Assembly: GCA_030272155.1 (NCBI GenBank)
Contig: CP126193.1
Coordinates: 2,728,001-2,792,000, forward strand
DNA length: 64,000 nucleotides
Direction of reading: 5' to 3'
From: Tetradesmus obliquus
Lineage: Eukaryota; Chlorophyta; Chlorophyceae; Sphaeropleales; Scenedesmaceae
In this document: piece after piece, positions 1-64,000 of the stretch
Numbering within the stretch: the stretch's first letter is position 1
Layout: the number at the start of each line of letters is the position of its first letter
Position numbers and translations under genes: made by a program
The notes under the pieces: model-generated
Databases searched by the model: none
The model's input: only the letters and a program-made list of their open reading frames with translations
Told to the model about the DNA's origin: nothing

Positions 1-1100
1 GTCTGGCAGCAGCTGCATGTCATTCTGCTGCTCAGCATCCCCAGCTGGTGCAGGCGCAGCACTGCTTGCTGCACCACCACTGCCCTGCTTCACCTTTGCA
101 AGAACAGCAGCAGCAGCTGCTGCTGCCAGCGCCGCAGCTTTGCGGGGCGCATCTGCAACTGCTTCTACATCATCCTCATACTCATAATCATGCAGCAGTG
201 GCTCCTGCTGATCACTGCTGGCATCGCCTGCCTGGCAGCTGGCCTGTGCTGCCTGCTGTGTGCTGCTGCTGCCAGGGGCCTGGCCTGGCCGCTTCACCAG
301 GTGTGCTGGGATGGAGGCTGCCACAGCAGCTGCCAGCACTGTGAGGCCGCAGGTGGTCCAGAAGATGATGCCCGGGTGGTAGCCAAACACTGCAGCAGCA
401 GCAGCAGCGGGTAAGAATGCTGGAACAAAACCGAGCAAGCTAGTTGGTGTGAGAGGACGTTTGAGGACAGACACTCCCACAAGCTGCGCCCCAAACCACT
501 AAACAAGGCCGAGTTCAACATCCACATCGCTGACCAATTATAGGCACAGCTGCCCCAGCACGCAGTGCCAGCACGGCACAATACACCACCCGCCAGGTCC
601 CGCCCTCCCCACAGCCCAACCCCGCCTCGCACCCCACATTCCAGCCACCCCTGCAACATACCTGCGCTGGTCTTGGTGCAGCTGCTGAACAGCAGCGCAA
701 ACGCCAGCGGCCCAAGCCCTGTGGCCAGCGCCCGTATTCCTGCAAGCGCCCCTTGCACCAGCCCCTGCTGGTCTGGCCTGCTGTGTGTCGACTTGATGCT
801 GGAAATGGCCGGAAACGACACGCCAGCGAGCGAGCCCAGGCTGACGGCTGCAAGGGCCTGCCATTTTGTGGTGACTAGAGCCAGCATGGCTTGCTCGATG
901 ATGCTGAAGAGGAGGCCAGTGATGAGCAGGCGGCGCTCCCCTAGGAAGTATGCCATGCTGGGCAGCAGCGCAGCCTGCACGGCAGATGGATGATCAACGT
1001 CAAAACAATGATCAGCTACCTGTGGCAGTGAGGATGAGGATGAGTGCACCTGCTTGACACACATTGCTGGGAAGGCACATGGAACAACAGCAGAGGATGC

Positions 1101-1160
<60 letters not shown>

Positions 1161-4144
1161 CGGTCAGTCCTGCTGGCAGTACAAGCATGCCGCACCTGCA
1201 CCACCAGGTTTGCTGCGCCCAGCAGCGTGAACAGCAGGCTCTGGTCTGCCGTGTTGAAGCCCACCACCAGCTGCAGGTACTGGATGAGCATGTCTTGGAT
1301 GCCCTGCAGGCAGCAGCAGCAGCAGCAGCAGCGACAGCAGAAGACATGAGCACAGTGCATGCAGCTCGCGTGTCCAGGCCCTCTAATCTGTACGCAAGAC
1401 AAAGGTCATCGCAACGCTGCAACGCACAGCCTGATCTGGAGGCCACATCTCCAACTACTGATGGGCTGTGGTGTTTTGACATACACAAAAACCACCAGAA
1501 CCGGGCCTGCTGCTCACCTCAGAAGCCAAGCACCTAGACATCAATCACTCAGAACTGCTGCCTCACACATGCAAGCTTCGCTGAACGTTCAACCCCACCT
1601 ACCAAATCTTACCCCAACAGCTGCTCACCTCAGACACCACGCCCACAATGGCCATGCACAGCGCCAGCCGCACAAACAGGCTGCTGCTGGTGATGAGCTG
1701 CCAGCTGCGCTGCAGGCTGAGCAGCGCATCCAGGGGGCGCAGCTTCCAGGAGGACGCGGCAGGCGGGCAGCCCGGCAGCACTGCAGCACAAACAAAGGCA
1801 TGCGCAGGCAGAGAGGGTTGTGAGCGCGCAGTGTTTGGCAGCATCTTGCGAAGCAAGGATGCGGCTGCACTACCCTAGCAGTTGTAGCTGACTGCGAGAT
1901 ACCGCGCGCTATATGCTTTTTGGTGAGTCAAGATGCTCATCATCGCACCGCTGCAGGTACACCAGTACCATGTCCTGAACTGACGGACGAATAGGCTGAC
2001 AACTGCAGACCCAACATGCAGCAGGCACGTATACACACACGCACACCTGTTTACCAGGTCACACTCAATCAAGCGATATCAGCTTAAACCGCAACCACTG
2101 AAGCCTAAGCCTCAGGCTGCCCTCACCTGCAGCCGCGCTGCCGAGCGGCCGCGACTCCGGCGCTGCCAGCAGCACCACAGTGAAGGCAGCAACGCAGCCG
2201 CCACCCGCCAAATGTACATTTTGGTCAAACAATACAACAAACTAAGCCTTAGGCTGCCCTCACCTGCAGCAGCACTGCCAGGCGGCCGCGACTCCGGCAC
2301 TGCCAGCAGCACCACAGTGAAGGCAGCGATGCAGCCGCCACCAGCCACGAGGGTGGCTGTGGTAGCGTCCAGCAGCAGCAGCTGCGCCACCTGCGGCCCA
2401 ATCATGAAGCCTGTGCTGTATGCTGCGATGATCAGTCCTGCAAGCACACGCATGGATGTACACACAAAAGCAAGAGTCAGAAGTGTGCCATACGCTTTAC
2501 CAAATGGACATTTGAACTGTGCTGGGAGGACACAGTGCTGATCGTCAGTACACCAGACAGCATAGTACACATGCCAAGAGCAAACCGGGTTGCCTGGCGT
2601 TGTCTATATGCAGCAAAGCTGCGCACAGAGCCCCACCCCAGTTCGGCAGAGTGTCAAGCTGACAGGCAGGCATGGCGCAGTGACATCGTCAATCCATCCG
2701 TCTCTGGCTAGCTTGTACAACTTGCTTGCGCCCATGCGCCCAGACGTGTTGCGGAGCTTTGACCCACTCACCGAAGCCAGCTGTGCGGTGCTGCGGCTGC
2801 AGCACGTCAGCAGTGTAGCTGAGGAACACCACGATGCTGTTGACCACAGACGTCAGCGCACTGCAGGGGTAGTACCTGCCAGCACAGCAGCAGCAGCGGC
2901 AGCAACCACACAGACAGTCAACAAAACCAGCAGCATGAAGATCATAACAGGCAAGTAAAGACCATCTGCCATCATCAAGCAACGACCCAGACATGTTAAA
3001 ACGTAAAAATACACACCCCATATAAAACCTATGCAGAAGCAAAGCAAACATACCAGCATGCACAGCAGCATGCATAGCCCCGCAACCCTGATCCTGCTAC
3101 ACATTGCCCCGCTCACCACAGCAGCGAGGCGCGCCCGCTGAGGTACATGAACACAGCAGCAATGGGCAGCCCCGACAGCAGCAGCCCCGCCAGGATGAAA
3201 GGCTTGCGGCCGTATGCATCGCTCAGGTCGCCGATGACTGGACTGAACAGGAAGGCGAAGAAGGTGTTGGCCACCAGGCTAGTCCAGGAGGTCCAGGTCT
3301 GCAGGAAGGTTTGCAGGAAAGTTTGCAGGAAGGCGACGTGTGTGGTGGCAAAACTGCAAGTCCACGCATGGGTGCAGATGTGTTCAGCAGTTGCGTCCAG
3401 AGCCTGCTTGTTACGCTTGTCATCACCTCTACCACCGTAGAAGCGAGCGCAGCTGCGTTGCTGCAGGCAAATGGACAGCAGCACACATGCACATGCTGCT
3501 GTGCATGCATACAGCTGCGCCTATCCAGCTGCGCATGAACCACCCTCAGCTACGGCTTGTGCGAAGTGTGCTTCCTGCAACTCTTCACACTGCTGGCGGT
3601 GCTGCTCACCACCACGTCTGCGTGTGCGTCCTGGCATGCTGCTGGCTGCTCGTTGACCACATACTGCTCGCAGTCAATGGCGTGGCCAGCGATGCGGCTG
3701 GCAAAGTAGTTGGTGAGCAGCGTGGGCAGCATTGGCACCAGTGTGGCGAAGCCTGCGGGTAGTGCAGCAACAAGCAGGGTCAGTGTTGACACTTGAAGGC
3801 GCGCAAATGTTTCAGCCCAGTGGCTGTAGTGTTCTGACATGCATTTGCTACAAAAAGGTGCATCAAGAATCCAGTAGCAGCAGAGCACGGCACATGGAAG
3901 ACAACTGGTGCTTGCATGTACGGGCGAGGTGCTGACCATGCCCTGTTGTTGACAGCTGTGAGCATGCATGCCTGCGCCTCGCAGCACAGCCGCGGCGCCA
4001 TTCAAGTGACAGCGGCTCACCTAAGCTGTAGACAAACATGGAGAACAGTAGGACGAGCAGCCTCGAGCGGAGCAGCACCACCCACAGACTGCTGCTGCCA
4101 TTACGCCACTGCTGCTGCTCTGCCATATCAGCAGCGGAAGACAT
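1..4144 (-). CDS. MFS transporter, HIAT1/MFSD14-like (3' end outside window)
   Basis: A major-facilitator membrane transporter. Nine exons join in phase: 4021-4144, 3610-3752, 3117-3298, 2772-2875, 2264-2437, 1629-1780, 1196-1303, 662-974 and 1-419, giving 573 codons with no stop before the window edge. The start is the ATG at 4144. MFS motif A (GDLSDAYGRKPF) is in exon 3, followed by a WYYP segment and YTADVLQP in exon 4. VPESRP closes the first half. The second half has FPAISSIKS and DQQGLVQGALAGIRAL, both close to animal and plant HIAT1/tetracycline-resistance-like carriers. Alternating hydrophobic segments fit about 12 helices. The last exon gives an acidic, alanine-rich cytosolic tail. 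The substrate cannot be read from sequence. Odd points: a degenerate copy of the end of exon 5 lies in the next intron, and a CAAG microsatellite lies in the intron at 975-1195. Confidence 0.85.
1102..1160. repeat. (CAAG)n microsatellite in MFS intron
   Basis: About 14 copies of CAAG on the + strand, within the intron 975-1195. Confidence 0.95.
2105..2347 (-). repeat. Partial exon duplication in MFS gene (unit 137 bp)
   Basis: Bases 2242-2347 (the last 84 bp of exon 5 plus 22 bp of intron with the donor) recur at 2105-2210 with about 10 differences in 106 bases. The copy keeps the reading frame (AAPESRPLGSAAA versus AVPESRPPGSAAA in the real exon) and a GTGAGG donor. I see no AG acceptor just before it, so it looks like a decoy donor or dead pseudo-exon. 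Confidence 0.85.
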
Positions 4145-4263
4145 CGTTGTAGCTTATTGATCTACATGAGACTCTTCCCAGACATCATTATACACCTGCT
4201 CGAAAGCTGAATGGGAGTTGCTGGCCACAAGGTGCAACGGCCAGTGGCTCCTGTATGTTGTGT

Positions 4264-4268
4264 TTACA
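4264..4268 (-). terminator. Candidate poly(A) signal TGTAA for LTV1
   Basis: TGTAA on the - strand about 395 bases after the LTV1 stop. TGTAA is the usual chlorophycean poly(A) signal. It is the first one I see downstream of that gene, and it lies about 120 bases upstream of the MFS start. Confidence 0.45.
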
Positions 4269-4660
4269 GGCTGCGCATTTTGATCCCGATGTGTGAGAGA
4301 AAACTGAACCGAAGGTTGATATCAGCGGGTGCTCCTATCAGGAGTTTTGTATCCGTCACGAGGTGATGTGTCGCCCTCAACCCACTCACGCACAACATCA
4401 CATCACGGGGAACGAACATAAGCAAATAAAATGTTTCATCGAGTTGTACTGAGCACTTGAGCAGCCACCAACACTGTTCACCACTCCCGCCTTCAGGGCC
4501 AGCCAGGCTTGCCCAGCCTGGCAATGCCCATCCACCATGCCCCACTGTGCATCCACACCTCCACCACAACAACTTAAGCCATATGCAAAACATCTGCAAT
4601 ACGTTAACAACCAATGCATGCAGAAACTCGCATGATACCCCAACCAGCACCGCACACGCG

Positions 4661-7196
4661 TCAAGGGATCGCAAAAACAGCAGCCTTCGGCGCAGCCGCC
4701 TGCTGCCGCTGCTGCCGGCTCGCTTCAGACGCGTACATCTGCTTCAGCTGCTTCTTGGTGGCACGCGCATCACGCTGCAGCGCTTTTACTGCTGCCTTGC
4801 GCGCACGCCGCTCCTCTGCACTCTCCCCTTTTGGCCGCTCATACACAGATGTGGCCATACTCATCCCATCAAGCTCTGCTGCATCCTCACTGCCCGAGTC
4901 ACTATCACCAGCCGCTGCTGCTGCCAGCGCTGCCGTCGTCAGCCGCTGCTGCCCGCCAGCCGCCGCCGCTGCTGCCGCCGCCGCCGCTGCCGCTGCAGCC
5001 GCCATGCTCGCAGCACCGTAGCCGGACGGCAGGCCCGTCTTGGCATTCAGCTTTATGACGCCACTGCCGCCTGCTGCTGCTGCTGCGCTGCTGCTGGCGC
5101 CACGCTGGCGCCGGTGCCCTGCTTCGCTGGCAATCTTTGCAGGAAAGTGGCTGATGTTTGACCGAATTGACAGCACACTCTCGCAGTCCCAGCGCTCCCG
5201 TTCTTGCAGGTACACAATTGACAGCTCCTCATCTGCTAGTATGCCCCCAGCTGCGCCCCTGCCGCTGCTGCCAGCCTTCTCTGCTGCTGCCTCCTGCACT
5301 GCCAGCCTGGCCCTTACTGCTGCAATCACTGCGTCATCCTTCTCAGCAAAGCTCTCCACCTTGCTTTCAAACCCTAAACCCCCAATCTGGCGGCCCTTGA
5401 ACCCTAGATCCACTGGACCCTCGCTGGGGAACTCATCATCCTCTTCATACTCATCTTCGCTGTGAGCAGCTGCGCCGTTAGCTGCTGCTGCTGCTGCTGC
5501 AGCTGGGGCTCTACTGCTCCACTGCTGCTGCTGCTGCCCCTGTGCCACAAGCGCCTGCAGCTGTGCAGGGCCCAGCCTGCCTGCTGCCCTAGTGTCCCCT
5601 TCTAGGTCTCCCAACTGCTCATCATCATATGCAGATAGCAGGTGGTCAAACTGCTCATTCAGCATATCAAACGCCTCACTGCCGGAGGCGCCAGCTGCTA
5701 CTGCTGCTGCAGCTTTGCTGCTGCCTCCTGGTGCTGCAATTTGCTGCACCCGCTGCTGCTGCTGCTGCTGCTCATCATCATCTGATAGTTCGCTGCTGAA
5801 CTCCTCATCCTCCTGTTCATCTGCACTCAAGCTCGCGCCCCTGCCACCAGCTGCCGCACCGGCTGCACCTGCCGCAGCAGCAGCAGGCCGCACTGCTGCT
5901 GCTGCTGCTGCTGCTCCGCCTTGCCCTGCTGCTGCTGCCAGCACAAAGTCATCCAGCAGATCCCCCACCCCTTGCTCATCCGCCTCCCCATCTTCACTGA
6001 CTGCCTCAGCAGCTTCCATCAGCTGCTCAAGCTCTGCCAGCTCAGCAGCTAGCTCCCTGCCTCCAATGCGCCGAGCAGCAGCAGGCGCAGCAACCTCGGA
6101 CGGCACCTGCAGCACCGGCGCATCAGCGCCGGCCAGCGCATCTTCTGCAGCGGCGTCATCTGCTGCTTCAGCTGTCGCTGCTGCCACGCGCCGGGCGTCC
6201 ACTAGCTTGACATCTGCCTCAGGCGCACGCACGCGCGGCGCCTTCAGGAACACAGATTGTGAGGCGGTCGCCTCTGATGCGATGGCTGCTGCTGCTGCGC
6301 TGCTGCTGCTGCCAGCTGCTGCGGCTGACGAGGATGTTGCTGCAGCGGCGGCTTGATTGGCGTGCATTGCTGCTGCGCCTTTGCCGATGATCCTGCAGTG
6401 CTTCAGGTAGTCATAACCGTCATCTGGGAAGCCAAACTGCAGCAGCTCCTTGCGGCGGGCCTCTGTTATCTCCTCCTGCAGTGTGTTAGAACGTTACATG
6501 GCGTGTTTGGGTATGTTGGTTGGTAGGTGGCGTGGCATGCAGGAAGAGTGGTTAGGTGGCTCTGTGTGAGCTGCTTGTCATGACATGTGGAAAGCATCCT
6601 CGCGTGCGGTTGGTGGTGATAAATGCAGCATAATCGCATGCAGGCCATGTGCTTAGTGGCCTACAGTTCAGCGTGAAGGTGCAGCTGCATGCGCAGCAGT
6701 CCATGCATGTGCAGCCAGCAAGGCTGGCTTCTGCACAAGCAGCACAGACAATGCTACATGCCAGCTGCGCAGATGCAGTGTGCGTCAAAGCAGGTCAAGC
6801 AGGGCATGTCACCTATGTGGTGCTGCTGATGTAATGGCATGGAAACAGCCATGCACTTGTTCTTGCAGCTGAGCTACAGCCGCAGCAGCAGTAGCAGCGG
6901 CAGCAGCAGCAGCACCAGCATGAATGCTTCCTGGCAAACACCGAAGGCCCATGCTACAAAACAAACAGCGTTCTCACATCATCCTCGTCATCATCATCGC
7001 CGAAGAAGTGTGCATACAGCGCCCTGGGGTCGCTAGGGGGCTGGTCTTCCCTGCCACCACCGCCGAGCTCTCCTGCTGGCACCAAGACGCGCTCCGCCTC
7101 AGCGTTTTCTGGGTCTTCATGGTCCTCAGCTGACCGGAACACCAGCGTGTAGGTAGTGGACCGCTTTTTGTCTATGAAAGCCTTTTTCTTGCCCAT
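4661..7196 (-). CDS. LTV1: LTV1, 40S ribosomal subunit assembly/export factor
   Basis: LTV1 binds pre-40S particles, helps late small-subunit maturation and nuclear export, and leaves after phosphorylation in yeast. Two exons, 6978-7196 and 4661-6475, join in phase 0 and give 677 residues. The N terminus MGKKKAFIDKKRSTT is the family hallmark. Exon 2 opens with EEITEARRKELLQFGFPDDGYDYL, cf. the family's FDDDYDYLQH (quoted residues here are split by context: FGFPDD, GYDYL). Further on are RWDCESVLSIRSN and a basic RPKGESAEERRARKAAVK tail, both conserved. The middle is swollen by Ala, Gln and acidic runs, so the protein is longer than the roughly 460-480 residues of yeast and human LTV1. Start chosen at ATG 7196. 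No other candidate family explains these motifs. Confidence 0.92.
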
Positions 7197-7990
7197 GGTG
7201 CTCAGGCGGCACTGTCGAACAGACGCACGAGAGGTGCAAGGGATTTCGTGGGAATAGTTTAATTGCTTTTCAAAAGCGTTATCAGCTCGCAGACAGGCCG
7301 GATTGAAGGTAGTGACGGGGGATTTGGATGTTCAAGCTGCTAGGCAGTGACAAGCACTATGCCAGTTGTGTATGCGTGTTGGTGTAGATACCAAGCAGAC
7401 TAGCAGGTAACACGTGACATTATCAGCGTGTCAGGCTGCACAAACGCATGACAGTTGTGGGAGTTGTCATGGTGGCAGTTAATCATGCCTGTCATGCTGT
7501 TACTGTCATCCATGACGCCCCTGGTCTCTTGCACAATCGCTGAAGTGGCTTGAAGTGACTCAAGTGCTGTATGCCTTCCGTTTCCCGTCAAGCTTCCACC
7601 CCACCAGATGATAAGAGGCACATGAGCCACAAGCTCGATCACCTTCAGCCTGAAGCACCCTGAGGGAGCTGCCGTGATGGTCCCAGGCTGGTCTACAATA
7701 GCAACAGTATACACACAGGAATCCCACCATGCAACCCCTGGCTCGTGACCATCAGCAGCTGTGAAGCTATGGTACCACATGCTGTATTGTTGAGCCTTGC
7801 ATCAACAGAACAAAGCTGAACTCAATTAACAGCAGGCTGCTGTCTGCACAATTGCCGCTGCGGTTTGTGCTGTCGCATTTTGTGCAGACAGCAGTTTAGC
7901 TGGCGGCCAGGCACGCAGCGGCACAGCCAAGCAAGCACTGCAGCACATGCTGCAGCTAGCAGTATGCCGCTGCTACGCTGCACCTGATGG
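7197..7990. other. Intergenic region: LRR gene 3' side and LTV1 5' flank
   Basis: No convincing gene. One ATG-started minus frame of 126 codons (7400-7780) has ordinary composition, but no motif or splice context I recognise. The stretch probably holds the LTV1 promoter near 7200-7400. Confidence 0.4.
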
Positions 7991-10900
7991 CTATGCACTG
8001 CCGCTGCCGTTCCCACTGCCAACCCTACGCATGTGCTGCTCCAACCCCTCGCATGTCACGCCTGCACAGCCCCTGAACCACCTCTGCTGCAAGCCTGGCA
8101 GCGCGTCTGCCAGCGCAGGCAGGCAGGCGTCTGTCAACTGCGGGTTGCGTGCCAGATCCAATTCCTGCAGCTTGGGCTGCAGCCCTGAAGCGATCTCTGC
8201 CACAGAGCTATCCTCCAACCGGCACTCTGCCAGCGTCAGCTGCTGCAGGCCGCACATCCGTGACAGCGCTGCTGCTGCTGCCGAGTTCACGTGCTGCTTC
8301 TCGAGGCTGAGGTGTGTGAGCTGCCGGAACCAGGCCCACCTGACTGCAAAGCCACGCAGCAGTTCTGCAAGCGCGGCGGCATTGCCTGCAGCATCGTCAG
8401 CCGGAGCCCAGTGCACCTCACACAGGCTGAAGTGCACCAGGTGGTGCATTCCTCCGATCACAAGTGCCAACAGCCCAGGGTTCATAGCATCAAGCATCCA
8501 GCCCTGCAGGCAGAGTGACTGTACGTGTGGCAGGTCCGTAAGCCGCAGCAGCATGTCGCGTGCAAGGCTGCTGTGCCCGCCACATACCAGGTGCAGGAAT
8601 CGCACCTTCAGCGCCCTCCAGCCGTCTGCTGCTGCATCGATTGCCTCCGCTCCTGCCCGATATGTTAAGTGTACCGCTGTGAGGGCGGTTAGGCTGGTGA
8701 GCTGCAGCAGCTCTGCTGCTGGTGCAACCTCTTGCTCAATGTTGTGCAGTGTCAGCTGCCTGAGCTGCTTCAGTGGCAGCAGGCAGGTCGCGGGTGTGAT
8801 GTTGCCGGCTGAGAGTGCCAGGAGGTTGGGTGGCAACACGTGGTGCTGCCTCAGCGTGAGTTCCCAGCCAACCAGCAAGCTGGTCAGGGCTGCAGCGGGA
8901 CACAGGGCAACAGCAGCAGTTGCAGCCATACAGGTAAGGCATTGCTGATGTGGTTAACGGTAACGTGGGCGTTTGTCACATGACACTGGCGCTGCATGGA
9001 ACACTTGGGGAGGCAGAGCCAAAGCTATGCAGAGCAGCTGACCGTGCCTGACGAGTTCTGTGCAGTGTGCTGGTGTTCTTCACAGAGAGTTTGCATATGT
9101 TCTGTAGACACGTGTATACCAATGTGTTGGACATACACCGCCAGTTGAAGAGCTGGCATCACCATGGGCTCACATCAAATTGGCAGCTGGACTACCCATC
9201 ACGACAGCAGCAGCAGCCGCTGCTGCTGCATGGCAGCATGCCTCACCTGTCAGGTGCCCCAGCTGCAGCGCCCCTTTCTCTGCACTCTGCAGCATTTCGA
9301 GCTGCAGCTCCAGCAGTGAAGCTGGCAGGTGCTGCAGTGGGGCCCCATTTGCCAGCTGCAGTGCAGCAGAAGCAGCGGAAGCGTGGCGTCAAGCCTCAAA
9401 GAGCCTCTGCACTGCAACATGAATCCATTCTTCGACAGCTGCTGTGCTTTAGCCAGAAGCTTTTGCAGGCTGCCCTCGATACTTGCATGCTGTGCCAAGG
9501 TCAAAGAGATGCATGACGCAGCTGGATGCCGTGCTAAGCATCTTCTTGGCCAGTAATCATCTGCAAGCAATGCAGCAGCTCCTCTTGAGCTCCATGGCAA
9601 CTGCGCTGCGCTAGCTGCAGCTCAAATACATTCCTTGTGTGTCGCCTACCTCTGGCAAACTTAGGCTCGTCAGGTTGGTCAGTGCACCAAATCCGCAGAG
9701 CACTGGTGCATAGCTGACTGCGCCATCGAAGCTACAGCCACGCAGCCGAAGCTCATGCAGCTGCTGCAGTGACGGCAGCACTTTGCTCAGCCTGCCCATC
9801 AACGCATGAGCGCCTGAGGCAGCTTCATCTCTAGGGACCCGCAGGTGTAGCTCCAGGCTGGTCAGGGTGCTGCCAGGCAATGCTTGCAGGATGGCAGCGC
9901 TTTCCAAGCCAGCGCCTGCCAGCTTGCAGGAGCGTATGCGCAGGCCATCTGGGCCTGCTGCTGCTGCTTTCTGCAGCGCTGCTGCATAGGTCAGCTCTGT
10001 TGCTGATTGCTGAGAGGTGCTGGGACATGTGGTGCAACCGAACACTGAAGGCGAGAGCTGCAGCTCGAGAGAGTCCACAAGGCAGCCACACTTGGCTAGC
10101 CACCCTACACGAAAGCAGAGAAGCGAATTGTTGAAAGTAAGCAGTGCATGCGCCTCGTGCTGATGCCATCTGAGACTACAGTGTGCATAGCAAGCACAGG
10201 CGTAACTGTGCCAAATTAGGCATTTTAATGCTACTTATGCACAGCATCAACAAAACTGGGCATACCGGATGGCTCCAAAATATCACCGGAAAAGAAAAAG
10301 AATTGAGGCCTTCCGGTGATTGACTAAAAAATCCAAATAATATGTCTGCGGGTTCCGGTGATATTTAATTTAAACCTCGGAAAATGTTTCTTAGCCTCAT
10401 TTTCCGCTCGGATCGCTGTCGATAACGCTGTATACGCTATTCTACAGATCCTAAAGCATCTAAGCGCAACTAGATGCGGCAATCGCCGGTTTGCTTGCCG
10501 TGCGTGAAGCCGAGCATGATCAGAACAATCCGAAAGGCTAGCTGCAGATCGAGAGCTCTCGAGGCTAGAGCCAGCGCGGCTGCAGCTCCTGGAAAGAAAC
10601 TAGGCACGCCTCCTGGCAGTGGGAAGTGTCAGACAGCAGCAGCAGCAGCACCAGTGGTCCCTGCTGCAGCAGCAGAGGCAGCGCCACAGCAGGAGCAGCA
10701 GCAACAACAGGAGAAGGATGATGCTAAGCAGGATGATGCTAAGCAGGATGATGCTAAGCATGCACTGCATGTTGCAATGCCTGTCGCACTGGTGCATCCT
10801 GCAGTTGGCACCTTCGGCAATATTATTTTTTTAGACATGCGTCAGTGCCGGTGATACTTAAAAAAGCCCCCCAAAAAGCCACGCAGGCTTCTGGTGATAT

Positions 10901-11492
10901 AAAAGAATAAAAAAGTCCTGCCGGCTTCCGGTGATGTTTAATTCCGGTAATATTTTGGAGCCATCCGGTAACAGCACGTGTGCAGCATTGAGGCACTTGC
11001 AAGTTAAGCTGACAGTTGGTTCTATATTTGGTGACTATGGGTGTGGTTGGTTCAATGTTTGGTGATTATGGGTGTCGGCTATGCTGCCACAGCATGCACA
11101 ACACACCAGCAGGCAGTGCTGCATGCCTCCACTCCGAAGTGGCATCCCTGCGCTACTGTCACCTGCAAATGCTGCTGCTGCTTCTGACGTGACTGGCGGG
11201 CCAAACTTGACAGCCAGAAGACCCTGAAAGGCCTGTAACGCCGGTAGAAAGGCCTTGCCCGTTACGAGAAGGTTGCACACCTGCTGGATTGCCAGCTTGC
11301 TGTCTTGGTAGCTTGACAGCAGACTCGCTACAATGAGCTGCAGAGGCCCAGATGCTGCGACAACATCTGCACAGTTGTGGATGCTTGCAATTTGTGACGC
11401 GTAGATGCACGATGCTGACCTCACGTCGTTCTTGATAAGCAAGTGCGACATCAGCGAGCAGAGTAACTCGTCAGGATCGCTTGCAACTCGTC
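7991..11492 (-). CDS. Leucine-rich-repeat protein with helical N-terminal part (5' end unresolved)
   Basis: Exons that join in phase: 11163-11492, 9650-10104, 9247-9355 and 7991-8889; the stop is at 7991. The last three encode leucine-rich repeats of the RNase-inhibitor/GALA kind: LTNLTSLSLPE, LPASLLELQLEML, LKQLRQLTLHNIE, LQQLTLAECRLED and LQELDLARNPQLTD. The first exon is helical and ARM/HEAT-like (LPALQAFQGLLAVKFG) and ends in the phase that the first LRR exon needs. LRRs of this type mediate protein binding; the partner is unknown. Upstream coding exons were not found: the frame at 11492 opens at an acceptor, not at an ATG. The intron 10105-11162 carries the inverted-repeat element. I cannot exclude that the ARM-like exon belongs to another gene. 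Confidence 0.7.
10263..10970. mobile_element. 708-bp TIR DNA element (MITE-like, TA target)
   Basis: The left end (TACCGGATGGCTCCAAAATA...) and the right end are near-perfect inverted repeats over about 29 bases with one mismatch. Both outer edges read TA, consistent with a TA target duplication as in Tc1/mariner-type elements. The motif TTCCGGTGAT and close variants recur in the subterminal AT-rich parts (about 10281, 10310, 10352, 10846, 10889 and 10927). The GC-rich centre has host-like CAG coding bias and a 15-bp GATGATGCTAAGCAG unit repeated three times. No transposase is visible, so it is non-autonomous. It lies in an intron of the LRR gene. Confidence 0.8.
10474..10854 (+). CDS. Small ORF inside the TIR element
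   Basis: A 126-residue ATG frame fills the centre of the element. It starts MRQSPVCLPCVKPSMIRTIR, then Ala- and Gln-rich segments, then three KQDDA repeats. Its stop codon lies within one subterminal CCGGTGATA repeat. I recognise no transposase motif. It may be captured host coding DNA or chance; function unknown. Confidence 0.25.
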   Translation: MRQSPVCLPCVKPSMIRTIRKASCRSRALEARASAAAAPGKKLGTPPGSGKCQTAAAAAPVVPAAAAEAAPQQEQQQQQEKDDAKQDDAKQDDAKHALHVAMPVALVHPAVGTFGNIIFLDMRQCR

Positions 11493-11589
11493 CTGCGAAC
11501 AATATTCGGTTTTGATAGCTGTAAATCTTTGTGTGTGCATCAGCTCATCTGGTCACAGATGGCAAGAAACAGCAGAAGAGGACCCGGTG

Positions 11590-11594
11590 TTACA
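11590..11594 (-). terminator. Candidate poly(A) signal TGTAA for zinc-finger gene
   Basis: First TGTAA on the - strand after the zinc-finger stop at 11927, about 330 bases downstream. Confidence 0.35.
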
Positions 11595-11926
11595 ACCAAG
11601 TTCAAACTTTCAATAACTGACACAGGTGTGAAGAGTTGCAGTAAAGACATTATAATAGCTGAATGCAACATGATGCTCACTCAAATATCAAACGGTGGAC
11701 GAAATTAACCCCCGTCAACCACGGCCAATGTGGTCATCACCTTCATCCCTGTATCACCACTCTTGTGTGCAGTTGCAAAGTGCATGCATGGCCTGCCATC
11801 CTCAAGCCTCTGCAAAAGTACGTGATAAGCTGTGCGGGTTGGTGATGGCCTTGCTCATGTTGCACCAAGTACACAGTGATACCCGCTCCTCTGGTGGCCC
11901 CTCCCACCCTGAATACAGCACAGCTA

Positions 11927-12396
11927 CTACGCACTGCCAGCGCCTGCTGCTGCTGCTGCTGCTGCTGCTGCCCGCGCTGCTTCCCGCCGCTCCTTGCGCC
12001 GCTGCGCCGAGCCTCCCTGCTGCTTGCTAGCCTTCTGCTTCTGCTGTGCTGCAGCTTCAGCATCATTGCCTTCCCCTGCAGCTGCAGCCTTCGCCTTTGC
12101 CTCTGCCCTCTGTCGCTTCCCAGGCTTGCTGGGACGCCTCTTGGACTTCTGCTGCTGCTGCTGCTGCTTCTGCTGGTTATCACCTTCATCATCACTATCT
12201 TCGCCGCTGCTGTTCGACTCCTCGCCAGCCGCCGCTGCCGCCGCTGCTGCTGCTGCCGCCGCTTCCTGCTTCCGCTGTTGCTGCTTGCTGGCCTTCTTGC
12301 GGTGCTTGGCTGAGCCGCTCTGCTGCTTTGCTGCGTCTGCTGCCAGCTGCTGCTTGAGGCGCGCCAGGCGCTCAGCATGCGTCTCGCCCTCATCAC

Positions 12397-12438
<42 letters not shown>

Positions 12439-12463
12439 GACAGCAGCAGCAGCAGCAGCAACG

Positions 12464-12498
<35 letters not shown>

Positions 12499-12837
12499 GC
12501 TCGCGTCATGACGGTCACAGGAAACAACTGAGGTGTTCGGCACACCAGCGGTAGCTGCAATGCAACCGGGTCATGACCTGGACTGGCAGCTCACCGCTGC
12601 ACACCAGCCTAGCCTGCTTGGTAGGGGCGACTACAATTTGTTATGACACGTCATGCCATGCCAGCCGCTGTGAAGCTGTTGATACAGCACATATCAGTTA
12701 CCATGGACACAACTAGACGCTTCATCAGCCAGCCGCTGCTGGGGCACTCACCTGCTTGGGTGGTGCTGGCGCATCTGCTGCAAACACAATGACGGGCTCG
12801 TCATCATCCCAGCCCTTCATGTGTGACTTGTGCTTCT

Positions 12838-12875
<38 letters not shown>

Positions 12876-14339
12876 TTGCGGCACACTCGAACACTTTTTG
12901 AACGACCACGCCTGCACCTGCAGTGCCAGTACAAGCAACAGGCCGAGCCATGGTCACAACCAAGAAGCTGTCTGCGGTGCTGCCCACACAGCTGCCCTCG
13001 GTTTCCATGCACTACACATGTGCCCTGCACTGTGCTGCACTGCCCTGCCCTGCACATGTGCCCTGCACTGTGCTGCACTGCCCTGCCCTGCACATGAGCC
13101 CTGCCCTGCACTGCACTACACATGTGCCCTGCGTGCTGCCCTGCATGCTACCCCCACTGCCTCACCCTTGCTGTGCATGTACAACAAACAACAGCTGCAG
13201 CCTGCGGAGCTGCCCCCATGCTGCGCGCACGCCATCATGCGTTACTGTTGCTGCTGTGCCCACCTTGCTCTGCATGTGCGTCCTGTAGGCCTGTGCATTC
13301 AGCAGCAGCGCACCGCACGGCGCACAGCGCAGCGCCACACCCTGCACGCCAGGCACAGCATCTTTAATTTAATTTGTAACTTGTTGGTTGGCAACCTATG
13401 GGCCCAGTTATCACTTATCAGATGGGTGGACATAATCACCAAATCAAGGACAGCATCAAGAGTGTGTGATGCTGGAGAGCTGCTGCAAGCTGCGAACGAC
13501 ACACGCACCTGCCATGTGGTGTATTTGTGCTGATTGCAAACATTTGTGCTGTGGAGGAGTGTGCGTGATGCAGGCACTTGTGCTGTGACACCTCCACTCC
13601 CAGCTGTGCTGCAATCTAAGCCTGACAGCAGGTGCTGCCGCTGGTTATGCGCAACAGTCATGCCAAATTGTAATGCTGTGTCCAGCCACGCACCCGCACA
13701 GCCTCAGCCAGTGGGGCCTCAGCCCAGTTCCTGCACATGAAACAACAGCAGGACGTGTTAGCGCTGCAACGCTGCAAGATATGTAGCTAGTGTGTATGCG
13801 TGCTCTGTTGTTGCCAATTCGGTGCATGTGCCGCATGTGCAAATGTCCACTGCGCAGCCATGTAGCTGAGTTGCTCTGGCTACTTCCCTGCGCATGTGTG
13901 ATCATGCCTGCCAATGCAGAAGCATTGTCTTTGACGCCTGGTTGCTGTGGAGCTGGTACACATGCTTCAGCACAGTAAGCACAAGTGAATAACATGTCTG
14001 CCTGGTGCTCTTGTCGGTCTAGATGGTGTCACTATTTGTAACAGTAACAGCAGCCCACAACTCACTTCTCCACCTCTTCTACTTGCAGGTCAGGCTCCTC
14101 TTCGCTGCTGCTGCCGCCTGCATCACCTTCATCCATCTCATCACCCTCACTGCTGCTGCCAGCGCCCCACTGCTGCCGCAGCAGCTGCTGCCGCTGCTCA
14201 GCATCACTGCCGGTCTCATCCTCCTCATCTCCCAACCCTGAACCGCTGTCATCCTCATCACTGCTGCCGCCTGCGGCTGCTGCTGCTGCTGCTGCTGCTG
14301 CCAGCCTGGCAGCCTGATCACGCGCCCTCTTAGCCTTAC

Positions 14340-14378
<39 letters not shown>

Positions 14379-14772
14379 TCTCTTCGTCTTCTTCGCTGCT
14401 CATCTGCTCGTCGCTGCTGCTGCTGGGCTGCTCATCGCTGTCGTCGAGCATTGCTGCATCCTCCTCGTCACTGCTTGCCTGCGCTGCAAGTTTCGGCTTC
14501 TTCTTCTGCTGTGCAGCTCTGCTGTCTTGCTGGCGCTTGTGACTCTCTGCTTTTGCTGCTGCTGTTGGTGCTGCGGCTGGCTTGACCTTGGCAGCCGCCT
14601 TGGCTGATGGCTTCTGCTGCTGCTGCTGCTGCTGGGAGGCTGGCAGCTTGGTGCGTGCCACTGCTGCCTCAGCTGCGGCTGCTGCATCGCCGGATGCATC
14701 TGAGTCCCCACTGCTCTGTGGTTCGCTGTCGGCCTCATTCTCACTGGAAACAGAACCCTCATCTGTATGCAA
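11927..14772 (-). CDS. U1-type C2H2 zinc-finger protein, acidic and low-complexity (5' end unresolved)
   Basis: Exons join in phase 0: 14066-~14770, 13264-13341, 12752-12835 and 11927-12397. The splice at 13264/12835 completes one zinc finger: C-x2-C (CAPC), 12 residues, then H-x5-H (THMQSKKHKSH). This U1-like spacing is usual in RNA- or ribosome-associated fingers. The finger is followed by MKGWDDDEPVIVF. The N-terminal exon is acidic and Ser-rich with a poly-Gln run. The C-terminal exon is Lys/Arg/Gln/Ala-rich with an acidic patch. That layout suggests a nucleolar or RNA-binding protein, but I cannot name the family. The first frame codon near 14772 is TTG, so a short upstream exon is likely; an ATG at 15006 is one candidate. 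Confidence 0.6.
12398..12500. repeat. (CAG/CTG)n array at an acceptor of the zinc-finger gene
   Basis: CAG on the + strand with two CAACGA interruptions. It reads as CTG on the sense strand and runs straight into the acceptor of the last exon (12397). Confidence 0.9.
12836..12876. repeat. (CAG/CTG)n array at the 12835 acceptor
   Basis: About 13 uninterrupted triplets, CTG on the sense strand, ending in the CAG acceptor of exon 12752-12835. Confidence 0.9.
13013..13125. repeat. 38-bp tandem repeat in zinc-finger intron
   Basis: Two near-identical 38-bp units starting CACATGTGCCCTGCACTGTG, then a partial third. They lie in the intron 12836-13263. Confidence 0.8.
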
Positions 14773-15401
14773 TGACGGCAGCAGTGAGACATACGGCCAC
14801 AGCAGAAGCAGCAGCAGCAGCCAGTGTGAAGCAACGCCAGGTCAAGGATTGACTTTTCACGTCCGCTTGCTGATATTGCTGCACAGTGCTTCAGAGAGTG
14901 CTACGCACACGGCTGGTTGAACGAAAACCCTCTGAGACAGCATCACAAGTGCAGCTGCATGTCGCACCAGAGGACCTTCCTGAGCTGCTTGATTCTTCAT
15001 CGCCATCTCCAGCTTGCCATTTATATCTATCTAGACGTTTCAGCATGGTGTGTTGGCCTGCAAACGGGTAAAAGCAAAGGTTTCGAAGCAGTGCTGGCCG
15101 TACCCCGGCTGCCCAGCTACGCGACAGTCGCTGTCAACGTTTATCTGTTACAAGCACCCTATTACGTCGTGTGCAACTTTCTGAGGGTGAGCTGGCACAG
15201 CACAGCAGAGTGGTGGGCGAATGACAGACAGGGTGACAGACAAGGGTTCGTAGGGTCCAAGCAACGCCCATTCACCGCCGATCGCTGAAGATCATATAAT
15301 CAGCGTGTTGTCAAGCAATTGTAAGCTATTTCTGACAGAGCTGTGTTCAGTTGTGGGTGCCTGAAAACAAAACTCTTTGCGCGGTCGTGCCAACGCGTCA
15401 C
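14773..15401. promoter_or_regulatory. Divergent intergenic region, zinc-finger gene and SAL1-like gene
   Basis: The minus gene to the left and the plus gene to the right are transcribed apart, so promoters of both should lie here. An unplaced first exon of the zinc-finger gene may also be present. No core promoter motif is clear. Confidence 0.4.
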
Positions 15402-17562
15402 ATGCTCGTGAAAATAGCTTCATTGCCTAAGTGCTTCAGCCCAGGGCGTAGCAGCAGGCTTGCTGGGGTGGCAGTAGCAACACTGCAGAGGCGTGGCACG
15501 ATGTGCAGGAATCATGCGCCAGCAGCGTGGGCTGAAACGAAGCTCTCGGATGCCAAGTATGCATCTGAGCTCGCAGCAGCCTGTGAGGCTGTGACACTGG
15601 CCTCCAAGCTGTGTCAGGTGAGCAGTACTGTACCAGGCAGCGCCTCATCCTGCGCCTTGCACTGCACTGTTGCACTGCCAGATTTCAAGTTGTGGTGTGA
15701 CTGAGCAGCAATGGTCTGTCAAGTCTAGGACTGTACGTATTGGATGTTGCACTGCACGTCTTGGATGGTGGACTGGTGCCAGGGGAGTACGCGATCCTAT
15801 TTTCACTGCATCCTGGTGTGCCTGCGCACGTGCTGCCTGGCCACTGCTGACATCATGTCTGATTGTCACTTTGTCACTGCAGAGGGTGCAGCAGCAGTTG
15901 ACCACCTCAGAGAAAGCAGACAAGGACGATGCATCCCCTGTCACAGTCGCGGACTATGGTGAGCTGTGCATTGAGCCAGCGTACAACAGGCAGTAGCAGT
16001 GGCCATGGCTGCCACCTCAGCAGCGTCACTTTAATCTACTCATTTGACGCCACGAGCCTGAAGCCTGTCGCATCACTGAAGTGTGCAGTGAGCTGTGTGC
16101 CTTGGCAGTTGGTCAGCAAGGCGCGCTGTACCAGCAGCAGCAGTGGCCACGGGTGCCACCTGGCAAGCAGTGCTAGCTGTGGCCACAACTTGACGCCTGG
16201 CTGGCGTGAACCAAGTGGTTGCACTTGGTTGCTGCATGTGACGTAGTTCTATGCAAATGTGTTGCTGTTCAACTGACAAGCAGCAGTTGCCATTTCAGGC
16301 GATGGTACACCACACAGCACATGCCAGACCCCCACCTGCACTCCCTGCATTGTGCTTGGAACGTTTGCCTGCATGCAGGCTGTAACTCTTTATACTCCCA
16401 GCTCGACCTGCTGCTTGGACACTGCCGCACAGCAGGCAGCCACGTGCGCAGCACACCCCTGTCGCATTCACATGCATGCTGGCTGTATGATTTGCATCTC
16501 TTTAACACGAACACTGCTCTGCCGTGATACAACAGGTGCGCAGGCGCTGGTGGCGTGGGTGCTGCAGCGTGCAGACCCCTCGCTGAAGCTGTCTATGGTG
16601 GCAGAGGAGGACTCAGCAGACCTCATGTGAGCGATGCAACAGCAGCAGCAGCAGCAGCAGCAACAGCAACAGCATGCACGCAAGCAGCAGACAGGCCTGA
16701 AGTTGCTTGTAGTGCATGCAGCCACCAATGCCAGCTACAACAGTGAGCAGTAGCCCCAGAGGGTGGCAGCAATGGCAGTCCGATCAAGCTGTGTGCAGCG
16801 CTGCACGTGTGCTTGCCCTTACAGTTGAAATGAGTGCTCTGGCTAGCAGACTTCGGCATCACACCAGCAGCAGGAGACCTTCAATGGCTGTAAGATAGCA
16901 GCTGCTTCTGTTGCGTACGGACCGCATGCTTGAATCATGACAGCCACCAGCCACTGCGCTGTGTTTACTGTTATCTGTGCGGCCGTCTGCTGCTGCGTGT
17001 TCTGAGAGAGATTGCATTACGTCGGTGTGCTGTGCTGTGCTGTGCTGTGCTGTGCTGTGCTGTGCGGCTCTGCAGCGCGCCGTCTGGTGCGGCCATGCTG
17101 GCGCGCATCACGCAGCTCATCAACAGCGTGCTGGCAGAGGAGGAAGGCGCAGCACCGCTGAGCGAGCAGGACGTGGTGGGGCTCATCGGTGCGTGGCAGG
17201 ATGGGTTTTTTGCAGTGTGCTACTGGGCATGACAGTCTTTGTGTGACGCTCGTGTGTTGGTGCATGGCTGTGATCGGATGTGGCTGCTAGTGACCCCAGC
17301 GCACAACAGTGGCAGCTGCACTTCTCAGGAAATGCAACACTGCGCAGCCTGCGCACAGCCCATAAACCTTTCCGTTTGTTATAGTCCTAGCGGGATATAT
17401 CTCTTCGACGCCCACTTCGGTCGACTACTTCCATCTGCTTCACATGCTAAATAACTGCGGAAACTCCAGTTAACAGCGTCTGGGCAACAGCCACATCAGC
17501 GGCTGCATGCGCTCATGTGGGTACCCAGTGCCTCTCTGTGTGCCTGACTCTTCACCTGTTTG

Positions 17563-17624
<62 letters not shown>

Positions 17625-18999
17625 GTCTGTCAGAGCTGGGTGGCAGCCAGGGCGGGCCACAGGGCAGGCACTGGGTGCTGGACCCCATCGATGGCACGCG
17701 CGGCTTCGTCGGCATGCGGCAGTATGCGGTGTGCCTCGGCATGCTGCAGGTAAGGCTTGTAACAGATTCATGACTGATTCATGACTTTTAGAGTCGCAGT
17801 GAGGGGATGTTTTTGTGCATGAGAGTACACCCTGTGAGTGGCTTAGGGATTGTTTGCGCAGAATGCGGTGTGCCTGGGCATGCTGCAGGTGGGCAAGGCT
17901 CGTACGGAGGCTTTAGGTTAAGGTTTATGTTTAAGTGAGGATTGTATGCACAGAGAGAGTGGCTGCGCAGTACGCGGCGTGCCTGGGCATGCTGCAGGTG
18001 AAGCCTGTAAGGCTGATCGGTGCTTCGAGAAGCGACCGTTAGGGGATGGAGGTGTACATGAGAATGCACCTTGTAAGCGGCATAGGGTTTTGGTTGCGCA
18101 GTGTGCCTGGGCATGCTGCAGGTGGGCGGGGCTCGTACAGAGGCTTTAGGTTTAGGGTTTTGAGGGAGGTTTGGTGATGAACACGCACAGGGGCTGGCTG
18201 CACAGTGCGGTCTGCCTGGGCATGCTGGAGGTGGGTGGGGCCGCCAACTGAGCCTTGTAGAGAAGAGGCAGTGATGGCTGTGCATGCATCACAGAATGTA
18301 TTGAGTGAATGTGTCGCACATGACATGATTGTGCACTAGGCGGTGTGCCTCGGCATGCTGCAGGTGAGGCTGGGCAGTGCGGCTGTGGCATGTGCCGTCA
18401 TGAGAGTGCTCCTAAGACGCCAAACCACACAGCTGCTTGTCCAACGCCAGTGCTGTCATGTTGACGAAGGTATTCAGTTGCGCCTTCAACCGCTCTACAG
18501 CAGTGCATGATTATGCATACAATGCACGTGTGTGTTGCTGCGCCGCCTGCAGGATGGTGATGTGGTGTTGGGCGTGTTGGGCTGCCCCAATTTGCCTCAA
18601 GGCGCGGTGGGCGATGACGACGGTGGCGCAGGTGGGCAGGGCGCTGAGCGGGGATGCATGCAATGCGTGTTGGTTGCTGTTGCAAACACCTACATGATGT
18701 GGCTGAGGAGAAAGACTGCGGCACGCGCAGGCTGCCTGCTGCCATGAATCTCAAGCACTTTACAGTGTAGAGAGGGCAACATGTGCAGCGCTGCCTGAAC
18801 TGCAAGTTGAGCTGTGGGTTCCAAGGTTCCACCTGTGGGCACTGCCCTCAACCTCGTTAACATGCTTGTCTTGTTGGCACATGATTGAATCGCATGCATG
18901 TTCCTTCTCTGCCGCAGCTGCTGCGGGCAAGTCCAGCAGCGCAGACGTGGGCTGCCTCTTCCTAGCACACCGCGGCGCCGGCGCTTACGTGGCACCCCT

Positions 19000-19030
<31 letters not shown>

Positions 19031-20252
19031 TTGCGGCGCATCAGCGTGCGCGATGAGTCGGACATGGGCAATGCCCGCTTCATGGAGAGCTACGAGAGCC
19101 GCCACTCAGACCACAGCTTCACTGCTGCAGTGGTGAGTGGTGACAATGCAGTGAATGCGGCTTAACGAGGTTGGTGCGGCCGTCAGTGCAACTGACTTAG
19201 TTGGTTGTTGTCGTGGGTGGAAAATGAGCCTGCGTGATGATGGTACATGCAGTACATCAAGTCAGCCAGTGCTGGAAAGCACACATTATGTGGCTGCTTC
19301 AAGCTGTGCTGATTGAATGGACGTGTGCTGTGCTTGCAGGCCAAGCAGGCTGGCGTGTCGCTGCCGCCGCTGCGCATGGACAGCCAAGTGAAGTACGGTG
19401 AGCAGCAGCAGCAGCAGCGGCAGCAGCAGCAGCGGCAGCAGCAGCAGCAGCAGCAGCAGTAGCGACAGCTCTTGTGATGTGCCTGCAGTACGTGCTGCAC
19501 CCTGATGAGCTTCTGTTGCTTGAAACACAGCACGCTACTGCTATCTGTTGCTGCATGCTTCTGCTTTCTTATCGGTGAGTGGCGCCGCTGGGCCACCGCA
19601 TCAGGACCTACACGCCTAGCTCCTCACGATCATGCAACTTCATCTTGTGCACACGTGGCAATGCTACTGCGTGGCTAAAACCACTCAACATGCGTGCCGC
19701 AGGGCTGCTGTCACGGGGTGACGCGGGCATCTTCATGCGCTTCCCGCCGCCCAGCTACCGCGAGAAGATCTGGGACCACGCTGCGGGCTGCGTCATCGTG
19801 GAGGAGGCGGGCGGCAAGGTGCGGTGCTGCGCGGTTTTGCGCTGTTTTGTTTCATGTCAGCGGGGTTGGTATGTGCTGCTGAGGATGCGATGGTGGGCTT
19901 GGTGTAGTTTAACCTGTTGCATTGCTTTGCCCGCAGCCTAGGCTGCAGGCCTGCATACAGCACTACAATCGAGGGTGGGTGCACAACTGTCGACGCTTGT
20001 GTGGCACAGCTCGCTCCAGAGCTGGGTACCCTTAGAGATTCAATACCAAACATGTTATGACCGGCGCCGCTGCTGCTCTGTCCTGCTGCCGCCTGCTGGG
20101 CCGTTTTGCAGGTGACTGACGCCAGCGGCGCGCGCTTGGACTTTGCGCGCGGCCGCTGGCTGGACCTTGACGGCGGCATCATCGCAGCGCCGCCAGCCGT
20201 GCACGGTGCAGTGCTCGCTGCAGCACAAGCCGTGCGCGGCAGCAAGCTGTGA
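15402..20252 (+). CDS. SAL1: 3'(2'),5'-bisphosphate nucleotidase, SAL1/HAL2-like
   Basis: Hydrolyses 3'-phosphoadenosine 5'-phosphate (PAP) to AMP. In plants SAL1 acts in plastids and mitochondria and sets PAP retrograde signalling. Ten exons join in phase: 15402-15617, 15883-15958, 16536-16626, 17076-17188, 17634-17749, 18553-18631, 18918-19132, 19340-19397, 19703-19818 and 20112-20252, giving 406 residues. Metal and catalytic motifs of the lithium-sensitive phosphatase fold are present: VAEEDSADL, DPIDGTRGF (about residues 182-190) and WDHAAGCVIVEEAGGK (from about 345). SPVTVADYG and MDSQVKYG also match. The first 50 residues are basic and Ser/Arg-rich, like an organelle transit peptide. 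Start at ATG 15402; the frame opens earlier only from a TTG. A poly-Ser run interrupts exon 7. The intron 17750-18552 contains the micro-exon array. Confidence 0.93.
16638..16675 (+). repeat. CAG-rich run just after the donor of exon 3
   Basis: CAG and CAA triplets start about 11 bases after the GTGAGC donor at 16627. Confidence 0.8.
17025..17064 (+). repeat. (TGTGC)n pentanucleotide before acceptor of exon 4
   Basis: About eight TGTGC units ending 11 bases before the acceptor AG at 17074-17075. Confidence 0.9.
17564..17622 (+). repeat. (CTG)n array before acceptor of exon 5
   Basis: About 20 uninterrupted CTG triplets, ending 9 bases before the acceptor AG of exon 17634-17749. Confidence 0.95.
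17725..18373 (+). repeat. Array of duplicated exon-5 ends (micro-exon copies) in SAL1-like intron
   Basis: The last 27 bases of exon 5 (QYAVCLGMLQ region) recur at 17862-17888, 17971-17997, 18102-18121, 18206-18230 and 18340-18363. Each copy has an AG just before it and a GT just after, giving potential micro-exons of 27, 27, 20, 25 and 24 bases. The 27- and 24-base copies keep frame (NAVCLGMLQ, YAACLGMLQ, AVCLGMLQ). Spacers alternate in type: those before copies 1 and 3 resemble each other (GGGGATG, CATGAGA.TGCACC-like), as do those before copies 2 and 4 (GGGC..GGCTCGTAC, GGCTTTAGGTT). This implies duplication of a two-copy unit. Confidence 0.9.
19398..19460 (+). repeat. (CAG)n array directly at the donor of exon 8
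   Basis: CAG with CGG interruptions, running out of the GTGAGCAG donor sequence itself. Confidence 0.9.
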
Positions 20253-20280
20253 CTTTGAGCAGCTTTGAGATGGTAGTCGG

Positions 20281-20345
20281 CAGGGTTGCTCAATACGCCC
20301 TTTCAGGCAGCGTATCACGTATTTCAGACGTATTGAGCAACCCTG
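20281..20345. mobile_element. 65-bp hAT-like miniature inverted-repeat element
   Basis: Perfect 17-bp inverted ends (CAGGGTTGCTCAATACG and its complement) flanked by GTAGTCGG and GTAGTCAG, an 8-base target duplication with one change. CAGGG ends and 8-base duplications are typical of hAT elements. It lies in the 3' flank of the SAL1-like gene, with no room for a transposase. Confidence 0.7.
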
Positions 20346-20470
20346 GTAGTCAGTGCTTCGTCAGTGCTTCGTCATGGTCTGGGGAGGCCTAATGCGGCAA
20401 TGTGTGGGCGTGGCAGCGGGTGCACGTGCACTGCCAGCATGCTGGCTGCAACTTGCTCAGGTCTGCAGAA

Positions 20471-20509
20471 CTGAAGCTGCGCTGTGGACCGTCCACAGCG
20501 CAGCTTCAG
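20471..20509. repeat. Perfect 19-bp palindrome
   Basis: Arms 20471-20489 and 20491-20509 are exact inverse complements around one central base. Confidence 0.95.
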
Positions 20510-20629
20510 CAACTGCTCTGCTGGCTGTAAAACCCCTCAGCACACATCCAAGCAAGTACACTTTTGAACTTTACGAGAGCACTTGCTTGGATGTGTGCTG
20601 AGGGGTGATACAGCCAGCAGAGCAGTTGC
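20509..20629. repeat. 49-bp inverted repeat, hairpin-forming
   Basis: Arms 20509-20557 and 20581-20629 pair over 49 bases with two mismatches and a 23-base loop. A + strand RNA would fold into a long near-perfect hairpin. Candidate foldback element or small-RNA precursor; no product can be claimed. Confidence 0.85.
20526..20530 (+). terminator. Candidate poly(A) signal TGTAA for SAL1-like gene
   Basis: First TGTAA after the stop at 20252. It sits in the left arm of the long hairpin, at the two positions where the arms do not match. Confidence 0.35.
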
Positions 20630-21309
20630 GAAAGGAAAGCAGCATGGATATGGATGTGAATTCAAGGGTAACACAGCTTTTGTGCGTAATGGGCTGGCAG
20701 CTGGTTGCCGGACAGTGCAATGCACTGAGAAGTGGGAGGCCAGCGTTCAGCAGCACGAGTGCAACTGGGTATGTTGAATCGTACAGAGAGGATTTCAGCT
20801 TTCTTCAGTGCTTTCGAAAGCATACGCACAAATTGCACAGCCGCCCAACCAAGCCCAGAACCCGACAAGAACTCAGAGAGAACACACAGAGGCGGATCAG
20901 CAGCTGCGTTCGCAGAAGTGGTCACATGTGTTGGTAGCCCGCTTCTTATATATCTTTACTGTACCAAACAAGCACAGCACCTCGGTCCCATATCTTACCG
21001 ACATCGACACAAACTGGATCTGTCCTGAAGCGTCTGACACCCTTCAATCGGGTTTTTTGCGTGTGAACAATTATATTCGTCCACTTTGGAGACATCAAGG
21101 TGACTTGCAGGGAGAGTTGGCACCTGCTGTGCCCTAGCTCAGAGCTACCACCCTCTCATCATCCTGCAGCATTCCGTTGCCTTACCGTTCTTTTGATTTT
21201 TAACGTTTCAACATGCACATTGGGCTCGGATATCCATCGGCCTCCTTTAGGACAGCAGCCGTGATGGTACCTTCTTTTTAGCATAGCGTACTGGTTTCTG
21301 CCATCAACA
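20630..21309. other. Intergenic region before the SAND-ARID gene
   Basis: No convincing gene. Frames on both strands are short or start with TTG. The part from about 21140 is T-rich and likely 5' UTR or promoter. Confidence 0.4.
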
Positions 21310-24300
21310 ATGCTTCAGGTGGCGTACAAACAGCGGTTGGAGGCCTTTTTGGCCCCAGAAGGAGCTGCTTCTGGCAATCGGCTTCTCCCTCTGAAGAATG
21401 CAGGAAGCAGCACGCCAGGTTAGTTCAAAGACTCAAACCTACGGTTAGATCAGTCAGGGGGGCATGTTTATGCAGCTTCGACAGCTAATCCTTGGCGTCA
21501 CTGGGGCTGCATGGGCACACCTTTCCCTGCTCGCCCTTTGGAGGTGCGACTCGCTCTTGACTTGTTGTGTGCCCGCCTCCGCAGGCTCCATACTTTAGTG
21601 ACCAACTAGTATCGCACACAGCAGCCTACGGTGCCGGAGCAACGAGCCAGGCAGGCCCAGGCAGCAGCAGCTGGTTTGTGCCAACAGGGCCCTTCAATAA
21701 GCAGGCAGGCCCTGCCTTAGACAGCTGTGGGGCCTCTTATAGCGGTTCAAGCGCCTTTTCGAACGATCCTGCTGCAGAGACAGCAGTACTCAGCGATTGG
21801 CAGCAGGAGGCCGCGGCAGGTCCTCTGCCCTACCTGCAGCAGCAGCTCATGCAGCAGCAGCAGAAGCAGCAGCAGCGGCTCGACGTCTCTCCAGGCCACA
21901 GTTCGCAGTCAAACATCATAGACGCGCAGCTGCAGCAGATGCTGCAAGGCCAAGACCTCCAGCAGCAGCACATGCAGCTCGCACAGCAGCAGCAGCAGCA
22001 GCAGCAGCAGGACCCTGCGGATGCAGGCTCCTGGCACCAAGTCGTGAGCAACCCGGCACTCAAGCAAGCTGCCTCGCGCATCTGCGGTGATCAGCTAGGC
22101 TTTGACCTGCTTCCACAGCAGCAGCAGCAGCAGCTGGACAGCAGCATGCTGCTGGGCGCCACAGCCAGCGGTGACGTGCTACAGCCTAACATGGCAGCAG
22201 CAGCAGCAGCAGCAGGCTACAGCCCAGATGTCTCAGGCCTGCATTCTGGTGGCAGCGGCTGCCCCACCTCCCCCTCTCACGCAGCAGGCGGTGAGGAGGC
22301 TTTCCGCAGCGCAGCAGCAGGCGACGGCGGTGATGGCACCGAATGTGCCGGCAGCAAGCCCGTGCTTCCGCATGCGGCACTCAAGGTGGCGTGTGGAGAC
22401 ATGATTGGGACGCTGCTGGTGCACCGCGCGCGCATTGTTATTAACGAGGGCAGCGCGAATCCCAAGGAGGTGTCGCCGACTGAGTTTGAGCGGCTCGGCG
22501 GCCGCAGTGCTACCAAGAAGTGGAAGCAGAGCATCCGGCTGGTGAATGAAGACGGTGAGCACAGTAAGGCTTCATGTTGAGGGGTGAGGGTGTTGTGTGT
22601 GATGTTTTGTGGGATAGGAGATTCATAGCGAGCAGGAGTGTGGTGCAGTAGGGACGTGGGGCTTGCATGGTGCAGCAAAAAGCTGGGGACGGTTAGGCTT
22701 GAGGATGAGGAATGAGGTTGTGCGTTGTTAGAGAGAGGGTGCACATCGATTAGGAGGGTGATGCAGCAGGGAAACAGGCAGCGGTGCTGCTGACGCTCTT
22801 GGCACGGCCATGCCATGAGCCTTCGCATGCACACATCCCCTTTGCTTACACGTACCCTCAGCACAACGCTCCAGCTCAGTAACAGTACACCACCTGATGT
22901 TGCTGCCTGCCGCCTGCCGTCGCCGCGCAACCACGACAAAATGCACCTTACCAGGCGAGCTGGGCCGGCCTGTGGGCGAGTGGTATGTGCAGCAGGGCTT
23001 AGAACAGCCCAAGAAGCCTCGGGAACATAAGGACGGCGCTCTCGCAGGCAGCAACAACAACAGCAGCGCCGAGCGCTCCTCATCACCCCCACCGGAGCGC
23101 AGTAGGCAGCACGGCTCGAGCAAAGTGTCCACGCCGCCGCCGCCCGCGCACAAGCGCCCCGTGCGGGCCGCAGCACGTAATGTGGAGCGGCACTTTGCAG
23201 CGGAAGCAGCAAGCAGCCCAGAGCTGTCTCCCTCGCTGCCGCATGCGCGAGGCTCCGGCCGCAGGGGCGGCAGGGGCGCCACGCGCGCTGCTGCTGCTGC
23301 TGCTGCTGCCATGGCATCGCCGCCTGTGCTGCTGGAAGATGCTGGCTCAGGCACTGCTGACTCGCCTGATGTAGGCATCGATGCAGCCGCAGCTGCTGCT
23401 GCTGCTGCCAGTGGCGGCATGCTGCTGCACGAGCAAGCCTCCTGGAACATGCAGCAGCAGCAGCAGCAGCAGATGCTGCTGCAGGGGGAGATGCTGTCGC
23501 GGGCTCCTTCCATCGGCATGCACAACGCAGAAGAGGCGGCGATCCACGACGCTACTGCTGCCGCACTCGACGCAGCAGCACAGGGTGACTACCAGCTGCC
23601 GCCGGGGGCAGCCGCTGCTGCTGCTGCGCTGCCGTCAGTTGCTGGCGCCGGCAGCATGCTGCTAGTTGCAGTGCCTGTGGCGCAGCCGCTGCCTGGCGAT
23701 GCGAGTCAGGCTGTGATCGAGATGACTGCGTATTTAGAAGGCAGGAGGTCTATGCCGCCGTGGCGGCTGCTGCCGCTGACTCAGCGCCCGCTGGTGGGGC
23801 GCTACCTGGTGCCGCTGCGGCAGCTGTTTGTGCTGGTGAGTGGGGTCGGTTGGGTGGGGTGGATGTGTTGGTAGATCTGCGTTTCGGCTACTAGGGTTGC
23901 CGGGATGCCTGTTGGATGAGCTACACACACAGTTGCAGCTTTCACAAACCGTTGTGAATCCTGTTGGGGTTGGTTGGGTGGGGTGGCGGTGATGCACGTA
24001 GGGTTGGGTGCTACCTAGTGCGTTGGTGGGTGGCTGGCTGCCTGTTATGTCATCTAGCTCACAAGCACAGCTAGCAAATGCATGTGCTGGTCAGTGTGGG
24101 GTTGGTTGGAATGTGCTGGTAGTTATGTGCGCTGTGTGTGACATGGCTAGGGGTGCCGGGCTGCCTGTGGGTTAGCTGCACAGACAGCTGCAGCTACCTC
24201 AGGGACAACTGCAGTGTGTGTGCCTGTCTGCGCCTGTATGTATCCTGTTGCTCGCATGCTACCTGTCTCCTCAATCTTGCACATCCTGGTGGCCTCTGCC

Positions 24301-24726
24301 TCCTCATCCTCTTTACAAACCTGACCCACCTCCTGCTGCTGCTGCTGCTGCTGCCGCCTGCCAGGTGATGCGTGCCGGCGGCTACACCCGCATCAAGGAC
24401 AATCTGCTGCTGTGGCAAGACCTGGCAAGCCAGCTGGGGCTGCCAGCCTGGCCCTGCACAGATGTACCAGACCCGCTGCGGGCCCTGCAGCAAGTCTACC
24501 GGGATTACTTGCTGCGATTTGAGGGGCGCTTCTCCCTGCCAGAGCAGCCGGCAGCAGCAGCAGCAGCGGGTGTGCACCAGTCGCCGTCGCTGAGTTGCGC
24601 TACGCAGTTTCCCGGCAGCCAGCAGCAGCAGCAGCAGCAGATGGGTGGGTTGAATGCAGCTGCAGCGGCGGCGGGGATGCTGCCGGGTGGGCAGAGTAGT
24701 TATGCGGTGTCATCTGGCAGCGGCAT

Positions 24727-24763
<37 letters not shown>

Positions 24764-26377
24764 CTGCTGCAGCTGCAGATGAGCGGGGAGTGTCCTGCGC
24801 CTGCAGCAGCAGCAGCAGCGGACAACAACAACTACAACAACAGCTTGATGCAGCCGGGGCAGCAGCGGCTGCAGAATCAGTTCAGTTTGACAGCTGGCAT
24901 GGTGCTTGATGACACGCTGAGCGGTGACCTGTTTGACCTGCTGACAGATCTGATACCTGACAATGATGCTGCGATGCCAGCTGCCTCCAGCACTGGCATG
25001 CAGCAGCAGCAGCAGCAGCAGCCTGGGCAGATGGCGGCGGGACCAGAGCAGCATCCGCAGCAGCAGCAGCAGGGGAATGCTGCAGTGCTGAATGCAGCGC
25101 TGCAACGGCAGCACCCTCAGATGTCTCAGGTGCAGCAGCGCCACAGGCTGCAGCAGCTGCAGTCGCAGCTGCAGCAGCAGCAGGGCCTGGCATCAGATCT
25201 GCAGGCTGGTGCTGCTGCTGCACGAGCAAAGCGCCCCCCGCCGCTGATACGCTGCGGAGACAGCGATGTTGTTAGTCTGATGGATCAGACTGAAGTCAAC
25301 CGCTTGCTGCGCGAGTATGAGCAGCAGCAGCAACAGCAGCAGCAGCAGGCGCCCGCGCAGCAGCAGCAGCATCCTGCGTTGCGGCAGCAGCGCCAGTCGC
25401 CCCTGCGGCAGCAGCAGCAGCAGGCAGGCATGGCTGGGGTGCCTCCGCGGCCTGGTGCCAGTCAGCTGGCAGCAGCGATAACAGGCGCTGTGGATCGCGC
25501 GCAGAGCAAAGACCTGCAGGCGATGATGCAGAGCTACTGGCAGCGGCCAGGGCAGCAGCAGCAGCAGCAGTCTGCTGTGCCAGGTCAGCAGCAGCAGCAG
25601 CAAGCTGGCCAGGCCGGCCAGGAGTTTGATCCTCCGCTTGAGCCGCAAGCAGCAGATGAGGAAATGAGTGGCATGCTAGAAGCACTGCAACTGGCAGCAG
25701 ACGGCCAGCCACTCAATGCGCAGCAGCAGCAGCAGCAGCAGCGGTCGGCGGCCGCGGCTGGCCACATTGAGCAGCTGCTGCTGGCGCTGAGAGATGACAG
25801 CAACGCTGTAGACGGCAGGGATGCGTCATGGGGCGGCCACCTGATGCCTGCTAGCGCCAATCTGCTTGCACAAGGCTCTGTCGGGGCTCACCTTGTAGGG
25901 TTAGTTCCACAGCCAGGCGGCCAGGATGGCAGCAGCCATGGCGGCAGCAGCGGCAGCGAGCACGGTCAGCGCGGCAGCATTCTGCCTCCGCCGTTGAGCC
26001 AAGCCATGCCAGCGCCGCCGCCACGGCCTTTAAGCGCTGCTGCTGCTGCTGCTGGCGGGGACAATAACAGCAACCAGCAGCAGCAGGGTGGCTCGGAGTT
26101 GCAAGCTTTTGAAGGCGGCTTGCTACGCCTGACCACACCAAACAGCGCGCTGATTGGATCGGTGCTGGACTCGCCGACAATGCGCAGCGTGGGGGGTGTG
26201 AATGGCGGCTGCAGTGGCGCCGGCTGGATGGACATCAGCGAGCAGATGCAGATGCTGCCTGGCCGCACGCTGTCAAACGACTTGCGCAGCATGACTGTGG
26301 AGCTTACTGGTGCTGCTGCTGATGGCCAGGTTGGGCCCAATGCAGATGACCTGGCTTCAGTGCTGCAGATGTGGTGA
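21310..26377 (+). CDS. SAND-ARID transcription factor, poly-Gln rich
   Basis: Predicted nuclear DNA-binding protein. Exons: 21310-21418 and 21610-22554 (this first join is uncertain), then 22955-23835 and 24365-26377; about 1315 residues. The SAND domain spans roughly residues 291-375: CGDMIGTLLVHRARIV, TEFERLGGRSATKKWKQSIR and, across an intron, GRPVGEWYVQQGL. The ARID domain spans roughly 605-705: LTQRPLVGRYLVPLRQLF, then VMRAGGYTRI, NLLLWQDLASQLG and LQQVYRDYLLRFEGRF, also split by an intron. SAND domains, such as those in volvocine RegA-like proteins, contact DNA through the KDWK-type loop; here it reads KKWK. ARID binds AT-rich or nonspecific DNA. Long Gln runs flank both domains, as in activators. 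Alternative acceptors for exon 2 exist at 21609 and in the following 10-15 bases. Confidence 0.85.
23791..24200 (+). repeat. Diverged duplication of ARID exon end within the next intron
   Basis: The end of exon 3 and the first intron bases (GCTACCTGGTGC, TGTGCTGGTGAG, GGGTTGCCGGGATGCCTG) are echoed at about 24010 (GCTACCTAGTGC-like), 24083 (TGTGCTGGTCAG) and 24150 (GGGTGCCGGGCTGCCTG). The copies are clearly decayed and the donor copy is not GT-intact. Confidence 0.55.
24336..24357 (+). repeat. (CTG)n at the acceptor of the ARID exon
   Basis: Seven CTG triplets followed by CCGCCTGCCAG, the acceptor of exon 24365-26377. Confidence 0.9.
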
Positions 26378-29300
26378 TGATCTGCAGCAGGCTGTGTATG
26401 CAGGCGTATGTGTTTTGGGTGTTTGCGTGTGTTTTGCAGGCGCTGTCAGGTTACAGGTGGCACCTCGGCATGCGCAGGCTTCTCTGTGCATGCACAGTGT
26501 GCAGCAGTTGCGCGCATTGCACGGACTAGTCGCAAGGGTTGCTTGATCTTGCTGATGCTGTTGGTGGGCCAGCTGTCTGCATCTCTTTTGTGTGGGGATG
26601 CGCTGCGCTCGCAGCATTGGATAGTTTGTGGCTTCGTCTTGCTGGCACACTGTATGGTATGACTTGATACTTCTTGCACGCTCCTAGATGCACTGCCTAG
26701 CAGCTCTTGCATGCCACTTGTTGAGGCTTGGACGCTTCTCTGGTTGTGCCAATCGGCGCAGCGCGTGTGCATACTTTTGCTTCTGTTGTGGCCAGCAGCA
26801 TTAAGCAGCTATAGCTACCTCGCAGCTTATTAGCATGGCCGTGTTGTGAGCGCCGTCATAGCATGGCATGCATGTGGTACTGCAGCAGCTGACTTGCGGC
26901 ACTGTCAGGCGCCTTTGCAGAAGCTGTGGCGGCAAGTGTGCCTGGCCGGGAACCCCGGCTTGCGCTGTTGCCCTTTGGGCTCAGCACTGCACAACAGCTG
27001 GCACAATGCATACGGCTGCTGCTGCTGCTGCTGCTGCTGGTGCTTCTGCTGCTGCTGCCAGGCATTTTGCTGGCTGGCTACCGCGCAGCTGCTTTGCTGC
27101 ATAGCTGACCGGGTGCCTTTATGTCGAAAGGCTGCGCAGCGGCTGGTATGCTGTTGACATAGGAATATCATGCGTTGCATGCATGCAGGCTATCAAAGCA
27201 ACGACACAAGGTTGCTGTGTTGAATTATACGCCTGGCATCTGTGCATGGTTTCCACAGTTGCCTCATATTCTGCTTGCAGCTCTGAGCTCACTGCGGTTT
27301 GCTGCGCCTTATCCAATTCAGGCGCTTGGCTGTGATGTGCGTTGCTTTGCGTTGCTGTGCTTATGCTCATTGTTTGTATTCAGGCCCTGTTGCTGCCTGC
27401 AACAAGCAGATTCCTCGCTCCCATGTAGGTGCTGCATCCTATTGTTTGCATGCTCGGCTAGGGCAGCTGTCAGCATATTATGTGCTATGCCTGCTTAGAC
27501 AGGTAGCGTGCACTAGTGGGTTTGCAGAACAAGGAGGTTGCGAGGTCAAACGATGGAGCTGGTTGCATGTTTGGGACCGAGTGATGTCTTTCTGTTTGCT
27601 CCAGCTTTTGCACACCTGCGTTTGCAGTTCTGTTTTGCGATGTCGACGCTGCCTCACTACACACAGAGGGTGCGCAGGCAGCAGGGGGTTTGCACAGTCT
27701 TGTTGCGGGTGGATTGAAGCCCCAGAACCAAGTTGGCTGAAGGCGGCCAACTGCTGCACAGCTGTTGCAGGCTTGGGCAGTGCGCGGCATGCATGCAAGC
27801 GTCTGCGGTGTTTAGGGCTTGGTTGGCCACAGGTCAAAGGTTCAAGTGGGGTCATAATGCCGGCGCAAGGCGCTCTGCCTTGGCGCGGTTGGTGCTTTGG
27901 CTGCCGGCAGGTGCTCGTGTCTGGGTGTGCAGCGCTGGTATCACTTTGCAGCCATAAACACAATGGTGAATGCCGGCCATCCCATGCTGAACAGGCAGGC
28001 TTGGTAGATGGCCCGGGCGGGGGTAGGGTGGGGGTTGGGGGCGGCTGGGGCCAGGCGTGTTGTGTGCAGCTGTCCATACCTGCAGGTTTGCCTGTTTAGA
28101 CTGTTTAGTGAGGTGTTTTCTGCAGTGCACTCGCAGCAGCCTCAAGTATGCGGCGCGTGCGCTTACACATGCGCGCGCGCTTTAAATACAGACTGTTTTG
28201 TGAGGTGCTTGGCCAGGCGTCAGCATTATCAGGGCAGGCGTTACACGGCTGGCATTGGGTGAGCAAGCCACAAGTGCACCTGTGCGCTACTGCGGTCCGC
28301 CATGCATCCTTTCCAACAAACCGACTTGCTCCAACGTTTGTGATGATCCATGTTTTTCCTCCAAGGTTCAATTCCGCAGCGCACAGCTGTGAATGCGTCA
28401 CAGTACATCGTTGTGGTTGGCTAATTTGCATGGGGCAGTAGTGAGTCAAACACACGCACACACACACGCATGCTGGCTGCAGTTTGGTCGCGGTATGTAT
28501 GCGTGCTTAGTGTGTGCTGTTATTTTAGCGTGGGTAATGACTTGCGGCTGCAAAGATGCGTTGTTCCTTGCTCAGTGTCTCACACACTAGGGGGTTACCT
28601 GGCATGTCACGTGGCATGTTATATAGCACGTGATTGGCTGTGCAACGGAACAGATGGATTCATGCGGTCCACTGTGAATGCAACCAGGCCTATGTTGAGG
28701 TTCTGACGTTATGACATTATAACATAGTCGTGGATTTTGGGGTGACCTCTGGCTGCATGAATAGTTCCTCTCTTACAGGAGGGTACAGAGGAGCAGCGAC
28801 GACTCTGCACATACTGGTCTGTGCAAGCATCTAAATGTATGTGTTGGTGGGACGATGTAGCAGCCGCCGCGCGCGGCTAGTTCTTCTTTTCCATCGGCAG
28901 CTGCTGCACACGACGTTATGCCGTCAGGTCAGCAGTTCTAGGCAGTTATGCAGCGCCCCATTTCATCTTTCAGTTTCAGCGGCCCCAGACCTAAACTGCA
29001 CACCAGGGACGCTACGTTAAAGTACACATTGACATATGTATGGCATTATGTATCGCTTACAGGAGTTTGATCATTGGCATGTTGTGGTTTTTACAGTTTC
29101 GGACAAGCGCGCCGGGGTTTTTAAGGCCGCAGATGCTTACCGCATGTGAGGTGCTGTGTCGGCTTGCTTATAGCTGCCCTCTATGCAGCTGCGAGCTGCG
29201 TGTGCTCACAGCAACTGCTAGACCAGCGCGGCACTGCAAAAGATAGGCTACGGTGTTTATTGGGTGCAGCGTTATTGTGATCGGCGCGTGTACATGCAGG

Positions 29301-30217
29301 CGCGCGTACAGCGTGTGCCACGTGCCGCAGGCACCCACCCTACAGGTTTGCTTGTGGGGCTGCGGGTGCATGCATGCCGGCTGTAACTGCCATCAAGGCT
29401 GCAATGCATATGCTGCTGCACCTGACGCGAGTGCCGCATCTGGCCTGCATGTGGTTCATGTGCTGTGCGTGGTCCGCATGGCCTCAGCTGCCCCTGGCTT
29501 TGTGTTCCCTGCGGCGACAGGGTGCAACAAACGCATTCTGGGGCAACAGACATGCTGGAGGTGGAGCTTGTGAGGCATACACCTGCGCGCACGCACCGGA
29601 GAGGGCACCTTACTTACCCCAATGGTGTGATATGTGTTGTCAGGACAGGCCCGCATGCCTGCGGCGCGCGTGAATAAATGGGCTCGGCTGGATCTGCAGC
29701 GCTCGAAAGCTCCCAGTGTACTTTGCTGGTGTATTCTTGCTGTGTTTGTGTCGACTGTATTGTGGTATTGGTGTTGCAAGAGCGGGGGTTGTGTTGACGC
29801 TGCTGTGGCAGCTGTGGAGCGGACGCCGCCTGCTGGGGCCTTGCCTTCTGCAGGTGCATCTGCTTAGCCGCTGTACTCATCAATTTAAGGTGCTTTGGGC
29901 CCGGGGTGTTATGTTTGCAGGGATTACGTGAAAAGTTGAGCATAGTCAGCAACGCATGCTTGGGGGGGGGTGTCATGTGCATTGTGTCCCACTCTTGGAC
30001 ACTGTTGGAAAGGAGGCAGTCGTGCTCATGCGGCAGCTGTGCATAGGCTTGCTGCACATTTCTGAGTGCCGCGGCACGTATGCTGGTGTTTCTGTTCGTG
30101 AAACCACCGGTGATTCAGCTCTTTCTCGCTACAGCTACGTCACTGCAGCCTGCCGGTGAAGTTTCTGGTAACATATGGCCTCATTCTTGTCCCGTGCTGT
30201 GCCCCTGCCGTCCTCGC
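26378..30217 (+). other. Gene-free stretch, probable 3' UTR of SAND-ARID transcript or noncoding RNA
   Basis: Strongly T/G-biased on the + strand, rich in TGCATGC, with no coherent coding exon in any frame. Scanning by eye, the first TGTAA on the + strand after the stop is at 29382. Long frames here begin with non-ATG codons or read as Cys/Leu/His noise. Confidence 0.45.
29382..29386 (+). terminator. First TGTAA after the SAND-ARID stop
   Basis: About 3.0 kb after the stop codon at 26377. If used, the 3' UTR is about 3 kb. Confidence 0.3.
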
Positions 30218-30369
30218 TGTAGCAGGGTCCTCCCTACATGACCATTGAATCAAGCTGTAGCAGGGTCCTCCCTACATGACCATTGAATCAAGCTGTAGCA
30301 GGGTCCTCCCTACATGAGCATTGAATCAAGCTGTAGCAGGGTCCTCCCTACATGACCATTGAATCAAGC
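30218..30369. repeat. 38-bp tandem array, four copies
   Basis: Four head-to-tail copies (30218-30255, 30256-30293, 30294-30331 and 30332-30369) of a unit beginning TGTAGCAGGGTCCTCCCTAC. They are identical except for one base in copy 3. The array sits where strand composition switches. Confidence 0.95.
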
Positions 30370-30447
30370 GGCATCCGTCAACGATGTGTTTGAGGCACAT
30401 ACAGGAGAGCCTGGCTTTTGCGGCACAAGCCACTCAAGCAAACGCTG

Positions 30448-30452
30448 TTACA
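30448..30452 (-). terminator. First TGTAA after the cyclin stop
   Basis: Lies 7.6 kb downstream of the stop at 38070 on the - strand, just beside the 38-bp array. Confidence 0.3.
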
Positions 30453-33400
30453 GACGGAACGCTGTCCCAGGGCGCATGCACTGATGCGTAATGAAATAGT
30501 AGGCGATGATATGGTAGCGTATGAGTGCGCTGATGCATGCCACACAATGCATGGCGGCAGCAGCAGCAGCAGCAGCGCGCAGAGCCGCAGGCGGCTGCAA
30601 TGCGCACCCTGCGGGATGCCGTTGCATGCTGTAGCCACCGCCGTAGAGCACTTGGCGTGTGAATGGAAAGGGTAGTTGCAGTGCGCCGCCAGTGATTGAG
30701 TAGCTGGCATGGCCCTGCCGTGCTCACACAATGCCGCCTCATCTTCTATGTTTGTATGCATACACAATACTACGCGAGCAATGCAGCTGCAAGCAGCAGA
30801 CATGCGTAGTGTGCTTGTTGCTGCGTCCCTGGGCAATGCACATGTAGTGCACCGAGCAACAGGGCCGCTGCAGCAGAGCACATATGACCCTGAACGTTTT
30901 GTACACAAGGCAGAGGTGAGTAAGTAATAGTAGACAGCAGCACCAAAAGCGCTGCGATTACTATGTAAAGGGTATGTAGGATAAGGATGTGCGTGGGCCT
31001 GACAACAGGACACAAGTGGCAAATGCAATATGTACAACTCCTGGAGGGAGGTGCGTTGCTCGACGCAAGGACCAGCGCGCAGCACGCAACAGAGGACACA
31101 GCTTGCGTGATGCGTGCTGACGGCCCTCGGCAACCCCTCAGCATAGCAGAGTGGGGTTGGCCTGCTGCCAACGCAACAGCCGTTGTCGTCAAGCCTTCAA
31201 CAAAGAACACAGCTCTCCAGAACTCAATCCCTGCCCCGACATGCACACTGCAGCAAAGCGCCGCGCTACGTAACCTCAGAGACATGCACCGAGAGGCTCA
31301 CACACCCTCAGTGCCGCATTCAGCACAAGCCAGCAGCGCATGCCAGCATGCACCAAGCCTAAATAAAGAGCACATGCGTTCAGCGCTATCAAAGGACGCT
31401 GTGCTGTGTAGGACGTGTGCATGTGAGGCATACCGTGTGTGCACCGTGCCTGGCAGAGAGCTCAGCAGCCCATATCCACACTCAGGACTAGACATGCACA
31501 ACAACAGTGCACCACACACATGCCTGCCGGTACATGAACAGCGCGTGCAGCTAACTGCAAGTGCAGCTGCCTGCAGCCCGGCAGCTGGAAACAGCATGCA
31601 TTATCGCCCAAACTCCCGCCCTCTCAAAGAGCACCTCACAGCCGTATCAAGGAGTAAAGTCGCTTGGCTTCAACAGCAGAATCTGCACAGGCCGCTAGCA
31701 GCGCTGTATGCAGGCAGTGCAGCTGGCGGCGTGCAGCTCTAAACAAAGGCTGCCACCACAGCTGAAGCCAACTGACATGCGCCAGATGCTGCCGCTGCAC
31801 CCTGCAAACCACAGGGTGCCCGCCGCTTCATGGCAGCCAGCAGCCGCACATGTTAACGGCCTACTGCTTGCCATCGCTTTGAATCACTCGCATACACAGC
31901 AGCGCTCTTAAAGACACCCACACAGCAACACCTGGATCCCCACGGGTGCTGCAAAGCCGCACTTAAAGTCATGCGCAAAGCCTCCCAAAGCCGCTAGAAC
32001 AGACTCGAAAGCCACAAGAGAAAGAAAGAAAGATATCCGCCATGCGTTGCTGCGCCAGCACCAGCATTGTATGTCACACCCCACCCTGACAACTGCTGGC
32101 TCGCCCCACTTGCTGCCACCCGCATGGTTGTAATCCTGTGCCGCAATCCACCCCACCCCAGCCGACCCCCGCCCTTTGTTTCCCTACTGCTGTGCTAGCA
32201 CACTGCCCCCGCAGGTGCGGCGTGCACATGCACAGTTCGTGGTACTGCGCAAGCCGCAACCCAAGTGCTGCGCGGCCCGCAGTTTGTAGTACTACACTGC
32301 AAGTTTGGTGCGCACATGCAAGATGCAAGTCCCCTGGCTGCCGCCTCACCAGACCAGCATAGCCGGCACAGCCTCTGCGGACTATGCTGCTGGTAAGCCG
32401 GCAGAATTGCAAGTGGTTTCAAACAGAGACGCTACTACTACTGCTACTACTTAAACTACTGCCAAAACACGAGCAAAGCAATCTCTCAGCAGCAAGACCC
32501 AGCTGTCATACAGCCGGGGCTCAGGCGTTGCTGTGTGAACAGGCGGCCTCACGCTGCACATCAGCATGTAGCCGCACGCCGTCGCCGAATACGCACGCAA
32601 TGCCACAGCCACGCATGTAACACCAAAGCCACACATAATACCAAGTGTCACTGCAAACGCGTAACATCTGTTGCGTGGCATAGCGCTAACGAGACCAGCA
32701 CGTAAGGTCGGCCCGCTAGAAGCACCCAACCAGAGACAGAAGCAGCACACTGAGCGCCGCAATCCAGGCACCGGCATTGTGCGTACTAACATGCGGTGGC
32801 GGCTGACCCAGCGCCCTCAAACAGTGCGCAGCCAAGCCACATCAGCGTCGTCGCGGCTGATGGCCCACATGTCAGCAAAGCCTGTTATAACATGTTATTT
32901 TGGCGCTGAAGCAGCCTGGCTGCCTTTTACGGCTGGACTGCAGCCAAGCAGCCAGGCAGCCGGATCAGCAGCAACACACTGGAGCCGATTGAACCGAGCG
33001 TCGCTGCAGGTGAGCATCGCATTCTAAACGTCTTCGTGGCCAGGAGGGAGCCAGAACGGACAACGTTTGTGAGCAGGCTGCAGCACAGTGCGGCCCGGCA
33101 ACTGCGCCAACCAGCTACACTGCAGCACACAAGAGCCAGCGACACACGCCAGGCACAGCGCACTTCGCCCAGAGCCGCTGAAGCAGCAGGGGAACGGCAT
33201 AAACCACCAGCGCCAGGCACATCACGCAGTGACGGTGCAATTCCGCAGTCATGCACAGGCCTTTAGCTCGGCAAGCCCAGACAGGATCCAACTGCAACAG
33301 CAGCGGCCGGGTCATATGCGCAAGCCTGAGCCCATTTGAATGGCGCAAGCATGGGCACCAAAAGCGCATCCTTGCCTCCGTACAACAGATTGGCAGGCGC

Positions 33401-34960
33401 CCCTCCACATCCACAGCACCTGGTGTGGCTCCTGACATGCGGGGCTGCTGCCGTCACCTTCTTCTTCTGCAGTGCTTGGCGGATGTACAAATCGCCATGT
33501 GAGAATACTACCAACCCAGCCGGGTTGGACGCTGCCTGCCAACGCCGCGCACCATGCTGCAATTGAGCGGCGCAGCTGCTGCACAGACAAACACAATCAA
33601 GAAGCCATGCATTGGTGCAAGCGTAGCGCTGGTGTGCCAAGGGGGTATGTCCCCTCAAAGCTGTGCAGACGTACAAGCCGGCACCCACATGGTTGATTGC
33701 TGCTTCCCAGCCTGGCCTGATTCAAAGCCAGCGGGGTCGCAACACCACCACGTGACAGCCGCAGCCAGCCAGCTGGCCTGTTGCACACAGCCCTACCACC
33801 ACTTTGACATGGCATAGAGTAAGCCGTGCTGCGATACTGCCCAAGACAGGCTGCTAGGAGCAGCACCAACAGCAGCAGCAGCAGCACAGCCTCCAGCCTG
33901 TTAATCATTCGCATGTGACAGCACAGCACACGGCTGATGCTATGTCCAATGCGGTGCCATCCCTTTTTCTGGAAGGCGCCCTGCTGCCGCATGCGCTTGC
34001 AGAGTACGCAACAGAGGCCTGCGAATCGCTGCAGCCTCTGCAGCCTTGCTGCTGAATATCACATCTCACATCTCAACAGAGCAAGACGGCGCAACGCACG
34101 CAAGTGCCTGAAACACTGCAGCAGGCACAGCATCTGTGGGGCGGCCTGCCAGAATGCATCTCACACATCTCACACACTGTGGCTTCGCAAGCCTCAAGAA
34201 CTGTGTGGCAGCCGTGCATTAGAGGAGGCCGGGACACAAGCAGCTCACAAGCCTCCAGGAAATCCACACGCGCACAGAAAACAGATGCAAATCGTGGAGC
34301 CAGCTGTTTGCTGCTGCAGCGTGCATGCGACGGCTGTTAGGGCTAGGACACCAACACAGCCACCTGCAGCAGCTGCCTTTCATGCATCCACAGCGTGAGG
34401 CACCCGTGCACAACTGCTAAACATGTCCTCTACGTGCTTCCTGCTGACAGGAACTGGAACAGTTGAGCCACGCAGGGCCTCACCTGCTGTAATGCACAGT
34501 GTTGACACATGACTACCCCTAGCAAGAATACGAACGGTACGCATCAACAACAATGCAACGCCTACGCAACACCGGACAGTCTGAGATCTCATGTAGCGCA
34601 GGAGCATACATGTGCAATTGCCGAGCGCCACATACACCATTTCTCACGCTTCTTCTGCCGCTGAATTCTGCCGGAGGCAGGCCCAGCTACCAGCAAATTT
34701 GGCCACGGCAGGTGCAGCATTCATAAGGCCACAGCTCTGTGTGAATTGGCAGATGGCACAGATGTCACTTCACACGACATGACAACATGACAGCAACCCG
34801 GCCTCCTATGGTGCCCTTATAACGTCGCTGAACCGCTGACAGCCGCTTTCTCTACCTCAACAGTCAATGCTTAGCATCACATGTGTCCAACGCACGCACA
34901 GCCTGACCTGTGGGGCAGGCAAGGAACAAGCAACACAGACTGCCGGACTAGCAATCACTG

Positions 34961-35001
34961 TAGGGAACAATACGTCAGTTCAGAGACGTATTGAGCCGAC
35001 C
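34961..35001. repeat. Small hairpin related to the 20281 element
   Basis: CAATACGTC (34968-34976) and GACGTATTG (34985-34993) pair. GACGTATTGAGC also occurs at the right end of the hAT-like element near 20328. Possibly a decayed relative. Confidence 0.4.
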
Positions 35002-38000
35002 CCAAAACACTGAGCCTGAGACTTGACAACTCCTGATGGAGCTGCTAACACAGAACGGCTGTGACACCTTTGGCCCACAAAGATTGCAGCTATGCAGTTC
35101 TCCTTGCTCTGCCTCCTCTACTAACCCCGCACAGTGCAGCACATGCACCATGCACTGTAGCAGAAAGGCAGTCACTCAACAAATTGCCGCGTGGTGCCAG
35201 CCTGCAGAGCAAGGCCATGACATGACATGACATGCCCAGCGCAGCTGTGCCATGCAGCAGCCAGGCACATGTTTGTAGCACCGAGGCTGCCAAGCCCAAA
35301 TCAGGACCAACCCGATGCCTACTGACTGCCTGGCTGCTGTATGCCTGCCTGGCCCACCCCATAAATGACTGTCTGGCTGGCTGACTGAAGGGCCCTGGCA
35401 TCCTCATATAACAGACTGACACTGGCCGAGCGCGCAATTGCGCCGCAAACAGCTGCAGATCTTTGCTTTGCGTTCTGGCAGAAACTGCTGCCTGCATCAC
35501 ATGCATCTCACAGATGCAGCTGACTGGTGATCTGACTGGCTGCAAAGATACAATTGACGCGCTGCTACCATCACGCGCTGCCGGCTGGTCCTACCCACGA
35601 CCACCTACACACACCCCTGTTGCTGAACTCCTCACAGTCGAGCTACTGCAACTGTCCCTAACAGCCTGTTCCAATTCTTGAACAGGGCTGCACACCAGGT
35701 CGTCTTCTGTCTGTCTGCCTGCCTGCCTGCCTTCTTTTCGGCCCTGCCTGCCTGCCTGTCTGTCTGTCTGCCTCAGAAACACTGTTGGCTCTGCTGGCAC
35801 TGGGTAGCTTGCAAGCTTGCAAGCTGCTGACTGCTGCGCATTCACACTGCACAACCGTCAGCAGCTCGCACAGCAGTGCCTGCTCAAACAGTGCAACAGC
35901 AGCACCACTCGGCAGGACCCTACGCTGCTAGCTGCTACAACCAAAAGCGTAGGACTGAGCTGCTGTGTTCGCTGCTGCAAGATGCGAGACACAGTCAGCA
36001 CAGCCTGCGCAAAGCGCACAGGGCAGTGCTGGCGTGCTCAGGCGGTGGAATTAGGCGGCATCACAGACACGGCAGCACGCAGCAGTGCGCCGAGTGGATC
36101 ACGCCGCCCCATGGTGCCCGCACAACTCGCTGCGGGTCGAAGTTGATGCTCAAAACCACTAACTGGACGCTACGACCTTCTGCTCTTAGCATGGTGCAAA
36201 CACGCACCGGCACCCGTTGCTCTGTGCTCATCTCCTGACAGCCTATCTGTAGCTCAGTGATGATTACTGCCCAGAGCTACTGACCAGCCTACTGGCACCT
36301 TTTTTCTCCATGCTTCTGTATTCAATGCCGCATCTCCACATATGTCATACGCGAACTGACCCTGGCTCGACACAAACACCCGCAAGCCAGCACGCTCGCA
36401 GCGCAGAAAACAACACAAGGCGCGCGCTAGTACCAAAACAGCACCAGTGTCTGCTCTGCCTCAAGGGAGCACACAGTTTGCGCAAACCTTTTTTTGGGGT
36501 GGAGTCGGCCTAATGGAGTCGCAGCCCAAAACATGGGCTGCTTGCTGCGCCGTGGCAGCACCATCTCGTACATCCACGCACGAGCAAACACACACAAGTA
36601 ACAACGATGCAGCGGCCTTCCTCAAAAACCCCAATCGCAGTCTGGCAACACGCAGACAAACGTTTCCGACGACACGGGCAGCACACACCCTCAGTACACA
36701 GCTCTGGGACGCCAGCGGCGCAGCTGCAGGCTGCAAGCTGCCACAAGCACAAGCCGTCCCGCAACACACATGCCGTCTGTGCGCCGGTACACTCACACAC
36801 AGCACGCCGCAGTGTATGCTCACATGAGCCGCAGTGTAGGCCCACATAGAGTGCTGGGCTGATAGGTAGTCTGTAATGCGGCCCTGGTAGCAGTGTGTAC
36901 ACTGTGTGTAGCATATGGGACGAGAGGAATACGCAGTGAGCTGCATGCTTGCGACTGTCTCCGCCAGGGCGAAGGCGCAAGCAGCTGTGCAGCACTCTCT
37001 GCACCGTATAGAATGCAGCTGCCGCAGACCACCAGCTAGCGCTACTGCATACAGCGCCAGCCGTCACTGCTCGTACGTGCATACGCCGCCATGCAACCTT
37101 CAACAACGGGTACGATGTAGATGAATAAAACATGATGCATTTTGTGTACAGCCCTGGGGCTATCGGCATATGTGTAGATACATCTTCATGGCAGCTTGGC
37201 CGCCCGTGGCTCCAAACTGCCACCCCAAAACCCCCAAATGCTCCGCCTCCACGACAGCCCCCGCCACTGCCAACCTGCGTCTTGAGGCCAGAAGCCAAGC
37301 TATCCTGGGATAAGTTCTCATGTTCTCATGTGCGCTATGTATGTACTGCGCAGAGGTCTCACGCCGACACTCACAACTACACACACGCTGGCCTGCAACG
37401 CATCGGCGGCTTGCGCCTGCTGCTGCAGCAGATCAGAGCCGCGGCCAGACAGGGCTGACATGGCCAGCATGCTGCACAGCGCACGATGCAACAGCACGCT
37501 TGCGCGCCACACAAATGCCAATGCACACACGCACAAAGAGGAGTATTCACATGGGGCTATGCAGAACCCTTGCCTAAACAATCCTATACACGCTTCATTG
37601 CTGCACCGGCCTCCTACTGCACCACCAGTGACCGAAATGTATAACCCCAGGTGCCAGTTGCGACAAACAACATACACAAGCCTCACCAGACAACACACGC
37701 GCCAACAACAAGCCAGTAAGGCTGCAAGGATGGAAGCCTTCTTCAACTCAACTCTGTACCAGACACAGCTCAAACGACCCCTGTGATGAGAGGGGGTGCA
37801 AACATCACATCGTCATCAACCAGCAGCAACAACACAAAGCGCTTCAGCCACACCCCCTGACAGAAGCAGCCAGCCTGATTGAAAGGCGCAGCTGCTTGCA
37901 CAGCTGCCTGTGCCAGCAGATATCTGCACCGGCGCTGCTCCAAGCCCTCATGCTCATCCTCACCGCCCTCCAAGCAACGCCAAAGCTGCTGCTGCTGCTC

Positions 38001-38069
38001 AACCGCCACCCCTTCCCGCCAATGCAGCCGCGGCCACAACCGCCACGCCGCACCATCTGCAGCCGCTGC

Positions 38070-40657
38070 TCAGTAGGCAGCCCACACGTACGCAGGCGGC
38101 AGCGCAGCGATCGGCGGCACGCCAGACACGTCGCACCAGCAGGCGTGGCCGTACTTAGTGCGCAGGGGCGCCAGCAGGTCCCCTACCTCACAGCTCGGAG
38201 CTGCGGTGCCGCAGCCTGCTGCTGCTGCTGCAGCCGCCAGCGTATGCTGGAATGCAGCCTTCTGCAGTGACAGCAGGCTCTCCATGCAGCCTGCCAGCTC
38301 ATCCACAGGAATGCCGAGTGCGGCCACCACACTCACCACATTCGGCAGGTGCGCTGCTGCGCCGAGTGACAGCTGCGAGAGAAGCAGCGCTGCCCCGGCA
38401 CGCGTGGAGTGCGGGTACTGGTGCATGTCATACTCCAGCACTGCGAGCTCGCAGACATACATGGCCAGGGACAGTACGCTGGGCGTCACGCAGTGGCTGC
38501 AGGCCTGCGCAAGCAGGTGCAGGAAGGTGTAGCTGCTGGGGCTGCTGAGGCGGAACTCCAGCACGTCCAGCACAATGCGCTCCATGCGCAGCAGGTCCTG
38601 GCGCTGTTGTGATTGTGGTTGGTGCGTTGTGTGGTTGTTTGTTGCAGGGCGGCAGGCAGCAGCAGCAGTGGGAGGCAGGAAGGTGGTAAGCAAGCGGGAG
38701 GGTGGTGATGTGTGCATTGCTGATGCATGCAGGGCTCGGCATACTGATGCCTCCGGATAGCTGTCAGCAGAGGGGTAGCTGCTGGTAGCGAGGCTTAACT
38801 GAGACCAGTGCAGCACTGCTGCTGCTGCTGCTGCTGCTGAGCGTGCCGTGGATGTGCTGGGGGCTGCTATGCTTGCGTCCTTGTGTGTGTTTGCTGTGCA
38901 TTCTCCTCTCCTCCTGCTCTGCAGCTCACCTTAAAGTGGTTGGCTGTCACCGCACAGAACTGCTCCACTGTGGGTTGCACCACCTGCACACCACAGGCAG
39001 CAGACGCAGGAACACAGTAGCGCGTTTGTCATGATGTGACGATGACACAGATGCTGCTGCTACAACCAGTAGGATGGCAGCAAGCCTGCTTTATCTGCTG
39101 CTTCTGAAGCATCTTATGGGTTGGCAACACGCCCACTTGAGCAGATACTGCGCAGTGCAAGCAGCCAGGCAGAGCAGCTTGAGCGACATGTGCCCTCCAA
39201 CCTGCTGCCTGTGCTGCTGCGCAGCGCAGCACTGCTGGTGTTCAGCGCTGCTCTTGCTTGCTGTCCATGCAGCTGCTGCCTGTAAGACGCCATACACTGC
39301 GCAGCCACCACAAGCAGCCTCTGCTGCTGCATGTCTAGCAAACCGCACCCCGGCCACAGTTGCCACTGCCGCTGCCATCGATTCACTGCTGCTGCTGCTG
39401 GGGCGCACCTCCAGGTCCTTTGCAGCCAGCATCATGCAGGCCACCGCCAGCAGCTGCAGCACGCAGCGCGGCACATCCTGCACAGCAGCAGCAGCAGCAG
39501 CAGTTGCAGCAGTTGCAGCACAGGCCGTTGCAGCACCTCCGCACCACGCGACAAGTGCCAAGTAAACAAAGCTTGTGTTGGAACGCCACAGTGGCCTGCC
39601 GGCAAGGGGATGGGACAGCTGGAAAGTGTCGGCTGCTGCTGCCGGCTGCTGACGCATGCTGACACTCAGTGACCTCAGCACACTGCTGCAAGTTACAACG
39701 CGTTGTAACCTAATACCTTTGAGCACTGCCAGCGCACCTGCGTGCTGCTGAGGAAGCGGTCCAGCAGGCCTGTTGCCAGGTGCAGCGTCTCCTGCTGCAG
39801 CCGGAACTCCTCCGCCACCTCCACCATCCAGCTTGCCACGATCATGCGCATGCCAGGAGTGAGGAAGTCGCTGCTGCCTGCAGCTGCTGCTTGCCTGTGG
39901 GGGTCTAGGAACTGCCTGGGCGGGTGCACCTCCTGCTCAACGTCCATCTGGCACCTGCGGAGCATATAGAACCCGGACAAAGGTTGGGGACAGGATGTGT
40001 CGATGAGTTGGAGCAGTGCCGTGGGCAAGTAGGGGTGGAGGGTAGACTTAACCTTCTGCTGCAACCCGCTGCATCTGCCACGTGAAGCTATCGGTCCCCA
40101 ACGGACACAGGCCGCGCTCACCTGATCATTTGTAATAGTTCTAGCCGGCCGGTTTGCTCGGGGAAGTCGCCTCGCCATTGTGTCTGGCCGCTGGTCGAGC
40201 CACACTCCTGATAAGCGCAGCTGGACTCTTCGAGACTAAATGCCTCGGTGCTGTAAATGCCAGCAGCATCTTGCTGCTGTAGACACCCCTCGGAGCATTG
40301 GCTGCCCGGCAGGCACACGCAGCTCTGTGCACAAGCGGGGACAGGACATTGGGGTTAGCTCGCAGGCACGAGCTGTGCAACGGCTGATCTTTGTTTAAGT
40401 TTGATTTTAGCTGTGATCGGCCCCTTACAGCGCTTGGCAACGCCCAGGCGTTCAGAGTTTGTCACCTCTACAAGGGTGATCAGCGCATCATGGAAGCCGC
40501 TGCAGAGGCCGCAACCCAGCGCTTTAAGCTACCCTACGAACTATGTGCTTTGGCTTACCTCGGAGGCCACACAGCTGCTGCTGCTAGGGCACGTCCCTGC
40601 CTCCTGCTCCCATTTACTGGCAGGCGGTTGGGAGAATGCGCCGGTCTGTGGGTACAT
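38070..40657 (-). CDS. Cyclin, mitotic A/B-like
   Basis: Activates a cyclin-dependent kinase. Six exons join in phase: 40559-40657, 40122-40324, 39738-39954, 39409-39477, 38940-38993 and 38070-38603, giving 391 residues from ATG 40657. The N-terminal cyclin box is clear: [61 protein letters not shown] and [15 protein letters not shown] second cyclin fold follows ([32 protein letters not shown]). The order and spacing match A/B cyclins. Odd points: the usual AAKYEE reads AAKDLE, and the short N terminus lacks a standard RxxLxxIxN destruction box, with only a minimal RLEL. It could be a divergent CYCA/CYCB or an atypical cyclin, so I give no symbol. Confidence 0.85.
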
Positions 40658-41386
40658 ATATGCAGTAGACATTACGACAGAGGTGTTTGCCGCTTGATGA
40701 GCGGCCTAGAATCACGCACTAAGGTTGCTGGACCAACCAAATTCAATTGAAAGAGAATGGGCCCCGTGATCTACTGCATTCTCATTACACAAAACTTTCA
40801 GTCCTGAGTCACCGCATGTCGTCCAGCCAGGGAGTGTGCTGGGTAGATTCTGTGAAGTGCTGGTGCGTGTGTTACACAACAACTGGGGTTAGGGAAGCTC
40901 GCACAGATTCTTAGGCGGTGACAGACACTCAATAATATCTAAATAAGAACAAAAAGTTGTAGAATATATTCTGAATGGCCTACCAGCGGATCCTCCGTGA
41001 TCAGCGCAAAAGTTCCATGGCCCTACTTGCAAGATCAAGCTAGGAAAATCCACGTCATTGGCTTGGACATTGTATTCTGTGCTGACGCCGCTTTGCTTGC
41101 ATCAGGCATGTGCAAGAGCCAAGCAGCAGTACTACCGGGCCGGATGACTTCCTGCTCGTCCTCCGTTGGAGTCACCAGACCAACTGCCCATAAAACTAAT
41201 ATACATCCTATAAGCTGACCAGAACGCACGAACGTGTGCCCTCCCTTGATCGAACCCTACCCTCCCGTGTTCAACCACCCAGTGCTTCCAAAGCCTGCTG
41301 CAACCCTTGCAGCCTTTACACGGCGCCGTATTATAACGATTGCTTCAGATTATCTTGCACAAAGCCTCGCATATGATGGTGGGGCC
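40658..41386. other. Intergenic region between cyclin 5' end and the SFI1-like gene 3' end
   Basis: Probably the cyclin promoter plus the 3' UTR of the upstream minus gene (a TGTAA on the - strand at 41316-41320). AT-richer than its surroundings. No gene seen. Confidence 0.4.
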
Positions 41387-44022
41387 TCACGTAGTATGAA
41401 GCTGCCAAGACGATGCACTACTGCAGCAACTGGTCCCGCTGGAGCCTAGGCCATCATCAGCACCAACTTCAGCACCAGCTGCAGCAGAACCAGCAGCACA
41501 ACCCCCAGCGCTGGCAACACTGCAGCCCTCTGCACTGCTGCCTGATGCAGCACGTGTGCTGCCATGCTCTGGCGTGCCAGTCGCTGTGCGCCACCCCTGC
41601 CATGCCTCCAACCGCTCAGCATCTGCTGCTGCCAGCTCAGCTTTACGTTGCCGCCCACACAACAGCTTGCTGTCCTCCACCACGCCCTGCTGCTGCTGCT
41701 GCTGCCGCTGCTGCTGCCAGGAGCACCGTAAGCCTTGCATTGCTGCAGTGGCGCTCGTGGCTGCATCACCGTGTGGAGGACTCGGAATGACAAAGACATG
41801 CGCAGCATGCCGCTTCGCCTCCCTCGGTACTGTACGTGCGATCTTTGGCACAGCTGGCAGCGCTTGGCCTTGCGCCCGCACACCCGCAACAGCTGCTCCA
41901 GCTGCCGCCTTTGCTGCACCCCGCGCTGCGCCTGCCGCTGTAGAGTCTGCAGCCGTACTGCGAGTGCTGCTGCTGCCAAAGGCTGTCGCGCGCTTGGACG
42001 CGGCAGGTGCAGAGGCTAGGCCAGCTGTCGCTGACACTTGCACGGGTGGGGCAGCAGGCATCCCCCTGTGCTTGCGCAGCAAGCTGTGGTACACTGAAAT
42101 GGTCAGGCTCGTGATGAAGTCCAACACCTGCAGCCCCACAGCACACAACATGTTGCATTGGCAACAAGAAGCATCAGTGCTCGCAGACAGATGTACATGC
42201 CCTCGCCGCAGAGATGAACATCGAGACCCACATGCTTGTGCACGTGATCGCAGTGCTGCTGCCAAAGAGCCAGACAACAACGCCTACCTGCTCCTCGTGT
42301 TCCAGTGTCGGCCACTTCTCAGCTGGCAGCAGCGGCTCCGCGCACAGCTGCTGCTGCCGCCACTGCACATGTGCCTGCATGTACTGCTGCAGCTTGGCCT
42401 GCAAGCGCACACTGTGTGGGGAACCTGTCGCTGCTGCTAGCGCTGCGCCCGCAGGCACAGGAAGCTTGCTTGCTGTTTTGGCATCGCCCGCTGCATGGCG
42501 CTGCAGTTTGGGCTGCTGCTGCAGCAAGCTGCTCCACGCTAGCTCATGCAGCTGTGCCGCAACCTTGTTGCTGCTGCTGCTGTCGTCCGTGCAGCCATGC
42601 CGCAGTGATTGCTGCTGCTGCCGGCCGACCATCTGGCGCCAGAACACAAACCTGCACGCCACACGCATGACACCATGAGCCTTCAGACAACAAACAGTAC
42701 ACGAACCAGAGACGCACTGCAGCATTGCCATGCCACAGGTAGCACCAACAGCGATGTTACTTCTCTGTGAATGATGATAATGCATCAGTCAGTTTGCTGG
42801 CGTCGCCAAGCTCATCCTAACCGTCTGCATGCAGCCACTTGTACTGGCACCTTCTCTCACCTGGTCACCAGCGGTGCACCCATCAGCCGTGACAGCACAC
42901 CAGCCAGCTCAGCACTGCTGCGTCCCACTGCCCCATCTCCACCTCTGCCCTGGCCACCCAGCACAGCAGCAGCGCTGCCCTGCCACAGCTCCTGCTGCTG
43001 TTGCTGCTGCTGCTGCTCAAGCAGGTGTGGTTCTGCCTCAGCTGCGTGCTGCTGCAATTCTGATGCTGCTGTTGCAGCATCCTGCGCAAGCATGTCTCCA
43101 GCTGGGGCAGCCGCCCTGCCAGCTGCTGGTGCGTTTGCGCGCGGAGCCTGCAGCGCTGCAGCTAGCTGAGCAGCCAGCTCGCCTGCCAGCAGCTCAAACT
43201 GCTCCCAGTCATGCTGCACAGCACGCACAGCAAAGCATCACAAAGCGGGCTTCAGCAGGTGCCATGGCAACTGTTTTTGGAGTGACTAGCAAGCCAGTGT
43301 ATTGCCATGAGACATATTCTGTGAAGGCAGCGCCTCGTGCATGCGCAGGTGGCTGCACAGCGAGGAGCCATTGTCTGCTCCTGTACCACCTTGAAAATCT
43401 TGCTGAGAGGCTTTCAGCATGCACTCCAAACGCCAGCCCCACAGCATGTGTCTCGTTGCTGCGGTCATGTCATAACGAACCGGCAACGTGTTCTTACTCA
43501 CCTTGGCAGCTTGTTGCACCAGGCTGTGCAACGAGGGTGCATCCAGCCCTGCTGCACCTACATCGTCATCAGCAGCAGCAGCAGGCCCAGCACCTGCAGG
43601 CCCTGCCCTCCACACTGCCTCCAGTGCAGTTGCTTCAGCACTGCCCGCAGCGTCTACTGCTGCTCCTGCTGCCTGCTTATGCAGCGCTTGGGTTGCAGCT
43701 GCATCCCGCTGCTGCTGCTGCTGCTGCTGCTCTGAGGTGTTGATGCTACCTGTGCCTGCTTTGGCTATCGCAGGCAGCCGGCAGCTGTGCTGCTGCTGCC
43801 GCCTCTGGCTTTGCTGCATGGCTTGCAACACCTCTGCACAGCTGGGTATGCTTGGCAGGGAGGATGAACTGGAGCACGCGCTGAGCTGCTGCTGCTGCTG
43901 CTGCTGCTGCTGCAGATCTAGCCAGTCATCATTGGCCCCAATGCACTGGCCTGCCCGCTGCCTGCTGCTTGGAACCTTATGCAGGTGCATGCTAGCAGCA
44001 CTGACACCACCCAGCTGCAGCC

Positions 44023-44054
<32 letters not shown>

Positions 44055-46527
44055 AAGCTGTCCTCACGCATACAGGTCACCTCATTGTCCAGCCCATCAT
44101 GCCTCCACACCCCAGCGTCATCATCTGCGCCAGCATCCCCACCCCCTCTGCTGCTGCTAGCCAGACTCCAAACTGTCAGTCCAGCACCTGCTGCTGCTGC
44201 TGCTGCTTGCTCAGGCTGCACAGGAGCAGGTGCCCTGCCACTGGCCCTACTGGCTCCTGCACTGCCTGGCCTGGCACTGCCTGCCTTTGCATTGCATGCT
44301 GCCCTGTGTGCAGAACTCGGCGAGCTGCAACTGGCAGCGGCTGCTTGCTGTGCAGCCACACCAACAGAAGGCCGGGCAGAGCTGCCGCCACTTGCAGCAG
44401 CCCCTGCAGCAGGTGAGAAGCCACTGCCGGCCTCTAGCACTCCATTGCTGTCCACACGAGACCTCTCCCCAAGCGCCAGGGCTGGCACAGCTACGGCTCT
44501 GACAAGTCCCGGTGGCCCTGTCACTCTGCTGTAGCTGCTGCCGCTGCTGCTGTGCCTGTCTGCTGCACTGCTGCCGCGGCTACTGCCTGACATGGCAGAT
44601 AGCCGCCTGGCTGCAGCCTCACTGGCTGGGCGGCTGCTGCTGCTGCTACGCTGGCTGCTGCCAGCATCGTCGGCATCAGCTGCGGCTGTTGCAATAGAAC
44701 AAGAACCAGCAGCAGCCATCTTTGCTACCTCCGGCTTGCAAGTGCCCAGCAGAGCCATGCTTGCACTCCTCAAAGACACAGAGGATGTGGTAGCAGCCAT
44801 GCTTCTGGCGTGCACCTCACGGTCGAGCTGCCACTGTGCTTGCTGGTCACCTTCTTCTGCCTGAGCAGCTGCTTCCTCTTCCTGCTGCTGCTGGCTCTGC
44901 TGCTGCACCCAGCCTGCACATGCATCAGCCAGCCCAGCAGCTGCCTCCAGTGCCTGCTGAGCCACTGCTGAGTCAGCCTCCCCAGGAGCCAGTACACCTA
45001 CCAGGATACCCCTCAGCTCCTCAAGCAGACCCTGCTGCTGGCTGCTGCTGCTGTCAGCGCCAGCACAGGCACCCGCCCCATCAGCGGCTGCAGCAGCAGC
45101 AATCAAGGCATGACTATTTCCCTGCTGAGTGGCAGCTGCTTGGTTTCCTGACCGATGAGCGCTTGCAGCGCGGCTGCTGGTGCAGCTAGCGAGCGTGCTG
45201 CTGCCCGAACCACTGCCTGCACTGTTGGTGCTGGGAGGTCTGCTGCTGCTGCTGCCATGGCGTGTCATGCCAGTTGCTGCAGTCACAGGGCCTGGTCCTG
45301 CACTGCCGCTGCTACCAACGGCTGCCTTGCTGCTGCTGCTGCTCCTCAGGGCACCTGGCAAGCTTGCATTGAACTGGAATGCCCTCCAACCACCTTGTGC
45401 AGCTGGCTGCTGCTGCTGCTGCTGCTCAGTTGTGGAGCCCAACCCAGCCAAGGCAACTGCTGCGGTCGAGTCTGATAACCCTGGAGCGCATGCTGCTCTG
45501 CCTGCTGCACTGCCAGCCTCACTGGCTGCTGCCAGGGCAGCAGTCGTGCCTGTGCCAGCAACAGACATCCTAGGTGTTGCCTGTGTGCTGCGCGCACTGC
45601 CCAGCACAGCGCCAGGACTGAAGGCCGGAGGCCCACCAAACACCTCTTCTGCTGCAAACAGCTCCCTTGCAGCAGCAATGTCCTCTGCGCCATAACCGGC
45701 TGTTGTGTCAAGGCCGGCAGCAGCTGCTGGGCCAAAGAGGCCTGCAGCAGCTGCCATGGCGGCTTGCTGTTTCTTCTCAGCGCGCTGCTGGCGCCTGGCT
45801 CGCTTCTCCTCTGCTTCCCTGTCAACCTGCTGCAGCAATTCCTGCTGCTGCTGTATATCACCTGCTGGTGTGCTGGCACGGCTGGCATTATACAGCTGCA
45901 GATCGCCCGACGCTGCATCGGCACGTTGTGTGGGGTGCAAGAGGGGAGAGCAGCAAAGAGTGCTGTCAGTGTCTGATTCATGCGCTGTGCGGCGTGTGGT
46001 GAACAGGGTCATAACGCTGCATGCTGAAGTTCACTACTGCTGCAGTGTGTGCCTGCCATCAGTGATGCATTGTTGCCGCGGCAATGCCAGTCCACAGATT
46101 CCACAGCGGGTGGTCAATCAACTTGCGCCAAAATGTGTTGACCCAAGTCGTGGAACTCTGCTACACATGCATACACACCTTAAATAGCAGCGCTGCCGAT
46201 GCTAGTCATACATTAAAACAGAGAGGAAAACACTCACCTAATCTCTGCGACAGCATGCCGCCAGGGCTCAGTTCCGGTGACCCAAACTCTGGGCCAGCTG
46301 CAGCTGCAGCAGCTGTGATTGCCACAGCTGCTGCGGTGCTGGCTGACATAGCAGACACCATTGACAGCGACGACGGCTCAGCCCCAGCAACTGCAGCAAA
46401 GCCTGACACAACTGCCGTTGCAGGTGCTTCGTCAGCAGCAACTGCTGGCAGCTGCACCTCCGTACACAGCCGCCGCAAACTTGTCAACTGCCCAGAGGCG
46501 CTGCCCTCAAGTTGCCACTGCGTGCTG

Positions 46528-46571
<44 letters not shown>

Positions 46572-46715
46572 ATCGTCCTGCTGCTGGCCGCTGGCCCAGT
46601 CCTGCACTTCTGCGCCTGCCTGACTTGCACTGCTCTGCTGCAAGAGGCTCGCCCATGCGCTGCTGCGGGGGTCATCCTCATCCTCATCAGCTGAGCTGGC
46701 ATCCCAATCGCGCTC
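41387..46715 (-). CDS. Large low-complexity protein, probable C-terminal part of SFI1-like gene
   Basis: Five exons join in phase: 46238-46715, 43502-45912, 42861-43213, 42288-42651 and 41387-42127, about 1448 residues, with the stop at 41387. Exon 43502-45912 (803 codons) is Ser/Ala/Gln-rich with a basic coiled stretch near its start (QVDREAEEKRARRQQRAEKK). Later exons have spaced Trp residues (HDWEQFELLAGEL, FVFWRQMVGRQ, QAHVQWRQQQ) and end with LDFITSLTISVYHSLLRKHR. The first exon opens at an acceptor (ERDWDASSADEDED), so more exons lie upstream. The peptide 46830-46895 (ATG, then ...CSLQ) could be the preceding exon or a separate start. No catalytic domain seen. Linkage to the exons at 47029-55195 is likely but unproven. 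Confidence 0.55.
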
Positions 46716-47028
46716 CTACAGCGAGTGCAGCAGATGCGGCAGCCGCAGCAAATGAAGCAGGTGAACAGCGCACAGAGGTCAGAGGCCATTGGAGTGTAGT
46801 CTCAAAAACAGGGCGCAGCTCACCTGCAGCGAGCACAACGTCAAGCTGGTGCGAGCGGCTGGTCCTGCCAGGCAACGGATTGTGTAGCTTCCATGCACAA
46901 TCATTGATCACTGACACGGCATGTCAGCCTCCAGCAGCCATGCAACGATGCAAACTAGCCTCAACATCAAGTACTACACCAGGCAGGGCATGCATGCAGC
47001 CATACCAGCAGCTGTCGCACTGCCTCAC

Positions 47029-49419
47029 CGCCTCAACCGCCTTGATGATGGCTGCCCACGCTGCTCGCGCATCCACAGCAGGGCCGGTGCCTCGGCTGAG
47101 CGTGAATTTCCAGGGGAAGTGCAGGTGCAGCGCCATAGCGCGCTCACGCATTTGCCTTGTGGCTTGCAGCATGTCATCGCGCGCACGAGCCCGCAGCAGC
47201 ACAACCTTGGCCTGATCTGCATCATGTGCAATGGCTGAGGACAGCAGCCAGGCCAGCAGGTCACCCTGCAGCAGCAGCAGCAGCAGCAGCAGCAGCACGG
47301 GGCGCGCAAGCAAGTGGTACTGTACTGTGACAGGGGCTGACTTCCAACGTGGCTAGCAGCTGCAGCAGCAAACAATGCAAGCCTTCCATGCTGTGGCCAT
47401 GGCCACAGCCATGAGCATACCGCAGCCGTACCACACAAGCTTGTAGTAGCATAAATCAAAGCTATCCCCTCAACACATCCTCTTCAACAAAAGGCTGTTG
47501 GAATCATCCCGCCCACCTCCAACACCAGTCCCTGAGCACGCGTCATAGCCCGCAGCTTATCATACAGCTCCCTGCTGCTGTCAGCGCCAACACCCAGCAG
47601 CATGTGCGCAGCAGTCTCCAGCAGCTCCTCAGCCTGCACCAGCTGACTCAGCCACGCAACATCCTCAGCACACCACTGCGGCGGCCAGCTGGCAGCAGCA
47701 GCAGCAGTGCTGAGACCGTCTGCCACCTCACCGCCCGTGCCAGTGTCACCTACACAGCCCATGGCTGCAGCTGCTGCTGAGGATGCTGCAGCAAAGGCTG
47801 AGCACCCTGGCTGCACAACATGGCCAGCTGGCGAGGAGCAAAACTGCCACGCAGCAGCCGCAGCGCAGCTGCCAGCAGCTGCATCATCATCCAGCTGAAG
47901 CGGCTTCACAATGAACCCTGACAGCCGGGCAGCTGCAGCCCTGTATGCGCGCTGGCCAGCAGCAGATGTGCTGCAGCTCTGCGCCTGCTTTGCTGCTGCG
48001 CTGGGTGAGCTCATGACTCTTGAGGTGCTGCCATGCAGGAAGGCATGCAGCAGATCAACCTCCTGCCTGTCCACAGCACTGCCGCTGCCGCATGTGCCGC
48101 TGCTGCTGCTGCTGCTGCTGCTGCAGGTGCTGCGGAAGCTGCTGATCAAGCTGCGCCAGCTGTCAGGGTGTGGCACCTGCTGCTGCAACAATCCCACGAC
48201 GCGCTGCCACCAGGTGCTGTCTTCAGGGCAAGTGAAGCGCCACAGCTGATGCAAGCGGAAGAGCAGCACGAAGCAGAAACCAGGGGGATTAGTGGCAAAA
48301 GCACAGTGTTTGCTGTAAGCTATCAAGGCATCCGCAGCATGTGTATTTGTTGCAGCTGCTGCAGTGTGTACATGCTGTTTGCTTTGACAGCCATATGGTT
48401 GTGCATGCTGCAAGCACATGCGCAGCAAGTGATCGCTGTCAACAGCGCAAGGCAGCCGCAACTCACCACATTCATCGGCAGCTGCGCTGTCACCATTGCC
48501 TTGAGCCCAGGCGAGACTTGACGCCTCCTGAAGACTAGACTGCCGAGCAGGCCCTCAGCACCACTACAGCAGCAACACCAGCACAAAATCTTGCAGCCAC
48601 AGTCACGAGTTGTGAACTTGGGTCCAGCAGCTAGATAACAGCAGTAGCCGAAGAAGCATGCTTGACAGCCACCGGCACTCTGCACACATCATGCCAGCAA
48701 GCACTCATGCAATCATCATCCTGCCACCTAAACCCACTGTACACCACCTCACAACAACGGCAAAATGCCGTGCGGCAAACAAAGCTACAGCACCACAAAC
48801 CCACCTCTGCTGGTCCTTTGCAATGTAGGGCCCCTCCAGTTCCCGCAGGTCCCTCACTGCCTTGGCCAGCCGCGCCCCTGACAGCCGCTGCAGGCCGCGC
48901 AACGCCATTGCACCAGCCCGCGCCTCCAGCGGCCTCCACGGCATACCCACTGGGTAGTCTGCAAGACTCACATGCACCAGCGGCTGCTGCTGCTGCTGAA
49001 CCTCTGCATCACCTGCATGCTGCTGCTGCAGCTGAGGGTCTTGCTGAGAGTCTTGCTGCAGGTTGTGCTGGCCAAGGTCCAGCTGTAGCTGTTGCTGTGT
49101 CTGGTCGAGCTGCTGGCTGCTAGTGGCGTTGGCAGTGGCAGGTGGCTCAGCATCCCGTGCCGCCTGATCATGAGCTTGGCCTTTGCCTGATGCCCCAATG
49201 CTGGCTGCTACAGGCTGAACATGTGGGACAGTGCTTACGCCTGTTGACACAGCATCATCATCGACATCATCCTCACACACAACCACGCATGCAGCAGCGC
49301 CTGTGTTGCGCCGCTGCAGAAGCGCTGCCTCCTGCTGCTGTGCCTGCCTGCCAGGCCTGGTGACAGCGGCCACTTTCCTCCAGCCGTTGAAGGCCAGCTC
49401 CAGGTCTAGCCAGTGCGCC
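47029..49419 (-). CDS. Middle exons of SFI1-like gene
   Basis: Four exons join in phase: 48805-49419, 48467-48527 (or to 48539), 47517-48245 and 47029-47265, about 547 residues. Exon 1 opens with HWLDLELAFNGWRKVAAV, the same Trp-helix style as the exons at 51567-53459, and needs a phase-2 donor, which exists at 51567. Later parts are helical: LWRFTCPEDSTWWQRVVGLL, LVQAEELLETAAHMLLG and AKVVLLRARARDDMLQ. The 47029 donor is strong (GTGAGG), but the next join (about 46.83-46.92 kb) fits no phase cleanly. The frame alternatively runs to a stop at 46924, so this could be the end of one gene. Confidence 0.5.
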
Positions 49420-49806
49420 CTGCAAGTGCAAACGTGGCCCAGCAGTTTAAAGCAGCATGCGTCAGCAGCATACCTATACACGCCCGTTCCAGGCACTGAT
49501 GTGCTGCGATTGTCAGAAGCGTGCTGCTGGCGTGCCTTTCGTCAAGTAGCTGCAGCACCACAACGTTGTGGCCATGCTCCAGAGGCCTATACTCTACAGC
49601 CTCCAGCTTGCAGCTACCTCGTAGGACTCTATGAAGCCACATCATTGCACTCTACCCTCAAGCCGTATGCACTATCCTCGCCTGCAGCTGCACTTGCTGC
49701 AAGCTGCCACCCCAACATCAGTTCACCAACACATATCATGCCTTTGTCCTAAGTTTACCTGTAGACAAAGGCACCTTGTCACGATAGCGGAACATGAGCA
49801 CCCTAC

Positions 49807-51424
49807 CCTGCTGTTGCAGGGGTTTAGGGTGCCACATTGTGGCTGCTAGTGACAGCAGCCTTAGGCAGCGGTGTGGCACCGCTGTAGTTACTTGTGTTTT
49901 CTCGGCGGTCAGTGTTGGTAGTTTGCCTACGGCTGGCTTACACTAGCTAGTGGTTGATCGCCCACCCACCCGCCCCTTTGTTTCTCATGTTGTTGCCTGC
50001 TGGTTTTGTTTTTTGCTGCTTTGTTGCTGACGGCAGCGGTGCTGACCTATCAGGCGCGCCACCAGGGGCGGCGGCGGGCAGCGCGGCAGCCCGTGCCTGT
50101 GGAGGCCTGGGCGAGTGAGTACGTGCAGCAGCTGCGGGGTGATTGGCAGCAGTTTCTGCGGAAGGATCTGGAGGAGTCCACGCACAGGGCCTATAGCTGG
50201 CACGAGCGTCAGTACCTGCAGTTCTGTGCAGTTGCTGGGGTGGAGGCAGTGCCGGATGCGGAGGTGCTGGCGCAGTTTGTGGTGGGACGGGCGCAGCATG
50301 GGTATGCTATCTCCACCATTGAGCAGGGTGTGTATGCTGTGGCGCGCTGGGCGCTTGAGAGGGGGGTGGAAGGGCTTGCTTCGCAGCTAGTGGTGCGCAG
50401 GGCGCTGAAGGTGGCGGCTAAGCTGGCGGTGCCAGGCGGGCAGAAGCTGCCGCTGGACCGGCGGGATCTGCGTGCAGTGGTTGCTGTTCTGCGGCAGCAG
50501 GGGCAGCAGCACTTCATCGCTGTGCGGGATGCAGCGCTGTTCCTGCTGGGGTGGGCAGGCATGTTCCGCAGCTCGGAGCTGGTGGGGATTGATTGGGATG
50601 ATCTGCGGGCTGTTGGTCAGCGTGGTGTGCTGATCTTTGTGCCGCGGTCCAAGACGGATCAGGCTGGTGAGGGCGCATGGGTGTTCATCTCTGCGTGTGA
50701 TGCGGAGGAGCAGATGTGCCCAGTGAGGGCGCTGCTGCGCCTGCGGCAGCTGGCCCCGTGGGATGTGCAGGGTGAGCCAGTGGGCCCGGTGTTCAGGGCC
50801 CTGCCGGACAGGCCGCGCCGGCTGAGCAAGGGGACGGTGGGCATTCGGCTGCACAAGTGGCTGAAGCAGGCGCAGGTGCAGGACTTTGACCTGTATGCAG
50901 CGCACTCGCTGCGGCGGGGTGGCGCTACCTGGGCTGTGCGGAGTGGTGTGCCGGTGCGGCAGGTCATGGTGATGGGTCGGTGGAGGTCGGATGTTGTGCG
51001 GGAGTACCTGTACCACAGCCCTGCTGAGCTGCTGGAGGCTTCCCGCCAGCAGCAGCAGGGGTGATTGCTGGTGATGTGGGGTTGCCGATTTTGAGGGTTG
51101 TGTGCTGCTGTTCTGGGTTATCTTTGTATAACTCTCACCTTTGCCTTGTCTGTTGTAGTTCTTTTTCTTTTTGATTGCAGGTGTGCGCCTCGGTCATCCC
51201 GCCCAACCCGGAGACACAACGTGCCTGACCCAGCTCCGTCACCAGCAGCTTGGGTGGCGGTGTCAGTGCATGTTGCCGCGGCGTTTAAAAATCGCAGATC
51301 TTTTGGCTGGTTTCGATCTGCGTGCTGCTTGTCTCTTTGGGTTGGGGTCGTGGTTTGGTGACGTAGCGCTGCACCTTGCTATTGGTGATGTCTTGATGAG
51401 ATCGGCATAGATAGGCCTCAATCG
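49807..51424 (+). mobile_element. Tyrosine-recombinase element (Crypton-like), antisense in an intron
   Basis: A block with different base bias (G/T-rich on +) centred on the recombinase ORF at 50006-51064, lying within the inferred intron 49420-51566 of the minus-strand SFI1-like gene. No terminal repeats are obvious. The 5' side has a small hairpin near 49870 (AGCGGTGTGGCACCGCT). The 3' side has one near 51290 (TCGCAGATC ... GATCTGCG). No reverse transcriptase or other element gene is seen. The outer limits are estimates from composition. Confidence 0.55.
50006..51064 (+). CDS. Tyrosine recombinase (phage-integrase fold)
   Basis: Catalyses strand exchange in element mobility. About 350 residues with no internal stop. 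An N-terminal SAM-like DNA-binding half (STHRAYSWHERQYLQFC, YAISTIEQGVYAVARW) is followed by the catalytic half: MFRSSELVGIDWDD (first Arg), PRSKTDQAG (Lys hairpin), HSLRRGGATWAV (His-x2-Arg), MGRWRSD (Trp) and REYLYHS (nucleophile Tyr). All catalytic positions I can place are present. The frame opens from TTG with no good ATG nearby, so a spliced 5' exon or a later start is likely. A DIRS-type origin is possible, but no reverse transcriptase accompanies it. Confidence 0.85.
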   Translation: MFFAALLLTAAVLTYQARHQGRRRAARQPVPVEAWASEYVQQLRGDWQQFLRKDLEESTHRAYSWHERQYLQFCAVAGVEAVPDAEVLAQFVVGRAQHGYAISTIEQGVYAVARWALERGVEGLASQLVVRRALKVAAKLAVPGGQKLPLDRRDLRAVVAVLRQQGQQHFIAVRDAALFLLGWAGMFRSSELVGIDWDDLRAVGQRGVLIFVPRSKTDQAGEGAWVFISACDAEEQMCPVRALLRLRQLAPWDVQGEPVGPVFRALPDRPRRLSKGTVGIRLHKWLKQAQVQDFDLYAAHSLRRGGATWAVRSGVPVRQVMVMGRWRSDVVREYLYHSPAELLEASRQQQQG

Positions 51425-51566
51425 CTAGTTTTGGTTGCCCACGCACAAACATACTGAGTGACAAGCCTGCAGGCCCTTCCTGCGCACATGCATGTAGCCG
51501 CACCTGTACATGTGCAGCCCAAGTGCTGCTCGCATCCTAAGCCGAGCGACAGCCCTCCGCCGCCAC

Positions 51567-54500
51567 CTCCACCAGCACAAGTACACTGTCATATGTGTGA
51601 GGTCTCCGATCCACGCATGCACGTGCGCCAGCGCCAGAGGCCGCGACTGCCAGAGCTTCAGCGTGCCTGCTGCTGACAGCAGCTGCGACATGCGGCAGCA
51701 CCGCTGGAAAGCAAGCAGTGCGCTGCCCTTGGAGCGGCGGTCGGCAGCCTGCGATCATTACAGCAGAGCACAGAGGCATGCCTGATCAGAGTGTGCGAAG
51801 AGGAGAGTGACACTGGACCACATTGTGTTGATACTGGGCAAACAGTTCAGTCATGACCGACTGTCTGATCAGACATAGCTGCTGATGCGTTCGTCAAGCG
51901 TATCATCTGATACACTGCAGCGCGCAGTCACTCCAGCAACTACACCATATGAGCTACCATCGGCATGGCCGCGGGACCTACACGATCCACTATGATACCA
52001 CGTACCTCTTCAATTCGCTGCCGCATGACAGCTGCTGCCCTGTACTTCCGTGCAAGCGCCTGCCAGCAGCCAACGCAGCCAGCTAGCAGTGCGCGCTGCA
52101 GCTGCTGCTCCCGCCAGTTGGCCTTGAACGCACTCATGCCGCCTCGCAGCAGCTCTGCGCTGCTGTGCAGTACTAGGCCCGACCAGGCAGCTTTCATTGC
52201 ACGCACTTTAAAGCCATGCGCTTGCCAGCCAACTGGCAGTGTGGAAGCATCATCGCAACGTGCAGCAGCGGCAGCAGGCAGGCGTAACATCACAGCATGT
52301 CAGTCACTTCAGCACAACCCCCTCCAGTCAAGAGCTTAACCAAGGCAGACAGTTTTGAAACACTCGAAACGAGCGCTGCAAACATGCAAAACACCCCGTT
52401 GCACCAGTTCCGCACTGACAGTTGCACATACAGGTTTCATGCGGGCAAGCTGTAATGTGTCGCTCACCAAAGCAGCGCTGCAGGCACATGCGCTGGAACA
52501 GCGCTGCCGCCTGCTGCTTGAGCTGCCGCCGGCGCTCGTGCTGCCACAGCCACGTCTCAAACTGCAAGCTGCGCGGCTGAAACATTGGCAGCGCAATGCT
52601 GAGCCGCTCGCAGCAGCGGGCCACAGCGTGCATGCGCCAGAAGCGCAGGCACTCCAACAATGACGCCTTGCGCCAGCGCAGACAGGCTGCTGACAGGCGC
52701 GCATGCACCCTGGCGCGCACGGCTTGCAATGCTCTGCAGTGTTCCAGCAAAGCTGATAACGCTCCCTGCGTGGTAGGCAAGCAGCGACAGTGGGGTCGTG
52801 GGCGAGTCTTGAGTGCGAGCTTACGATGCAGCCGCAAGGGGCAGCACGACAATGTCGAATTGAACAAAGGTGCTGGGGGCACACACACAGATCAGGGACG
52901 CAGGGCATGCAGGCTCACCTGCAGCCGCCTCTGCGGCTCCTTGCGCTGCAGAATGCTTGCCAGCAGACGACCCATGCTGGGGTGCACAGCCGTGCGGTGC
53001 TGCTCGTCGACTGGCGTGCAGAGCCGCCACATGAGCAGCCCTGCTGTGTCTCCAGCCAGCACGCCACGCTGCAGAGCGCGCACCAGCTGCGGCAGCAGCA
53101 GGGATAGGCAACAACGCAGTGTTAGTGTTGTTTTTTGCCTGCTTATATGTTATGCTGCCTGCAAGCCTTGCATGTCGGTCAAACAACAAAAGTGCAGTTG
53201 CAATTTGCTTATCTCCCCAGCTATTAGTACACACGGTGCCCTGCAGACCCACAACCTTGACCTACAGCAAGCACTAGCCAGCTGGCCCCTCACTTTGCTG
53301 CACAGCACCAGCTGCAGCTGTACCAGCTCCCTCCAGGCCTGGAAGGCCTGCCGCTGCACTGCTTGCTTGTGATGACGTCTCGCTAGCGTCCAATGCCACC
53401 AGCTGCTGAAGGCAGGCCACAAGGAGGCTGCTGCATGCCGCTGCCGCACACTGATGTACCTGCAGGAGCAGCAAGTCGGCAAAGTTGTGCTATGCTACCG
53501 CCATTCCACAAGTTGCTGCAGATGTTTCTGTCATACTGCTGCAACCTTGGCATGCTTAGGTTAGCATAGTCAGAAACGTGTGTGGCTCAAGACGCTGCTG
53601 CGCACCTGTTGAACGCCAGCCTAGGGCCCCTGCTGCGCCACGCACACTGGAGCACCAGCGCAGCAACCGGCAGGTGCTGCTGCTGCCAGTGGCCTCTCAA
53701 AAAGGCATCCACCTCCGCATCAGTTGCAGAGTCTGCTGCTGCCCAAGCTGCGGCTGTGGATCTGGGGCTGCGGCTGCTGCTGCCACGCAGTGATGCAGAA
53801 CAGGCTGCAGCAGCTCTGGGGCGAGATGAGCTGCTGCTTGACCTGGGGCTGGCAGTAACAGGGCTAACAGGGCTTGCACATCGCACAGCAGGTGCAACAG
53901 GTACCAGTAGTCCTAGGGAGTGTGCTGAACGAACACCATCCTGCGGCAATTGCCCTGCTGTGGTGCTGCCTGGGCTGCAGCAGCTGCTGCTGATGCTGTT
54001 GTCATTGTCATTATCAACTCCAGCTGAAAGCTTTGCAGCTTTGGTTTGCTGCTTCTGCTGCTGCTGCTGCTGCTGCCTCATATGCATCTCCAACAATGAA
54101 AGTGTCACTGCTTTCTTCCTCCTTTCAACACCAGGATGCCCTGCTGCTGCTGTCTCTGGGAGCGACACGGCCGAATCATCTGCTGAACTCTCCTCGGCAG
54201 ACGCCTTTTTTGCACTTGCTTCAGCAGCTGAGGCAGCTGCTGGGTCTGCTGCTGCTTTGGCTGCGGCCACGGCTGCAGCTGCAGCTTCCACTGCAGCAGG
54301 CCCTGCATGTCTGATCATGCTGCTGAGTGTTTTGTGCAGCCTGTGCTGCGTCCCTGCAACCTTGCTGGGGGCCACCTTGAACGGTAAGTGCTGCTGTGCT
54401 GTGCGCCATGCCTCTGCCTTTTCAGCCGCTGCCCGCTGCTGCGCTGCAGCTGCTGCCTCCCTAGAAGCCTGCTGCTGCAACAGCTGCTCCTGCTGCCGCT

Positions 54501-55195
54501 CCAGCTGCAGCTGCTGCTTCCATGCCGCTGGAGCAGGTGCTTTCCTGCTGGCTGCTGGTGCGGCGGCAACAAGCGCTGCACTTGCAGGACTGCTTTGCGT
54601 GTCGACGCTGTATGCAGACGACTGCTCTCCTGCAAGAGCCAACAGTGATGGGTCCCACCCCAGTGCCGTGTTACTGCTCTCCAAAGACCAGCTGCTCTGG
54701 CTGCCGCCTGTGCCAGTGAGTCCATCATTGAGTCTGGAGTGTCCAGCTGCTGTGTATTCACCGCAGCCATCTGCTACAGGCGCATCAACCTCTGCTGCAG
54801 GATTGCCAGTTGCCTGGTTGTCAGAGCTGGAAGAACCTGTGCCAGTAGTTTGGCAGCTGCATCTGTCAGACTGTCGCTGTTGCTGCAGTTGGTTTGTCAG
54901 CTGTAGGTCCTCGTCAGTCAGCAGCTCGTGCTGCGTAGCATTCGCCGCCTCATGCTGCTGCAGTTGCTGCAGCTGGAGGCGCTGCTGAAGCCGCTGTTCA
55001 AGTGCCTGCAATGTTGCCAGTGAAGGGCAGCATGAGGGTTAAATTGTTTGATGGCCTTCCAGAGCTTGCTAAACGCTCTGCCTTTGACTTTGTGCAACCC
55101 GTTGCGCACTTCAACCTGCACTCAGCTGTTACCTCAGACAACAAGCGGTACTGCTGCAGTGATGCTTCCACATCAGCATTCAAGTCCTCTGCCAT
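51567..55195 (-). CDS. SFI1-like centrin-binding repeat protein, N-terminal exons
   Basis: SFI1 proteins form long helices that bind centrin through spaced Trp repeats at centrosomes, basal bodies or their bridges. Seven exons join in phase: 55133-55195, 53606-55005, 53294-53459, 52919-53086, 52468-52765, 52006-52232 and 51567-51748, 835 residues. ATG is at 55195 (MAEDLNADVEASLQQYRLLS). Exon 2 is Gln/Ala/Ser-rich and ends with an IQ-like segment (VLQCAWRSRGPRLAFNR). Exons 3-7 carry Trp/Phe helices: LWPAFSSWWHWTLARRHHKQ, RWRKASLLECLRFWRMHAV, ETWLWQHERRRQLKQQAA, MSAFKANWREQQLQRALLAG and LLAFQRCCRMSQLLSAAG. It probably continues to 49419 across an intron holding the recombinase. If not, the frame stops at 51425. 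Confidence 0.65.
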
Positions 55196-55585
55196 GAGCA
55201 AGGATCCTCAGCATCCTTCACATAATTGCAGTACCACCGTATTGCAGCCCACAGCAAACTGGTTTGTCAGACAGCTGCTGCAGTTTGACTAGGCTGCTCT
55301 TGAGCAGCTCAGCTAACACGTGGATTATGCGAACTGCGCTTGCCAGTTGAGGCTATCACCAGTAATTTCCATCATCAAAAACAGTGCTTTTGTTCTTTCT
55401 GTGTAATGTCGCGCAGCATAAATGTGCCAGAAGTACGTGGCGTCATCTTGGTCCCAGGTTTTTCACCCGACGAGTACAAAGCTTGAAATGCCATCGCAAG
55501 TCACCGCATTCACTGTACTGAAGCTTGGATCCGCAATCCTGCGTTGCATTCAACGCTGAATCAGAGTAGGGCTACTTTATGTATC
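55196..55585. promoter_or_regulatory. Divergent 390-bp intergenic region
   Basis: Separates the minus SFI1-like start (55195) from the plus start at 55586. It is the only room for both promoters, hence a likely bidirectional promoter. No clear core motif. Confidence 0.45.
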
Positions 55586-57321
55586 ATGCAGGGAGTGCTA
55601 GAGCTGCTTCCTGTCGCGATTATTACATGTTTGTTAGCGGCAGGAGTGCACCTGATGGTGCTGCTTAAGCGTCATGGACGGCATGCTCTCCGACACATCG
55701 ACAGCAACATCAGCAGCAGCAGCAGCAGCAGCATGGCGTCACAAACTCAGCAGTCTGGTGCACAGCAGGGCGGATGCGTGCCTGCAAGTTGTGATGCTGC
55801 TGGATCTGGAACTTCTCAGCAGGGGCAGGCAGTCATCAATGACAGCGCCAACTCGCTGGCGCGCAACAGCGCCCGCGGCAGCATGATTGTGCCTGCGCCA
55901 TCAGTGGATGTGTGCACCCTGTCGACTGACGAGCAGCAGCCTTCAAAGATGTTGGAAGCTGCTGTAGCAGCGGCAACAGCGGCAGTGGAAGCAGAAGCAG
56001 CTGCGGCTACTGGCAGCTGCGCAGCATGCAGCAGCGACTGCCGCAGCGCCAGCTGCAGCACTGCTGGCAGCAGCAAGCAAGCTGGTACTCGCGCCAGCCT
56101 CCCTGCTGTCTCCAGCCCTGCAGCTGCTATGTCACACCTCCCAAAAGTAACACAGCAAACCAATGCCGTGGCAGCATTCAGCAGGCAGAGCAGTGCGCCG
56201 GTCATGCACACTTCACAGGCATCCCAGTCCCCTACCCGCCAGGCTGCGCTGGCACAGGCTGGCCTATCCAGCATCTCAGATGAAGCCGTGCCCAAAATCT
56301 TGATGGCATCGACCGCAGGACCCGCCCAGGCTGCAGCAGCAGCATCAGGCGCAGATGCGCTGCGTGCAACAGACCAGCAGCATGGCCCTGCCTCTGGCAA
56401 AGCAGCATGGCCAACTGCTTCAGCAGCGCTGCAAGCAGCAGGCGGCAGCTTGCAGGAAACACGCCACCGCACAGCTGCTGCAAAGCCAACAGCAGCCCCA
56501 GCAGCCATTGACCTCAGCACCATACAGAGGCAGGTGCAAGCCCAGCGTGCTGCAGCAGCAGCTGCAGCGACAGAAGCAACACAGGCAGACGCACCAGCAC
56601 CGGCAGTGGCAGCCGCTCGGCCCAGCACGGCAACGCAACAGCTGCCTGCTGGCACTGCTGGCAGCGCAGCACCCAGCCTCGCAGCTGGCACTGCTGCAGG
56701 CTCTGCAACGGCAGCAGCTGCAGCAGCAGCTGTGGCGCCTGCGTCTGCAGGACATGCAGCAGCTGCACGGCCAGCTGCTGCTGCTGCTGCTGCACCTCCC
56801 CGGCCATCCGCCCTGTACACGTCACCCATGCAGCACATCACAGTGTCGGTCAAGGTGAGTGCTACACCTAGATATGCTTTCATTGTGTCATCTTTGCATG
56901 AAGCTTATACGTATGCACTCTGCTTGTACTTTGCTTCTGTCAGTCACCGTGTTGAAGAACCAGGCATTTCTAGACAGCGCCAAAGTGTACATGAGCAGCA
57001 TGTACCACTTGCAGGACACCGCTTATCAACAACTCTTCCACGCAGCGAAACTTCCTTTCAAACAAAGGAACTTCATGGTGTACTTCCTGCAGGTGCCGCT
57101 GCCATATGCACCCTCGGCAGCCCACATCCTGCAGGACTGTGTGGCGCAGCATGTGGTCAGCAGCGCAGCAGCGCAGCAGCCGCCGCAGCACACTGTGATG
57201 CACATGGTGAGCGTGCCAGGCTGCATCCAGCTGCTGATGAGTGTGGTGCAGTGGTGGCAGGGGCAGCAGCTGCCTGCACTGCCGGCAGCAGCAGCAGCAG
57301 CAGCATCTGCAGCCGCACATG

Positions 57322-57353
<32 letters not shown>

Positions 57354-60300
57354 CTTGCTGGCCCGCAGGCCCTGGCTGGCATGTTTGGTCTGGATGACAC
57401 CATAGGGCCGGTCACCGGCTCTTCAACTCCGGGCAATGAGCAACAGCAGCAGCAGCAGCATTTGTACAGCCACAGCAACGCAAGCGATGGCGCAGTCGCC
57501 AGCACGGTGCTGACAGGTCCAGCAGCAGCAGCAGCTGCAGCGCCCTGCGCAGCTCCTGACTGGATGGTGCAGGCCATCTGCAGGGGCGTGGAGCAGTTCA
57601 TGCGGCTGCAGGCAGGCGAAGTTGTCACACCACCTCCCATCAACCCCAGCAGCAGCACGCGCGTCACAACCACACCACCCACAGACGCGCCAGCGCGTGC
57701 AGCAGCAGCAGCAGCGATAGCACGCGCAGATGCAAGCAGCGGCACAGCTCTAGAAGCCTGCAGTGGGGAGGAGCCATCATGCATCCAGCAGAGGCTGCTT
57801 GGGGCACCTGGACCTGCATTAGCAGCGCTGCAGCTGGCACCTGCAGCTTGGCTGACGCCTCCAGTGCTGATTGACGTGAATGGGCAGCGCTACCAGCTGC
57901 AGGCAGACCCGTTTGATGCAGCAGCACCGTGGAGCTTGCAGCTGCTGGAGCAGGGTCCTGAAAGGCCTGAGGGGGCTGATGACCAGACTGGGTCTGCAGG
58001 TCAAGTGCCAGCTGGGATTGGGGTGCATAGCAGCACCGCTGCAGGGGTGCCGGGTGCTGGCAGCAGGCACAGCGGCAGCGCTGCTGCTGGGATGCCAGGG
58101 CATGCAGTGCTGCCGGCGCTGCCTTCTGTTGGGGCGGCGGCAGGCGCCTGGCAGACGCTGCAGATTGGTGGACCGCCTACAGGGCAAGCATCGCTTGGTG
58201 GTGAAGCAGCAGCAGCAGCTGCTGCTCCTGCTGCTGCTGACCCCTACTCAGAGCCTTCGTTAGCCCCCTACCTGGCAGCAGGGTCAGCTCCGCAGCTGCC
58301 AGCAGCAGCAAGGCCAGCTGCCATTGGCGGCAGCAGCAGCGGTGGTGCAGCAGGCACCTTCTGGACAGCTCAGGAGCAGCAGCAGCCACAGCTGATGCAC
58401 ATGGTGCCTGCAGGAATTATGATGGCCAGCACTGCACAGGATGCCTCCCCTCCTGCAGCACAGCAGCCCGAGTCAGTCGAGCTGCAGCCGGCACTGCTGC
58501 CCCAGCAGCAGTCAGGGGCGCTGTCTGCGATCCGCGAGGAGCAGTCGGTGGGCTCCAGCAGGCGCAGCAGCAGGAGCAGCCTCGCAGGCGGCACCAGCAG
58601 CAGTGCTGGAGCTCAGCCCCCCCAGGACGCTGCACCCACCACCCTGCAGGGCCCAGAAGATAGCTCTAGGGTGGCAGCAACAGGTCAGTCAGGTACCGTG
58701 CCAGCAGCTAGCGCACAGGCGGCAGCAGCATCAGCGGGAGTGGCTGGCAGTCCGCAGATTGTTCCATCTGCTGAGGCTCATGTTGGGCTGAAGTTCAAGG
58801 CGCCACTGCCTGCTGGTGTGTGGGCCTGGCCGCTGTGCCTGCCTGTCACCAGCAACGGCAGCACCACCAGCACCAGCAGCAGCAGCAGCGCTGCATCAGC
58901 ATGGCTCCCAGTCTCACCAGCAGCAGCGGCACCTGCAGGGCCTGCGGCAGCAGCAGCAGCAGCTGGGCTGCCGCCGGTTGTTGCGGTGCATGGCTTGCTT
59001 GGCACTGCATGTCGCATTGTGGTGACAAATGGCCCTGGAGAGGTGCTGGCAGACTGCCACTGTGAGCTGCAGGATGGCATTGCAAGGTGAGTAGGCTGGC
59101 AGGTTGCAGCAGCACGTTGCAGAGGAGGGTGCAGCGTACGCTGCTCGTTGTCCTGCCGCTTCAAGCAGTGCCACTGTCAACGATCACAATGCACCAGCAG
59201 CGCCAGTTGACTATTTGTTTGTTGTGTGGCTGCGTGCATGACAACAATGTCGCTGCTGCTCTGCGAGAGCAGCAAGCGGTGTGATCACACACTGCATAGA
59301 GCAGTGCATTTCGCGTGTGACGCTGCTTGACACCAGTATAACAGCCGCTGCCCTGTTGGTTCCCTGCCCTCTCATCTGCTTGCTGGTGCTGTGTCTTTGG
59401 TCATGTGCTTATGCTGCAGGATCCAGCCAGCTGCAAGCAGCACCATCACCAAGTGCACGCTCTACATCCTCACTCCACACGACCCCTCAGCGCCTGCGGT
59501 GCCTGCAGCACCAGCGCCAGCAGGCATGCGAACAGCATTCGACACCAGCAGCAGTGCCAGCAGCAGCAGCAGCAGCAGCAGCGGTGCAGTTGGCAGGCGC
59601 AGCCCCTTCACCAGGAGCCCCAACCCAGCAGCAGGCAGGGTGCTGTTTGCACTGCCAGTGCTGTATCTGCCACCAGCAGCAGTGCTTGAGCTGAATGAAG
59701 CTGCGAGGGCTCTGCTGCTGGAGCAGACCCTGGCACGGCTGATGCATGACCAGCAGCAGAGCCACCTAGATCCAGAGAACGAGTACTTCTACATGTACCT
59801 GACAGATCCAGCAACAGCAGCAGCTGGAGGCAGCGGCAATGCAGGGGATGCAGCTCAGCAGCAGCAGCAGCAGCAGCAGCAGCACTCGGCGCCGAGCTCG
59901 TATGCTCCTGCAGCTGCAAGCGGCAGCGCTGCAGCTTCCTCTTTCTCTTCCATGGACAGCTATGGCCAGAGCAGGCACATCGGCAGCTTTGAGACCATCA
60001 ACAGATCCAGCCACAGCACATTTGATCAGCCACGTCATCAGCAGCGACGCCGGCACGCGTCAGGTGATGCTGCTGCCAGCAGCAGCAGCCGGCAGCAGCA
60101 GCAGCTGGCAGATGTAGTGGTGTATGGACCAGCCCCAGCACCACCTGAAGGAGCAGCAGCAGCAGCAGCAGCAACAGGTGATGCTGCTTCATCTGATGCT
60201 GCCGCTGCTGGTGATGACATTGATGGCAGCGGAGCTGGTGCGAGCATGCTGAGTGCACTGGATGATGAGCAGCACATGCTCAAGCTGCGCGGGCGGCTCT

Positions 60301-61553
60301 TTGCTGGCTCGGACGTGCACCAGCTGCTGCAGCAGCAGCTGCTCGCGCTGGTTGCTGATGTAGGGCTGCTGATTGACCTGGCAGCAGATGCAGGAGCAGC
60401 AGCGGGAGCAGGTTCTGCTACAGGCAGCAGCAGCAGCAGTGGTTTGGCGGGTGGCACAGCAGGCATGGGCAGCACGCAAGCCTTGATTGGTGCTGCCTCG
60501 GAAGCCTCTGCCTTTATGGCTGCTTCTGTTGGGCAACAGCTGCTGAGCTGGGCTGCAGTCCAGAGTGCATGGAGCTTCTGCCAGCTGGTGCTATCCCTGC
60601 TGGCGCGCATTGGTGTGCAGCTGCAGCTGCAGGGGCAGCCAGTGAGCAGCGCCAGCTACCAGACAGTAGCAGCGGTGCAGCAGCTGCTGACGGGGCAGCA
60701 GGCAGCAGATGTCAGTGGCTATGATGAAAGTGCCAGAGGCAGCTCTGTGTACAGCAGTGCTGTGAGCCAGGAGCAAGGGAAGGAATCAGAGCAGCAGCAG
60801 GGAAGCAGGCTGCCAACAACAGGGGTGTTGATTGCTGAGGCAGTTGCTGCTGCAGCTGCAACAGCTGCTGGTGTCATGGCAGAGCGAGCGTCAATCGCTG
60901 CTCCTGCTGCTGCCTATGCAGCAGCAGCACCTCCAGCAGCAGTGGCTAGCAGCCAAGCAGATGCAGGTGCAGCCGCTGCGACAGCGGCCAAAGCTGCAGT
61001 AGCAGCAGCAGCTGCAGCAGCAGAGGGCGCGCCAGTGGATCCTGGCGCACTGACTGGCACAGGCATAGCGAGCGTCACATCTCTGCCCCCGCACCAGCTG
61101 CAACAGCTTCAGCAGCTGCAGCAGCTGCAGGCGAAGCTACATGGCCAGCCCAGTGTAGCTGGATCACTGCCACCCACACATCTAGAGTGGTGGGATAGTG
61201 CTCGCTCACAAGCAGCAGCTCACAGCAGATCCTCTTCAGCGCTTACTGCTGCTGAGCCCAGTGCATCTGTGAGTGCTGCCAGCATTACTGCGCAGCCGGG
61301 GCTGGTTGTTAGTGCTGCTGTGGCGGCTGTGAAGTCCCCGCCCAACTTGCGCGAGAGCAGCAGCAGCAGCGCAGCCAGCAACAGTGCGGCAGCACAGCTG
61401 GGGGCAGTGGCGGAGCAGGGTGAACAGCTGCGGGCAGGCAGGGGCAGTGGGCGGGGCAGGCGCTTCAAGCTGAGCCTGGCTGACAGTGCTAGCGAGGTAT
61501 TCAGCCGGCTGATGCGCAGGCGCTCAAAAAAGGGAGGTCAGGGCAGCGAGTAA
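55586..61553 (+). CDS. Large membrane-anchored low-complexity protein, unknown function
   Basis: I do not recognise this family. Three exons: 55586-56854, about 56964-59086 and 59420-61553, about 1841 residues. ATG is at 55586; the frame opens slightly earlier only from a TTG. One hydrophobic helix near the N terminus (LLPVAIITCLLAAGVHLMVL) followed by basic residues suggests a signal anchor with the rest cytosolic. Ordered islands sit among Ala/Gln/Ser runs: HITVSVK, AKVYMSSMYHLQDTAYQQLF, MVYFLQVPLPYAPSAAHILQ, VPGCIQLLMSVVQWW, FKAPLPAGVWAWPLCLPV, VVAVHGLLGTACRIVVTNGP, TITKCTLYILTPHD, LFALPVLYLPPAAVLELNEA and YFYMYLTDP. The tail is basic (SRLMRRRSKKGG). The acceptor at 56963 is the weakest join. 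Possibly lineage-restricted. Confidence 0.65.
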
Positions 61554-63650
61554 CGAGGCAGAAGGGTTTGGGTTTCTGGTATGTTGGCTGGCACAGCAGT
61601 GGGCTGCCAGCACTGGAGACAGCGGGTGCGCATGTGTTTTGCTGCAAGAAACAGCTTTGCGTAACTGTTTGGCGTTGGGTATTGGGTGAGAATGGACGGG
61701 GGAGGTGTGCGCTGCTGAATGGGCGCAAGAGGTGTGTGCACTGCTGCGGTGGCGGCTCTTTGCTGAAGCCATGATGCGGTGGCAGCATGCGTGTGCATTT
61801 CAACATTGCACAGCAACGTTTGCTTTGAAGGGAGGGTGCTGGTGGCAGGTGGAGCCGCCTGCAGCCGTGCTGGCGTCTGCAGTTTGCATCGGCGTTGGGA
61901 TCCCATGACGAGTTGTTACCAGAGCACATCATGTGGTGGTTGGCCAGAGGCATGTTGTCAGTACAGAACAATCCATTGTGTTGTGCTTGACGAGGCACAG
62001 GAATGTATGAAGATGTTGAGTGTGGATAGTGATGTTGGGTGCTGCTATGGGCAGTTTGGTTGCGTGGGGTGCTACAAGCCATCGACACATGGGGCATGGG
62101 ATTTGGAACACAGGTTATGATGCATGCTTTATGCAACCCAGGCTTTGCTAGGTACTATATGCTGTGGTTTGTGGCACACAGCAGTGTTTGCATGTTATGC
62201 TGGTGCGTCTGGTGGTGGTCGGTGTAGCTTGCACCAATCTGCAGGTGCGGCTGACTTGTTGCGAACGAAGAAGGCACACCATTGATTAGTAAAAGCAGCA
62301 TTGGCAGGCTGAGCAGAGTGTGCTGACATGAGCAGTATCTGCAGCAGCACACTCCCACACAGCAGAACAGACAGCATGTATGGGTACGGGCATCAGCTCT
62401 TCCACTTTGTTGTGGTTTGTGCTGAAGGCTGCTGGCATGACTGATGCTGCCTGCTGCAATCAGAGACTGGTGTTTGTATGTTGAGTATGTCAGCAGTGCC
62501 ATGTGGTGCATCGCATGCACACTTGTCCACGCTGAGCTTTGTGCGGCGCAACAGGCCGCAGAGCTATCTGCATGCACATCGTAAGACAGCCGTCAAACAT
62601 TACATTGCCGTGGACACAGGCACCGCTGCGCAGGCGTTGCGCACTTGCATGCAAGGCTGATTGTGAATGTGCTAGCATGTGTCTGTTGGTGGTGGCGTCG
62701 CACAGATAACATGCTGCTGGCTGCCTTGAAACTTTGCCGGTTTGTTTGAAACTTGGAAGCAGCACGGCTGGTGTGCACAGAGCATGAGTCGCGTTGATTA
62801 TGTATGGTACGTGGTGGTTGGGCGTGGTCTGCACATGCTCGCAATGCGGTGCCCTTTCCATGCTGTCGCCATGCATGGTGTTGTGGGAGAGGGGCGCTTG
62901 TCCTGCTGTACAGCGGACATCGATTACGCTCTTTCGGAAAACAGCAGGGGCTTTCACAAAACACAGCCAAGGTTGGCGCCAGCTGCCAATCACCTGCATT
63001 GGCGCCACTGAGAATCCAGGTTGCATGTTGGCATGTGAATGATGGTTGGATTGCTGGCCTTAAACGTACGTCAAGCATGCAGCAGCGCTGATGACATGAT
63101 GATGACGATGATGAGGAAGCATGCAGCAGCACTGTTTTGCATACGGTGGTTTGTGTGCTGTCGGCATGATTGTACATGATTGATGCCAGGCTGCTGTGTT
63201 TTACTGATGCAGACATATGCCTGCATGCCGTCGTGCCTCCAACTTGTTAGTCGGGTATGCGTTGAAGCTGGGTATGCAATGGTTGCACACGGCAAGAGCA
63301 TGGTTGCACGCGCTTGGTAGTACAAGTAAAGCTTGCCACAAGCAGTTCTGTCAAGTGTGGCGCAGATTGCGCAGCATGCATTGGTTATTTATGCCTTTCA
63401 AGCACTTTTGTAACTATTTGAGTTGGATTCAATGCCTGAATGTTGAACGTGAAGCAGGCAGATGGTGCAGGGTGTACCATGAGGGTTCTGGTCAAACCCT
63501 TGTCTCACTTGCCACACTGTGCGAGCTGAGCTTAGCACTATCACAGCGGTTACCCGTCGCAATCTAGCACCAAAAACTCTTTTACATGTTGTAAGTGCTC
63601 TAGCAAGGGGTGTCCAAGCGGTACAAGCCTGCAGCGCGAAACAAAAACTC
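61554..63650 (+). other. Probable long 3' UTR and intergenic DNA
   Basis: T/G-rich on the + strand, like 26378-30217, with no coding exon seen. The first TGTAA after the stop is at 63409-63413, about 1.86 kb downstream; another follows near 63585. Confidence 0.4.
63409..63413 (+). terminator. First TGTAA after the membrane-anchored protein gene
   Basis: Candidate poly(A) signal, followed within 250 bases by the possible start of the next gene. Confidence 0.3.
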
Positions 63651-64000
63651 ATGCTCGTGCAGCGTACTATGCACGGGACAAGCAACATCAGCATTCCAAG
63701 GCAGATATTGAGTAGCAAGCACCGTCAGCAGTGCAGTCTGTCACGGCGATCGTCTGCAGCTGTGGCAGGACGCTGCAGCAGAGCAGCAGCAGTAGCAGCA
63801 GTAGCAGCAGAAGCACCACGGGCTGGGATGCGAAAAATAACAAGCATTTTTGAAATCCTCGATGAGATTCAGGTAAAAGCGAACCTCTTTCATTCATTAC
63901 TGCGCAGACAGCTCGAAGCACTGGCGCAGCGCATCATGGGACTCAGCAAACTGTGCACAATCAAGCGCGCACGTCATGCACCACGGCATCCTCGAGAGGC
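63651..64000 (+). CDS. Possible 5' end of an organelle-targeted protein gene (truncated by window)
   Basis: ATG 63651 opens a frame MLVQRTMHGTSNISIPRQIL, then an Arg/Ser/Ala-rich stretch lacking acidic residues, then MRKITSIFEILDEIQ. This resembles a chloroplast or mitochondrial transit peptide followed by a folded start. A donor (CAG then GTAAAA, about 63871) and an acceptor near 63907 could splice it, but the frame also stays open without splicing to the window end (QLEALAQRIMGLSKLCTIKR). The family cannot be judged. Confidence 0.35.
   Translation, partial: MLVQRTMHGTSNISIPRQILSSKHRQQCSLSRRSSAAVAGRCSRAAAVAAVAAEAPRAGMRKITSIFEILDEIQVKANLFHSLLRRQLEALAQRIMGLSKLCTIKRARHAPRHPRE

Follow-up and report, generated by a model that had tools for sequence, protein, structure and literature searches.

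Tandem copies of the exon 5 donor junction within an intron of the SAL1 gene of Tetradesmus obliquus, and similar arrays at other, mostly putative, splice junctions

Introduction

Introns may contain minisatellites or other long-period tandem repeats, in which copies of a unit follow one another head to tail. A different kind of intronic repetition results from tandem exon duplication, which leaves repeated exon-like segments with splice sites that can enter into alternative or mutually exclusive splicing. Tandem duplication across an exon–intron boundary is, in addition, a known route to new introns, as described for the potato RdRp gene (PMC4974935). In the titles and abstract beginnings returned by searches of the open-access literature, we found no description of arrays of exon-edge copies at many places of one genome.

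Here we analyze such an array in a gene of the green alga Tetradesmus obliquus, in a 64,000-nt stretch of DNA referred to below as the window (contig CP126193.1, positions 2,728,001–2,792,000), and compare it with further arrays sampled from the same genome. A preliminary description of the locus had noted repeated copies of an exon end and had considered them as micro-exons, as donor decoys, or as a neutral relic.

Results

The SAL1 gene and its fifth intron

The array lies in a SAL1/HAL2 gene encoding a 3'(2'),5'-bisphosphate nucleotidase (15501–20252, forward strand), whose exons were placed from protein homology. Exons 1–5 span 15501–15617 (with a tentative start), 15883–15958, 16536–16626, 17076–17188, and 17634–17749; exons 6–10 span 18553–18631, 18918–19132, 19340–19397, 19703–19818, and 20112–20252, the last of which includes the stop codon. 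Exons 2–10 join into one open frame, which as a whole scores 357.7 bits against TIGR01330, above the curated cut-off of 267.05, as well as 320.9 bits against the solved SAL1 structure in PDB entry 8f9y. The gene is a genuine SAL1/HAL2 nucleotidase.

Exon 5 contains the DPIDGT motif, and its last 27 nt (17723–17749, encoding YAVCLGMLQ) are the parent of the array. The host of the array is intron 5 (17750–18552, 803 nt), which has the donor GTAAGG and the acceptor CTGCAG. In the alignment with 8f9y, exon 5 (..QYAVCLGMLQ) continues directly into exon 6 (DGDVVLGVLGCPN..), with no insert and no sign of an extra exon at their junction. Because the two exons are colinear with SAL1, we regard 17749 to 18553 as the normal junction, a splice that would give the full protein without any sequence from intron 5.

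The GC content of the window is 58%, and CTG/CAG tracts are frequent throughout; a perfect (CTG)20 tract occupies 17564–17623, just upstream of the exon 5 acceptor. On the 3' side of the SAL1 stop codon, positions 20500–20640 hold a long inverted repeat (GCAACTGCTCTGCTGGCTGTA... / ...TACAGCCAGCAGAGCAGTTGC), perhaps a small foldback element, and at 30216–30369 a 38-bp unit is repeated 4.1 times with 98% matches. A search of viral contigs with the SAL1 protein matched five stretches, none of them a relative.

Five copies of the exon 5 end and two kinds of spacer

The 20-mer TGTGCCTSGGCATGCTGCAG, allowing at most three mismatches, occurs at six sites in the window (17730, 17869, 17978, 18102, 18211, and 18344), all on the forward strand, compared to 0.34 expected by chance; six sites were reached in none of 100 shuffles. 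These are exon 5 itself and five copies in intron 5, separated by distances of 139, 109, 124, 109, and 133 nt. Each intronic copy repeats the last 20–27 nt of exon 5, ends at 17888, 17997, 18121, 18230, or 18363, and has AG directly 5' and GT directly 3' (5/5), the AG and GT as had been noted beforehand. Copy 2 (17862–17888) and copy 3 (17971–17997) are both 27 nt long and read NAVCLGMLQ and YAACLGMLQ, respectively, while copy 6 (18340–18363, 24 nt, AVCLGMLQ) is identical to the end of exon 5 over its whole length. The lengths of these three copies had been given correctly; the other two, copy 4 (18102–18121, 20 nt, with about 7 nt lost and its preceding AG at 18100–18101) and copy 5 (18206–18230, 25 nt), are each out of frame when taken singly. 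All copies and spacers are on the forward strand.

The spacers alternate. Spacer 1 (17750–17861, type A) resembles spacer 3 (17998–18094 as cut for the comparison) with a z of 8.7, and spacer 2 (17889–17970, type B) resembles spacer 4 (18122–18203 as cut) with a z of 11.4. The remaining 13 spacer pairs gave z values of 1.2–4.4, and spacer 5 has no clear fit to either type. The paired likenesses make a two-unit duplication well supported, and in this the preliminary description, which had proposed duplication of a dimer, holds.

When the copies are aligned, the AG preceding copies 2, 3, and 5 falls on an exon 5 codon, CAG (GGCATGCGGCAG|TATGCGG). In copy 4 the same AG has seemingly been kept after the loss of about 7 bases, and copy 6 has TAG at that place. 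Given this alignment, the AG probably came along with the duplication, which would make it inherited coding sequence instead of an independently placed acceptor.

Tandem Repeats Finder, run at its default threshold, returned no row for the array, indicating that the copies have diverged beyond what this program picks up. As head-to-tail copies of one unit beyond chance, they nevertheless form an intronic tandem repeat (minisatellite), and the duplication crosses an exon–intron boundary, as in intron gain by tandem duplication. Searched against the 104.66-Mb genome (17 contigs), the 649-bp array had a single match, its own locus, in a search that skips simple repeats and scores only the best candidates. 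The 20-mer TGTGCCTSGGCATGCTGCAG alone is not rare genome-wide at three mismatches: it has 255 forward and 237 reverse matches, compared to 4 and 3 when the pattern is reversed. Five loci matched by it (L020–L024, C3:2.34–2.51 Mb) all begin with the same 114-nt repeat, which suggests a dispersed gene family of local extent whose members contain repeats.

Strength of the splice sites

Splice profiles were derived from a small reference set, the 12 donors and 11 acceptors of SAL1 and of a HisN-like gene that is also anchored by homology. Donor and acceptor scores were 11.8 and 6.0 for copy 2, 7.4 and 3.3 for copy 3, 11.8 and 4.8 for copy 4, 8.9 and 0.2 for copy 5, and 12.1 and -0.1 for copy 6. 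The donors thus fall inside the range of the reference donors (7.4–12.1 vs. 6.6–12.7) and within the best 0.4–4.1% of the other intronic GTs of the gene. None of the copy acceptors (-0.1 to 6.0) reaches even the lowest score among the 11 reference acceptors (6.7–12.9), and two of the five rank mid-range among ordinary intronic AGs. Whereas a cassette micro-exon would have sites of normal strength on both sides, the copies combine normal donors with weak acceptors. Predicted RNA folding of intron 5 showed nothing unusual (z -1.14, with 3 of 20 shuffles equally or more stable).

Arrays elsewhere in the genome

A control sample of 15 stretches of 10 kb each, taken at round coordinates from the same genome, was scanned together with the window (214 kb in total). 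The array detector was modelled on the SAL1 array and required at least three copies of a non-simple 20-mer with at most three mismatches at a spacing of 60–400 nt. Following the initial scans, we made its low-complexity filter stricter; the window gave 7 and then 2 clusters (CAG-rich ones included) before this change and 1 in the final scan.

In the 214 kb we found 34 arrays, 33 of them outside the window and distributed over 12 of the 15 stretches, compared to none in one dinucleotide shuffle per stretch (150 kb) and none in 50 kb of E. coli. The median spacing is 120 nt (IQR 106–135), and 76 of the 101 spacings lie between 85 and 140. When two copies were accepted as the minimum, the 150 kb contained 46 places, in 14 of the 15 stretches, and the window 6, vs. 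0 in the shuffles and 1 in 50 kb of E. coli. With one array of at least three copies in 64 kb, the window has fewer than the sample average. Splice-junction copy arrays are not peculiar to SAL1, and nothing in the array is linked to the SAL1/HAL2 family.

One stretch, L047 (C8:3000001–3010000), holds nine arrays in 10 kb, and many of its recognisable exons are adjoined by copies of their own edges. It lies in a Tra1-like region, although the match is weak (22.4 bits, cut-off 27), and an exon piece from it had no PDB match at E ≤ 0.1. At another locus (L063, C1:1–1500) the contig begins with CCCTAAA telomere repeats. Such repeats and the base composition of the window (58% GC, compared to 57% in a table of PMC5966456) are in keeping with a Sphaeropleales green alga such as Tetradesmus.

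Most arrays straddle putative donor or acceptor junctions

Classified by eye, 28 of the 34 arrays, counting the one in the window, extend across a splice junction. Fifteen, SAL1 among them, are of donor type, consisting of exon end, GT, and intron head, with the exon as the first copy; 13 are of acceptor type, consisting of intron tail, AG, and exon start, with the exon as the last copy. For arrays whose exons lack homology support, the splice-junction class is putative. Of the other six, L043 is a glutamine-rich repeat in coding sequence, L047:7233 involves a whole exon, L050:1566 is the edge of a stop codon, L053 is a simple repeat, and L055 and L057:8651 have no clear class. At L050:1523–1979, an apparent ABCB coding end (AEASSDEEVDGEPLEPLPAALARGRKE, then TGA) recurs four times, so that stop-codon edges may also be echoed.

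A script that located the junctions placed the exon copy at the expected end of the array in all 29 arrays examined. This is a check of the classification by eye and not a blind one; the junction strings were taken from the copy judged by eye to be the exon. These 29 are 27 of the 28 junction arrays (L052:3697 was left out) plus two arrays of the L038 gene, and one of them, L047:2894, is uninformative since its exon copy at 2769 is missing from the list. An automatic splice-signal test placed 24 of the 34 arrays above column shuffles at p ≤ 0.05. Among the 28 classed arrays, no more than 17 had a best signal of the type and strand assigned by eye, a shortfall due in part to the palindromic nature of CTGCAG.

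Examples anchored by homology

The HisN-like gene (C7, L033/L038) scores 192.6 bits against 5eq7. At 4 of its 5 exon edges tested, the adjacent intron contains an echo matching at least 21 of 24 bases, compared to 17 of 24 for the largest control; the gene was found through a search for the SAL1 domain family and kept for showing arrays, so 4/5 is not a random rate. One of its exons is preceded by acceptor echoes and followed by donor echoes. In SAL1 an adjacent-intron echo is present at only 1 of 18 exon edges. In this edge test SAL1 exon 1 was taken to end 2 nt beyond its true end, and HisN exon 2 to begin 1 nt early.

An ABCB transporter exon has five acceptor echoes, and an exon of an oligopeptidase B gene has acceptor echoes as well. 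Among nine array exon pieces scanned against Pfam, four had matches, two of them above the cut-off and both from the oligopeptidase exon (alone and within a longer piece); the other five, one of which comes from a doubtful frame, had none. Most array exons are without homology support, and the remaining genes are identified by eye at most. An ABCB echo copy searched against the genome gave 6 matches, all of them copies of its own locus. A mobile-element origin was considered and rejected on the ground that both this echo and the 649-bp SAL1 array are confined to one place in searches that score only the best candidates.

How the copies change

Changes were assigned to codon positions in ten arrays chosen for a recognisable exon and frame, leaving out SAL1 copies 4 and 5 (because of indels) and the L052b copy at 8096. 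Of the changes confined to a single non-exon copy, 17, 17, and 35 fall on codon positions 1, 2, and 3 (p = 0.003 vs. one third); these changes lie between neutral and constrained. Exon-private changes number 1, 1, and 8, and shared variants 2, 1, and 23; the latter resemble past states of a functional exon, as captured by its copies. Between non-exon copies, 109 of 1768 bases differ at positions 1 and 2 and 186 of 884 at position 3. The adjoining intron (up to 40 nt) differs at 1103 of 2080 ungapped bases, a figure inflated by indels.

In the ten arrays measured, the exonic parts resemble one another more closely overall than the spacers do. In the ABCB array, which is a mosaic, the exon parts of copies 2 and 5 agree at 97% and their spacers at 60%, and an oligopeptidase array has alternating spacers, as in SAL1. 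The opposite is seen in L038a, where spacers 1 and 3 agree at 98%, compared to 89% for their exon parts, and some arrays, such as L047:8471–8659, are alike over the whole unit. The overall exonic likeness and the third-codon bias are not accounted for by simple decay.

Of 86 non-exon copies, 75 retain the splice dinucleotide GT or AG (donors 40/45, acceptors 35/41), compared to about 66 predicted from adjoining exon bases, in arrays that were not selected blind. Two L044 copies were dropped from this count because the junction is one base off; with them included, donors are kept in 40 of 47.

Discussion

Origin of the SAL1 array

We assign a probability of roughly 0.7 to the following explanation: the SAL1 array arose by tandem duplication of a unit of about 110–140 bp straddling the donor junction of exon 5 and intron 5, it is one among many splice-edge echo arrays of this genome, and its copies exchange sequence. 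Such an array would start from a short tandem duplication that happens to span a splice junction, an anatomy that can be read from the DNA. The duplication would be tolerated because the outermost copy stays exon, namely the first copy at a donor junction and the last at an acceptor junction, and the inner copies would leave with the intron. Further duplications, sometimes of two units as the alternating spacers support, would enlarge the array, and the mosaic copies suggest that short tracts may be exchanged among copies and with the functional exon. If such exchange continues while the spacers drift, the exonic edges tend to remain alike and the spacers do not. On this best reading, duplication across splice junctions is frequent in this alga and SAL1 intron 5 is an older, diverged case.

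The explanation accommodates the anatomy and recurrence of the arrays, the alternation of spacers, and the unequal conservation observed in the measured arrays. Against it stand the conserved spacers of L038a, the 17/28 agreement of the automatic test, the small share of array exons supported by homology, and the presence of an echo at a single one of the 18 SAL1 edges; furthermore, the exonic likeness, the lean toward third positions, and the GT/AG excess could mean that the copies are used.

Alternatively, the copies could be no more than inert tandem duplications that decay neutrally, with neither exchange nor function. This is close to the neutral relic of the preliminary description, which came nearest among the readings offered there and yet missed the recurrence at many splice junctions of the genome. 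Inert decay would account for the anatomy of a junction-straddling duplication, for the indels in SAL1 copies 4 and 5, for the whole-unit likeness at L047:8471–8659, and for L038a with its more similar spacers, but exon-like parts that are overall more alike than spacers, to a degree that simple decay does not predict, together with the third-position bias and the mosaic copies, make us doubt it. We regard as comparably doubtful the far-reaching view that, extrapolated from the sample, exon-edge copies stand beside thousands of junctions and are kept alike at coding resolution, either as competing splice sites or as a gene-conversion archive. In the archive variant, which we judge jointly with it and at the same low odds, copies would overwrite the real exon edge and be overwritten in turn through gene conversion.

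Two further readings give the SAL1 copies a role in splicing. As decoy donors, they would compete with the exon 5 donor and bring about regulated intron retention or slower SAL1 splicing. Their rank among the best intronic GTs of the gene points this way, as does the GT/AG retention slightly above that of adjoining exon bases; however, the excess is small in arrays that were detected through their conserved edges, three copies, two from L054 and one from L047, have GC instead of GT, and the folding of intron 5 is ordinary, which leaves us thinking the idea unlikely. It can overlap with the explanation by junction-straddling duplication, since that explanation concerns origin. As optional micro-exons, a reading offered in the preliminary description, the copies would add 8–9 residues (NAVCLGMLQ, YAACLGMLQ, or AVCLGMLQ) to the strand that follows DPIDGT and so create SAL1 isoforms. 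All five are flanked by AG and GT, three of the five lengths (27, 27, and 24 among 27, 27, 20, 25, and 24 nt) are divisible by three, and the five together total 123 nt with an open joined frame, as worked out by hand. The acceptors are weak, however, two of them no better than mid rank; copies 4 and 5 singly break the frame; another donor-type array, L046, has no AG at the start of its copies 2 and 3; and both the colinear normal junction and the solved SAL1 structure have no insert at that place. Acceptor strength and reading frame lead us to discard micro-exons as the best explanation, and we consider them very unlikely. The interpretation given in the preliminary description is, overall, partly supported.

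Should the sample be typical, repeated duplication at splice junctions has enlarged the introns of this genome, and rows of good-looking splice sites stand beside the real ones. The arrays would then be a natural test of how the algal spliceosome chooses among near-identical neighbouring sites, a source of intron growth that can be viewed at several ages, and a reason for caution in gene prediction. In a published table, introns of T. obliquus average 462 bp, compared to 230–302 bp in the three other Sphaeropleales listed (PMC5966456), a greater length on which the arrays may bear.

Comparison with known systems

The gene belongs to the SAL1/HAL2 nucleotidases, and the array is not tied to that family. 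Like intronic minisatellites, the algal arrays are head to tail, with a unit of about 120 bp, divergent spacers, and multi-unit growth; unlike them, they have a unit that, as judged by eye, is tied to a splice junction in 28 of the 34 arrays, and its exonic half is better conserved overall in the ten arrays measured. With tandem exon duplication they share exon-like repeats with splice sites inside one intron, but the algal copies are fragments of exon edges with one good splice site (as scored in SAL1) and not whole exons. The potato RdRp case (PMC4974935) is alike in that a local duplication spans the exon–intron boundary and the splice sites are inherited from the parent. It differs in that one duplication gave rise to one new spliced intron with RNA support, whereas in the alga repeated duplications appear to have left 3–7 copies inside existing introns at many sampled places.
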